Below the pieces are notes generated by a model. That model searched no databases. It was given only the letters and a program-made list of their open reading frames with translations, and was not told where the DNA came from. DNA of 48,276 nt from contig JAEUKQ010000006.1 in NCBI GenBank assembly GCA_016794225.1, positions 1-48,276 on the forward strand, read 5' to 3'. The position numbers and the translations under genes were made by a program. The DNA is from Alphaproteobacteria bacterium (GTDB lineage: Bacteria; Pseudomonadota; Alphaproteobacteria; JAEUKQ01). This document shows, piece by piece, positions 1 to 48,276 of this stretch (positions are counted from its first letter, which is position 1; each line of letters begins with the position of its first letter).

Positions 1-102
1 ATGCGTTTTTTGAATGACGGCCAATATTGTTTTTACCGATATTTTTTATGACCTATCCCCAACCAAGAAAAGGGGAAATATTTTTATACTTGCATTAATT
101 TT

Positions 103-387
103 TTATATATCCAATTTATCATCGGGCAATTTGGTAATCATGGATTGCTTCAAGTGCTGTTCAAGCTGATCTAGTCGTTCTTGTAATTTTTGCTGTTCAA
201 GCCGCGCTTGGGCTGCCATCGATTTGACTACCTCTAATTCACTTCTCGGAACAACATCCAACCGGTTTATCAATTTTTGCGACAACAAGCGTCCCTGATG
301 GACTAATTGCTGACGCAGCGCCATTGTTGAGTCGATAGCACCAGTTAAAACCTTAAGGGCGTCATCTAAAATTTTTGGTTGCTTCAT
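103..387 (-). CDS. ubiK: UbiK (YqiC/BMFP) family ubiquinone biosynthesis accessory factor
   Basis: This 94-residue protein matches the UbiK/YqiC family (BMFP domain), small coiled-coil proteins that act as accessory factors for aerobic ubiquinone synthesis in the Ubi complex and can bind membranes. The family hallmark is an amphipathic N-terminal segment followed by the RLDVVPRSELEVV block (about residues 42-54) and a heptad-rich C-terminal coiled coil (about 58-82). The length is normal for the family. The ATG at 387 is preceded by only a weak purine stretch. It is transcribed away from the small membrane protein at 594 across a 206-base divergent region. Family assignment is by remembered similarity; the role in ubiquinone synthesis is inferred from the family. 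Confidence 0.85.
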   Translation of the reverse strand: MKQPKILDDALKVLTGAIDSTMALRQQLVHQGRLLSQKLINRLDVVPRSELEVVKSMAAQARLEQQKLQERLDQLEQHLKQSMITKLPDDKLDI

Positions 388-539
388 CTTGTGCTCGCAC
401 CATGAAAAAGTTTAAAAAATATGCTTCTTTTTGTTTTTTATTTTCTATGCTAATCGTTTCATAGAATGAATAGATTCGTCAAGAATGTTTTTGTTATGAC
501 AAATCCAAGGCATCAAAGAATCTTACCATGGTTTTGGTA

Positions 540-559
540 CCCTTATAGTACTATAAGGG
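540..559. promoter_or_regulatory. Perfect 20-bp palindrome, candidate operator
   Basis: CCCTTATAGT at 540-549 is the exact reverse complement of ACTATAAGGG at 550-559. It lies in the divergent region between ubiK and the gene at 594, ending 34 bases before that ATG. A perfect palindrome without a spacer suits a dimeric repressor site. No U-tract follows, so it does not look like a terminator. The function is inferred. Confidence 0.35.
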
Positions 560-593
560 ACCGAATAAGTTTTCTAAGAAAAGAAAGTAATTT

Positions 594-785
594 ATGCACA
601 TATTCTTGTTAGTGTTACTTATCCTATCATTGCTTGCGACCTTATTTGTGATGATTGCAGGCGTTTTTGGCATGAGCCGCGGCAACCATTTTTCGCAAAA
701 ATATAGCAATAAATTAATGCGGTGGCGGGTTGGTCTACAAATGCTGTCAATTATTATTCTGATCATCTATCTCGCTTATCCTTAA
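594..785 (+). CDS. Small twin-transmembrane protein (HIG1-like)
   Basis: This 63-residue protein has two hydrophobic helices (about residues 2-24 and 47-62). They are joined by a short basic loop holding the motif SNKLMRWRV (about 38-46). That layout matches the small alphaproteobacterial twin-transmembrane proteins related to the HIG1 domain, often encoded directly before a cob(I)alamin adenosyltransferase, as here. An AAGAAAAGAAAG purine run before the ATG serves as ribosome binding site. The gene lies 66 bases before the ATG of the adenosyltransferase, so the two are probably cotranscribed. The molecular role is unknown; association with respiratory complexes is only a suggestion from HIG1 proteins. 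Confidence 0.75.
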   Translation: MHIFLLVLLILSLLATLFVMIAGVFGMSRGNHFSQKYSNKLMRWRVGLQMLSIIILIIYLAYP

Positions 786-851
786 TCTATAACCAGGATT
801 TGATAATAATTAGTTTTGATAATTCACGACAAAATAAATCGGGTGTCTGTT

Positions 852-1415
852 ATGGTTCGCTTAACTAAAATTTATACGCGTGGTGGTGATCGCGGAAAAA
901 CTTCGCTTACAGGTGGATTGCGCGTTGATAAACATAATATACGGGTTGAGGCTTATGGCAGCGTAGATGAAACTAATGCTTTTATTGCTCTAATTGCACT
1001 TTACGAACCAAAAACAAAACAAATCATTCAACATATTCAACAAGACTTATTCGATTTAGGTGCCGATCTTTCAACCCCTATTCAACCGCAAGATAATCAG
1101 GATAAGGCTTTGCGAATCACGCAAAAACAAATTGATTATGTAGAGAAAACAATCGACCACCTCAATAGTAAGCTAGAACCGCTTACATCATTTATACTTC
1201 CCGGTGGAAGTGCTGCATCAACTTATTGCCATATCGCAAGAACCGTAGCCAGACGCGCCGAACGCCAGATTAGTAAGCTTGCTGCACGTCAAAAAATAAA
1301 CCCGCTGTGTCTTATATATATAAACCGACTATCAGATTTATTATTTGTTATGGGTCGGTATTGGGATAATAACGATACCGGTGAAATATTATGGGAAGCA
1401 GGAAAATACACCTAA
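852..1415 (+). CDS. ATP:cob(I)alamin adenosyltransferase, PduO type
   Basis: The 187-residue protein transfers the adenosyl group of ATP to cob(I)alamin to form adenosylcobalamin. The PduO-family ATP site is visible as IYTRGGDRGKTSL near the N-terminus. It is followed by YGSVDETNAFI (about 37-47), and later by FILPGGSAASTYCHIARTVAR-type sequence with RRAER (about 147-151), which forms the active site at the trimer interface. I chose the ATG at 852 because family members begin just before KIYTR. An in-frame TTG at 816 and a GTG at 843 would add 12 or 3 residues with no better binding site. Its presence implies that the cell uses or salvages B12, although no B12-dependent enzyme lies in the window. 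Confidence 0.92.
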   Translation: MVRLTKIYTRGGDRGKTSLTGGLRVDKHNIRVEAYGSVDETNAFIALIALYEPKTKQIIQHIQQDLFDLGADLSTPIQPQDNQDKALRITQKQIDYVEKTIDHLNSKLEPLTSFILPGGSAASTYCHIARTVARRAERQISKLAARQKINPLCLIYINRLSDLLFVMGRYWDNNDTGEILWEAGKYT

Positions 1416-1556
1416 TGCAAGCCTATTGCCAAAGCTTTGGTTCAAACTAGGAATAGCTGATGCATATTCATATTAAAAATTGAATCTTTATATAAAAAGT
1501 ATTGATAAGAAAAATTGATTGATTGATCAAGAAAGATAGAAATAGTCTGGAAGGTG

Positions 1557-1584
1557 TTGTTATACAACGTTTTACAATTATAAA
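1557..1584 (+). promoter_or_regulatory. Candidate sigma-70 promoter for the secreted protein at 1689
   Basis: TTGTTA (1557-1562) and TATAAA (1579-1584) are separated by 16 bases. An inverted repeat GTTGT-tat-ACAAC (1556-1568) overlaps the -35 element and might be an operator. Transcription from here would give a leader of roughly 95-100 bases before the ATG at 1689. This is a consensus match by eye only. Confidence 0.4.
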
Positions 1585-1688
1585 CTTTTTTTCACCAATA
1601 ATACATTCTGTTAATAATTTGTTTACCTTTCGTCTTTATAAACTTGGTTATCAGGTGAAGATCATAACCACACAGAAAGGAAAACATC

Positions 1689-2492
1689 ATGAAAAACGTT
1701 CGCAACATCTTACTCGTCAGTGCTAGCTTACTGGCAACCGCAAATGCCTTAGCTGCTGAACCTTGCTTGCCATTATCTTATCAAAATCTCGACCGGGTTG
1801 ATTGTAAAGTGATCAACCAATCACTTCATGCTGACCGTTTGGCTCTTGCACAGGATGCACGATCAATCATCCTTCCCTCAGCCGCTCGTCTACCAGCGAT
1901 GAACCCTGTCGCACAAGAAGTTGCTGCTCAGATGCCAGCACGTACTAATCCTGCTGCCCATCAAGCTGCATCAGCACAACCTGCTGCTGCAACACCAAAG
2001 ACTGATACCCAGGTTAATGTCGCCAACGCCAATCCTCAATCTGCTACCGCGGCACCTGCTATATCTGTTTCTTACCGCACCCAACAAATCCCCAGCGCTG
2101 ATGATATCGCTATCGCTCGCTTAAATCAGCAGGAAGCCACCACAACCTATCTTAGTGCCTACAACATCGAAACACAACAAGTACAGATATCTGTTCGCTA
2201 TGTTTCCTATACTGTTGTAGATGCACGTGATCCTTCTGTTTCAGTTGCTCGGGTCATCTCAACTGATCGGGTTGTTGCCGTCGCTGTGCGTGAAGAACAA
2301 CCTTCATCTCCAGCCGGTAATAGCGGTAACCAAAACCCAGCAGGTCCAGCTCAAGAATCTCCTAAGGCTGATACACCTCAAAGTGATACCCCAAGGGCTG
2401 AATCTCCAAAAACCGATACCCAACCCGGTAATCAGGACGGTGGTAATGGAGCCGGTGGTAGACAAGAATCTGCTGAAACACGCCCCAGCTAA
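1689..2492 (+). CDS. Orphan secreted Ala/Pro/Gln-rich protein
   Basis: I do not recognise this 267-residue protein. It begins with a clear Sec signal peptide (basic MKNVR, hydrophobic core, probable cleavage after ANALAA at about residue 23). The mature part starts with two cysteines (about 25 and 39). Residues 75-125 are Ala/Pro/Gln-rich, and residues 135-205 form a more ordered region containing YVSYTVVDARDPSVSVARV. The tail of about 65 residues is low complexity, with repeated Pro-Lys/Arg, Asp-Thr and Glu-Ser units such as PKADTPQSDTPRAESPKTDT. A strong ribosome binding site (AGAAAGGAAAAC) precedes the ATG. The gene has its own candidate promoter and a strong terminator, so it looks monocistronic. 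A periplasmic or surface location is inferred. Confidence 0.75.
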   Translation: MKNVRNILLVSASLLATANALAAEPCLPLSYQNLDRVDCKVINQSLHADRLALAQDARSIILPSAARLPAMNPVAQEVAAQMPARTNPAAHQAASAQPAAATPKTDTQVNVANANPQSATAAPAISVSYRTQQIPSADDIAIARLNQQEATTTYLSAYNIETQQVQISVRYVSYTVVDARDPSVSVARVISTDRVVAVAVREEQPSSPAGNSGNQNPAGPAQESPKADTPQSDTPRAESPKTDTQPGNQDGGNGAGGRQESAETRPS

Positions 2493-2521
2493 CCACCATT
2501 CCTACTTAATACAATCACTCT

Positions 2522-2550
2522 AAGGGAGGCTCTCGCCTCCCTTCTTGTTT
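2522..2550 (+). terminator. Rho-independent terminator after the secreted protein gene
   Basis: The 7-bp GC-rich stem GGGAGGC (2524-2530) / GCCTCCC (2535-2541) has a TCTC loop and is followed by TTCTTGTTT. It lies 30 bases after the stop codon at 2492. The opposite strand lacks a T-run, so it acts on the plus strand. Confidence 0.85.
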
Positions 2551-2657
2551 ATCTCTCACTTGCTCAAAATAAACAGATATTTTCAGCGCATCAGACGTAG
2601 ATAACATTAGCCAATTCACGCCAAATACCTGCAAAGAAGTTCTGAACTAACGTTAAT

Positions 2658-3881
2658 CTATTTCTGCGACATTTGGCTTAAAGTTTTAAGCAGTAATTTA
2701 TACCACAACATATATTTTTCTTCGGGCAATGGCTTTTTATCATTCCATGTAACGCTAACACAGTAAACATCACCATTTTTTGCCTGTAACCAGGTTGTTA
2801 AATTTAAAACACCTGGTTCCGATCCGCCTTTATAAGCAATCTTGACCCAATCATTGCGCTCGGCCAATCCTGGATTGATCTGAAACAAGGGCAAATCGGC
2901 AACTTGTTTAATAACTTGGCACAGTTTTTCACTTGAAATAAACCATCCTATTTCTGGAGCTAATACTGTACCGCCCATGAAAATCTCAATACTAGGTAAT
3001 GGGCGTTTGTTAACTTCTTTCAACAATTCACGACGTGTACTAAACCCTGCGGCTCTAGACCATTCTGTTAACAAATCTTCATTTTTTGGATCCTTCAGAA
3101 TAACTAGTTCTCGTGTTTTAAGTAAAAGCGGAATTTCTAAAATCTTCTCAATGTCTTTACGACCCAAAATATCGATTAATATGTCAGTCGCCGTATTATC
3201 ACTAATAAAAATCATCAAACTTGCTAAGGTCGAGAGAGTCATCGGACTATTCTCGGGAAAATCTTGCAACAAACCTGTTGGCAATGAACGCTGATTGTTG
3301 GCAACCCCTGGTACCGTTTGTTCCCAACGCAATTTATTTTGTTGTACATATTGTTGTAGAACAGCTAAAACACCCAATTTAAAGGCTGAAGCCACCGCTT
3401 TTTTGTCCTGGCTTTTTGATTCAATCAACACTTGTCCGTTGCGGGTAACCAGTATCGCGTTATCACCTGGAAGGCTGCTAAACTCTGTCAACACATCATT
3501 TAAGTTTTGCGGTTTATTGGCTATTGGTGTTTCAAACCAGATCATGGAAATTTTCTGTTGTGCATCAAGCCCTATATGGGTAACGACATCCCAATCCTTA
3601 AATATCAGGCGATATTGAGTAGGCTGTATTTTCTCGATAGCAACTGGCTGACCTAAGCGTTGAATAATCTGCTTTTTAACTGGATCAACAGCCTTAATAT
3701 AATCTGGACCAGCAAACCATTCGGGTTTTAATGAGTCAGCAGAAAAAATATCAGCCAACCGCTGAGCTGGTTGGTCATTCGGCGGTACATTTATTGTCTG
3801 CTGTTGTGCAAATGATTTACCAGGCAATAAAAAAATAACTATCGTCAATAGATATAATGATCTTTTTAGTATGTTGTACAT
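2658..3881 (-). CDS. Secreted serine hydrolase, class A beta-lactamase-like
   Basis: The 407-residue protein has a signal peptide (about residues 1-25, ending in KSFA). An N-terminal domain follows (about 30-130) that may resemble a substrate-trapping or Cpx-like fold. The C-terminal domain carries the three penicillin-recognising motifs in order: SAFK (Ser165, Lys168), SDN (227-229) and KGG (351-353). These match the serine beta-lactamase/DD-peptidase superfamily. The ATG at 3881 sits 9 bases after GAGGA; an upstream in-frame TTG at 3887 is poorly placed. No penicillin-binding or transport gene is adjacent, so the substrate is unknown. It could hydrolyse beta-lactams, but such proteins are often esterases or peptidoglycan-related. 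Confidence 0.85.
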   Translation of the reverse strand: MYNILKRSLYLLTIVIFLLPGKSFAQQQTINVPPNDQPAQRLADIFSADSLKPEWFAGPDYIKAVDPVKKQIIQRLGQPVAIEKIQPTQYRLIFKDWDVVTHIGLDAQQKISMIWFETPIANKPQNLNDVLTEFSSLPGDNAILVTRNGQVLIESKSQDKKAVASAFKLGVLAVLQQYVQQNKLRWEQTVPGVANNQRSLPTGLLQDFPENSPMTLSTLASLMIFISDNTATDILIDILGRKDIEKILEIPLLLKTRELVILKDPKNEDLLTEWSRAAGFSTRRELLKEVNKRPLPSIEIFMGGTVLAPEIGWFISSEKLCQVIKQVADLPLFQINPGLAERNDWVKIAYKGGSEPGVLNLTTWLQAKNGDVYCVSVTWNDKKPLPEEKYMLWYKLLLKTLSQMSQK

Positions 3882-4251
3882 GATCAATCTTCCTCTTTTG
3901 GTACAATGGTAGGGTTTTTAATCTTTTTGTACTAAATATCATATTGGATTTTAAGAAAATTCAGAAATCAACAAGGCATCTTAATCGGGAATACAAGAAT
4001 TATCTATATTAATTACAAAAAATACATGATCTTAATCTTCAGACTGTCAGATTGTTAGAAAATATAAATTATTCTTTGCTCAACACGTAATGTCTCTTGA
4101 TGCTTCTAAAAATCATCATATTTCTTAACAGCTTAACGGTGCTATAGGAAATTTGTTATCGTTTAAAAAAAGATTTTCTAAAGATCTAAAGTGCGTTCAT
4201 TGCTTGATTCATGTAACCAGATTAGTTATATGTTATGTGGTATGGTTAAAT
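3882..4251. other. 370-base AT-rich intergenic region
   Basis: This stretch between the serine hydrolase and tRNA-Glu is strongly AT-rich and has no convincing reading frame. It should hold the hydrolase promoter at its left end and the tRNA promoter at its right end. I see no strong hairpin or repeat in it. Confidence 0.5.
4204..4232 (+). promoter_or_regulatory. Possible promoter of tRNA-Glu
   Basis: TTGATT (4204-4209) and TATATG (4227-4232) are spaced by 17 bases, and the mature tRNA begins 20 bases downstream. The match is moderate and is proposed only because a promoter is expected here. Confidence 0.25.
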
Positions 4252-4327
4252 GTCCCCATCGTCTAGAGGCCCAGGACACTGCCCTCTCACGGCAGCAACG
4301 CGGGTTCGAATCCCCTTGGGGACGCCA
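4252..4327 (+). tRNA. tRNA-Glu, anticodon CUC
   Basis: The 76-base sequence folds as a cloverleaf. The acceptor stem is GTCCCCA/TGGGGAC and the anticodon stem CTGCC/GGCAG has loop CTCTCAC. The T arm contains GGTTCGAATCC, and a CCA end is encoded at 4325-4327. The loop gives anticodon CUC, which reads GAG. Bacteria usually rely on a UUC tRNA-Glu, so this is probably a second glutamate isoacceptor; the other gene would be outside the window. Confidence 0.96.
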
Positions 4328-4366
4328 CCAAATCTGAACTGGCTTTCTTTCCCCAATGTGTAGTCA

Positions 4367-5431
4367 TTAAATGTTTTTAAGAAGCCCCAAGAAACGATCA
4401 ACCATTTCCTGTGTCGTTGCAAACGATGTAACCAACCGGATGAGGGGTAAATTCTCTTGATGATCCGGGTCTGGAAATGGCCAGTCGTAAAAAAGAACAC
4501 CTTGTGATTGCAATTGCGTGATCATGTGTTTTGGCAACCGCATAAAAACCTCGTTTATATCGGGTTCTGCTACCAGTTGTACCGAGGGGATTTGGCTAAT
4601 TCCATCGGCCAAATTTTTTGCCAATCGATTGGCTTGTAAGGCATGTTGATCCCACACGCCTTTCCGCCAAAATGCCTGTAATTGGCAGCTTAAAAAACGC
4701 ATTTTTGATAAAACATGTCCTGAACGCTGCCAACGATAACCAAAATTTTCAACAGGCTTAGGATTAAAAAAAACTACAACCTCGGCCGCCATAGCACCAG
4801 CCTTGGTTGCACCAAGACATAAAACATCAACACCTGCACGCCAAGTGATATCCCCCGGATGACACCGCAAAGCCAACAAAGCATTGGCAAAGCGGGCACC
4901 ATCCATATGCACCAACATATCATGTTTTTTTGCTACCTTACAAATTTCTGTCACATGATCGGGTTGATACACCGCCCCCCACTCGGTTGCCTGAGTTAAA
5001 CTAATAGCCGCTGGTTGAACAGAATGACGCTCGCCCTTACCTAAGGTTCTGATTTTTTGATCCAGCAAATCGGGGGCAAGTTTTCCCTGTTGTCCTTGTA
5101 ATAAAATTAATTTAGCACCGCCGGTAAAAAACTCGGCCGCGCCACACTCGTGAACGTGAATGTGGGCGTGTTCATGACAAAAAATAGCCCCGTATGGCGG
5201 TGTTATTGAAGCCAACGTTAAGGCATTTGCTGCCGTACCAGAAATAATTGGAAAAATCTGAACGGGATAATCAAAAAAATCTCTAAGTTGCCGTTCTAGG
5301 GCGATAGTAGTCTGATCATAACCGTATGATGTATCACCATACCGATCATTTTCCCGAATAATTGCTTGTAGTATTTCCGGAATAATACCCGTGACATTAT
5401 CGCTGCGAAAATCAATTATTTGATGAGACAT
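4367..5431 (-). CDS. ltaE: Low-specificity L-threonine aldolase
   Basis: This 354-residue PLP enzyme of the threonine aldolase / beta-eliminating lyase family cleaves L-threonine or L-allo-threonine to glycine and acetaldehyde. Visible family features are FRSDNVTG near the start, the NDRYGDTSYGYD block (about 28-39), the SGTAANA phosphate-binding turn (64-70) and HMDGAR (175-180). The Schiff-base lysine lies in CLGATKAGAM (Lys210), where many homologues have TKNG. I chose the ATG at 5431 because GGAGAATAT precedes it; an upstream in-frame start at 5476 would add 15 residues of atypical sequence. The gene is probably monocistronic and stops 39 bases from tRNA-Glu on the other strand. Confidence 0.92.
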   Translation of the reverse strand: MSHQIIDFRSDNVTGIIPEILQAIIRENDRYGDTSYGYDQTTIALERQLRDFFDYPVQIFPIISGTAANALTLASITPPYGAIFCHEHAHIHVHECGAAEFFTGGAKLILLQGQQGKLAPDLLDQKIRTLGKGERHSVQPAAISLTQATEWGAVYQPDHVTEICKVAKKHDMLVHMDGARFANALLALRCHPGDITWRAGVDVLCLGATKAGAMAAEVVVFFNPKPVENFGYRWQRSGHVLSKMRFLSCQLQAFWRKGVWDQHALQANRLAKNLADGISQIPSVQLVAEPDINEVFMRLPKHMITQLQSQGVLFYDWPFPDPDHQENLPLIRLVTSFATTQEMVDRFLGLLKNI

Positions 5432-5591
5432 ATATTCTCCATATGACTTTTTACTTAGCTTATATATAGGTATCATAACTAATGATTATTCCTGTTAGCA
5501 ATCAAATGGCAAATTATTTATCATTTGCCATTGATATTGATTGTTCCTAGAATTCAAAAGGTTCCAATGTTGGAACGGTCAGAAATTAAAA

Positions 5592-6830
5592 ATGTATTTT
5601 TTGCGTTTTTTGATACCTAGCGAGATTCGTTCTGTTTTCCAAAATCATTCGTACCGCCATTATTTTAGCGGTTACAGTGCCACCCTTTTAGGTAACTGGA
5701 TACAACGTACAGGAATTGGGTTAATTGCTTGGGATCTTACAAGATCAGAGTTTTTCTTAGGTCTGGTTGCTTTTTGTGAATTAATTCCAACCTTGTTTTT
5801 TGGCCCCATAGGCGGCGCTATTGGTGACCGTGTTCCAACCAAGCAATTAATCACGTACACACAATTTCTATTGATGCTACAATCCATACTACTTGCGATC
5901 AGCGTTTATACAGGTTTTCTTACACCTGGTTTACTATTGGTACTAGTTTTTCTTCAAGGAATAATACTATCTTTTGCACAACCTGCCGGCGCTTTAATGT
6001 CACCAGCTTTGGTTGACAAAAACCAAATCCCTACTGCGATAGCAATTTCGACCATGGCTTTTAACATATCTCGTTTCTTGGGCCCACTGATTGCGATTAT
6101 CATTGTGCTATGGGTTGGAGTTGGTGGATTGTTTCTTGCCAACAGCCTTGGTTTTGTTTGGTATCTTTGGTGCCTGCGGCGATTACGACTTCGTGCTGAA
6201 CATGATCCTGTTTCAGAAAAATCAACAAGCCTGTGGCAACAAATCAAAGACGGATTATCTTACAGTCTAAAACATGCGCAAATATCAGTTTCTTTACTTA
6301 TCGTTTTGTTGGGGACATTATTTGCGCGCCCGGTAATTGATATGTTTCCAGCATTTGCCGATAAAATTTTTGATCATGGGGCGCGTGGTTTCAGCTGGTT
6401 ACTTGCAAGTATGGGAATTGGGGCATTCTTGGCTGGCTTATTTTTATCACAATTTTCTAAAAAATACATGCTGTATATCCCAGCAATTAGTCTTTTATTT
6501 ATTGGCATTAGCTTATGCTGTTTTATTGCGTCGCCCTTTTTATGGCTGGGGTGTATTTTTAGCAGTTTCTTAGGTTTTTCCTTTGTAATGAACGGAATTG
6601 GCTGTTTGATGGTTATTCAAAGCACGGTACGCCCCGATATGCGTAGTCGCGCCGTTAGCTTGTATTATTTATCCTTCCGCGGTGGGTTAGCCGCAGGAGG
6701 AGCGCTGCTTGGCTTACTTTCCGAACAGTTTGGGTTAAAGCCAGTATTTATAGCGACTGCTATCATCTGTTTTTTTGCCAGTCTGGCTTTGATTAAGAAA
6801 ATATCTGGGCGTGACTTGCGTAGTAAATAA
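5592..6830 (+). CDS. MFS transporter (EntS-like, MFS_3 type)
   Basis: The 412-residue membrane protein has about 12 hydrophobic helices. It carries the MFS loop 2-3 signature as GGAIGDRVPTKQL (about 75-87). The opening YRHYFSGYSATLLGNWIQ, with its Gly-Asn-Trp, is typical of the MFS_3 group that includes the enterobactin exporter EntS and many uncharacterised drug or metabolite exporters. The second half repeats the pattern with SMGIGAFLAGL and ends with a lysine/arginine cap. The ATG at 5592 fits family N-termini; a TTG at 5541 would add 17 residues. The substrate cannot be read from the sequence, and no siderophore synthesis gene is nearby. It converges on the small gene at 6838 with a 7-base gap. 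Confidence 0.88.
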   Translation: MYFLRFLIPSEIRSVFQNHSYRHYFSGYSATLLGNWIQRTGIGLIAWDLTRSEFFLGLVAFCELIPTLFFGPIGGAIGDRVPTKQLITYTQFLLMLQSILLAISVYTGFLTPGLLLVLVFLQGIILSFAQPAGALMSPALVDKNQIPTAIAISTMAFNISRFLGPLIAIIIVLWVGVGGLFLANSLGFVWYLWCLRRLRLRAEHDPVSEKSTSLWQQIKDGLSYSLKHAQISVSLLIVLLGTLFARPVIDMFPAFADKIFDHGARGFSWLLASMGIGAFLAGLFLSQFSKKYMLYIPAISLLFIGISLCCFIASPFLWLGCIFSSFLGFSFVMNGIGCLMVIQSTVRPDMRSRAVSLYYLSFRGGLAAGGALLGLLSEQFGLKPVFIATAIICFFASLALIKKISGRDLRSK

Positions 6831-6837
6831 TTTAAAT

Positions 6838-7128
6838 TTATTGGGTCTTGTTCTTGAACTGCCATTCCCCTACAACCTGACCACTGGCAGGTCGAATTAC
6901 AATCAATTCAGGGCAGTCTGTTCCTTTGGTTGATAAAACGATCAAATCCTGAATAATTGCTAATACAGCTGCTGGCTGACAATCACCTGGCATTTGAACA
7001 GAAGCATGATATGTTTCAACCGATGTCGGATTTTTTTTAAATCCTCCAGCAACCGTAAAAACAATGAGAATAACAGCCACGATAATTAATAAACTCATGA
7101 CAGCAATCGTTACTTTTAAAACCTTCAT
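6838..7128 (-). CDS. Small single-TM protein, probably DUF6476 family
   Basis: The 96-residue protein has one N-terminal membrane helix (about residues 6-27). A small periplasmic or extracytoplasmic domain follows, with two cysteines (in GDCQP and TDCPEL) and a C-terminal strand-rich segment (ELIVIRPASGQVVGEW). Position, size and topology agree with the alphaproteobacterial DUF6476 proteins encoded beside rluD and rpoH, though the family call is from memory. The ATG at 7128 is preceded by a GGGGG run with suitable spacing, whereas a TTG at 7143 would place that run inside the gene. It is divergent from rluD with a 42-base gap. The function is unknown. Confidence 0.7.
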   Translation of the reverse strand: MKVLKVTIAVMSLLIIVAVILIVFTVAGGFKKNPTSVETYHASVQMPGDCQPAAVLAIIQDLIVLSTKGTDCPELIVIRPASGQVVGEWQFKNKTQ

Positions 7129-7170
7129 CAGAATAACCCCCAATAATTGATGGATTAGTTTAATGACAAA

Positions 7171-8163
7171 ATGACAGAAAATTTCAAGAATTTTTTAACA
7201 TATAAATTTGATGTAACCCCTGAATCTTATGGCGAGCGGCTTGATCGTTGGTTAACTATTAAGCTTAAAGATTTTTCTCGAAGCCGTATTAAAGAACTGA
7301 TCGAGCAGAAATTCGTTGTTGAACGAGCAGGTATAGACCTTAATCCGGCTTTTAAAATAAAAGCTGGTCAACAGTTTATCATTTACATTCCGCCACCTAC
7401 AACAGCTTTACCAATTCCCCAAAAAATACCTTTGGAAATTATTTTCGAGGATCAATATTTACTTATCGTTAATAAACCTGCTGGCTTGACCGTGCATCCG
7501 GCACCCGGAAACCCAGATCATACACTGGTTAACGCTTTGCTAGCACATTGTGGCGATTCGTTGTCTGGAATTGGTGGTGTGAAAAGACCAGGTATTGTTC
7601 ATCGTTTAGATAAAGACACCAGTGGTTTAATGGTGGTTGCCAAAGACGATTACACACACCAGCAACTTTCACAAGCCTTTGCTAACCGTATTATTCAACG
7701 TTCTTACCTTGCACTTATTTGGGGTGTTATTCAGCCAAAAGAAGGTAGGATTATTGGTGCTATTGGACGTAGTCCTACGCAACGGACAAAAATGGCGGTT
7801 GTTTCTAAGGGCGGGAAAAGTGCAATTACAAATTATGAACGCGTTGAGGTTATCCACCAATTTGCCAGTTTAGTAAAATGTCGGCTTGAAACGGGTCGTA
7901 CGCATCAGATTAGGGTGCACTTGTCTTACAAAGGACATCCAATTATTGGTGATCCAATCTATGGAAGTTTAACAAATAATCGGCGCAATTTTTTATCAAA
8001 AGAGGCACTGTCATATCTTTCAACATTTAGGCGTCAAGCTTTACATGCTTCTAGTATTGGGTTTACCCACCCCTATCATAAAAAAACTTTATATTGGGAA
8101 CAACCCATGCCAAAAGATATGGAAGAGTTATTTCAGCATCTAAAAATACCCTCCCCTGCCTAA
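7171..8163 (+). CDS. rluD: RluD-type 23S rRNA pseudouridine synthase
   Basis: The 330-residue protein belongs to the RluA family. It has an N-terminal S4 RNA-binding domain (about 20-75, with RLDRWL and SRSRIKELI) and a catalytic domain holding the signature HRLDKDTSGL, whose Asp147 is the nucleophile. Further family motifs are INKPAG-like VNKPAGLTVHP (about 100-110) and TGRTHQIRVHL (about 243-253). The S4 domain and length favour RluD (positions near 1911-1917 of 23S rRNA) over RluA or RluC, although the exact target is inferred. It lies directly before rpoH in the same orientation, as in many alphaproteobacteria. Confidence 0.92.
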   Translation: MTENFKNFLTYKFDVTPESYGERLDRWLTIKLKDFSRSRIKELIEQKFVVERAGIDLNPAFKIKAGQQFIIYIPPPTTALPIPQKIPLEIIFEDQYLLIVNKPAGLTVHPAPGNPDHTLVNALLAHCGDSLSGIGGVKRPGIVHRLDKDTSGLMVVAKDDYTHQQLSQAFANRIIQRSYLALIWGVIQPKEGRIIGAIGRSPTQRTKMAVVSKGGKSAITNYERVEVIHQFASLVKCRLETGRTHQIRVHLSYKGHPIIGDPIYGSLTNNRRNFLSKEALSYLSTFRRQALHASSIGFTHPYHKKTLYWEQPMPKDMEELFQHLKIPSPA

Positions 8164-8180
8164 AATAATTTTTAATCCCC

Positions 8181-8209
8181 TTGTTGCAGAATAAGATGTA
8201 TTATCTTAT
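8181..8209 (+). promoter_or_regulatory. Possible promoter of rpoH
   Basis: TTGTTG (8181-8186) and TCTTAT (8204-8209) are 17 bases apart, 33 bases before the rpoH ATG. The -10 match is weak, and rpoH may also be read through from rluD. Confidence 0.25.
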
Positions 8210-8242
8210 GTATGTTAGGTGCGAATCTGTCTGGAGGTTTCA

Positions 8243-9154
8243 ATGGCTGCAAACAGCCAGCTACCCGTATTAAGTGGTGAAAGTGGCTTAGCTCGCTATT
8301 TACAGGAAATTCGTAAATTTCCCGTACTGGAAGCTGACGAGGAGTATATGTTGGCCAAACGCTGGCAGGAACACGCCGACGTTAATGCAGCCCAACGCCT
8401 TGTTACAAGTCACTTACGACTAGTCGCCAAAGTAGCATCTGGCTACCGTGGATATGGCCTACCTCTAAGCGAGCTTATTTCTGAAGGCAATATTGGCATG
8501 ATGCAAGCCGTTAAGAAATTTGAACCTGACCGTGGCTTTAGGCTAGCGACCTATGCCATTTGGTGGATTAGGGCATCGATTCAGGAATATATTTTACACT
8601 CATGGTCGTTAGTGAAAATAGGGACAACAGCAGCACAAAAGAAGCTGTTTTTTAATTTGCGTAAAATAAAAAACAAATTGCAATTGATGGAAGAAGGCGA
8701 TCTGCCACAAGAAAAAGTTAAGGAAATTGCCCAGCAACTACAAGTTAGTGATCGAGAAGTTGTTGAAATGAATCGCAGACTATCCCAGGGGGATTTTTCA
8801 TTAAACACGACCATCCGAGAAGATGGTGATGGTGAATGGCAAGATTGGTTGGTAGAAGCAAGTGCCAACCAAGAGATCGTTTTAGGAGAAGAGCAGGAAA
8901 ATAACCAACGCCGACAAATGGTCTCGACCGCTTTTCGTATTCTTAAACCGCGTGAACGGGATATTTTAATAGACAGGCGTCTGAAAGATAACCCAGCAAC
9001 TCTTGATGAACTAAGTAAAAAACATGGTATCAGTCGTGAACGTGTACGACAAATTGAAGCTCGGGCATTTGAAAAACTACAGCAAGCCATCAAAAAACAA
9101 ATCGACAATCCACCTATACTGGCTGCTTTACCAAGACCTTCATCAGATTTATAG
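8243..9154 (+). CDS. rpoH: RNA polymerase sigma factor RpoH (sigma-32)
   Basis: The 303-residue protein is the heat-shock sigma factor. Region 2 is visible in the block from LVTSHLRLVAKVA through GNIGMMQAVKKFEPDRGFRLATYAIWWIRASIQEY. The RpoH-box QKKLFFNLRKIK (about 132-143) separates this family from other group 2 and 3 sigma factors. Region 4 holds the helix-turn-helix TLDELSKKHGISRERVRQIE near the C-terminus. The ATG at 8243 follows an excellent TGGAGGTTT site, so the upstream start at 8219 is rejected. The stop overlaps the purA stop on the other strand by six bases. The ftsH gene, a usual target and controller of RpoH, lies in the same window. Confidence 0.96.
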   Translation: MAANSQLPVLSGESGLARYLQEIRKFPVLEADEEYMLAKRWQEHADVNAAQRLVTSHLRLVAKVASGYRGYGLPLSELISEGNIGMMQAVKKFEPDRGFRLATYAIWWIRASIQEYILHSWSLVKIGTTAAQKKLFFNLRKIKNKLQLMEEGDLPQEKVKEIAQQLQVSDREVVEMNRRLSQGDFSLNTTIREDGDGEWQDWLVEASANQEIVLGEEQENNQRRQMVSTAFRILKPRERDILIDRRLKDNPATLDELSKKHGISRERVRQIEARAFEKLQQAIKKQIDNPPILAALPRPSSDL

Positions 9155-10435
9155 TGAAAAAACATTCTGCCGAACGATAATATCCTCTCTTTCGGGGCTT
9201 GTCGAAATCATGAAAATTGGTACCCCAACAAATTCTTCGATCACCTGAATGTAATTTTTAGCTGCGGTGGGCAATTTAGACCAATCACGACAACCCTTTA
9301 AAGATGACTTCCAACCAGTAACCTGGCGGTATATAGGCTTTGCCTGTTGCTGTAGCTGAAGCGATGAGGGTAGATAATCGTAGGATTTACCCAAAATTTC
9401 ATAACCAACACCAATGTTAATTTTATCAAAGTCATCAAGCACATCAAGCTTGGTCAGCACCAATCCCTTGGCGCCACTAAGGCGGACAATCTGTCTAACT
9501 AATGTAGCATCAAACCAGCCACAACGCCTTTTTCGACCTGTTACTGTGCCAAATTCATGACCGATTTCCCGCATTTTTTGACCAATATCACCCAAATCTT
9601 CAGTTGGAAAAGGTCCTTGACCTACCCGTGTTGTATAGGCCTTGATAACCCCTAAAACCGCGGCAGGACCATAAAAACCAGCACCACTAAAAACCTGTCC
9701 CGTCAGGGTATTTGACGAGGTTACATAAGGGTAAGTGCCATGATCAATATCAAGTAATGCTCCTTGTGCTCCTTCAAATAATATATGCCTTTTCTGCTGT
9801 TGATAATGCTGTAACAACTGAACTGTTGATGTAACGAAAGGCGTTAATCGGTGGGTAATATCCGTAATTTGATTAAATAGCACATTTTCTTCAATTAGCG
9901 GCATGTTAAGACCCTGTCTTAGTGCATTGTGATGACTAAGCAAATTGTTAATGCGCTGCTTTAGAAAATCAGACTGTAATAAATCCCCCGCATGTATAGC
10001 GCGACGACCGACTTTGTCCTCATAAGCTGGGCCAATACCACGACCCGTCGTGCCAATTTTGTTTCCGCCTTGCAACTCTTCGCGGTGACGATCAAGCTCG
10101 GCATGCAAGGGCAGTATTAAACAAGCATTATCGGCAATTGCTAAATTTTTGGGCGATATGTTGATACCACGTTCGGTGAGTGTATCGATTTCTTTAAAAA
10201 GAGCCCAAGGGTCTAATACAACACCATTACCAATAATGGCCATTTTTCCAGGCCGCACAATACACGAAGGCAGTAAACTTAGTTTATAAACCTGCTGATC
10301 AATAACCAGTGTATGACCAGCATTATGCCCACCTTGAAAACGCACCACCACATCTGCCTGATTAGCCAAATAGTCGACAATTTTTCCTTTGCCTTCATCG
10401 CCCCATTGCAAACCAAGAACAACAACATTGTGCAT
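9149..10435 (-). CDS. purA: Adenylosuccinate synthetase
   Basis: The 428-residue enzyme joins IMP and aspartate with GTP to give adenylosuccinate, the first committed step to AMP. Its opening VVLGLQWGDEGKGKIVD is the GTP and catalytic loop (Asp and Lys essential). Other hallmarks are GGHNAGHT (about 36-43), GTTGRGIGPAYEDK (about 129-142), FEGAQG (about 221-226) and TTRVGQGPFPTE (about 272-283). Length and start are standard; the ATG follows AAAGGAT. It is the last gene of the minus-strand run from ftsH, 27 bases after thiD. Its final codons overlap the end of rpoH. Confidence 0.97.
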   Translation of the reverse strand: MHNVVVLGLQWGDEGKGKIVDYLANQADVVVRFQGGHNAGHTLVIDQQVYKLSLLPSCIVRPGKMAIIGNGVVLDPWALFKEIDTLTERGINISPKNLAIADNACLILPLHAELDRHREELQGGNKIGTTGRGIGPAYEDKVGRRAIHAGDLLQSDFLKQRINNLLSHHNALRQGLNMPLIEENVLFNQITDITHRLTPFVTSTVQLLQHYQQQKRHILFEGAQGALLDIDHGTYPYVTSSNTLTGQVFSGAGFYGPAAVLGVIKAYTTRVGQGPFPTEDLGDIGQKMREIGHEFGTVTGRKRRCGWFDATLVRQIVRLSGAKGLVLTKLDVLDDFDKINIGVGYEILGKSYDYLPSSLQLQQQAKPIYRQVTGWKSSLKGCRDWSKLPTAAKNYIQVIEEFVGVPIFMISTSPEREDIIVRQNVFSL

Positions 10436-10462
10436 AATCTTATCCTTTAAAATTTCAGGTAA

Positions 10463-11281
10463 TTAATCAAAAGAATTTATTGTAATTAAATGATTGAGAG
10501 GGCCATGCCCTTTCCCCAAACCAGGGGCACGTTTTATGGCGTTCCAAACAAATGACCTTGCTCGCTGAATGGCACTTATTAAATCATATTTTTGTGCCAA
10601 TCCAACAGCAATAGCCGCTGATAGTGTACATCCCGTTCCGTGTGTGTGTTGGCTAACAAGACGTTTGCTGGTAAAAATATGGATCGGTTTATTTTTACAT
10701 ACGAAAACATCATAAACTTCAGAGCCTGACAAATGTCCCCCTTTAACCAAAACACTTTGCGTCCCAAACCCTAATAAATCTTGTCCCGCCTGTTTCATTT
10801 CTTCAACTGTTGCAATGGTACGCCCAAGCAATATCTGTGCTTCAGGGATATTAGGTGTCATAAGCAAAGCTTTAGGTAGCAGCTGTTTTTGTAAGACACT
10901 TATTGCTTCTCGCTGTAACAAAACAGCCCCGCCTTTGGCAACCATCACTGGATCAACCACAAGTGGTATATCTTTGGGAATGGATGCTGCAACAGCCTTA
11001 ATAATTTCTGAATTCCCAAGCATCCCCGTCTTAATTGAATCAACCCCGATGTCGTCAATAACCGATTTAATTTGTTGCCGAATAAATTCGGCAGGAACCT
11101 GGTATATTCCCTGAACACCTGTTGTGTTCTGTGCTGTTAGTGCTGTAATTGCTGTGCTGGCATAGCCTCCAAGCGCGGTTATTGTCTTGATATCGGCTTG
11201 AATACCTGCCCCCCCACCTGAATCTGAACCAGCTATTGAAAGGATACTGCCTCTAGGAAATCTTTGCTTAGTCATGCGCAT
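10463..11281 (-). CDS. thiD: Hydroxymethylpyrimidine/phosphomethylpyrimidine kinase
   Basis: This 272-residue ribokinase-family enzyme phosphorylates HMP and HMP-phosphate to HMP-PP for thiamine synthesis. Clear motifs are IAGSDSGGGAGIQADIKT (about 16-33), DPVMVAKGG (about 110-118) and the anion-hole sequence HTHGTGCTLSAAIA (about 212-225). The first codons overlap the 3' end of glmM (stop at 11268), so the two are translationally linked. Either ATG 11281 or ATG 11275 could start it, as only two codons separate them. No other thiamine gene is nearby and I see no TPP riboswitch. It may equally serve in pyridoxal salvage as a side activity. Confidence 0.95.
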   Translation of the reverse strand: MRMTKQRFPRGSILSIAGSDSGGGAGIQADIKTITALGGYASTAITALTAQNTTGVQGIYQVPAEFIRQQIKSVIDDIGVDSIKTGMLGNSEIIKAVAASIPKDIPLVVDPVMVAKGGAVLLQREAISVLQKQLLPKALLMTPNIPEAQILLGRTIATVEEMKQAGQDLLGFGTQSVLVKGGHLSGSEVYDVFVCKNKPIHIFTSKRLVSQHTHGTGCTLSAAIAVGLAQKYDLISAIQRARSFVWNAIKRAPGLGKGHGPLNHLITINSFD

Positions 11282-12617
11282 GTTTCACGATCGTTTGCTG
11301 CAGACCTTTAATCAACTGATCGCCTAGCCGCTGGTCTTCGACCTCTATCATTACACGAATGACCGGTTCAGTGCCCGATTTGCGAATAACCAACCGGCCT
11401 TTTCGACCCAGCTTTGCCTGAACCTTAGCTATTTCTTGTTGAACCAGGGGTTGTTCTAATATTTGCTTATTGCGGTAAGGTATATTTGTCATCTTCTGTG
11501 GATATGGTTTATATAAACCACTTAATTGGCTTGCTGTTTTTTTCTGTTGCCATAATACAGCTAAGACCTGCACAGCCGCTATTGTTCCATCACCGGTAGT
11601 TGAAAAATCGGACAAAATAATATGTCCTGACTGCTCACCACCAATATTACACTTGGTTTTTTGCATAGCTTCGACAATATATCGATCACCAACAGCGGTG
11701 CGATCAAACTTCAACCCTTTTGAATGAACAAATTCTTCAAACCCAAAATTCGACATGATCGTGCCAATCACTGTTGCGCCATGAATCCGTCCAGAAGGTT
11801 GCCAACCTGCAATAATTGCGGCCAGAACCTGATCTCCATCCCATATCTGGCCATTCTCGTCACAAATCACTACCCGATCAGCATCTCCATCTAATGCAAA
11901 TCCAAAATCAGCCTGATTTTCAAGAACATGCTTCATCAAATTCGATGGAAATAAAGCCCCGCAATCTTGATTAATATTAAGACCATTTGGAGTTGTTGCC
12001 AGCGTAATAACTTGAGCTCCTAATTCTTGTAGAACTGCTGGGGCTGTCTTGTAGGCTGCGCCATTAGCACAATCGACAACAATTTTCATCCCATCCAGCC
12101 GCATACCCCTTGGTAGGCTTGCTTTAATAAATTCAATATAACGTTCCGTAGCTCCTTCAATTCGCTTCGCCCGTCCAAATTCAAGCGGGGGAGCAAGATG
12201 AATATTATTTTGTGCTAGCCGTTGTTCTATCCTTTTTTCAAGATCATCATTCAGTTTAAAGCCATCGGCGGCGAAAATTTTAATGCCGTTATCGTCAAAA
12301 GGATTATGTGAAGCAGATATCATAACCCCTAAATCTGCACGCAATGACCTAGTCAAGAAAGCAATTCCAGGTGTTGGGATTGGTCCAACCAACATAACAT
12401 CAACACCAGCGGAAACAAACCCTGCGGTAATTGCTGATTCCAGCATATAACCAGAAAGACGTGTATCCTTGCCAATAACCACACGACGGTGGCCCAGGCC
12501 GTTTTTTGTCTCATTTGCAATGACCTGAGCTAATTTCAGCATAAAATCAGCTGTAATCGGTGGTTCATTTGCTTTTCCACGCACACCATCAGTGCCAAAT
12601 AATTTTTCACGCTTCAT
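11268..12617 (-). CDS. glmM: Phosphoglucosamine mutase
   Basis: The 449-residue enzyme converts glucosamine-6-phosphate to glucosamine-1-phosphate, the middle step to UDP-GlcNAc. The phosphoserine loop is ISASHNPFDDNGIK with Ser103 as the phosphorylated residue. The metal-binding loop is ALDGDADRV (about 239-247), the sugar-binding loop is GGEQSGH (about 328-334), and the phosphate-binding loop RKSGTEPVIRV lies near residues 409-419. The length is standard. It stands between folP (27-base gap) and thiD (overlap), a common alphaproteobacterial order. The partner enzymes GlmS and GlmU are at 39-43 kb. Confidence 0.97.
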   Translation of the reverse strand: MKREKLFGTDGVRGKANEPPITADFMLKLAQVIANETKNGLGHRRVVIGKDTRLSGYMLESAITAGFVSAGVDVMLVGPIPTPGIAFLTRSLRADLGVMISASHNPFDDNGIKIFAADGFKLNDDLEKRIEQRLAQNNIHLAPPLEFGRAKRIEGATERYIEFIKASLPRGMRLDGMKIVVDCANGAAYKTAPAVLQELGAQVITLATTPNGLNINQDCGALFPSNLMKHVLENQADFGFALDGDADRVVICDENGQIWDGDQVLAAIIAGWQPSGRIHGATVIGTIMSNFGFEEFVHSKGLKFDRTAVGDRYIVEAMQKTKCNIGGEQSGHIILSDFSTTGDGTIAAVQVLAVLWQQKKTASQLSGLYKPYPQKMTNIPYRNKQILEQPLVQQEIAKVQAKLGRKGRLVIRKSGTEPVIRVMIEVEDQRLGDQLIKGLQQTIVKHAHD

Positions 12618-12644
12618 AAAATACCCTTACTACCAATATTACCT

Positions 12645-13709
12645 TTATATATTTATGCCAGACCATACCCGATAAGCCTGCTTGGTTTCTGCTACATCAT
12701 GGACACGTAATATTTGTACACCCTGATTTATAGCATGTAAACAAATTGCAAGAGATCCTGGTAATCTTTGATCTACCTTTTCCTGGTTGCTTAAATCAGC
12801 TATCAGCCTTTTGCGCGAAGCCCCAAGCAATACCGGAACACCTAAAGTGTGCAGTAAGCTTATCTGACGTATAATATCCAAATTATGCTCTATATTCTTG
12901 CCAAAACCGATACCAGGATCAACACATAATCGATCGGGTGCAATGCCGGCTTCATAACATGTCGCAAGACGATTGTGCAGATAATCAAAAACCTCTAGGG
13001 CTGCGGCATCATAAAATGGCTGATGCTGCATGGTTGTAGGCTGACCCTTCATATGCATAAGAATAACAGAAACCTTAGGGTTAGAAACAATAATCGATAA
13101 ACTTTTTCTATCACCTGTTAAAGCACTAATATCATTAATAATAGTGACACCATGGTTTATTGCAGCTTGCATAACATCAGCGTGACGGGTATCGACCGAT
13201 ATAACTAATCCGCGATTGGCCAATTCTTGTACAACTGGTATTATACGCTCAATTTCTGTTTCAGGCGCTACCGATTCTGCGCCGGGACGTGTTGACTCAC
13301 CACCAATGTCTATAATATCAGCACCGGACTCTTTTAAAGAAACAGCTTTATTAACAGCCTGATCAACAGTTTTATAATATCCTCCATCATAAAAACTGTC
13401 AGGCGTAACATTAAGAATACCCATCAGCAAGGGTCTAGAACAATCAAATCCTGCAAAATTTCTTGGTTTTTGTAGGTGCAAGAAAGGCCGTTTTAAAGAA
13501 TCATATAGTGGATTTTCCGACAATTCATGAATAAAATTCTGAAGATCGTAGGTTTTACTAATAGGTGATTGTCCAACAATCCACCGTATAACTTCTACCT
13601 GGCGAAAAAACAACGTGCTGCACGCAAAACACTGGCCTTGTTTTTCAGTACTATTAAATAGATAAGGCCGGAGATACAACCGGCCTTTGTTTGTCAATTC
13701 ACGTGCCAA
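12645..13709 (-). CDS. folP: Dihydropteroate synthase
   Basis: The 354-residue enzyme condenses 4-aminobenzoate with 6-hydroxymethyl-7,8-dihydropterin diphosphate. The TIM barrel begins at LLMGILNVTPDSFYDGG and continues with DIIDIGGESTRPGA (pterin site), SVDTRH, INDISAL, DPGIGFGK and the phosphate-binding LGASRKRLI. About 90 N-terminal residues precede the barrel, longer than the E. coli enzyme and not obviously catalytic; they include two cysteines (QCFACS). The first codon is TTG at 13709, with no ATG before the barrel. A GGTGG purine site lies upstream, so the exact start is uncertain. It follows ftsH with an 11-base gap and precedes glmM. Confidence 0.95.
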   Translation of the reverse strand: MARELTNKGRLYLRPYLFNSTEKQGQCFACSTLFFRQVEVIRWIVGQSPISKTYDLQNFIHELSENPLYDSLKRPFLHLQKPRNFAGFDCSRPLLMGILNVTPDSFYDGGYYKTVDQAVNKAVSLKESGADIIDIGGESTRPGAESVAPETEIERIIPVVQELANRGLVISVDTRHADVMQAAINHGVTIINDISALTGDRKSLSIIVSNPKVSVILMHMKGQPTTMQHQPFYDAAALEVFDYLHNRLATCYEAGIAPDRLCVDPGIGFGKNIEHNLDIIRQISLLHTLGVPVLLGASRKRLIADLSNQEKVDQRLPGSLAICLHAINQGVQILRVHDVAETKQAYRVWSGINI

Positions 13710-13720
13710 ATCCGACCACC

Positions 13721-15649
13721 CTATCCTGGTTGAGGCTTAGGATTTGATGGACCAGAATTTACATTTGGGCGTTTTAAAGCGCCGCCAATTGGAACCGACG
13801 ATTTTGGCTTTGTGCTTTTACCCATATTATTATCTTCGTTATCGGGACGAATTTGTTTTCCATCAAGCAGCAAGCGGCATTCCTCAACCGACAGAGTTTC
13901 GTATTCCATCAAAGCTTTGGCAAGCTTATGAAGATCATCAATTTTTTCTGAAAGAATTTTATGAGCTAATAATTCGCCCTCTTCAACAATTTTGCGAACC
14001 TCTTCATCAATTAGCTGGGCAGTAGCATCAGAAACGTTCTTTCGTTGCGTTACCGAGTGACCAAGAAAAACCTCTTCTTCATTATCATTGTAGCGCAACG
14101 GGCCTAACCTTGAACTCATTCCCCATTCTGTAACCATACTGCGCGCCAAACTAGTAGCCATTTTTAAATCGCTAGCCGCACCACTATTTAAATGATCTTT
14201 GCCATAAATTAACTGTTCAGCCACACGGCCGCCAAAAGCAATGGCAATTTTTGACCGAAGCCAATCCAGCGAATAATTTAGACGATCCCGTTCAGGCAAG
14301 CTCATGGTTACCCCCAAAGCCCGTCCGCGTGGAATAATGGTTACTTTATGTAATGGATCACTTTTAGGCTGGTTTAAATTAACAATTGCATGACCAGCTT
14401 CGTGGTAGGCGGTCATCAATTTTTCTTCTTCCGTCATCACCATGGAGCGCCTTTCGGTCCCCATCATGACCTTATCTTTTGCTTCTTCAAACTCCTGCAT
14501 GGTGACATATCGGCGTCCCTTGCGCGCCGCCATAAGCGCTGCTTCGTTAACCAAATTTGCTAAATCCGCACCAGAAAACCCAGGTGTACCACGTGCAATA
14601 ACCCGTGCGTCAACATCTGGTGCCAAAGGAACTTTGCGCATATGCACTTTTAAAATCTTCTCGCGTCCGGAAACATCAGGATTAGGTACAACGATCTGGC
14701 GATCAAACCTTCCGGGTCTTAGCAACGCGGGATCCAAAACATCCGGACGGTTTGTAGCTGCAACCAGAATAACACCTTCATTGGCTTCAAATCCATCCAT
14801 CTCAACAAGTAACTGGTTTAAGGTTTGTTCACGTTCATCGTTACCACCACCAAGACCAGCACCGCGGTGACGGCCAACCGCGTCAATCTCATCAATAAAT
14901 ACAATACAAGGCGCGTTCTTCTTTGCCTGTTCGAACATATCGCGAACGCGGCTTGCGCCAACACCAACGAACATTTCTACAAAGTCAGACCCCGATATTG
15001 TGAAAAATGGAACATTAGCCTCTCCTGCAATAGCACGCGCCAATAGTGTCTTACCTGTACCCGGGGGGCCAATCAATAAACAGCCTTTTGGAATTTTTCC
15101 ACCCAACCGTTGATATTTTTGTCGATCTTTCAGAAAATCAACTATTTCCTGAAGTTCTTGCTTGGCTTCATCAATTCCAGCGACATCATCAAATGTAACC
15201 CTTCCGCTCTTTTCGGTCAGCATCTTAGCACGCGATTTACCAAAACCCATGGCTCGACCACTACCAGACTGCATTTGCCTGAAAAATACGAAACTAACAC
15301 CAAAAAGCAGCAGAACGGGTAGCCAAGCAAAAAGGATACTAAGAAATGAACTGCCACTTTCTTCAGGTTCAGCAGATACCCGAACACCAGCATCACTAAA
15401 CCGTTGGGCAATTGTTGGATCAAATGGCAAATAAGTGCTGAAAGCACGGCCATCTGTCAATTTACCGGTTGCTTGCTGCCCTTTGATAACAACCTCGCTA
15501 ATCTGTGATTGGCGCAGATGATTAAGAAGGTCGGAATATGTTATATTTAAGCGCTGTCCCGATGCTCCGGCTCCATCAAATAAATTATATAACAGAACTA
15601 AAACCAGGATAATAGCAGCCCAAACACCAAAATTGCGGGTCAAATTCAC
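13721..15649 (-). CDS. ftsH: ATP-dependent zinc metalloprotease FtsH
   Basis: The 642-residue inner-membrane protease degrades misassembled membrane proteins and, in other bacteria, RpoH and LpxC. It shows an N-terminal membrane helix (about 7-24), a periplasmic domain, a second helix (about 103-123) and an AAA+ module. That module has Walker A GPPGTGKT, Walker B FIDEID, the second region of homology [18 protein letters not shown], and the zinc site HEAGH with a downstream Asp in [11 protein letters not shown] disordered Pro/Lys/Asn-rich tail follows. Translation starts at a GTG with AAGGA about 10 bases upstream. It begins the probable operon ftsH-folP-glmM-thiD-purA, with a candidate promoter in the 175 bases after tilS. 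Confidence 0.97.
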
Positions 15650-15713
15650 CTTTTACCGTTCCTTTCTTAGCAACCTACCTACCACAAAATTAGCAGAACA
15701 AAATCATAAGGCT

Positions 15714-15741
15714 AATATAATGTTTTTCCACAAAAAAACAA
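15714..15741 (-). promoter_or_regulatory. Candidate promoter of the ftsH operon
   Basis: On the minus strand TTGTTT (15741-15736) and TATATT (15719-15714) are separated by 16 bases. They lie about 65 bases before the ftsH GTG, in the only sizeable gap of the tilS-to-purA run. It looks like a sigma-70 promoter; a heat-shock consensus is not evident. Confidence 0.35.
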
Positions 15742-15824
15742 TAACCCAGCTAAATCAACCTTAACCCAGGCGCAATAACTAGCTAACCATGTATCTAATT
15801 ATTTATGATCATGAAGTTATCTGA

Positions 15825-17138
15825 TTATCTTAGCTTGGTTATAGGTTGTTGTGGGTAAAATTGGCACTGAAGATTTTCTAGGTCTTTCTTATCCCTATAA
15901 AGCACAAGGTTGGGAATTGCAGCTAAGCCCTCTTCATCCCATAAGGCAGGTAATGTTTGTAACACTTTGGCAGGAACATGTTCTAAAGGATATCCTTGAT
16001 TGTTGGAAAAATTCGTATGGATCGATTCTACTAATTTTTTTCTACTAATTCCAAGCTTTCTAACCTTATATTTGGCAGATAACGATTGTTCGCTATTCAA
16101 AAAAATTAAAAAACGCCTATCCCATAATTGGGGTGACGTTGATATACTTATCTCAGATTGAATTGAGGCAACTTCACGCATAATTAACAAACTTTGTCCT
16201 TGGCGATTAAGCAAACAACCGGCAATAGTTGTTCCAGTAAATAATGGCTCTGCAATTTTATCATATAACGCCAATAAATTATGATAACGCGCACTATAAT
16301 CACTGCCACCGACCATCATCAAACAACGGCTCAGCACACGAAGACCAAGCTCAGGACTCGCTTGAAGAAATATTTTTAGGTTAATCTTGATATACCCCAA
16401 AGGTGATATTAGAATTGATCGGGTTGCCAGGTCTGATATTTGCTGTTCAATAACTTGGTTTGCCTGATTTAAATGATAAATAGCTAATTCAACCCGCTTG
16501 GCATTAAGCAATTGTTGCTCAACCAAAATCGGAAATATTTTACGCCAACGAGCTCTAAAGTAATGGTCATCTTGATTACTTGGATCATCAATCCAGTTAA
16601 TTTTTCGGTCTACCAAAAATTTTTTAATTTGCTGACGATCCGTACCAAGAAAAGGCCTGATTAGTCGAACGTGGTCAATTTCTGTAATCAATTGCATCGA
16701 GCAAAGACCTTCAAGGCCGCTACCCCGTTCCAGCCGGTTAAAAAATGTCTCGACCTGATCATCTTGTTGATGGGCTGTCAGCAGGTGCAAAATATTATTT
16801 TCACGGCACCATGTAATCATAAGCTTATAGCGCCATTCCCTAGCTTTAGCTAAAACATTTCGACTTTCATGCCATGCCGGTACTGTTAAAATATGGCTTG
16901 TAATACCTAATTCTTTTGACCAGTTAGCAACTTTTTGAACTTCATCTTTGGCAGCAGGTCGCAACCCATGATCAACCGTTAAAACAACCAAAACGGCTTT
17001 ATTCTGTTTAGCCCAATTTTTGGCACAATGCAATAAGGCTATGCTGTCTGCGCCCCCTGAAACACCAAGTGCTAAAACTGGACTTACTTCAAATGGACCG
17101 GCCTGCAACAGATTTTTATTAAAATATTCTTCTAACAA
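15825..17138 (-). CDS. tilS: tRNA(Ile)-lysidine synthetase
   Basis: The 437-residue enzyme attaches lysine to C34 of tRNA-Ile(CAU), changing its decoding from AUG to AUA. The N-terminal PP-loop is LGVSGGADSIALL (about 24-36). Other family signatures are VDHGLRPAA (about 75-83) and AHQQDDQVETFFNRLERGSGLEGL (about 121-144). The C-terminal half is divergent, as usual for TilS. The start is TTG at 17138, 10 bases after the cpoB stop, with a modest AGG site; no in-frame ATG precedes the PP-loop. It is the last gene of the tol cluster and stands before ftsH as in many alphaproteobacteria. Confidence 0.94.
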   Translation of the reverse strand: MLEEYFNKNLLQAGPFEVSPVLALGVSGGADSIALLHCAKNWAKQNKAVLVVLTVDHGLRPAAKDEVQKVANWSKELGITSHILTVPAWHESRNVLAKAREWRYKLMITWCRENNILHLLTAHQQDDQVETFFNRLERGSGLEGLCSMQLITEIDHVRLIRPFLGTDRQQIKKFLVDRKINWIDDPSNQDDHYFRARWRKIFPILVEQQLLNAKRVELAIYHLNQANQVIEQQISDLATRSILISPLGYIKINLKIFLQASPELGLRVLSRCLMMVGGSDYSARYHNLLALYDKIAEPLFTGTTIAGCLLNRQGQSLLIMREVASIQSEISISTSPQLWDRRFLIFLNSEQSLSAKYKVRKLGISRKKLVESIHTNFSNNQGYPLEHVPAKVLQTLPALWDEEGLAAIPNLVLYRDKKDLENLQCQFYPQQPITKLR

Positions 17139-17148
17139 TGGTAAAAAC

Positions 17149-18060
17149 CTAGCGCAACGGACAACTCAACCGACGGCGTTCGCCTTGAGCCCGTTCTATA
17201 ATTGAAGCCGCTGCCTGTGGGAAGCGTTGTTCAAGGATTCTTAAAGTTGAACAAGCTTCACTAATGGCATCCATACTTGCAAATGACAATGCTAATTTTA
17301 GAAGATTATCGGGGGCTTTGGTGCTTGTTGGGTATTTTTTAAACCCTTCAGCAAAAATCTGCGCAGCACGAACATAATCCTTACGGGCATAATAAGTCTC
17401 CCCCAACCAATATTGGGCATTACCAGCCAACTCATGATTGGGATAATTTTCAATAAATTCTTGAAAAGCCAAACTGGCCTGTTCGTAGCTACCTTGCCTT
17501 ATCAAGGAAAATGAAAAATCATACTGGCTTTGTATTGAACCAGAAGGCAAAACGACAGTTGTACGCGGTGGCGTTGGGGTATCTGCTGGGCTTGGTCTTC
17601 CTGATATATAAGGTTTATAGGGCGGTATTGTTAAGTCTTGATTTCGCTGACTATATTCTTGCGGCTGCTGACTTCTGGAAGGGATATTCCCTTGACGCAG
17701 CTGCTCTTCCAAATTTCTAAGACGGAAAGCTGTCTCTTCTTCGCTTCGGTCAAGACGTTCGTTAAGCTGTCGAACAGCATAACCTAATTCTTCAAGTTGT
17801 CCGTTTAAAAATGTTAGTTCATTTTGTAACTCTTGTAGTCGAATTTCTTGATTAGCAAACAACTTGGGATCATACCCCTGCTGCAACTGTACCAGCTTTT
17901 GCTGAACACCTAATAAATCGGCTTGTATCTTATCTATCCGCAACGATAAGGACGATATTGTCGGTTGCTGTGCTAAAACAGGGTGCAATATCCCCATCAA
18001 TAATCCACTTGATATAACAAGCCGCTTAACAAGATTTTTTAAAGCTTCAGCAACCAACAT
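17149..18060 (-). CDS. cpoB: Tol-Pal system coordinator CpoB (YbgF)
   Basis: The 303-residue periplasmic protein has a signal peptide ending near VLAQQ (about residue 30). A long coiled coil follows (about 35-120, rich in Gln, Leu, Glu), which mediates trimerisation in the family. After it come a Pro-rich linker (about 140-175) and C-terminal TPR repeats with the pattern YDFSFSLIRQGSYEQASLAFQEFIENYPNHELAGNAQYWLGETYY. CpoB links outer-membrane constriction by Tol-Pal to peptidoglycan synthesis at division. I chose ATG 18060 because AAGG lies 9 bases upstream; a GTG at 18069 would overlap that site. It follows pal and precedes tilS. Confidence 0.93.
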   Translation of the reverse strand: MLVAEALKNLVKRLVISSGLLMGILHPVLAQQPTISSLSLRIDKIQADLLGVQQKLVQLQQGYDPKLFANQEIRLQELQNELTFLNGQLEELGYAVRQLNERLDRSEEETAFRLRNLEEQLRQGNIPSRSQQPQEYSQRNQDLTIPPYKPYISGRPSPADTPTPPRTTVVLPSGSIQSQYDFSFSLIRQGSYEQASLAFQEFIENYPNHELAGNAQYWLGETYYARKDYVRAAQIFAEGFKKYPTSTKAPDNLLKLALSFASMDAISEACSTLRILEQRFPQAAASIIERAQGERRRLSCPLR

Positions 18061-18114
18061 GAGAACCACCCTTAATGTTTAGATGTTCTTAACTAGGAGA
18101 CAAAATGATAAAAA

Positions 18115-18684
18115 CTATTTTGTCAACACAAGCACACCCCTGCGATTCTGTGACCAGACACTTTCGCCTGTACCAACAACAGACGGCTTTTCCTTACCAT
18201 AGCTTATTGTACGAATACGGTTAGAGCCGATTCCTAGAGCCACAAGATAGTTTTTAATTGCAACCGCACGCCTTTCACCCAAGGCCAGATTATATTCGCG
18301 TGTACCGCGCTCGTCACAATGTCCTTCAACCAATATACCTAAAGTTGGATGCTGTTTGAGCCATTCGGCCTGACGCTGAATGATCTGTTGGGCTTCTGGT
18401 GTTAAATCATAACGGTCAGTGGCAAAAAGAACCTGATTACCAACCTGTTGCTCGAACTCTTCTAATAACTCAATGCCCACAGCCCCACCTTGTACCCCCG
18501 AACCAACAATGCCGGTCTCAGGTAATTTTAATCCAGTAATCTCTGAATTACTGCCCGAGTCACCAATAACACCTGTATCTGACGCACCCGATACACTCGA
18601 GCCTTCTGGATTTTTAGCACATGCAGAAATCAATAGGCCAGTTGTTAATAGAGATAGCATTTTAAGCGTGGAAGATAAAGCCAT
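18115..18684 (-). CDS. pal: Peptidoglycan-associated lipoprotein Pal
   Basis: The 189-residue outer-membrane lipoprotein has a type II signal with lipobox LISAC, making Cys22 the lipidated residue. A flexible Gly/Ser-rich linker leads to an OmpA-like domain (about 75-189). This shows VLFATDRYDLTPEAQQII and the peptidoglycan-binding block GHCDERGTREYNLALGERRA with the Asp and Arg residues that bind diaminopimelate. The domain ends with NRRGVLVL. Pal binds peptidoglycan and TolB. The ATG is preceded by AAAGGGAA with 7-8 base spacing. It lies between tolB and cpoB; the 136-base gap before it may hold an internal promoter. Confidence 0.96.
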   Translation of the reverse strand: MALSSTLKMLSLLTTGLLISACAKNPEGSSVSGASDTGVIGDSGSNSEITGLKLPETGIVGSGVQGGAVGIELLEEFEQQVGNQVLFATDRYDLTPEAQQIIQRQAEWLKQHPTLGILVEGHCDERGTREYNLALGERRAVAIKNYLVALGIGSNRIRTISYGKEKPSVVGTGESVWSQNRRGVLVLTK

Positions 18685-18820
18685 GGAAATTCCCTTTAAG
18701 TTATATACAAAGAAAAGATTAAGAAACGAGCTTCAAAAGTCATCACATGGTGTGCCTGATTCGGAATAAATGCAAAAGTAATTTATTTTCTTGTGTGCAA
18801 TAAAAACTGGTACTTTTTTG

Positions 18821-20149
18821 TTATTTCCTAACCGGTGACCAAGCAGGATCTGATGCATCGGTTGAGGTTCTAACCTCACGCTCGTGCTTGCCGGTAATAT
18901 CAACCATCATCAATCTTGATGTACCATCGGACATTTGTTTGAAGAAGGTAATTACCCGCCCATTTGGCGACCAAGTTGGTCCTTCAACAAGATATCCAGA
19001 ACTTAGAATGCGTTCACCGCTTCCATCAGGGCGCATCACGCCTATTGAAAACTGGCCACCCCCAATTTTCGTAAAAGCTATTAAATCCCCGCGTGGAGAC
19101 CAAACCGGTGTTCCATAACGCCCTTCACCATAGCTGATACGGCGTACATTACTGCCATCAGCGTTCATAACATATATTTGCTGAGTACCTCCACGATCCG
19201 AGTTAAATACAACCTTTGTACTATCTGGTGAAAAAGATGGTGATGTGTCGATTGCTGGGTGATTGGTTAACCTTGTTTGACGGCGTGTACGAATATCCAT
19301 CACATAGATTTCACTATTACCATCAATGGCCAAGCTAAGAATAACTTTGTTACCATCGGGTGAAAAACGTGGGGCAAACGTCATTCCTGTAAAATTACCC
19401 AATAATTCTTGTTGACCAGTTTCAAGATTAAATAAGTATACACGTGGTTGGTTGTCGGTATATGCCATATATGCTATGTCACGGCTGCTGGGCGAAAAAC
19501 GTGGGGTAAGAATCATTACACGACCGTCACTTAGGAAACGAACATTTTCACCATCTTGGTCCATAATCGCGAGCTTTTTTTGACGGTTGTTTTGTGGGCC
19601 GGTTTCAGCAATATACAAAATTTGACTGTCAAAATATCCCTCTTCACCGGTTAATTGCTGGTAAATATTATCGGCCATTTTATGCGCAATCCGCCGCCAA
19701 TCTGCTGCATTAGCCGTTAAAGCCATAGCAACCAACCGTTTGCGACTGGCAACATCGTAAAGATAAAATTCTGCACGCAAACGTCCATCATTCATCCGCT
19801 GCACTTTACCAACTATCAAAGCCTGCGCACCAATCGCCTGCCAATCTGGGTAGCGGGGCGCAGCGTCAAGTACTGCACCCGCAGTTTGAATAAAAGCACT
19901 TTGATCGATGTTACGGAACAACCCAGAATTCTGTAAATCAGACCTAATTACCCTAGTAATACGTGCTGATAATTCAGTATCAACGTTATCTTGAGCAACA
20001 AAATTAGGGATCGCCAATAATAAAGGTTCCTGATTGGGATTGGTAATATTGATCCGCAATTGTGATAAGGCTGTTTCAGCAAACCCAAGGCACAGAAAAA
20101 ATACAAAGAAAACAAACAATCTACCGCGTTGCAACTGATATCCTGACAT
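18821..20149 (-). CDS. tolB: Tol-Pal system translocation protein TolB
   Basis: The 442-residue periplasmic protein has a signal peptide (about 1-29). Its N-terminal domain (about 30-165) includes IPNFVAQD and LIVGKVQRM. The C-terminal six-bladed beta-propeller is built of WD40-like PD40 repeats, seen as [62 protein letters not shown] and [11 protein letters not shown]. TolB binds Pal and exchanges it with TolA during envelope constriction. The ribosome binding site TAGGAGC precedes the ATG. Length and position are standard. Confidence 0.96.
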
Positions 20150-20193
20150 ACTAATGCTCCTAAAATAAACCTTAAACTAACCTTGATTTCTTT

Positions 20194-21078
20194 TTACGGC
20201 TTGAACACAAGTTCCATTTCTTTAAAATCTTCGTACCGGTCAGCAGGGAATATAATCTTGGCTGTTCTCCAAACAGCGTTTTCAGCATTCCGCACAAAGC
20301 TTCGATAATAACTATCATGCGCCAATGATGGGTCTAGCTGAGATTGCAAATTGAAAACTGTTCCATCAGCACGCAACCAGACCCTGATAATAACCTGAAA
20401 TTGCTCGTAATTTTTGGCTGCAATATCAGTTGACCAGTTTTGATGAATTTGTCGAACGATCGATTGACGTTCTTCATCACTTACGGGCATAGGCAGTCGT
20501 GGTGAAGATGATTGAGATACGGGCACAGGTTTAAAAGGTATTTGCGTAATATCTGTGATACTAAATGAAGTTGAATTAGGTTTATTGCCATCAGTTACTG
20601 GTGCAGGTGGCTTCACTGGCGGATTTTCTGCTGGAACCCGTACAGAATTTGTCTCGACAGGTTTATTTACCCGTGGTTTTATAGGCGGCAAGCTATAATC
20701 AGGTTGTGTAGCATTTTCCTGATTATTAGCTGAAGAAGACACATCTTCCTGCTGTTGGCTGATACTATTATCATGATATGTAAAGCTTGGAACAGCGATT
20801 ATCATACCAAACACAGCATTTTCTACATTCGTAACATTCGTAAAAGCTTGCGAGTATTGGGTCTCAGCAACAAATTGTTGCGCTACTGATACAGTATCCT
20901 CAACTGGTAACTCGGCATCACTCTCAATGCTAACCACAACTTCCGGAGCCTTAGGAATGGAATGTGACGATCCAGGCCATAAAGCAATAAGCAATATAAT
21001 TGCATGCAACAGTAATGATGCAATTTTTGCTTCACGCAAGATGGCGGATGAACGAGTCTCTTTTATATCTTCAACCAT
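20194..21078 (-). CDS. tolA: TolA-like energy-transducing envelope protein
   Basis: The 294-residue protein has a single N-terminal membrane anchor (about 20-37, after a short cytoplasmic tail) and a C-terminal TonB/TolA-type domain (about 200-294). That domain includes VRQIHQNWSTDIAAKNYEQF and VIIRVWLRADGTVF. In the Tol system TolA carries proton-motive energy from TolQR to the outer membrane. The middle region here is not the long Ala/Lys-rich helix of E. coli TolA but a shorter Pro/Asn/Ser-rich stretch with PPIKPRVNKPVE and NPPVKPPAPV. That is closer to TonB or to short alphaproteobacterial TolA proteins. Its place between tolR and tolB decides the name. Its ATG shares one base with the tolR stop (TAATG). 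Confidence 0.88.
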   Translation of the reverse strand: MVEDIKETRSSAILREAKIASLLLHAIILLIALWPGSSHSIPKAPEVVVSIESDAELPVEDTVSVAQQFVAETQYSQAFTNVTNVENAVFGMIIAVPSFTYHDNSISQQQEDVSSSANNQENATQPDYSLPPIKPRVNKPVETNSVRVPAENPPVKPPAPVTDGNKPNSTSFSITDITQIPFKPVPVSQSSSPRLPMPVSDEERQSIVRQIHQNWSTDIAAKNYEQFQVIIRVWLRADGTVFNLQSQLDPSLAHDSYYRSFVRNAENAVWRTAKIIFPADRYEDFKEMELVFKP

Positions 21079-21512
21079 TACCGGCCTACTGGCTTTGTCC
21101 TTAGTGTAATATTATGAAAACCTGATTCTGCAATTGCCGAAGCAACCGCAACCACCGTACCATAATCGGTGGCTTGGTCACCCCGTAGAAAGATTTTAAG
21201 ATCTGGCTTAGTTAGTTTAATTGCCCTTAGCTTTTCAATAAGTTCGGTTAGTGCCAAGGGTGTTTCTTGTAAAAATATCTGCCCTTGACGATCAATTGTT
21301 ATATCAACGGTTTGACTTTGTTGGGATGGGTTTGATACATTTCCCCGTGGCATATTGATTGGAATACCAGTGGTAAGCAGTGGTGCTGTTACCATAAAAA
21401 TAATTAATAAAACAAGCATAACATCGACAAAAGGGGTAACATTAATCTCGGCAATTGGTTTTGCATGCCGGTACTTGTTACGCCTGGTATCTTTGATAGG
21501 GCTTATCTTCAT
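21078..21512 (-). CDS. tolR: Tol-Pal proton channel subunit TolR
   Basis: The 144-residue protein belongs to the ExbD/TolR family. One membrane helix (about 24-44) begins in INVTPFVDVMLVLLIIFMV and contains the conserved proton-carrying Asp of the family. A periplasmic domain of about 95 residues follows. With TolQ it forms the stator-like motor that energises TolA. It overlaps tolQ by 4 bases and tolA by one base, so translation of the three is probably coupled. The size is normal for TolR. Confidence 0.96.
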   Translation of the reverse strand: MKISPIKDTRRNKYRHAKPIAEINVTPFVDVMLVLLIIFMVTAPLLTTGIPINMPRGNVSNPSQQSQTVDITIDRQGQIFLQETPLALTELIEKLRAIKLTKPDLKIFLRGDQATDYGTVVAVASAIAESGFHNITLRTKPVGR

Positions 21513-22282
21513 CGCGAAGAACTTTCCTGACCTAACTTGACTAATATCGTTTTGACAATTTGTGTTGCAAAGATTTCCAATTGCTGAGCATATTGGTATA
21601 ATGACGATGATAACCTGTTATAAGCCAAAACTGCTGGTATAGCAGCCACCAAGCCCAGCGCGGTTGCAAGCAACGCTTCGGCGATTCCTGGGGCAACAAC
21701 AATAAGGCTGTTGTCTTGGTTCGAAGCAATTGACATAAAACTGTTCATAATTCCCCAAACCGTTCCAAACAAACCTATAAAGGGCGCAACAGACCCCGTA
21801 GAAGCCAGAATTGACAAACCTTTTTCCAAATATGTTACTTCCTGGTCTACTACCTGTAATACCCTTTTTTCCAGGCGATTTTCGGCCTCCTGTAAAGATA
21901 CCTCACCATCATTTGCTTGCCGAACCGTATTGTTGATAAAATCCCATTCACTTAAAATTGCTTGTGCTATTCTAGCCCCTGCAACAGACGAATCATCCTT
22001 AATAAACTGAACTAACTGCCCCCAGCTAAGATTATTACTAGTCTTTTTCTTCCATGTATGTAGCTGGCGATAACTGCGGCGTATTTTAAGATTTTTATCA
22101 ATAATTAACGCCCAACAAAAAACCGAAACAACCAACAGCATCAACATCACCAACTGAACTACTAAATCGGCTTTTGTAAATAAATCAAAAAAAGACCAAG
22201 ATGGCGCCATAACGTTAGCTGATGTTGCCAAAGTAGCAACATCGACAGGGGTTGTTGTTGATTGTAATAATTGGGGATCCAT
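21509..22282 (-). CDS. tolQ: Tol-Pal proton channel subunit TolQ
   Basis: The 257-residue inner-membrane protein belongs to the MotA/TolQ/ExbB family. It has an N-terminal helix (about 38-62) and a long cytoplasmic loop. Two further helices carry the family signature LASTGSVAPFIGLFGTVWGIMNSF (about 159-182) and ALLATALGLVAAIPAVLAYNR (about 206-226). About 35 residues precede the first helix, including a Thr/Ala-rich stretch. With TolR it forms the proton channel driving TolA. It lies 25 bases after ybgC and overlaps tolR. Confidence 0.96.
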   Translation of the reverse strand: MDPQLLQSTTTPVDVATLATSANVMAPSWSFFDLFTKADLVVQLVMLMLLVVSVFCWALIIDKNLKIRRSYRQLHTWKKKTSNNLSWGQLVQFIKDDSSVAGARIAQAILSEWDFINNTVRQANDGEVSLQEAENRLEKRVLQVVDQEVTYLEKGLSILASTGSVAPFIGLFGTVWGIMNSFMSIASNQDNSLIVVAPGIAEALLATALGLVAAIPAVLAYNRLSSSLYQYAQQLEIFATQIVKTILVKLGQESSSR

Positions 22283-22306
22283 ATATTTTCTCTTGATAAA
22301 AAAGAA

Positions 22307-22720
22307 TTAACTCTTAGCACCCGTAATAAGCTTGGATTTAAGGGCTTGTGGAATGCGGCTTGGTTGAAATTTTTGACAATCTACACAAGCCAAGATAACA
22401 CGTATTTCGGTTAGTTTATCTTCCTGTCGCATGATTTGCTGCTCCATTTCAACGGTTGCTGATTTGATAGCAATGATTCGGGTTAAAATATCAAGTGCAT
22501 CATCTAATCGTGCTGGCCTTAGGTAATCGATATAACATTGCCGAACTACAAACATCAGGCCAAATTTTTCAGCTATCATTGATGGCGCATGAAAAACATG
22601 GCGCAAATAATCGCTACGTGCACGTTCAGCGTATTTAAGGTAATTGGCGTAATATACAACACCAGCGGCGTCGGTATCTTCGTAATAAACACGATATTGG
22701 GCACTAAAATATTCGGTCAT
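22307..22720 (-). CDS. ybgC: YbgC-type acyl-CoA thioesterase
   Basis: The 137-residue hot-dog-fold protein has the 4-hydroxybenzoyl-CoA thioesterase family motif YYEDTDAAGVVYYANYLKYAERAR near its N-terminus. The Asp after the Thr (about residue 17) is the catalytic residue. YbgC proteins hydrolyse short acyl-CoAs or acyl-ACP and are nearly always encoded at the head of the tol cluster, perhaps linking phospholipid metabolism with the envelope. Its ATG immediately follows the ruvB stop. The sequence length is standard. Confidence 0.94.
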   Translation of the reverse strand: MTEYFSAQYRVYYEDTDAAGVVYYANYLKYAERARSDYLRHVFHAPSMIAEKFGLMFVVRQCYIDYLRPARLDDALDILTRIIAIKSATVEMEQQIMRQEDKLTEIRVILACVDCQKFQPSRIPQALKSKLITGAKS

Positions 22721-23791
22721 CTATTTATTTTCTTCTTGATCTTCAGAAAGATCCATATCTAAAGCTAATTGTTCCGTGGTTTTAGCAACAAGTGCAGATG
22801 GATGCTCTAAGCCTAAATATTTGTATCCACCCTGAGTTAGCATGCGCCCGCGCGAAGTACGTTGAATTAAGCCCTGCTGTAGCAAATACGGCTCAACAAC
22901 TTCCTCAATAGCATCGCGCTGTTCTGATAAGTAAGCTGCTAATGTTTCAATACCCACAGGCCCGCCATTATACATTTCAGCAATACAGCGTAAATAACGT
23001 CGATCCATATTATCTAGGCCATGGGCATCGACATCTAGTTCCAATAAAATCTTATCAGCCACACGACCGGTAATTTCGGCAATACCACGAATTGTTGCAA
23101 AATCACGGATACGTCTAAGCAACCGCCCAGCAATTCTTGGCGTACCACGACAACGCTTAGCAATTTCTATTGCCCCATCGCTAGCAAGGCGACAGTTCAA
23201 AATCTTGGCTGCCCGCCTTACAATTATTTCAAGTTCATCCATCTGATAAAATTCTAGTCTTAGCGGAATACCAAAACGTTCGCGTAGTGGCGTGGTTAGT
23301 AAGCCAGCCCTCGTGGTTGCACCAATGAGTGTGAAGGGTGGTAAGTCAATACGTACACTCCGTGCTGCAGGACCCTCGCCAATGATAAGATCTAGCTGAA
23401 AGTCTTCCATAGCCGGGTATAAAACTTCTTCAATCGCTGGACTTAATCGATGAATTTCATCAACAAACATAACATCGCGGGGTTGTAAATTCGTTAAAAG
23501 AGCAGCCAAATCACCTGCTTTTGTCAATAACGGACCAGAAGTTGCCCGAAATCCAACGCCTAATTCGCGCGCTACGATATGCGATAACGTTGTCTTGCCA
23601 AGACCAGGCGGGCCATAGAATAAAATATGATCTAACGCTTCCCCCCGCTGCTTAGCTGCCTGAATAAAAACTTCTAAATTAGCGCGCAACTGTTGCTGGC
23701 CAATAAAATCACCAAGAAACTTGGGACGAATAGAAGTTTCAACTTGATCTTCAGGTAGTTGTTCAACACTGACCAAACGTGATTCATTCAT
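22721..23791 (-). CDS. ruvB: Holliday junction branch migration ATPase RuvB
   Basis: The 356-residue AAA+ ATPase drives branch migration with RuvA. It has Walker A GPPGLGKT (60-67), Walker B FVDEIHRL, the sensor-1 region [18 protein letters not shown], and the arginine sensor sequence [17 protein letters not shown]. The C-terminal winged-helix domain includes [15 protein letters not shown]. The start ATG overlaps the ruvA stop (ATGA-type junction). A short acidic tail ends the protein ([10 protein letters not shown]). It lies in the order ruvC-ruvA-ruvB, upstream of ybgC. Confidence 0.97.
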
Positions 23792-24408
23792 AGGCTTAAC
23801 TCAGCTAGAGCATGGCGAATAAGTATACTTAATGTCCAATCAGATGATGGATTTTTACGCGTAACCTGATCAATAGCACGCAAAACATCCGTACGCCGAT
23901 AGCCCAAATTCAACAAAGCCGATACTGCATCATCTGTGATTTTTTCAGGCAATGTTGAACCATCTTTTTCAGCATCATTAGTTTTTGGTAATGTTGCCAA
24001 CGATATATCTGCAATCCACTTATCTTTCAATTCCACCACAATTCGTGTTGCAAGTTTTGCGCCAATTCCATTAGCCTTCATCAGCAGATCTTTCTGCTCC
24101 TGCTGGATTGACAGAGCAATCTCATGTACTGTTAACGCCGACTGAATGGCTAAGGCAGACTTTGGTCCAACACCCTGAACTGATGTTAATAGCCGAAAAG
24201 TTGTGCGCTCGCTTTCAGTAGCAAACCCATAAAGGTGAATATGGTCTTCACGCATGTGCGTTTCAACAAATAGTGTTTGTTTTTGCCCTAACTTAAGTAC
24301 GTCAAGCAATTTACGTGAACAAAATACTAAATAACCGACACCGTTAACATCTATTACTGCGTAATCAACGCCTATTGTGTCGATTTGCCCAAATAGTTTA
24401 GCTATCAT
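23788..24408 (-). CDS. ruvA: Holliday junction binding protein RuvA
   Basis: The 206-residue protein binds four-way junctions and loads RuvB. Domain I begins [13 protein letters not shown] and contains GVGYLVF. Domain II has the two helix-hairpin-helix motifs [15 protein letters not shown] and [21 protein letters not shown], and domain III is the small C-terminal RuvB-binding bundle with [13 protein letters not shown] use ATG 24408, which overlaps the ruvC stop as ATGA and follows GGAGCG; a start at 24438 would add ten atypical residues inside ruvC. Confidence 0.96.
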
Positions 24409-24914
24409 GACATTCGCTCCGCATGTGGCTGGTGCCATTGCTTAATCGTTGCCGAACGATGTGCATGACAAATGGCAATTGCCAATGCATCGGCGCTATC
24501 AGGGGTAGTTAGCTGGAATCCAGGCAACAAAATTTTGATCATCATTTGCACTTGGCTTTTATCAGCATGACCAGCACCAACAACCGATTTTTTCACCTGA
24601 TTAGCAGGATATTCATCAACATCGATTCCAAAAAGGGCTGGCGCCATCATTACAACCCCACGCGCAAAACCAAGCCGCAAGGTGGTTAAAGGATTTTTAT
24701 TGACAAAAGTCTCTTCAACTGCCGCTGTTACCGGGTTAAATCGCTCAAGAATTTTTTGCAGCTCAATAGCTAAACAGGCAAGTCTTTTTGCCATTGATAG
24801 ATTTGTTGGGGGATGAATTGTACCATCAGCAATATGCCGTAGCCTGTTGCCATCGCTTTCGATAACCCCCCAACCGGTGTGGCGTAATCCTGGATCTAGG
24901 CCTATAATACGCAT
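24405..24914 (-). CDS. ruvC: Holliday junction endonuclease RuvC
   Basis: The 169-residue RNase H-fold nuclease resolves junctions moved by RuvAB. Catalytic residues are visible: Asp7 in IIGLDPGLRHTGWG, Glu67/68 in AVEETF, and the two aspartates of PDSADALAIAICH (139 and 142). I use ATG 24914, preceded by AAAGG, because family members begin MRIIGLDPG; the reading frame runs 12 codons further upstream. It follows yebC by 36 bases and overlaps ruvA by four. Confidence 0.96.
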   Translation of the reverse strand: MRIIGLDPGLRHTGWGVIESDGNRLRHIADGTIHPPTNLSMAKRLACLAIELQKILERFNPVTAAVEETFVNKNPLTTLRLGFARGVVMMAPALFGIDVDEYPANQVKKSVVGAGHADKSQVQMMIKILLPGFQLTTPDSADALAIAICHAHRSATIKQWHQPHAERMS

Positions 24915-24950
24915 TTTGCCTTTTTCTTTCACTTTAATCCAATATATCAA

Positions 24951-25676
24951 TCAATCTGCAATTTCGGCATTAACGAACACCGATTGTACATCGTCATTGT
25001 CTTCGAGCGTTTCCACAAGCTTTAATATGGCTTCTGCTGTTTCACCCTGAACAGACATTACGGTATTGGGTATCCAAGACAGCTTGGCTTCTTTAATATC
25101 GCCAACCTGTTTCTCAAGGGTATCACGAATCTGTCCAAATCTTTCAATAGCAGCAGTAATATAGTGATTCTCGTCATCGGTTTGCAGATCATCAGCCCCA
25201 AGGTCTAAAATAATTTCCAACAGTCTGTCTGCATCGATCCTGGAATTTGCAATGGTAATTAAACCTTTGCGCTGAAACATAAAGGCAACACTATTACTTT
25301 CGCCTAAATTTCCCCCTTGCTTACTAAAAGCCGCACGAATTTCCGAAGCTGTCCTATTTCGGTTATCTGTTAGCGCTTCGATAATAATCGCAACTCCTGC
25401 TGGACCAAATCCTTCATAGCGAATAGACTCATATACCGTACCATCCTCATGACCTGCCCCCCTTTTGATTGCTCGATCAATCGTGTCGCGAGGCATATTG
25501 GCAATACGTGCAGCCGCTACGGCAGCTCTAAGCCTTGGATTTGCGTTCTGATCTGCCGATCCTTGGCGTGCAGCTGTTGTTAGTTCACGAATCAATTTTG
25601 TGAAAACTTTAGCTCGTTTTGCATCCTGGATGCCTTTCCGGTGCATAATATTCTTAAATTGCGAATGACCAGCCAT
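24951..25676 (-). CDS. yebC: YebC/PmpR family protein (TACO1 family)
   Basis: The 241-residue protein opens with the family signature MAGHSQFKNIMHRKGIQDAKR and has the three-domain YebC build. It contains NMPRDTIDRAIKRGAG and YEGFGPAGVAIIIEALTDNRNRT. Members were annotated as transcription regulators (PmpR), but several act in translation, helping ribosomes through proline-rich stretches like mitochondrial TACO1. It lies directly before ruvC, a very common arrangement. It may start the long yebC-ruvCAB-tol-tilS transcription unit. A TATAAT-like element lies about 50-60 bases upstream without a good -35. Confidence 0.95.
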   Translation of the reverse strand: MAGHSQFKNIMHRKGIQDAKRAKVFTKLIRELTTAARQGSADQNANPRLRAAVAAARIANMPRDTIDRAIKRGAGHEDGTVYESIRYEGFGPAGVAIIIEALTDNRNRTASEIRAAFSKQGGNLGESNSVAFMFQRKGLITIANSRIDADRLLEIILDLGADDLQTDDENHYITAAIERFGQIRDTLEKQVGDIKEAKLSWIPNTVMSVQGETAEAILKLVETLEDNDDVQSVFVNAEIAD

Positions 25677-25814
25677 TTTATATTCTGCTTTATAAAGTTA
25701 GATAAAACATAAAACCTGAAGGATTATAAAGTCTTTTTAAATCTAAGGCTTTATTTTTCCCTAGGCCAACTTAAAACCTGTTCTTGAAAAAAAGCAATAT
25801 GTACCAGCATTGTT

Positions 25815-26636
25815 CTAACTAGATATTACATCCAAGTTCGTTGGCTGCAATCGACCATTCAATCGAATAGGATGGATATTTTTAGCTAAACCGTTTTTGT
25901 GTGTTTCAATAAAAACCCCGCACAAAGTTGCAATACCGGTTGCAGGAACAAGCCTATCGGTTGGCAATTTTCTGGTGAATCGCTGGATTGGAGATGTCTT
26001 ATCCATCCCGATTACAGAATTATAATCACCACACATTCCTGCATCAGTCTGATATGCCGTACCTGCAGGTAGAATTTGATGATCGGCGGTTGGAACATGC
26101 GTATGCGTTCCAATCACCGCAGAAACACGCCCATCTAAATAATGGGCTAAAGCCATCTTTTCACTGCTGGCTTCTGCATGAAAATCAACAAATATAGTGT
26201 CCACATTTCCACCCAGGCGATAAGCAGACAATTCTTTGTCAATAGCAGCAAATGGATCATCAAGTGGATCCATATAAAGACGCCCCATAGCGTTGATAAC
26301 CAACAGTCGTTCGCCATTCTTTGTTTGATAAAAAAAACTTCCCTTCCCGGGTGATCCAGAAGGAAAATTAATTGGCCTGATCAATTTGTGATCTGTTGAT
26401 ATCCACTGCATGATCTCGCGTTGATCCCAAATATGATTGCCTGTAGTAATTATATCAACACCAACCTGGTATAAAGATTTGCAAATTTGGCCTGTAATAC
26501 CAAAACCGGCTGCAGCGTTCTCGCCATTGACAATAACCACATCAATTTTAAGTTGTTGTCGCAGCTGGGGTAATTGTTTTTCGATAACATCACGGCCGCT
26601 ACGGCCAACTATATCGCCCAGAAATAATATGCGCAT
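25815..26636 (-). CDS. YmdB-type metallophosphoesterase (TIGR00282 family)
   Basis: The 273-residue enzyme has the two-metal phosphoesterase motifs of the YmdB family: FLGDIVGRSGRD near the N-terminus, VNGENAAAGFG (about 37-47), TTGNHIWDQRE (about 65-75), VDFHAEASSEK (about 150-160) and GTHTHVPTADHQIL (about 176-189). Characterised members hydrolyse 2',3'- or 3',5'-cyclic nucleotides. It precedes or follows 5-FCL in many alphaproteobacteria, and here lies 56 bases after it. The physiological substrate here is inferred. The 138-base gap to yebC shows no clear terminator. Confidence 0.93.
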   Translation of the reverse strand: MRILFLGDIVGRSGRDVIEKQLPQLRQQLKIDVVIVNGENAAAGFGITGQICKSLYQVGVDIITTGNHIWDQREIMQWISTDHKLIRPINFPSGSPGKGSFFYQTKNGERLLVINAMGRLYMDPLDDPFAAIDKELSAYRLGGNVDTIFVDFHAEASSEKMALAHYLDGRVSAVIGTHTHVPTADHQILPAGTAYQTDAGMCGDYNSVIGMDKTSPIQRFTRKLPTDRLVPATGIATLCGVFIETHKNGLAKNIHPIRLNGRLQPTNLDVISS

Positions 26637-26692
26637 TGGCTATCTTTCTTTTTAAGGTATCCTGATATCAACCAAAACCTCTATTGCCTTGA

Positions 26693-27259
26693 TTAACACA
26701 AAATAACTTCCCGGTCTGTAACAATCGTATCTAATTTTTGATCGTATTTGTTAACTGGAATGTCTAATGATTCTTGGCAAGAAAAGGCCAGTCCTATAGC
26801 CTTTACGGGTCGATATCGTCGCAAAAAATATAATGTACGATCATAATACCCACCCCCATATCCTAGGCGATTACCCAAACGATCAAAAGCAATCAGCGGC
26901 ACCAAAATAATATCGGGAAAAATCTCTGGCTGATTATTTGGTGGTATTCTGCCCCCCAATTTATGGTCTTGCAGCTGCAGCTCCGGATGCCAAAGCCTAA
27001 AAATAAGCGGGTAACCTTTATTAATAACGACCGGCAACCCGACCGGATAGCCAAGCGCATGCCAGTATGTCATAAATTTTTCTGGGTTAATTTCATACTT
27101 AACAGGATCATAACCAGCTACAACAAGCTTTGATGTGCTGGGTAAAAAACTTATTAAATTTTTTGTTAATTGATCATTTAAGACGACAGACGTTTCGCCC
27201 AGTTGTTTACGAATTTCTAAATATTGGGCGCGCATCTCTTTTTTACGGATTTTTGTCAT
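26693..27259 (-). CDS. ygfA: 5-formyltetrahydrofolate cyclo-ligase
   Basis: The 188-residue enzyme converts 5-formyl-THF to 5,10-methenyl-THF with ATP, recovering an inhibitory folate. The family signatures are the basic N-terminus (KIRKKEMRAQYLEIRK), PDIILVPLIAFDRLGNRLGYGGGYYDRTL (residues in the 130-160 region) and the closing IGLAFSCQ. The ATG follows AGGTGAT. Its position next to zapA and 6S RNA is conserved in proteobacteria, where the 6S transcript and this gene are sometimes cotranscribed. Confidence 0.95.
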   Translation of the reverse strand: MTKIRKKEMRAQYLEIRKQLGETSVVLNDQLTKNLISFLPSTSKLVVAGYDPVKYEINPEKFMTYWHALGYPVGLPVVINKGYPLIFRLWHPELQLQDHKLGGRIPPNNQPEIFPDIILVPLIAFDRLGNRLGYGGGYYDRTLYFLRRYRPVKAIGLAFSCQESLDIPVNKYDQKLDTIVTDREVILC

Positions 27260-27414
27260 ATCACCTGTTATTCGTTTTATAGAGCCTATGAACCCTATAC
27301 ACCACCATATATTATCATATCAAAAGATATGCCGAAAAAATCTTAAAATATTAACAATCTTAAAGTGCAAGAACCAACCACCCTTGATTGCCTTCCTATT
27401 CAATAAAAAACAAA

Positions 27415-27564
27415 GAGCCGTATCTGCCGGTGGTTTTTATTTCTTCTGCGGCCCGCAACAAGCAGGTGGGCACCATATACCAAGACCACGATCCTGGCAG
27501 GGACAGTCCCCTAGAAGATAAGTATCGGCCCCAGGAATAGTTAACCTATCGAACAGAACAGCTC
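27415..27564 (-). ncRNA. ssrS: 6S RNA
   Basis: A roughly 150-base transcript on the minus strand fills the gap between zapA and 5-FCL, the conserved 6S locus. Its ends pair: GAGCTGTTCTG at the 5' end (27564 downward) with CAGATACGGCTC at the 3' end (one bulged base), closing the long hairpin. The interior holds GGGGCCGATAC, the TAGGGGACTGTCCCT hairpin, GGTGCCCACCTGCTTGTTGCGGGCC and a GAAGAAATAAAAACC single-stranded side, as in alphaproteobacterial 6S RNAs. A run TTTGTTTTTT follows the 3' end. 6S RNA binds sigma-70 holoenzyme by mimicking an open promoter. The exact ends are estimated from the pairing. Confidence 0.82.
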
Positions 27565-27575
27565 ATGCGAGTACA

Positions 27576-27887
27576 TTAACGCTTTTCTAATTTTTCAGCA
27601 AGAGTTTCAACACGTTTAATCAATTTTTCAACAACATCAACCAATCCCAAGGTTTTCAGGTCGTCCCCTTTCCCAACTTTCTGGTTTGATAGCATCTGGC
27701 TTTCATGAATCAACAGTAGTCCGGCCATAATTAATAAGCGCGTTTGATCTGAAACACCTGATGAGCGTTTTAAATCATATAAACGGTTTGAAAGTTCCTG
27801 TCCTAGTTTTTTGACTTGTTCTTCCATACCATTTTCACAGGAAATATCATATTGATGTTCTAGTATGCTAATTTTTACTGTACTCAT
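27576..27887 (-). CDS. zapA: Cell division protein ZapA
   Basis: The 103-residue protein stabilises FtsZ filaments at midcell. It has the ZapA N-terminal domain (VKISILEHQYDISCENG), the central VKKLGQELSNRLYDLKR, and a C-terminal helix (LRIMAGLLLIHE-like ILIMAGLLLIHESQML, then a coiled coil ending VEKLIKRVETLAEKLEKR). Of two adjacent ATGs, 27887 has the better distance (5 bases) to the strong AAAGGAG site. It stops 12 bases before the 6S RNA and follows the coiled-coil gene at 27920. Confidence 0.92.
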   Translation of the reverse strand: MSTVKISILEHQYDISCENGMEEQVKKLGQELSNRLYDLKRSSGVSDQTRLLIMAGLLLIHESQMLSNQKVGKGDDLKTLGLVDVVEKLIKRVETLAEKLEKR

Positions 27888-27919
27888 CATATCTCCTTTA
27901 ATTTAACGCTAACCCCAAA

Positions 27920-28144
27920 TTATTCTTTCAGAATCAGCTTTAACCGGTTGATAATATAATCTAACCGATCAGAAACAGCTTTTGTCTCTTGTTGCAATAA
28001 TTGATACCGGTCATGCAAATTCTTTAAATCCTTTTCAAGAGCTTGTTTTTCTTTAAAATAGGAAAGTTGATTTTGTGTAATATCAGATTCCAACCTCGAA
28101 AGCGATACCGCCAGATGATCTATCAGCTGATGTAAATCCCTCAT
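27920..28144 (-). CDS. Small coiled-coil protein upstream of zapA (DUF4164-like)
   Basis: The 74-residue protein is almost entirely a predicted coiled coil, with heptad hydrophobics from LHQLIDHLAVSLSRLE through LEKDLKNLHDRYQLLQQE to a C-terminal LDYIINRLKLILKE. It has no signal peptide or membrane helix. Alphaproteobacteria often encode a short DUF4164 coiled-coil protein directly before zapA, and this matches by size, structure and position. It could be functionally linked to ZapA at the division ring, as ZapB is in gammaproteobacteria; that is inference. The gap to zapA is 32 bases. Confidence 0.72.
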   Translation of the reverse strand: MRDLHQLIDHLAVSLSRLESDITQNQLSYFKEKQALEKDLKNLHDRYQLLQQETKAVSDRLDYIINRLKLILKE

Positions 28145-28220
28145 TCTCTAACAACCTTTTCTGATATTTCGATACGCCCAGTACGAAACCACGCTTAAAA
28201 AAGCAACCGGAAGCAGGTGA

Positions 28221-28460
28221 TTATTCAATCCTTTTTAAGGGGCATTGGGATAAATGGCAAGACTTAATCAAAGAAAGTGGTTGGTGGATTTGACATAAAT
28301 GACAGTAAATCATATTCTCGCGCCGTCCGCTCTCTTTTTCAACTGAACGATTTTCATGCTTGTTTTTCTTTAACTGATTGTAGAGCCGGACAAACCACCA
28401 TAATCCGATGACCCCTATTATTATCAATATTGACTTAAATAAGCCGGCTAGCGTAACCAC
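28221..28460 (-). CDS. Small membrane protein with C-terminal Cys motif (PP0621-like)
   Basis: The 79-residue protein has one membrane helix (about residues 8-25: SILIIIGVIGLWWFVRLY). A basic linker follows, then a short C-terminal domain with YCHLCQIHQPL (Cys-x2-Cys) and a later SCHLSQCP pair, likely a small zinc ribbon. This is the layout of PP0621-family proteins. I chose the GTG at 28460 because AAGGGAG lies exactly six bases upstream; the frame extends to a TTG at 28490, but that would bury the binding site. Its function is unknown. It is divergent from the acyl-CoA dehydrogenase homologue. Confidence 0.65.
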   Translation of the reverse strand: MVTLAGLFKSILIIIGVIGLWWFVRLYNQLKKNKHENRSVEKESGRRENMIYCHLCQIHQPLSLIKSCHLSQCPLKRIE

Positions 28461-28590
28461 AACAATCTCCCTTAAATAAAGTGATGACAAACATAGCCTA
28501 ATCTCATATTAATTAATCTATCGCCGTGTAAATAAATTATTAGCCTGTTTCTAGAACATTGTAAAATGTTTCCCTTTATCTAGGTTGAGT

Positions 28591-30375
28591 ATGTCAAAAT
28601 ATATAGCACCAATTCGTGAGATGGTTTTTGGACTTGATGAGATTGTCCAACTTCCGGAGATTTTATCTTTTAAACAAACTGCGAAAAAGAGTGCACCAAA
28701 ATTTGACGTTGCCTGGTTTGATCAAGCGCAACGTTTTGCAACCGAGTTTTTATTGCCTTTATCCACCCCCGAGAATCAAGAAGAAAGTATCGATCATTCC
28801 GGACAAGTTATTTGTCCACCTGGATTTGAACGGGCGTTCCAAGAATTTTATCGCCAGGGTTGGATGCATCCTTTGCATCAAAATAATATAACACAACCCA
28901 TATGCTGGTCGTTGCAAGTTGCATTACACGAGATATGGAATGCCGCCTGCCCCTCGTTAGCAGCAGTTTTTATTAATAGTCTTGTATGTTTTAATACGAT
29001 ACAAGAATATGCCAGCCAGGAATTACAGCAGGCATTTTTACCACGACTTTTACATGGACATTTAACAGCCAGCCTAGCTTTAACAGAAGAACAAGCCGGA
29101 TCAGATATACGCGCAATCAAAACAAAAGCCTGGCCTGTTGGCCAACATTTTCGTTTAAGCGGCCATAAACAATGGGTTAGCTACGGACAACATTCGCTAA
29201 CCGAGGAAAAAATATATCTCACACTAGCCCGTCTTCAGGGAAGCCCAATTAGTGGCGAGCAATTATCTTTATTCATTGTACCACAGTTGACTGGTATTGA
29301 ACATAACCCAGATTTGCTGAATGATATATTATGCCAAAGCCTTGAAAAAAAATTTGCCTTTCCGGGTTGTCCGATTGCCAATATTAATTTTGGGACAAGC
29401 CAGGGGGCTGTCGCTTTTGCTGTGGGTAATCAGCAAAAAGGGCTTGGTTACATTGAAGATTTATTACAAATCCAACGCTTAATGATTTGTGCGCAAAACC
29501 TAGGAATCTGCGAACGCACTTACCAAGAAAGTGTTTTTTATGCGCGCAACCGAATTCAAGGACACACCACAAAAAATTCTGGCAGTTCGCCAATTATTAT
29601 GCACCCCGATATCCGACGTCTTTTGATGACAATGCGTACACTTATTCAAGCAATGCGTCATGGTGTTTACTTTACAGCCGGTGCTCTTGATCGAGCACGC
29701 AATCACTTTGATACGCAAGAACAACAACGTTATCTCGGATTATTTACCCTATTGCTGCCTATTTTAAAAACATGGTCCAGCCAGTACAGCGTACATTTAA
29801 CGACTTTAGCAACACATATTCATGGTGCCGCTGGCAATCGTAGTGATTCGATTATCCTGCAAAACATTCATAACACTTTAGCCAGTTTTTCACACGGCGG
29901 TACTAGTGGTATGCTATGTCAGCATGTTATTCAACAAGAGTTAATAGATAAAAATGGCACTTCTGTTCGCGTTTTTCTTGATGGCATGCGCGAAACAATA
30001 CCAACATTAACCCGTGAACTTGGTGAAGAGGGAACATCAATTAGATTTTCTTTAGAAGCAAGTATCGATGCGCTTGAAGAAACAACAGACTGGATTTTAG
30101 AGAATTACCGGCAGCACACAGCCCGAATCCTGGCTGGATCTGTCCCCTACGTGCACCTTTTCGGTACGGTCTATTTAGGTTGGCTTCTGACCGAGGCAGT
30201 AATTGCCAGTAAGCGCTTGTTTAATATGGCCAAGATTGATCCAGCTACTTACCAAAATAAATTGCTTACGGCCAAATTTTATGCTGATGCAATTTTGCCG
30301 CAAGCCGAGCAGGATGCTATTACCGTTATGGGTGGATGTTCAACAATTCTTGAAATGCCAATTGTTTCATTATAA
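28591..30375 (+). CDS. Acyl-CoA dehydrogenase homologue (DmdC-like), catalytic Glu apparently lost
   Basis: The 594-residue protein has the full architecture of the DmdC-like branch of acyl-CoA dehydrogenases. It has an N-terminal extension, the FAD/substrate region LALTEEQAGSDIRAIKTKA and SGHKQWVSYG, the helical bundle with ERTYQESVFYARNRIQG and MHPDIRRLLMTMRTL, and the extra C-terminal bundle (YVHLFGTVYLGWLL). However, the block that reads HGGxGYxEE...RDARIxxIYEGTNG in active members reads HGAAGNRSD...HNTLASFSHGGTSG here. This aligns without gaps and places Gly436 where the catalytic base Glu sits. It is probably not a normal dehydrogenase. The ATG at 28591 has AGG six bases upstream; a TTG at 28585 is less likely. 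Confidence 0.85.
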   Translation: MSKYIAPIREMVFGLDEIVQLPEILSFKQTAKKSAPKFDVAWFDQAQRFATEFLLPLSTPENQEESIDHSGQVICPPGFERAFQEFYRQGWMHPLHQNNITQPICWSLQVALHEIWNAACPSLAAVFINSLVCFNTIQEYASQELQQAFLPRLLHGHLTASLALTEEQAGSDIRAIKTKAWPVGQHFRLSGHKQWVSYGQHSLTEEKIYLTLARLQGSPISGEQLSLFIVPQLTGIEHNPDLLNDILCQSLEKKFAFPGCPIANINFGTSQGAVAFAVGNQQKGLGYIEDLLQIQRLMICAQNLGICERTYQESVFYARNRIQGHTTKNSGSSPIIMHPDIRRLLMTMRTLIQAMRHGVYFTAGALDRARNHFDTQEQQRYLGLFTLLLPILKTWSSQYSVHLTTLATHIHGAAGNRSDSIILQNIHNTLASFSHGGTSGMLCQHVIQQELIDKNGTSVRVFLDGMRETIPTLTRELGEEGTSIRFSLEASIDALEETTDWILENYRQHTARILAGSVPYVHLFGTVYLGWLLTEAVIASKRLFNMAKIDPATYQNKLLTAKFYADAILPQAEQDAITVMGGCSTILEMPIVSL

Positions 30376-30401
30376 TTAAATTATCCCTGTGCATAAGGTA
30401 A

Positions 30402-32227
<1,826 letters not shown>

Positions 32228-32498
32228 TAATCACACAGCTGACGTACAAAAAGCAAAGTAACTTGCCCAAAAATATTCTTGATTCTTTTTTTCAATCACT
32301 TGACACCCAAACAATCTTACATGATTTTCTTGGTATTGAAGTTTAAGTATATCAAAGGGTTTGTTAAAAGCAAAGAAAAGGTTAATACCTTGGATATTTT
32401 GGATATTATCGTAGAATAAATATAATATTTATTAGAAATTTTATCTTAGTGCGTATTTGTAAAAATGGCACCCTTAATTAGGATTTAATAACTTTCGA
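32228..32498. other. 271-base AT-rich divergent intergenic region
   Basis: This region separates the divergent LysE-type exporter and ruvX and should hold both promoters. It contains a short direct repeat (TTGGATATTTTGGATATTAT, 32391-32410), but I see no convincing open frame, hairpin or RNA gene. Confidence 0.4.
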
Positions 32499-32963
32499 AT
32501 GATCATTACACCCCGTGAATTTAAAGAATACAAGCGTCAGCCTTATGCACGGGTAATTGGTCTTGATGTTGGCACCAAGACAATTGGCTTAGCCTTAAGT
32601 GACACAGGGCTACTTGTGGCCACTCCTTTGCTTACTATTAAACGTCAGAAATTTCATCTTGATTATGCAGAGCTTCATAAAATTATTGGGGAATTCAAGA
32701 TTCAGGCATTGATCATCGGTTTTCCACTTAATATGGATGGTAGTGAGGGACCGAGATGCCAATCAGTTCGGCAATTTGCCAAAAATGTTCTGGCTCAACA
32801 AGATATTCCCATAATCTTTTGGGACGAACGTCTATCAACCGTTGCCGTTACCAAACATCTTATTGCAGCAGATTTTTCGCGAAAAAAACGCGAAAAACTG
32901 GTTGACATGATGGCTGCCAGCTACATATTACAAGGATTCCTGGACTGTATTAAAGTACCCTAA
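32499..32963 (+). CDS. ruvX: RuvX/YqgF family nuclease
   Basis: The 154-residue RNase H-fold protein has VIGLDVGTKTIGLALSD at the N-terminus with the first catalytic Asp, the FPLNMDGSEGPR loop, and FWDERLSTVAV containing the acidic Asp/Glu pair. A final DMMAASYILQGFLD carries the last Asp. YqgF proteins process the 5' end of pre-16S rRNA and were proposed as Holliday junction resolvases; both activities are from family work. The ribosome binding site is poor (AGGA lies far from the ATG). It is followed 37 bases later by the CoA-transferase and may be cotranscribed with it. Confidence 0.93.
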   Translation: MIITPREFKEYKRQPYARVIGLDVGTKTIGLALSDTGLLVATPLLTIKRQKFHLDYAELHKIIGEFKIQALIIGFPLNMDGSEGPRCQSVRQFAKNVLAQQDIPIIFWDERLSTVAVTKHLIAADFSRKKREKLVDMMAASYILQGFLDCIKVP

Positions 32964-33000
32964 ATTAGCCACGTGTTACTTTTCAATAAGGAATATGGCA

Positions 33001-34239
33001 ATGCCACATACCGAGACATCAAAGCATGGTCCTTTACATGGGCTAAGGGTTTTAGATCTAACCCGTATTTTAGCTGGACCAACTTGTACCCAATTATTGG
33101 GTGATTTGGGTGCAGATATAATTAAGATTGAAAAACCCGAAGCAGGTGACGATACAAGAAAATGGGGCCCGCCTTATGTTAAAGGCGACAATGGAAAAGA
33201 TACTAGCGAAAGTGCCTATTATTTATCATCTAATCGCAACAAGCGATCAGTTGCCATTGATATTGCACACCCCAAAGGGCAGAAGCTAATCAGAAATCTT
33301 ATAAAACACTGTGATATATTAATTGAAAATTTTAAGGTTGGCGATATGGACAGGTATGGCCTATCATATGCCAAGTTATCTGGCGATTTTCCAAAATTAA
33401 TTTATTGCTCTATCACTGGTTTTGGTCAAACAGGACCTTATGCCAACCGCCCAGGATATGATTTTTTAGCACAAGCAATGGGCGGATTAATGAGCATCAC
33501 CGGCGACCCCGCTGGCGCACCAACTAAAGTTGGGGTGGCGGTGGCGGATTTGATGTGCGGGATGTATGCGTCTGTGGCTGTTTTAGCCGCTCTTCATCAC
33601 CGTAATACATACCACCAGGGACAATATATTGACCTTGGGTTATTTGACACCCAAGTTGCCTGGCTGGCCAATGTAGGACTTAATTACTTGGTTTCTCAAC
33701 AGATACCGAAACGAATGGGTAATGAACATCCGAATATTGTTCCTTATACCGTCATGCCTTGCCAGGACGGCTATTTTGTTTTGGCCGTCGGTAACGATCA
33801 ACAATTTCAACAGTTTTGTAAGGTAGCTAAAACAACTCTTGCTGATGACCCACGTTTCACCACAAATAGCAATCGGGTAAAAAACCGTGAATTGCTTTAT
33901 CCATTGCTGCGTGATATTACCAATCAGCACCCCCAAAAATTTTGGGTGGATCATTTAACAGCAGCCAATGTCCCTTGCAGCCCAGTTAATGATATACCCC
34001 AAGTTTTTGCAGATCCACAAATTATGGCACGCAATATGAAAATATCCATGAATTATCCGCTAGCAGCCAGTAAAAAGGTTGATCTGATTGGCAACCCTAT
34101 TAACATGTCGCAAACTCCTGTAACCTATAGATATGCTCCACCCCAGCTTGGTGCACATAGCCAGGAAGTTTTGCAAAATATGCTTGGCCTATCCCAAGCT
34201 GAAATTACCGATCTTTATCACCAAAAAATTATTGGTTAG
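33001..34239 (+). CDS. CaiB/BaiF family CoA-transferase
   Basis: The 412-residue protein is a family III CoA-transferase that moves CoA between carboxylic acids through a glutamyl/aspartyl-CoA mechanism. It opens with GLRVLDLTRILAGPTCTQLLGDLGADIIKIEKP, then has NRNKRSVAIDI and GYDFLAQAMGGLMSITG. The expected active-site Asp lies in VGVAVADLMCGM. The substrate pair cannot be read from sequence; formyl-, succinyl- or acetyl-CoA partners are all possible. I prefer ATG 33001, eight bases after AAGGA, over the ATG at 32995, which is too close. It follows ruvX and ends 52 bases from the convergent secreted-protein gene. Confidence 0.93.
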   Translation: MPHTETSKHGPLHGLRVLDLTRILAGPTCTQLLGDLGADIIKIEKPEAGDDTRKWGPPYVKGDNGKDTSESAYYLSSNRNKRSVAIDIAHPKGQKLIRNLIKHCDILIENFKVGDMDRYGLSYAKLSGDFPKLIYCSITGFGQTGPYANRPGYDFLAQAMGGLMSITGDPAGAPTKVGVAVADLMCGMYASVAVLAALHHRNTYHQGQYIDLGLFDTQVAWLANVGLNYLVSQQIPKRMGNEHPNIVPYTVMPCQDGYFVLAVGNDQQFQQFCKVAKTTLADDPRFTTNSNRVKNRELLYPLLRDITNQHPQKFWVDHLTAANVPCSPVNDIPQVFADPQIMARNMKISMNYPLAASKKVDLIGNPINMSQTPVTYRYAPPQLGAHSQEVLQNMLGLSQAEITDLYHQKIIG

Positions 34240-34290
34240 CTTAGTCACAACTATTTTCAAGATAAATAATTCTTCTTTGATAATATATGA

Positions 34291-35922
34291 CTAATCCGCC
34301 AACACATGATAAAGCAACAACAAGGGTTTTCCAGCACTTGCCGCAACATGATTATTTGGGGTGTCACTAAGTGGCGCTGGATTAAACACCATAATAAAGA
34401 TCGATCGATTATTAGGGCTAAAAACTTGATCGAAACTGCTGTAATATTTAATTCCTTGCTTATCTTGGTCTAAATTTGGCAACAGCAAACTATTCTGAAG
34501 GTCGGATGCAATCAACACATGCTCGCGCATAACCCCTTCACTTGATAAAGTATATAAGCTTAGACCGAGAGATAAATCAGCAGCAACTTGCCTTAAGTGA
34601 TCCAGCGGACAAATTGGTGGCTTACCATTCAAATAATAGTCTGGTTCTGGGCTACAGCCAAAGGAAGATATGTTTTTATTATATTTTTGGATCAAAAAAT
34701 AATACTGATTATTAACTGGGGAAATGATCACCCCTTCCAAAACACCCTTTCTTGTACCGTCCTCAAAACGTATGATCTTTTCCATTTCCAAAGCATAATC
34801 ATGGCTTATGATCTTTAAGCTGTTCTGTTGGCAATCTGCGTCAACTGTAAGGATATGTGGTTCCAATTCTCCGACCGATTTTGATCGCTCATAAGTTGTA
34901 AGTACAGGAAAAGAAATATGGCCATTTCTACTAAACATGCGATGTAGAAGCTCACTATAGAGCAATAATTGATTGGGTTTGTTAAGCAAGAACAAAGGAT
35001 ACCCATCAACCGCGAAAGAATTTTCAAAATTTCCATGCTGATCAAAACAAAAAAATATACTTCCACTACCCTCCACAAGTTCCATCTTTCTCTGCATATG
35101 ATTAAGTTTATAAAAAAACCATCTGCCAAACGCTTGAATCATTATGCGATTATCTGCTAACCCATATAAAGAAAATAAATTATATTGCTGCTCTAGAGCC
35201 CGATTACCTTGATAAGCTTTAACCGAATAAACATTATCAAGATGCAATCTGTCTAATTCTAATGATTCCATTGATTGACCAAGAACACCATCATTAAACT
35301 CATCGTTTTCATCAGCGTTGTATAGCTTGTCATCTGATGTCCAAAGATTCACCCCTCGATGTGAGTCAATGGCTGACAAAAAGTAATTTGTGGGCACATA
35401 AAAAAGATGTTCCGTACTTACTTCCCAGGGATATTCCAAGTTTTCTGCTAAAACCTGCACTACATTCCAAGCGTTTAGAAGGATAATTACCCCATCCGGT
35501 CTTAAAACAGCACTAATAATTTCCGGCAAATACTTTAACTGCCATATAGGCTGTTCGGGTTTATTGGGGTTAATCAATTTTACTGACCGGTTTTCCTCGG
35601 CTCGGTCCCAAATTAACCAACGATCAAAACCCAATATTAACAATAATTTTTGATTTCCTTGTTGATTGACCAGATGTTCTTGCAAAATATGCCCTGATTC
35701 ATCAAAATTAACCACCCACCACTGATACAGTCTTTGATTATTAACCCATGTTTGCATCACACAAATCAAAGTGGTTAAATTTTTGTTTTCGGAAAACTCG
35801 CAAGATTCCAAAAAACCATCTGGCTGTTTTAAGGGTATTTGGGTTACTTTGCTTTCCTGAGCATAAGCAGATAGGCTTAAATACAACAATGCCAGGAGAG
35901 ATAGGTAAAAAATACGCAACAT
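34291..35922 (-). CDS. Orphan secreted protein, 543 residues
   Basis: I do not recognise this protein. It begins with a signal peptide (MLRIFYLSLLALLYLSLSAYAQ, cleavage near AYA-Q), and the mature part is aromatic- and Asn-rich with many beta-strand-like segments. Repeating pieces such as LLILGFDRWLIWDRAEEN, IISAVLRPDGVIILLN and VFSPNNRSIFIMVFN suggest a beta-propeller-like fold, with the last resembling a PD40-type FSPNN unit; this is only a suggestion. It has scattered cysteines (CEFSENKN, LICVM, FGCSPEP, PPICPLD). The ATG follows CAGGGGTTAC. It is probably monocistronic, behind a candidate terminator after the nicotinate phosphoribosyltransferase gene. Confidence 0.75.
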   Translation of the reverse strand: MLRIFYLSLLALLYLSLSAYAQESKVTQIPLKQPDGFLESCEFSENKNLTTLICVMQTWVNNQRLYQWWVVNFDESGHILQEHLVNQQGNQKLLLILGFDRWLIWDRAEENRSVKLINPNKPEQPIWQLKYLPEIISAVLRPDGVIILLNAWNVVQVLAENLEYPWEVSTEHLFYVPTNYFLSAIDSHRGVNLWTSDDKLYNADENDEFNDGVLGQSMESLELDRLHLDNVYSVKAYQGNRALEQQYNLFSLYGLADNRIMIQAFGRWFFYKLNHMQRKMELVEGSGSIFFCFDQHGNFENSFAVDGYPLFLLNKPNQLLLYSELLHRMFSRNGHISFPVLTTYERSKSVGELEPHILTVDADCQQNSLKIISHDYALEMEKIIRFEDGTRKGVLEGVIISPVNNQYYFLIQKYNKNISSFGCSPEPDYYLNGKPPICPLDHLRQVAADLSLGLSLYTLSSEGVMREHVLIASDLQNSLLLPNLDQDKQGIKYYSSFDQVFSPNNRSIFIMVFNPAPLSDTPNNHVAASAGKPLLLLYHVLAD

Positions 35923-35936
35923 TTTTGTAACCCCTG

Positions 35937-35965
35937 ATAAAAACCATCGGCATATAATTGATGGT
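35937..35965 (-). terminator. Candidate terminator after nicotinate phosphoribosyltransferase
   Basis: On the minus strand ACCATC (35965-35960) pairs with GATGGT (35948-35943) around an 11-base loop and runs into TTTTTATC. The stem is short and only moderately GC-rich. It lies between the stop at 36018 and the next minus-strand start at 35922. Confidence 0.4.
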
Positions 35966-36017
35966 AATTAATACATTGCTACTTTCAACGTGTACAATAG
36001 TTTTAAGCCATAGATCT

Positions 36018-37172
36018 TTAGTTTTTCTTGCGAAATAAAAATTCACGGCCTAATTTCACCCGTTGTTGGCCATTATATTCGATAATATCAGCCGTGGCGT
36101 AGGTTTCGGTCCAAACTTGCGGTAAATAAGAACCTGTTCCAATAACATCGATTGGTGCTTTGGCGTCTGCCATTACCTTGCATTTCAACGGATCAAAACC
36201 AGATGATCCAACAATTTTTACCTTATGAAAGCCATGCTGATCCAGCGCCTGGCGCAAGTGAAAAATAGATGCCACAGAAACACCCGCCCCAACTAAATAT
36301 TTTAATTCAGCCTCGGTACGATAGCCACGAATAGCTTGCGGAGCAAATTGATCCAATACCGTGTATGATTTGGTTTGATCAAGCCCTTCCATAAAACGGC
36401 TTCCAGGCGTGTCAAGCCGAATGCTAAGACGCCCCTGTGTTATTAAATGCCTAAAATGCCTGCAGACTTCAAGACTGTCTGTGATTTCACATCCAAAATA
36501 ATCAACCAAAGCGGTTAACGGTTCTTGTGGAAACATTTGATGAAACATTTGCACAGCTTTTAATGTAGACCCTGCATAACCAATAAGCGCATGAGGCATC
36601 GTGCCCAAAGCATCTGATCTACCAAAATATTTTGCTGTCGCAGCTGTTGCATTCCCGATAAAACCCCTAGCTCCAACCGTGCGTTTTGCCGCCTCTGAAC
36701 CAACGCTAGCGGCGTAAGCCATCATCTCTGTCATTTCAAGACCGGCGCAATGACGGGCATCCATGGCAATAAAAGCTACATTGGGCAAATCGGAACACAT
36801 GATATAAGCATTAAAGGCTGCAACACAAACAGGACCTAGTTTTTGTAAAAACAGTGTTTCCAAATCAGCTAACGCAGCAAAAGAACCTGTAATATACAAA
36901 ATCGGCTCGCCAGCACCAACCCAATCACCTTCTGGATAAAGACATTCAATATCAAAATGTGTTCCACGCAACTTGGCAACTTCCTGCAGCCAGGTAATAA
37001 TTAGCCGCGGTGCTGAAATAACCGGCCGGCGCATAAAAACCGCATAAGTTACCGTATTGTCGCCAAATTTCTGAACTATTTTCTTGGTACTTAGAAAATA
37101 GTGATCTGTCCATGAGGTGATTGTTTCTTCAACTGTTGAAGAATTATGTACAACAGAATCTTTTTTTACCAT
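36018..37172 (-). CDS. Nicotinate phosphoribosyltransferase-family protein
   Basis: The 384-residue protein belongs to the nicotinate/quinolinate phosphoribosyltransferase fold and most resembles the nicotinate enzymes (PncB-like) that make nicotinate mononucleotide for NAD salvage. Visible features are DHYFLSTKKIVQKFGD near the N-terminus, the MDARHCAGLEM block, VGARGFIGNATAATAKYFG, SIRLDTPGSRFMEG, and the phosphate-binding VGSSGFDP. I use ATG 37172, preceded by TTAGGAAA, because the upstream frame runs into the aldehyde dehydrogenase gene. It lies only eight bases after that gene, so the two form an operon. Confidence 0.88.
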   Translation of the reverse strand: MVKKDSVVHNSSTVEETITSWTDHYFLSTKKIVQKFGDNTVTYAVFMRRPVISAPRLIITWLQEVAKLRGTHFDIECLYPEGDWVGAGEPILYITGSFAALADLETLFLQKLGPVCVAAFNAYIMCSDLPNVAFIAMDARHCAGLEMTEMMAYAASVGSEAAKRTVGARGFIGNATAATAKYFGRSDALGTMPHALIGYAGSTLKAVQMFHQMFPQEPLTALVDYFGCEITDSLEVCRHFRHLITQGRLSIRLDTPGSRFMEGLDQTKSYTVLDQFAPQAIRGYRTEAELKYLVGAGVSVASIFHLRQALDQHGFHKVKIVGSSGFDPLKCKVMADAKAPIDVIGTGSYLPQVWTETYATADIIEYNGQQRVKLGREFLFRKKN

Positions 37173-37180
37173 TTCGTTTC

Positions 37181-38662
37181 CTAAACAGCGCCGTGCACGC
37201 CCCCCAAACATACATATTTTATCTCGATAAAATCCTCAATACCATACTTGGAACCTTCACGCCCCATCCCACTTTCCTTAATACCGCCAAAAGGAGCAAC
37301 TTCGGTTGAGATAATCCCTGTATTAACCCCAACAATACCGCATTCAAGCGCTTCGGCCACACGCCAAACCCTTGCAACATCACGACTATAGAAATAACCC
37401 GCTAATCCATATTCGCTGGAATTAGCGAGTGTGATAGCCTCTTGTTCAGTTTTAAACCGAAAAAGCGGGGCTAAAGGACCAAAAGTTTCCTCACGCGCAA
37501 CCATCATATCTGATGTTACACCGGTCATAACAGTTGGTTCGAAGAAACTATGGCCTAGGCTATGTTTCTTGCCACCAACAATAAGTTTTGCCCCTTTCTT
37601 TAGGGCATCATCAATATGTTGTTCAACTTTTGCAACGGCTTTCATATCAATCAAAGGCCCCTGCTGAATACCTGGTTCTACACCATTTCCAACCTTTAGG
37701 TTATGTACAGCATCCCCCAATTTTTTAGCAAAAACATCATAAACTTTATCCTGAACCAACAACCGATTAGCACAAACACATGTCTGACCTGTGTTGCGAA
37801 ATTTTGAAGCCAGTGCCCCATCAACCGCTGCATCCAAATCAGCATCATCAAAAACAATGAAGGGTGCATTCCCGCCTAATTCAAGAGACAGCTTTTTAAC
37901 TGTACCTGCACATTGTTGCATCAAAATTTTCCCAACCTCGGTTGATCCGGTGAAACTAACTTTTCGCACCAAAGGATTTGTTGTCAGCTCACGGCCAATA
38001 TCCTGTGCCGATCCGGTAACAATATTTATAACTCCAGCGGGAAAACCGGCGCGTTCCGCCAACGCTACCAAGGCAAAAGCTGACAAGGGCGTTTGCGTGG
38101 CTGGTTTGATGACGACCGTACAACCGGCGGCCAAGGCAGGGCCGCATTTCCGGGTAATCATGGCATTAGGAAAATTCCACGGCGTAATGGCGGCAACCAC
38201 ACCAACCGGCTGTTTCAGCACCATAATTCTTTTATCAGGCTGGGGATGTGGGATAATATCACCATAAATGCGTTTAGCTTCTTCCGCAAACCATTCAATA
38301 AACGAGGCACCATATACAACCTCTGAGCGTGACTCGGTCAATGGCTTTCCCTGTTCGGCAGTCATAATCAAGGCTAGGTCTTCTTGGTGCTGCATAATAA
38401 GATTATACCATTGGCGCAATAAATTAGCGCGCTCCTTACCCGATTTTGCCCGCCATGCTGGCCACGCAGCCTGTGCGGCTGTAATTGCCCGCCTGGTTTC
38501 AACCCCTGTCATATAAGGAATTTCTACAATCAATTGGCCGGTTGCCGGATTTTTTACAGCAACCGTTTTTTGGTTATCTGCCCCAAGCCATTGCCCATTA
38601 ATGTACCCTAGTGGTTTTAGCAAGCCAGGGTCTTTTAAGTTTATAGATTTTATAGAATTCAT
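37181..38662 (-). CDS. gabD: Succinate-semialdehyde dehydrogenase (GabD-like)
   Basis: The 493-residue NAD(P)-dependent aldehyde dehydrogenase has VVAAITPWNFPNAMITRKCGPALAAGCTVVIKPA, the nucleotide-binding FTGSTEVGK, the general base in LELGGNAPFIVFDDADLD, and the nucleophilic cysteine in NTGQTCVCANR. Length and overall sequence fit the GabD branch, which oxidises succinic semialdehyde to succinate in GABA and related degradation. Glutarate-semialdehyde activity is also possible. No GABA transaminase is nearby. It is cotranscribed with the nicotinate phosphoribosyltransferase gene. Confidence 0.9.
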   Translation of the reverse strand: MNSIKSINLKDPGLLKPLGYINGQWLGADNQKTVAVKNPATGQLIVEIPYMTGVETRRAITAAQAAWPAWRAKSGKERANLLRQWYNLIMQHQEDLALIMTAEQGKPLTESRSEVVYGASFIEWFAEEAKRIYGDIIPHPQPDKRIMVLKQPVGVVAAITPWNFPNAMITRKCGPALAAGCTVVIKPATQTPLSAFALVALAERAGFPAGVINIVTGSAQDIGRELTTNPLVRKVSFTGSTEVGKILMQQCAGTVKKLSLELGGNAPFIVFDDADLDAAVDGALASKFRNTGQTCVCANRLLVQDKVYDVFAKKLGDAVHNLKVGNGVEPGIQQGPLIDMKAVAKVEQHIDDALKKGAKLIVGGKKHSLGHSFFEPTVMTGVTSDMMVAREETFGPLAPLFRFKTEQEAITLANSSEYGLAGYFYSRDVARVWRVAEALECGIVGVNTGIISTEVAPFGGIKESGMGREGSKYGIEDFIEIKYVCLGGVHGAV

Positions 38663-38787
38663 GGCAACCTATTAATAATTTAGTGCGTGGTAAATAAATA
38701 AAAGCCTTTATGGTAGGCGCAAAGTAACATGGATAGCTTTAATATTCAACAGTTTATCCCTAAAAAAAGTAACTGTATGTGTTAATT

Positions 38788-38817
38788 ATTCTATGATATC
38801 TATCTATTAGATAGAAT
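38788..38817. promoter_or_regulatory. Nested AT-rich inverted repeats before the DUF995-like gene
   Basis: ATTCTAT (38788-38794) pairs with ATAGAAT (38811-38817), and inside it CTATC (38800-38804) pairs with GATAG (38810-38814). They end 24 bases before the ATG at 38842, where a regulator could block transcription. The function is inferred and AT-richness makes chance matches likely. Confidence 0.25.
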
Positions 38818-38841
38818 ATTAAAATTATCGCTTAAGTTAAT

Positions 38842-39444
38842 ATGAAGGGTTATTTTTTGTATAATGAATTTTTCACAAAAAGGTTTCCTACTTATCTTAT
38901 ATTGGGCTGTTTTTTTATATGGTCTTTTTCCCTTGTAATCGCCCAGGAACAGAGTTTTTTACGATGGATTGATGATAGTGACGAACTGAATGCTCTTTTT
39001 TCCGAAAAAAGCATTTTGGGGGAATATAACAATATTTCTAACGATACATGGATTGAATACTACCGAAAAGACGGTCAGCTTATATATAAGTATGATAATT
39101 GCTATTATCGTGGCACCTGGAAAATTCAAGAAATAAACCCTAAAGCTTGCTTTTCTTATGTGGATGCACAACAACAATCAGGGTATAGGACAAGCTGTTT
39201 TTACATAGGCCTAACAGCCGATCGCCAAATTGTTTTCGCTGTTTCAACCAAAGATAGGGCAACCAATAATCCTTCAGAGTATAACTACCCATCCTTATCA
39301 GAATTATCTTTTATAGCCCGTTCTACCAACGTAGAGTTTGGTAACTTCTACAATTTACCTATCAATGATGCAACAATAACCGACGGTTTCTGTACCAACA
39401 TTATTTCACGGAAAGTAACCTGGTCGTATTTTATTCCACCGTGA
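38842..39444 (+). CDS. Secreted or lipid-anchored DUF995-like protein
   Basis: The 200-residue protein has an N-terminal hydrophobic segment (about residues 15-34, ending in VIAQ) that is likely a signal peptide with an unusually long lead. The mature part contains a pattern resembling DUF995: GEYNN...WIEYYRKDGQLIY...NCYYRGTWKIQ...KACFSY...SCFYIG, with three regularly placed cysteines. DUF995 proteins are small periplasmic proteins of unknown role common in alphaproteobacteria; the match is from memory and tentative. Its last 14 bases overlap the convergent glmS end. A weak TTAAG precedes the ATG. Confidence 0.65.
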   Translation: MKGYFLYNEFFTKRFPTYLILGCFFIWSFSLVIAQEQSFLRWIDDSDELNALFSEKSILGEYNNISNDTWIEYYRKDGQLIYKYDNCYYRGTWKIQEINPKACFSYVDAQQQSGYRTSCFYIGLTADRQIVFAVSTKDRATNNPSEYNYPSLSELSFIARSTNVEFGNFYNLPINDATITDGFCTNIISRKVTWSYFIPP

Positions 39445-41260
39445 CGCTTTTGGCAAGGTTGCGCGGTTGATCAACATCATTACCTTTCAGCCAAGCTGCC
39501 TGATAAGCTAACATTTGCATTGGCAAGGCATAAATAATAGGGCTATTGATTAGATGGGTATTGACCGGTATTTCAAGCCGATGATGAACGCCAACCTTGG
39601 CACGTTCATGTCCCTGACGATCACTAATCAAAATAACTTGCCCACCCCGTGCAGCTACAACTTCCATATTATTTAAGGTTTTATCAAGAAGATAGTCATT
39701 AGGTGCAATGACAACTACGGGAACTTTATCGTCAATAAGCGCTATTGGCCCATGTTTCATTTCACCGGCTGCATACCCTTCAGCATGAATGTAGGTTAAT
39801 TCTTTAAATTTTAATGCTCCTTCCAAAGCTAAAGGGTAAGAGACCCCGCGCCCTAAAAACAAAACATCTTTCGCTTGAGTCATTTTTTCAGCAATCTTAT
39901 GGATCATATCTTGTTTACCCAGTAACTGAGCTAAAATTGCCGGTGTTTCAAGAAGTTCGGCCGTCAATTGCTGGGCTGTTTTAACGTCAAGCTGGTGGCG
40001 TTTTAAAGCTGCATCAATAACTAAACATGCCAAAACAGTTAGCTGTGCTGTGAATGCCTTGGTTGAAGCCACTCCAATTTCTGGACCAGCCATTGTTGTT
40101 ACAACAACATCACTTTCACGTGCCATAGCACTTTCAGGAACATTGATTAAAGAAATGGTTTGCTGTCCCTGCTGTTTGGCATAGCGGATCGCCCCTAACG
40201 TATCAATCGTTTCACCCGACTGCGAAATACCTAAAGTTGCCTCGCCCGCTATAAAGCAACCTTCGCGATACCGAAATTCTGACCCGATATCGACATTGCA
40301 GGCAATCTTGGCATATTTCTCGAACCAATATTTAGCAACCATACCGCTTAAGTAGGCGGTACCACAACCTACAATATTAAGGCGTTGAATTTTATTCCAA
40401 TCAACCTGCCCAGCAAGAGATGGAAAATGGGGTAACCTGGTTTGCGGTTGCAAATAATGCTTCAGCAGATTTCCAACCACAGATGGCTGTTCATGAATTT
40501 CCTTAAGCATATAATGGCGAAATTCACCTTTTCCAATTAATTCACCGGAAAAAGCGGTTTGTTTCACAACACGACTAACCAATTTTCCACGATTGTAAAA
40601 TTGTGCCCCTTTGGGCGTCAAAACGACCCAATCATCATCTTCTAAATAGGTCACCTTATTGGTAAGTGAGGCTAAGGCAATGGCATCAGACCCCAAATAC
40701 ATTTCTCCTTGACCATAGCCTACCACCAAGGGGCTACCACGCCGCACACCTATTAACATTTCATCGCGGTGTCCAAAAAGTATCGCAAGTGAGAAAGCGC
40801 CTTTTAATCTTGGTAATGCTTCTGCCACCGCTTGTTCCGGAGTTTTTTGTTGTTCTAAAGAACGGGTAAGCAATACTGCAATAGTTTCGGTATCGGTTTC
40901 ACTATTAAAATGATATCCTTCCTTCTCTAATTCTTGTTTCAATTCCTGATAATTTTCAATAATACCATTATGAACTAAAGCTACAAGATTGGTTGCATGA
41001 GGATGAGCATTTTGTTCACTTGGTTTGCCATGGGTAGCCCAACGTGTATGACCAATACCAACTGTTCCCGGCAAAGGGCGTTCTTTGATAAGGTCGCCTA
41101 GTTTCTCAAGCTTCCCTTCAGCGCGGCGACGCTCAATATTTCCATTTACTAGTGTCGCAACCCCTGCAGAATCATACCCTCTATATTCCAACTTCTTCAG
41201 CCCATCCAACAACAGCTGAGATACCGGCCGCTTGGCAACAACACCCATAATTCCGCACAT
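39431..41260 (-). CDS. glmS: Glutamine:fructose-6-phosphate aminotransferase
   Basis: The 609-residue enzyme makes glucosamine-6-phosphate, the first step to UDP-GlcNAc. The N-terminal glutaminase domain begins MCGIMGVV with the nucleophile Cys2 (Cys1 after processing) and has GHTRWATHGKPSEQNAHPH. The isomerase domain has two SIS subdomains, with GISQSGETIDTLGA and GRGVSYPLALEGALKFKELTYIHAEGYAAGEMKHGPIALID, and the C-terminal KSVTVE is the conserved active-site tail. The ATG shares one base with the glmU stop (TAATG) and has AAGGAG upstream, so translation is coupled to glmU. I see no glmS ribozyme sequence. Confidence 0.97.
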   Translation of the reverse strand: MCGIMGVVAKRPVSQLLLDGLKKLEYRGYDSAGVATLVNGNIERRRAEGKLEKLGDLIKERPLPGTVGIGHTRWATHGKPSEQNAHPHATNLVALVHNGIIENYQELKQELEKEGYHFNSETDTETIAVLLTRSLEQQKTPEQAVAEALPRLKGAFSLAILFGHRDEMLIGVRRGSPLVVGYGQGEMYLGSDAIALASLTNKVTYLEDDDWVVLTPKGAQFYNRGKLVSRVVKQTAFSGELIGKGEFRHYMLKEIHEQPSVVGNLLKHYLQPQTRLPHFPSLAGQVDWNKIQRLNIVGCGTAYLSGMVAKYWFEKYAKIACNVDIGSEFRYREGCFIAGEATLGISQSGETIDTLGAIRYAKQQGQQTISLINVPESAMARESDVVVTTMAGPEIGVASTKAFTAQLTVLACLVIDAALKRHQLDVKTAQQLTAELLETPAILAQLLGKQDMIHKIAEKMTQAKDVLFLGRGVSYPLALEGALKFKELTYIHAEGYAAGEMKHGPIALIDDKVPVVVIAPNDYLLDKTLNNMEVVAARGGQVILISDRQGHERAKVGVHHRLEIPVNTHLINSPIIYALPMQMLAYQAAWLKGNDVDQPRNLAKSVTVE

Positions 41261-42615
41261 TATTTTTTCTCCTTGCTTTGTTGTTTCTCTAGACGATACT
41301 TAGTGGCACGCCCTAGTTTATTTATCTGGGAAGAACGTGCAACCGCTATACTATCTGCCGGAACATTTTGTGTAATAACGCTGCCCGCACCAACAATTGC
41401 TCCTTTGCCAACAACAATTGGTGCAACCAGTGATGTATTTGACCCAATAAAGCTTTCATCTTCAATGATGGTTGGATATTTGTTAACACCGTCATAATTA
41501 CATGTGACCGTTCCAGCGCCTATATTAACTGATTGCCCAATTGTTGCATCACCAACATATGAAAGATGGTTGATTTTTGCGCCCTTACCTACCGTACTAT
41601 TTTTTATTTCAACAAAATTACCGATGTGCGCTTGTTCTTGTATTTCCGTTCCTGGTCTGATTCGTGCAAAAGGGCCTATCTTAGCAAACCGCCCAACCCG
41701 GACACCTTCCAAAACCGAGAATGGGCGTATTTCTGCCCCCTCTTCAATCACAACTGCCGGACCAATATGAACAAAGGGATGAATAAGAACATCATGTGCC
41801 ATCTTAACATCAGCATTTAACCATACTGTATTTGGGTCAAGTAATGTTACACCCTTCTGCATCACTTGCTGATGCAGGCGTTTTTGCATTAGCTGATTAA
41901 CATGGGCCAACTCGGCACGCGAATTAACGCCCAAGACCTCGGTTGCTTCTGTTGCGACAACCACTGCTCGCTGACCTTGTTGATTAGCTAATTTGATAAT
42001 ATCTGTTAAATAATACTCGTTTTGAGCATTGGCATTGCTTAGCAACCCCAATAATTGGGGCAATAAAGTCCCTCGCACCATCATGATACCGGAATTACAC
42101 AAATTGATCTTTTTTTGATCGCTGGTTGTGTCACGTTCCTCGACAATCTCTTTTAACAGTCCGTTATCAATAACTAATCGGCCATAACCAGTTGGGTTGA
42201 TCATACGCATACCCAAAACAACTAGTCCGACAGGTTGTTGTTGGCCTTGTGCCTGATCAAAAATACGGCGCATATTTTCAAGGGTTTCCGCTGTAACAAG
42301 AGGGCAATCGCCATAAAGTACAAGCACATCGTGATTGGCAATATTTTGCAGTGCCGAAAGTCCTACTTGCACGGCATGTCCTGTACCCAATTGCTTGTCT
42401 TGAATGACCGTTGGCCAAGGAAATGCAACATCAGCAACATTTTGCATGTTAGGCCCAACAACAACAGCCAACTGCGATGGTTTTAGCTGAATTGCTGTAT
42501 TCATAACGTGGCGCAACATTGGCCAACCGGCAACAGGATGCAGAACCTTTGGAAGCGACGACTGCATCCGCTGACCTTTTCCTGCAGCAAGAATAACAAC
42601 TGCTAACAAAGCCAA
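41260..42615 (-). CDS. glmU: Bifunctional GlcNAc-1-P uridyltransferase / GlcN-1-P acetyltransferase
   Basis: The 451-residue enzyme performs the last two steps to UDP-GlcNAc. The N-terminal domain opens LAVVILAAGKGQRMQSSLPKVLHPVAG-like and has YGDCPLV and QNEYYLTDI. The C-terminal left-handed beta-helix shows hexapeptide repeats (AKIGPFARIRPG, AHIGNFVEIKNS, HLSYVGDATIG, NIGAGTVTCNYDG). The frame opens much further upstream at 42723, but I choose TTG 42615 because AGGGGA lies six bases before it and the protein then starts at the usual family position. It is upstream of glmS and coupled to it. Confidence 0.94.
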   Translation of the reverse strand: MALLAVVILAAGKGQRMQSSLPKVLHPVAGWPMLRHVMNTAIQLKPSQLAVVVGPNMQNVADVAFPWPTVIQDKQLGTGHAVQVGLSALQNIANHDVLVLYGDCPLVTAETLENMRRIFDQAQGQQQPVGLVVLGMRMINPTGYGRLVIDNGLLKEIVEERDTTSDQKKINLCNSGIMMVRGTLLPQLLGLLSNANAQNEYYLTDIIKLANQQGQRAVVVATEATEVLGVNSRAELAHVNQLMQKRLHQQVMQKGVTLLDPNTVWLNADVKMAHDVLIHPFVHIGPAVVIEEGAEIRPFSVLEGVRVGRFAKIGPFARIRPGTEIQEQAHIGNFVEIKNSTVGKGAKINHLSYVGDATIGQSVNIGAGTVTCNYDGVNKYPTIIEDESFIGSNTSLVAPIVVGKGAIVGAGSVITQNVPADSIAVARSSQINKLGRATKYRLEKQQSKEKK

Positions 42616-42727
42616 TTTTAATCCCCTATATAATAACATCGATACCATATCGATTTGTAGCATAAAAACGATCAAATAAAATGGCAAAAATATGGCATCA
42701 CTTACTAATAAGCAATACAGCAAGTAA

Positions 42728-43381
42728 TTAGCTAGTCTTATCGATTATACCGGGCATCATCGTATTTTGGGTATCATCAACTGCCGCTGATCCAATGTTT
42801 TTTGGACGTCCACGTCTCACATGTTGTCTTGGCTGTGATTCCTCTAATTTATGTACATTAGTTGATACAACATTAGTGGTTGGATTGGTTATAGGCACCT
42901 GCCCAATCAATGCCGCTGGCAGCTGCAGGCCATCTGGTTCGCGGGTTATCTGAAGATTCGAATCACTAGTTATGCTGTGCACGGGCATATCCATTTTTGA
43001 TGCTGTTGGAACAATTTCTTCTGTATTAGGCACATCATTCTCAGTTATTTCTTGATCCCCGGTAAATTCTTGATGATGTTCGTTTGTTCCATCAAAAGTC
43101 GTTTGATTTTGTTGGTGGCGGTCCCGGTGATCATGGTGGGGGGTATGATTAATAAGCCGGTAGTAATGTTCCGCATGTTGAAAATAATTTTCTGCAGCAA
43201 CGCGGTCACCAGAAGAGTTAGCGTCCCGGGCCATTCCCAAATATTTGTCAACTATTTGCTGTGGATTGCCACGAATCTTAACATCACCACCGTTACTTTC
43301 AAAAGTTTGATTGCGTGCAAAATTTCCCTGTTTCCGAGGATGACGCATACGTGAGCGATGGGCGATTGAACCTTGTTTCAT
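42728..43381 (-). CDS. DUF4167 domain protein (putative RNA-binding)
   Basis: The 217-residue protein has the alphaproteobacterial DUF4167 domain at its N-terminus: a basic MRHPRKQGNFARNQTFESNGGDVKIRGNPQQIVDKYLGMARDANSSGDRVAAENYFQHAEHYYRLI-type stretch (residues 12-77) that is diagnostic. The rest is His/Gln-rich (HHDHRDRHQQNQ) and then low complexity, ending in a basic RRGRPKNIG AT-hook-like motif (about 190-198), which could contact nucleic acid. The molecular role of DUF4167 is unknown. In many relatives it is encoded beside prfA-prmC; here it precedes glmU by 112 bases. The ATG lacks a clear binding site. Confidence 0.87.
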   Translation of the reverse strand: MKQGSIAHRSRMRHPRKQGNFARNQTFESNGGDVKIRGNPQQIVDKYLGMARDANSSGDRVAAENYFQHAEHYYRLINHTPHHDHRDRHQQNQTTFDGTNEHHQEFTGDQEITENDVPNTEEIVPTASKMDMPVHSITSDSNLQITREPDGLQLPAALIGQVPITNPTTNVVSTNVHKLEESQPRQHVRRGRPKNIGSAAVDDTQNTMMPGIIDKTS

Positions 43382-43697
43382 GGTTGTTTAACTGTTTCTT
43401 TCTTTGAAAAAATAAGACAAAACCGGAATGCACAAGTCGATAAGACTAGTGTCTTGAGCAAAACAGTAGCTATTGACGAGGACCATTAGTATCCTTGCAT
43501 TTAATTCCGATGATATTTGTTTTAAGCTTTCGTATCATTTATAATGATGGCCAGCTACTTTAGGGGATTGCATCACAAGCAACCAGTAAAAATATTTGCC
43601 AGAAGGCTAATTAATATTTTCCCCAATGCCGCCATAACACCTGAAAAAAAGGCAAAAATCAAGTAAAATATTATCACGCTTTATTACAAAATCACCA
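43382..43697. other. 316-base intergenic region without recognised gene
   Basis: The sequence between the DUF4167 gene and the sensor gene (both minus strand) is AT-rich. It has one perfect inverted repeat, ATCATT-TAT-AATGAT (43534-43548), and a weaker AAGAC-TAGT-GTCTT near 43440. There is no convincing frame or terminator for the sensor operon; the DUF4167 promoter must lie here. Confidence 0.45.
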
Positions 43698-44162
43698 TCA
43701 ACGTTGTTGCAAAATTGTCGATAAATCCCAACGCTGCGCTTCAGCTAATTTTTTTCTGCCTTCCATAGACAATTTTGGTAGTATATCAAAAACCAGGGCA
43801 TGGAAATTTTCTTGGATTTGGGTGTTTAATGAACGCACCTGCTGCATCAACTGGTTTATCATTGCTAAATCTTGATCAGGTTGATCAATCAGTGCCGCCA
43901 ATTTTTGGTTGGTTTGTTTCAGTTCACGTCGCAAATACTGAAACGATTCTCTTTTACTAGCAAATGACTGACTTACAAGCTGCCGATCAACAGCTGGAAG
44001 TTTTTGAATAAACCGGTTAATGGATACAGCGTTTACCCTTGGCACAGAAGGCTGTTCAACGCCACCCCACCAAAAACCTATAAAAAAGGCATTAAACATT
44101 AGCGAAAACATCAATATAATTAATAAAATGGGGGTCTTTTTAGCTATCTGTTCATTCGACAT
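43698..44162 (-). CDS. Periplasmic heavy-metal-sensor-like protein (CnrX/Spy type)
   Basis: The 154-residue protein has one N-terminal membrane anchor (about 11-33). Its periplasmic part is nearly all helical: INRFIQKLPAVDRQLVSQSF, then an extended charged helix with RRELKQTNQKLAALIDQP and LMQQVRSLNTQIQENFHALVFDILPKLSMEGRKKLAEAQ. This matches the heavy-metal resistance/CnrX-Spy fold family (an antiparallel four-helix hook). In CnrYXH such a protein senses metal and controls the anti-sigma factor. No metal-binding His/Met cluster is evident, so the signal may be periplasmic stress rather than metal. It lies 9 bases after the anti-sigma gene. Confidence 0.8.
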   Translation of the reverse strand: MSNEQIAKKTPILLIILMFSLMFNAFFIGFWWGGVEQPSVPRVNAVSINRFIQKLPAVDRQLVSQSFASKRESFQYLRRELKQTNQKLAALIDQPDQDLAMINQLMQQVRSLNTQIQENFHALVFDILPKLSMEGRKKLAEAQRWDLSTILQQR

Positions 44163-44171
44163 GGTATTGCC

Positions 44172-44645
44172 TTAATCTTCAACAATCATAATTAATGCTG
44201 GGTCTGCATAAAAATCACCAACTTCAAGATCAGTCTGTTGATAATGTTGTCCTAGCACCCAGCCACCCGATATAAAAACCATCAAAGAGGCTGACATCAG
44301 TACATAAGCACGTAGCCTTGATTTTACCCATATTTTTAGTTTGTTCCAAGTATCAAGTTGATATTCTTGAAATTTGAAAAGACTTCCTGCCTTTTGCTTG
44401 GAATGTTCCGCCCTTATTTGCTGGCATATCTGCTGGGCAAGTGACGCAGAAATAGCTGGAACATAAACGTGTCTAAGGACTGCATCCAGTTTTTTCTCTT
44501 TGCTTAAGGTTGCTGCCAATTCTTGATCTTGGGAAAGGTAACTATCTTGCATATGCTGGTGTAGCATTTTAGATGAATCCGGCCATTTTTTAGTATCTGC
44601 ACCAAAATTTTCGATCATGCAATGCAATTTTTTCTTATCGACCAT
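44172..44645 (-). CDS. Membrane anti-sigma factor
   Basis: The 157-residue protein has a cytoplasmic N-terminal part (about 1-108) and one membrane helix (about 112-130: LRAYVLMSASLMVFISGGWVLG). A short periplasmic tail follows (QQTDLEVGDFYADPALIMIVED). The N-terminal helices resemble ECF anti-sigma domains rather than a zinc-binding ZAS domain, since I see no HxxxCxxC motif. It is encoded 14 bases after the ECF sigma gene, the standard place for its inhibitor. The identification rests mainly on position and topology. Confidence 0.75.
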   Translation of the reverse strand: MVDKKKLHCMIENFGADTKKWPDSSKMLHQHMQDSYLSQDQELAATLSKEKKLDAVLRHVYVPAISASLAQQICQQIRAEHSKQKAGSLFKFQEYQLDTWNKLKIWVKSRLRAYVLMSASLMVFISGGWVLGQHYQQTDLEVGDFYADPALIMIVED

Positions 44646-44659
44646 ATTAAAATCCTTTA

Positions 44660-45238
44660 TTATATCAAATCTGCTAGTCGCAACCGTAATGATTGACGCG
44701 CCCGGATTATTAGGGACTCAAACGCTTTTAAACTGACCCCAAGAAATGATGCTGCTTCTTGATACGAAAGACCCTCGTAAAAAAATAACGTGAAAGCGAT
44801 CCTCTGGCGTACTGGCAAAACGAGCAAGGCTGCTTTTACGCGCCTTTCCGTTTCACTTTGCTGCGCTAACCCTTCCGGCGTTAGAACAGTGTTTGAAGCT
44901 GAATAAACTTTATCTTCACTTAGGTTGTTTGCTATATCCTCATTTAATTCAACATTTTTCGGTCGCCGCAACTGATCAAGACAGCAATTAACCACTACCC
45001 GATAAAACCAGGCTGTAAACGAAAGAGGACGTCTAGAGTTGTTCTGCCATTTTCCCGCTTCACGCCAAAGGCGCATCCAAGCCTCCTGTACAGCATCCTC
45101 GGCATCATGCTTCGATAACAAAAAACGATACGCTATTTGAAAATAGCGCGCTATATGTTTATCCATCAACGTTTTAAAAGCCTGTTGATCACCCGCACCA
45201 ACTTTCAAAAGCAGACTATCGTCATCATAATCGTCCAT
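44660..45238 (-). CDS. ECF-family RNA polymerase sigma factor
   Basis: The 192-residue sigma factor has region 2 (DQQAFKTLMDKHIARYFQIAYRFLLSKHDAEDAVQEAWMRLW and WFYRVVVNCCLDQLRR) and region 4 (LLVLPVRQRIAFTLFFYEGLSYQEAASFLGVSLKAFESLIIRARQSLR), with a linker about 30 residues long that is Asn/Ser-rich. This is a typical ECF group with a membrane anti-sigma partner, downstream of which is a CnrX-like sensor. Such genes usually autoregulate, but I find no obvious ECF promoter before it. The ATG follows AGGTTAG. Its regulon is not revealed by the window. Confidence 0.92.
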   Translation of the reverse strand: MDDYDDDSLLLKVGAGDQQAFKTLMDKHIARYFQIAYRFLLSKHDAEDAVQEAWMRLWREAGKWQNNSRRPLSFTAWFYRVVVNCCLDQLRRPKNVELNEDIANNLSEDKVYSASNTVLTPEGLAQQSETERRVKAALLVLPVRQRIAFTLFFYEGLSYQEAASFLGVSLKAFESLIIRARQSLRLRLADLI

Positions 45239-45304
45239 GCGTAATCTAACCTAAAATTTTATCCTACCTATAAGACGATGAATCCTCGAAAAACCTGCGC
45301 TGAT

Positions 45305-45568
45305 CTATGATAGAATAATTGCAGAAATAATAAACCCCATGATACTAGCACCAAAAATCATAGCACATAGCAAAAAACGACGATGAAAATGCTGTGCCTG
45401 GGGCAAAAAAGTATCCTTTTTAAACCACAACCAGCCATTAGCAAGAAGGTGTAAAATGCTTTGTGGTGGACGGCGACCTTTTACTAATAATTTGTAGCCA
45501 TTATAAAAAGCCATCACCCAGCTGGCAGCAGCCACCATGGCCAAGACCCAAATAATATACTGACCCAT
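45305..45568 (-). CDS. Small two-TM membrane protein
   Basis: I do not recognise this 87-residue protein. It has a membrane helix near the start (about 4-22: YIIWVLAMVAAASWVMAFYNGYK) and another at the end (about 63-86: FLLCAMIFGASIMGFIISAIILS). Between them is a basic aromatic region with GRRPPQSILHLLANGWLWFKKDTFLP. ATG 45568 has AAAGGATTGAAATA upstream; the frame opens 8 codons earlier. It lies 66 bases before the ECF sigma gene in the same orientation, so it could belong to that unit. A 7TMR or cytochrome-like role is not supported. Confidence 0.6.
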   Translation of the reverse strand: MGQYIIWVLAMVAAASWVMAFYNGYKLLVKGRRPPQSILHLLANGWLWFKKDTFLPQAQHFHRRFLLCAMIFGASIMGFIISAIILS

Positions 45569-45726
45569 TATTTCAATCCTTTTACACGACAAAAGTTATA
45601 TTGCTTTCACGAGCTAACCATGTCACAGATAATAAGAAGACTTAACGATTTTTATATGTAGTTGCCCGATATAGATAGTTGTGGAATATTTTGAAATTAT
45701 TGTCTAACAAAATCCAGTATATTACC

Positions 45727-47334
45727 ATGAAAACATTCAATATATCATGGCTATTTCAGTTTATCGTTGGGATAATAATTTGTATACCAACACTTATTAT
45801 TTTACTGCGGCTGTTAGAACCTTATAGTAGTGATTTTAGTCACCTACGTGCTACTGTACTACCCGAATTTGTTTGGAACTCTATCAGTTTAACATTCGCT
45901 GTTGGCGCTTTAAGTCTTTTTTTTGGTTACACCTGTGCCTGGTTAATCACCTTTTGCAACTTCCCCGGAAAAACTTTTTTTCGCTGGGCGTTAATCTTGC
46001 CGTTAGCTTTCCCAGCTTATATCCTTGCATATCTGTATACCGATTGGCTGCAGTTTAGTGGTCCAGTGCAAAATTTTATCCGCCAAATTGGTAATTTTGG
46101 AAAAGAAGATTATTGGTTTCCACAAATACGCTCTTTGGGTGGTGCAGTTTTTATCATGTCACTGGCTTTCTATCCCTATATTTACCTATTAATCCGAACA
46201 AACTTTCTGAGGCAATCAAGTGCTGCCCTTGAAGTTAGCAGAACACTGGGCGTAGGACCATGGAATACCTTCTTAAAAATTACCTTGCCGCTATCCCGTC
46301 CAGCATTGGTTGCCGGTTTTACACTTGTAGCAATGGAAACACTAGCCGATTTTGGGGCTGTTGCTTATTTTGGCATTCCAACACTAACAACAGGTATTTA
46401 CCGGGCATGGACTTCGCTAAACGATTCCAATACTGCCGCACAGCTAAGTGGTTTTTTATTACTCATTATTTTTGTTTTAATTATTGCTGAATATCTTAAC
46501 CGAAACACGCGACGCTTTCAAACAACAGAAAAACAGGTTCGCTATCCAAGCCCGTACGTTTTAAGGGGTATAAAAAAGTATTTAGCCGTTACTATATGTT
46601 TCTTACCAGTTATTTTTGGTTTTATTTTACCAGTAATGCTACTTGGTATAAATATTATTGATAATTTTGGCGTTATCTCTTTCGGTTCGTTGTTACCTTC
46701 CTTAAAAAACAGTTTTGTTTTGGCAAGTATTGCTGCTGTGATTGCAATAGTTTTAAGCTTTTTTTTGGTTAGCAGTGAACGATTTCAACCCACGATAATA
46801 TCGAAAGCTGTCAACAAGATTGCTTATTTAGGTTATGCTACTCCGGGTATTATTATAGCAGTTGGATTGCTTATTATGTTTGGATTTTTTAGCAATTTGG
46901 GACAAAGTTTTTTATTTACCGGCAGTATTATTGCCCTTATTTACTGTTATCAGGTACGCTTTCTAGCAACTTCACTGGTTAGTGTTGAGTCAGGATATAG
47001 TAAAATCCCATTGTCGATGGATTCAGCAGCTAGGTCATTGGGGCATTCTTCTTTCGGAATATTCAAACGAATCCATCTTCATTTTCTATGGCCAACTCTT
47101 TTGTCGGCTTGGCTACTTGTTTTTATTGAAGTCACGAAGGAATTAACAGCTACCTATGTTATTCGGCCATTTAACTTTGATAAACTTGCTATCCGGTCTT
47201 ACCAGCTCATTATTGATGAGCGTATAATCGAAGCTTCTCTTCCTGCTCTTACACTTGTTATCCTTGGGATTATTCCTGTCATTTTGCTTTCCAAACAGTT
47301 TGAAAAAAGCCACAGCCCCAACCAAAATTTTTAG
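45727..47334 (+). CDS. Iron(III) ABC transporter permease (FbpB-like, fused)
   Basis: The 535-residue protein is a fused two-half permease of the ferric-iron/thiamine ABC family with about 12 helices. Each half has an EAA loop: ALEVSRTLGVGPWNTFLKITLPLSRPALVAG (about 180-210) and SAARSLGHSSFGIFKRIHLHFLWPTLL (about 433-459). Together with an ATPase it would import iron(III) delivered by the periplasmic binding protein. I use ATG 45727; the binding site before it is poor, and a TTG at 45679 is possible. The gene is convergent with the binding-protein gene at 47423 and no ATPase gene is in the window. Confidence 0.88.
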   Translation: MKTFNISWLFQFIVGIIICIPTLIILLRLLEPYSSDFSHLRATVLPEFVWNSISLTFAVGALSLFFGYTCAWLITFCNFPGKTFFRWALILPLAFPAYILAYLYTDWLQFSGPVQNFIRQIGNFGKEDYWFPQIRSLGGAVFIMSLAFYPYIYLLIRTNFLRQSSAALEVSRTLGVGPWNTFLKITLPLSRPALVAGFTLVAMETLADFGAVAYFGIPTLTTGIYRAWTSLNDSNTAAQLSGFLLLIIFVLIIAEYLNRNTRRFQTTEKQVRYPSPYVLRGIKKYLAVTICFLPVIFGFILPVMLLGINIIDNFGVISFGSLLPSLKNSFVLASIAAVIAIVLSFFLVSSERFQPTIISKAVNKIAYLGYATPGIIIAVGLLIMFGFFSNLGQSFLFTGSIIALIYCYQVRFLATSLVSVESGYSKIPLSMDSAARSLGHSSFGIFKRIHLHFLWPTLLSAWLLVFIEVTKELTATYVIRPFNFDKLAIRSYQLIIDERIIEASLPALTLVILGIIPVILLSKQFEKSHSPNQNF

Positions 47335-47375
47335 AAATTAATCAAGCGTCACAAATCGTTTATCACTTAAATAAA

Positions 47376-47404
47376 AAAAGGGCCAATAAATTTGGCCCTT
47401 TTTA
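47376..47404. terminator. Bidirectional Rho-independent terminator
   Basis: GGGCCAA (47380-47386) pairs with TTGGCCC (47392-47398) around TAAAT. It is flanked by AAAAAAA on the left and TTTTTT on the right, so both strands end in a U-run. It separates the convergent permease and binding-protein genes. Confidence 0.85.
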
Positions 47405-47422
47405 GTTATCAAACTGTTTAGT

Positions 47423-48276
47423 TTAACGCCAACCAACACGATCAAAAATGCGCTGGGCTAATGGTTGCTGTTCAGCAAAGCGTGCCACATTTAAATCATC
47501 AATTTTAAATTTTGGCGTAAGTGTTCTAAGTTCTGTTTGAACCTGGACATCTGCAACTACTGGGTATTCATTATTACCTTCAGCAAAATAACGCTGGGCT
47601 GATTCACTTGCTAAATATTCTAAAAAAAGAAGGGCAGCTTCTGGGTGTGGGGCATATCTTAGCATCCCTGCTCCAGAAATATTAACATGCGTTCCTTGTT
47701 GTGTTTGGTTGGGAAATATAACAGCAACTTTTTGAGCGATATCCCTGTCTTCAGTTTTTTCAGAACGAAGCAAGCGAATATAATAATATGTATTCGCAAC
47801 TGTTAATGAACATTCACCAGCGGCAACAGCTTTAATTTGGTCTGTATCCCCTCCGACAGGTTGGCGGGCAAAATTTTCCTTTACGGCTTGTGCCCATTTC
47901 TCGGCAGCAACTTCACCATCATGGGCAATTATGGCACCCAGCAATGATAGATTATAAACATTGCTGCTTGAACGCATACAAATCATTCCTTTAAATTTTG
48001 GATTTGCTAAGTCTTGATACGTGCTCACTTCATTTGCCTGAACAAATTTGGGATTATAGACGATAATCCGCGCACGGCTTGAAAAACCAAACCAATTGCC
48101 TTGTGGATGTCTTAGATTTGCAGGTATTTTGTCATTTAATATTTTTGATTGGATTGGTGCGAATAAACCAAGTTGGTCTGCGCGCCACAACCGGCCGGCA
48201 TCCACGGTAATCAGTATATCTGCCGGGCTATTTGGTCCTTCGTTTTTAATACGCTCGATTAATAAATCTTCACCAC
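47423..48276 (-). CDS. Iron(III) ABC transporter substrate-binding protein (5' end cut off)
   Basis: The 283 residues seen are the C-terminal most of a periplasmic binding protein of the ferric-iron (FbpA/FutA/AfuA) family. The frame is open from the window edge (48276), so the start lies outside. Family sequences visible are SPADILITVDAGRLWRAD near the left edge, RARIIVYNPKFV, CMRSSSNVYNLSLLGAIIAHDGE (a lobe-linking segment), VGGDTDQIKAVAAGECSLTVANTYYYIRLLRS with the iron-binding Tyr-Tyr pair, and INVSGAG-like NISGAGMLRYAPHPEAALLFLEYL. It probably delivers iron(III) to the convergent permease. Specificity for iron is from family resemblance. Confidence 0.93.
   Translation of the reverse strand, partial: GEDLLIERIKNEGPNSPADILITVDAGRLWRADQLGLFAPIQSKILNDKIPANLRHPQGNWFGFSSRARIIVYNPKFVQANEVSTYQDLANPKFKGMICMRSSSNVYNLSLLGAIIAHDGEVAAEKWAQAVKENFARQPVGGDTDQIKAVAAGECSLTVANTYYYIRLLRSEKTEDRDIAQKVAVIFPNQTQQGTHVNISGAGMLRYAPHPEAALLFLEYLASESAQRYFAEGNNEYPVVADVQVQTELRTLTPKFKIDDLNVARFAEQQPLAQRIFDRVGWR

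Follow-up and report, generated by a model that had tools for sequence, protein, structure and literature searches.

An acyl-CoA dehydrogenase (ACAD) homologue encoded in the window (the whole stretch of DNA that was analysed, 48,276 nucleotides) has a glycine in place of the catalytic glutamate of its family and a glutamine at the other known position of the base. By descent and fold, the protein belongs to the long ACADs that carry PF12806 (DmdC/FadE1/FadE2/FadE5). Judged from its residues, it would be unable to take the alpha proton from acyl-CoA. We consider it somewhat better than an even bet that this is an ACAD-fold pseudoenzyme without dehydrogenase activity, retained for its dimer and C-terminal scaffold; some ligand binding may persist. 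The ACAD fold is a textbook case of a structure devoted to one reaction. If our reading is true, the gene shows how a bacterial enzyme from the fatty-acid-oxidising branch of the ACADs can become a scaffold, and it is a warning against labelling such genes acyl-CoA dehydrogenases. The features concerned are:

28,591 to 30,375, forward strand: DmdC/FadE2-like ACAD homologue, 594 aa, single open frame
29,473 to 29,475, forward strand: CAA codon (Gln297) in the column where isovaleryl-CoA and long-chain ACADs have their catalytic Glu, by alignment with the genome's own IVD-like protein
29,590 to 29,784, forward strand: helices 336-400, including HPDIRRLLMTMR, with 9 of 9 columns conserved at ≥95% kept
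29,812 to 29,947, forward strand: FAD-loop/RDARI/base block, about residues 410-454, in which HIHGAAG...HNTLASFSHGGTSG...CQHVIQQE replaces QVHGGMG...RDARI..IYEGTNG...ANDLVGRK
29,896 to 29,898, forward strand: GGC codon (Gly) at the catalytic Glu position, equivalent to MCAD Glu376, FadE1 Glu441, and FadE2 Glu442
30,031 to 30,360, forward strand: C-terminal PF12806 (Acyl-CoA_dh_C) helical domain, residues 483-592, scoring close to the family range

Family membership and predicted fold

The more likely start of the gene is the ATG at 28,591, with an AGG 6 nt upstream; an alternative in-frame TTG lies at 28,585. Pfam searches matched PF12806 (E = 1.9e-23), PF00441 (1e-16), and PF02770 (3e-10), and the score for the N-terminal ACAD domain, PF02771, fell slightly below its cut-off. 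None of the equivalog cut-offs was reached in an NCBIfam search of the protein. The long-ACAD family profile scored 456 bits and covered nearly the full length. The protein thus combines PF12806 and the three ACAD domains (N, M, and C1) with the full-length homology and fold that define the long ACAD family. Its nearest solved relatives by sequence were P. aeruginosa FadE2, FadE1, and Roseovarius DmdC, followed by mycobacterial FadE5. The codon usage of the gene falls inside the range of the adjacent genes, and we rejected assembly contamination on this ground.

An AlphaFold model made with 59 homologues had the full ACAD fold (pLDDT 88, pTM 0.91), and its top matches in the PDB were FadE2, FadE1, DmdC, and FadE5 (TM 0.87-0.93; FadE2 0.92, FadE1 0.93). 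Because the alignment behind it consists of canonical homologues, the model alone is no proof of folding, and the family fold would appear in it even for a partly degenerate protein. FadE1 (PA0506) and FadE2 (PA0508) of Pseudomonas aeruginosa, which share the length, domains, and fold of our protein, were the best match in sequence and structure (TM 0.92). These are fatty acyl-CoA-oxidising enzymes with Glu441 or Glu442 and a complete FAD loop, whereas the homologue described here is without those residues. DmdC (MMPA-CoA dehydrogenase, 6IJC) belongs to the same long family with a PF12806 domain; in comparison, our protein is without the Glu, the Gln, and the RDAR motif, and no DMSP pathway genes were found beside it.

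Loss of the catalytic base

A preliminary description of this DNA had read Gly436 as the counterpart of the catalytic Glu in a block that aligns without gaps, and our alignment bore this out. The block IHGAAGNRSDSIILQNIHNTLASFSHGGTSG was found where expected, and HIHGAAGNRSDSIILQNIHNTLASFSHGGTSG aligned gaplessly with the family sequence QVHGGMGFIEETGAAQHLRDARI..IYEGTNG in the sole open frame. The glycine is residue 438 when counted from the TTG at 28,585 and 436 from the ATG at 28,591. Glu occupied this column in all 131 homologues sampled, a set that includes loci from named genomes and whose nearest listed member is 34% identical to our protein; in a first sample of class relatives, the count was 50 of 50. 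The corresponding FadE1 Glu441 and FadE2 Glu442 are each the putative catalytic base (PMC11890623). We excluded a compensated frameshift or misread frame because the family profile runs without gaps through the block in a single frame, while the missing motif and the family signal are absent from the other frames.

In IVD and LCAD, the catalytic base sits on helix G (PMC11153573), and a carboxylate supplied from this position would make our protein an ordinary ACAD with nothing unusual about it. Four relatives do have Glu at the helix-G column. Our protein, however, has Gln297 there, and the Glu of FadE2 at this column is a tunnel residue, the base of that enzyme being elsewhere (PMC11890623). 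Proteins from the same genome provided internal controls: the IVD-like protein has Glu at the Gln297 column and Ala at the other base position, and the IBD-like and glutaryl-CoA-dehydrogenase-like (GCD-like) proteins keep the usual Glu, these labels being a reading of sequence and neighbourhood, with curated cut-offs not reached. The preliminary description had named a Glu elsewhere, as in isovaleryl-CoA dehydrogenase, among the findings that would be fatal to its claim; with Gln297 in that column, we rejected an IVD-type base and regard an ordinary enzyme of this sort as highly unlikely.

With Gly438 between helices J and K and Gln297 on helix G, neither known base position is therefore filled. 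Because the defining residue is missing at both, annotation as an acyl-CoA dehydrogenase would seem unwarranted without an assay. The alignment and the AlphaFold fold together support the earlier view that the base was lost from an otherwise foldable, full-length ACAD.

Wider changes in the active site

The preliminary description had also noted a changed RDARI segment, which indeed reads HNTLA, and had taken the rest of the enzyme and its frame to be intact. The latter holds for length, frame, and predicted fold but not for conserved residues, since 48 of the 100 columns conserved at ≥95% differ in our protein. Other rows of the alignment depart from these columns at 0-5 positions, the two exceptions being a truncated sequence (16) and one further outlier (20). 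Among the altered positions are the FAD-loop Gln (Q411H), the second Gly of HGG (G415A), R429 (R429H), and D430 (D430N), all changes in the FAD site, as well as D447 and R451; tunnel-lining and helix-G residues are altered as well. The branch leading to the homologue is the longest among 93 tree rows, with 4.8 changes per column compared with a median of 0.49, although part of this length is possibly inflated by saturation and the placement in the tree is unsure.

Several positions that we take, from general knowledge of the ACAD family, to contact FAD are retained, namely TE..GSD, Ser199, R323, Q325, G414, and T440. In ACADs, a Thr contacts flavin N5 (PMC5798300).

These retained positions, and four new histidines in the block (411, 429, 437, and 447), could point to an active flavoenzyme with another base or chemistry, for example with His437 (at the Tyr375 position) as the base or with a monooxygenase- or oxidase-type flavin reaction that needs no Glu. 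Monooxygenases with the ACAD fold, DszC among them, do without the catalytic Glu and provide a precedent. We nevertheless consider such chemistry improbable: the FAD-loop Gln and second Gly are gone, as is the RDAR/D447/R451 charge network; a count of five histidines over 48 residues, of which one is native, is a weak excess over 22 in 596; and the gene neighbourhood has no biosynthetic or catabolic pointer to a new substrate. A metal site formed by the four new histidines was rejected for the same weak excess. We found no support for a hydratase role, which had been among the functions suggested earlier.

Fatty-acid oxidation capacity of the genome

The draft genome (1.62 Mb, 147 contigs) encodes, by sequence, three short ACADs, each with its base kept, and no second long ACAD. 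The first lies in a leucine-degradation cluster beside HMG-CoA lyase and carboxylase-like genes, the second in a valine-degradation cluster with 3-hydroxyisobutyryl-CoA hydrolase and 3-hydroxyisobutyrate dehydrogenase, and the third beside transporter genes that look, by sequence, like a branched-chain amino acid system.

This inventory bears on whether the protein is the Glu-less subunit of a heteromeric ACAD. Heteromeric ACADs in which one subunit is without Glu do exist, as in the alpha2beta2 steroid ACADs with the base on one subunit (PMC8399759), and the ChsE-type enzymes resemble our protein in this respect. However, ChsE-type ACADs are paired subunits, the known cases come from adjacent genes (e.g., Scd1A/Scd1B), and in this genome there is neither an adjacent ACAD gene nor any such pair; each of the three short ACADs lies in a cluster of its own and has an intact base. 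We thus give this arrangement hardly any weight, and the partner role proposed in the preliminary description found no obvious ACAD to fill it.

Enoyl-CoA hydratases, thiolase, and ETF-QO are present in the genome. Across the 147-contig draft, the search for 3-hydroxyacyl-CoA dehydrogenase (PF02737) returned short, weak matches to the NAD domain, none of them convincing, and the ETF alpha and beta families were not found on any contig. Straight-chain beta-oxidation looks incomplete, which fits the loss of the original job of the ACAD homologue. The missing ETF may reflect an unusual electron acceptor or an assembly gap, the latter because ETF-QO and three ACADs are present.

The gene could accordingly be a decaying remnant: beta-oxidation was lost, constraint on a fadE-type gene relaxed, and the jobless sequence has drifted for a time before any stop or frameshift. 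The undetected ETF and unconvincing 3-hydroxyacyl-CoA dehydrogenase of the draft genome, the extreme branch length, the alteration of nearly half of the invariant positions, and the other genome of the order, which is without any long ACAD, are all consistent with such a history. We still judge it unlikely, if worth keeping in mind. The ETF absence is possibly an assembly gap, given the ETF-QO, unconstrained divergence of such size should have produced many stops, and the loss is far from even, sparing helices 336-400 and the C-terminal domain.

Uneven retention along the protein

A stop-free frame survived in just 0.3% of random-substitution runs that altered only 16% of residues. Conserved (≥95%) columns were kept at 11 of 37 positions in residues 286-335 and 401-455 and at 41 of 63 elsewhere (Fisher p = 0.0009, an optimistic value because the two residue blocks were picked after looking at the data). 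Segment scores relative to the family were -0.61 for the FAD/base block, which is below random replacement under the family profile, -0.14 for helix G, and 0.57 each for helices 336-400 and the C-terminal domain. The last two segments thus retain about 57% of the family mean signal, and the family profile gives scores close to zero for helix G, for the beta domain, and for the N-terminal domain. Retained segments differed from lost ones by 1.18; in 400 simulations of uniform decay matched to the total loss, this difference was never larger than 0.46. Uniform decay fails to reproduce this pattern. The preliminary description therefore understated the extent of change, in that degeneration is wider than the base and RDARI segments, yet it spares helices 336-400 and the C-terminal regions.

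Proposed role as a retained non-enzyme

Our favored reading of a retained pseudoenzyme starts from the loss of the base at both known positions and from a tunnel-lining helix and FAD/base block that are both heavily altered. The protein would still form the family dimer, as expected from homology, and would bind FAD weakly or not at all. It may have been retained as a non-enzymatic scaffold by way of its dimer and C-terminal (membrane- or partner-facing) surfaces; retention of these interfaces was judged per sequence segment, and the dimer itself is taken from homology. The reading predicts a folded dimer without dehydrogenase activity. The retained FAD-contact positions would be needless for a pure scaffold and count against it.

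The closest way of working may be that of human ACAD9, with nematode ACDH-11 second. Removal of FAD by ECSIT converts ACAD9 into an assembly factor (PMC10716376). In the complex I assembly (MCIA) complex, it serves as an FAD-free scaffold; it is a dimer with the ACAD fold and carries an additional C-terminal domain. A scaffold role of this kind is a working analogy: ACAD9 can still be a dehydrogenase, whereas the bacterial homologue has lost the base in its sequence. A less likely version is sequestration of acyl-CoA or an acyl ligand, as in C. elegans ACDH-11, which has the ACAD fold and sequesters C11/C12 fatty acids (PMC4741542) instead of feeding acyl chains to beta-oxidation. ACDH-11 is from a different ACAD subfamily, and acyl-CoA binding by our protein is putative. 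Binding without oxidation, as the preliminary description had suggested, is possible because Glu-to-Ala mutants of FadE1 and FadE5 crystallise with acyl-CoA bound (PMC11890623 and PDB matches from our structure search). The changes in tunnel and helix-G residues weaken this suggestion, and we disfavor sequestration for the same reason. Bd2924 of Bdellovibrio is another ACAD-fold protein with no observable dehydrogenase activity (PMC6851490); unlike our protein, it retains Glu, binds FAD and C10-CoA, and belongs to an AidB/ACDH-11-like subfamily.

Our boldest proposal is that a FadE/DmdC-type dehydrogenase turned into an obligate non-enzyme, a dimeric scaffold or ligand binder that would be a bacterial counterpart of ACAD9 or ACDH-11 and the sole Glu-less long ACAD among those sampled. 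We put this forward tentatively, with slightly less than even confidence.

Relatives and genomic neighborhood

Searches for exact peptides of our protein in the genomes of about 85,000 species found no orthologue, and neither did searches of viral contigs and of several hundred genomes from the same class and phylum. An alignment-based scan, with patterns that favour canonical members, returned at least 80 loci, all listed at ≤34% identity and with no orthologue among the matches listed. The absence of orthologues is not proven, and the case rests on one genome; because none was found, selection across species is unmeasurable. In the other genome of the order, no long ACAD was found and synteny around hemB was not conserved. 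L033, an ACAD homologue in another genome of the class, has one in-frame TGA according to the genome search.

The neighbors of the gene are zapA and 6S RNA (minus strand), hemB, a LysE-type transporter gene, and ruvX, an ordinary housekeeping neighborhood with no functional link and no hint of a partner. The 6S (SsrS) RNA (27,411-27,567, minus strand) is directly downstream of zapA and adjoins the gene for 5-FTHF cyclo-ligase. Two short minus-strand ORFs lie between zapA and the ACAD gene, one coiled-coil-like (27,920-28,144, 74 aa) and one with a hydrophobic segment near its start (28,221-28,490, 89 aa). Farther along, a class III CoA-transferase (32,995-34,239, forward strand) has succinate-glutarate CoA-transferase as its closest match, at a score under the model cut-off, and the glutaryl-CoA-dehydrogenase-like ACAD is on a different contig. 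A 543-aa ORF (34,291-35,922, minus strand) matched nothing in Pfam or NCBIfam at E 0.001. The 397-aa ORF at 36,018-37,211 (minus strand) had a sole match, just above the cut-off, to the N-domain of quinolinate phosphoribosyltransferase, and it adjoins an aldehyde dehydrogenase gene at 37,181-38,662.
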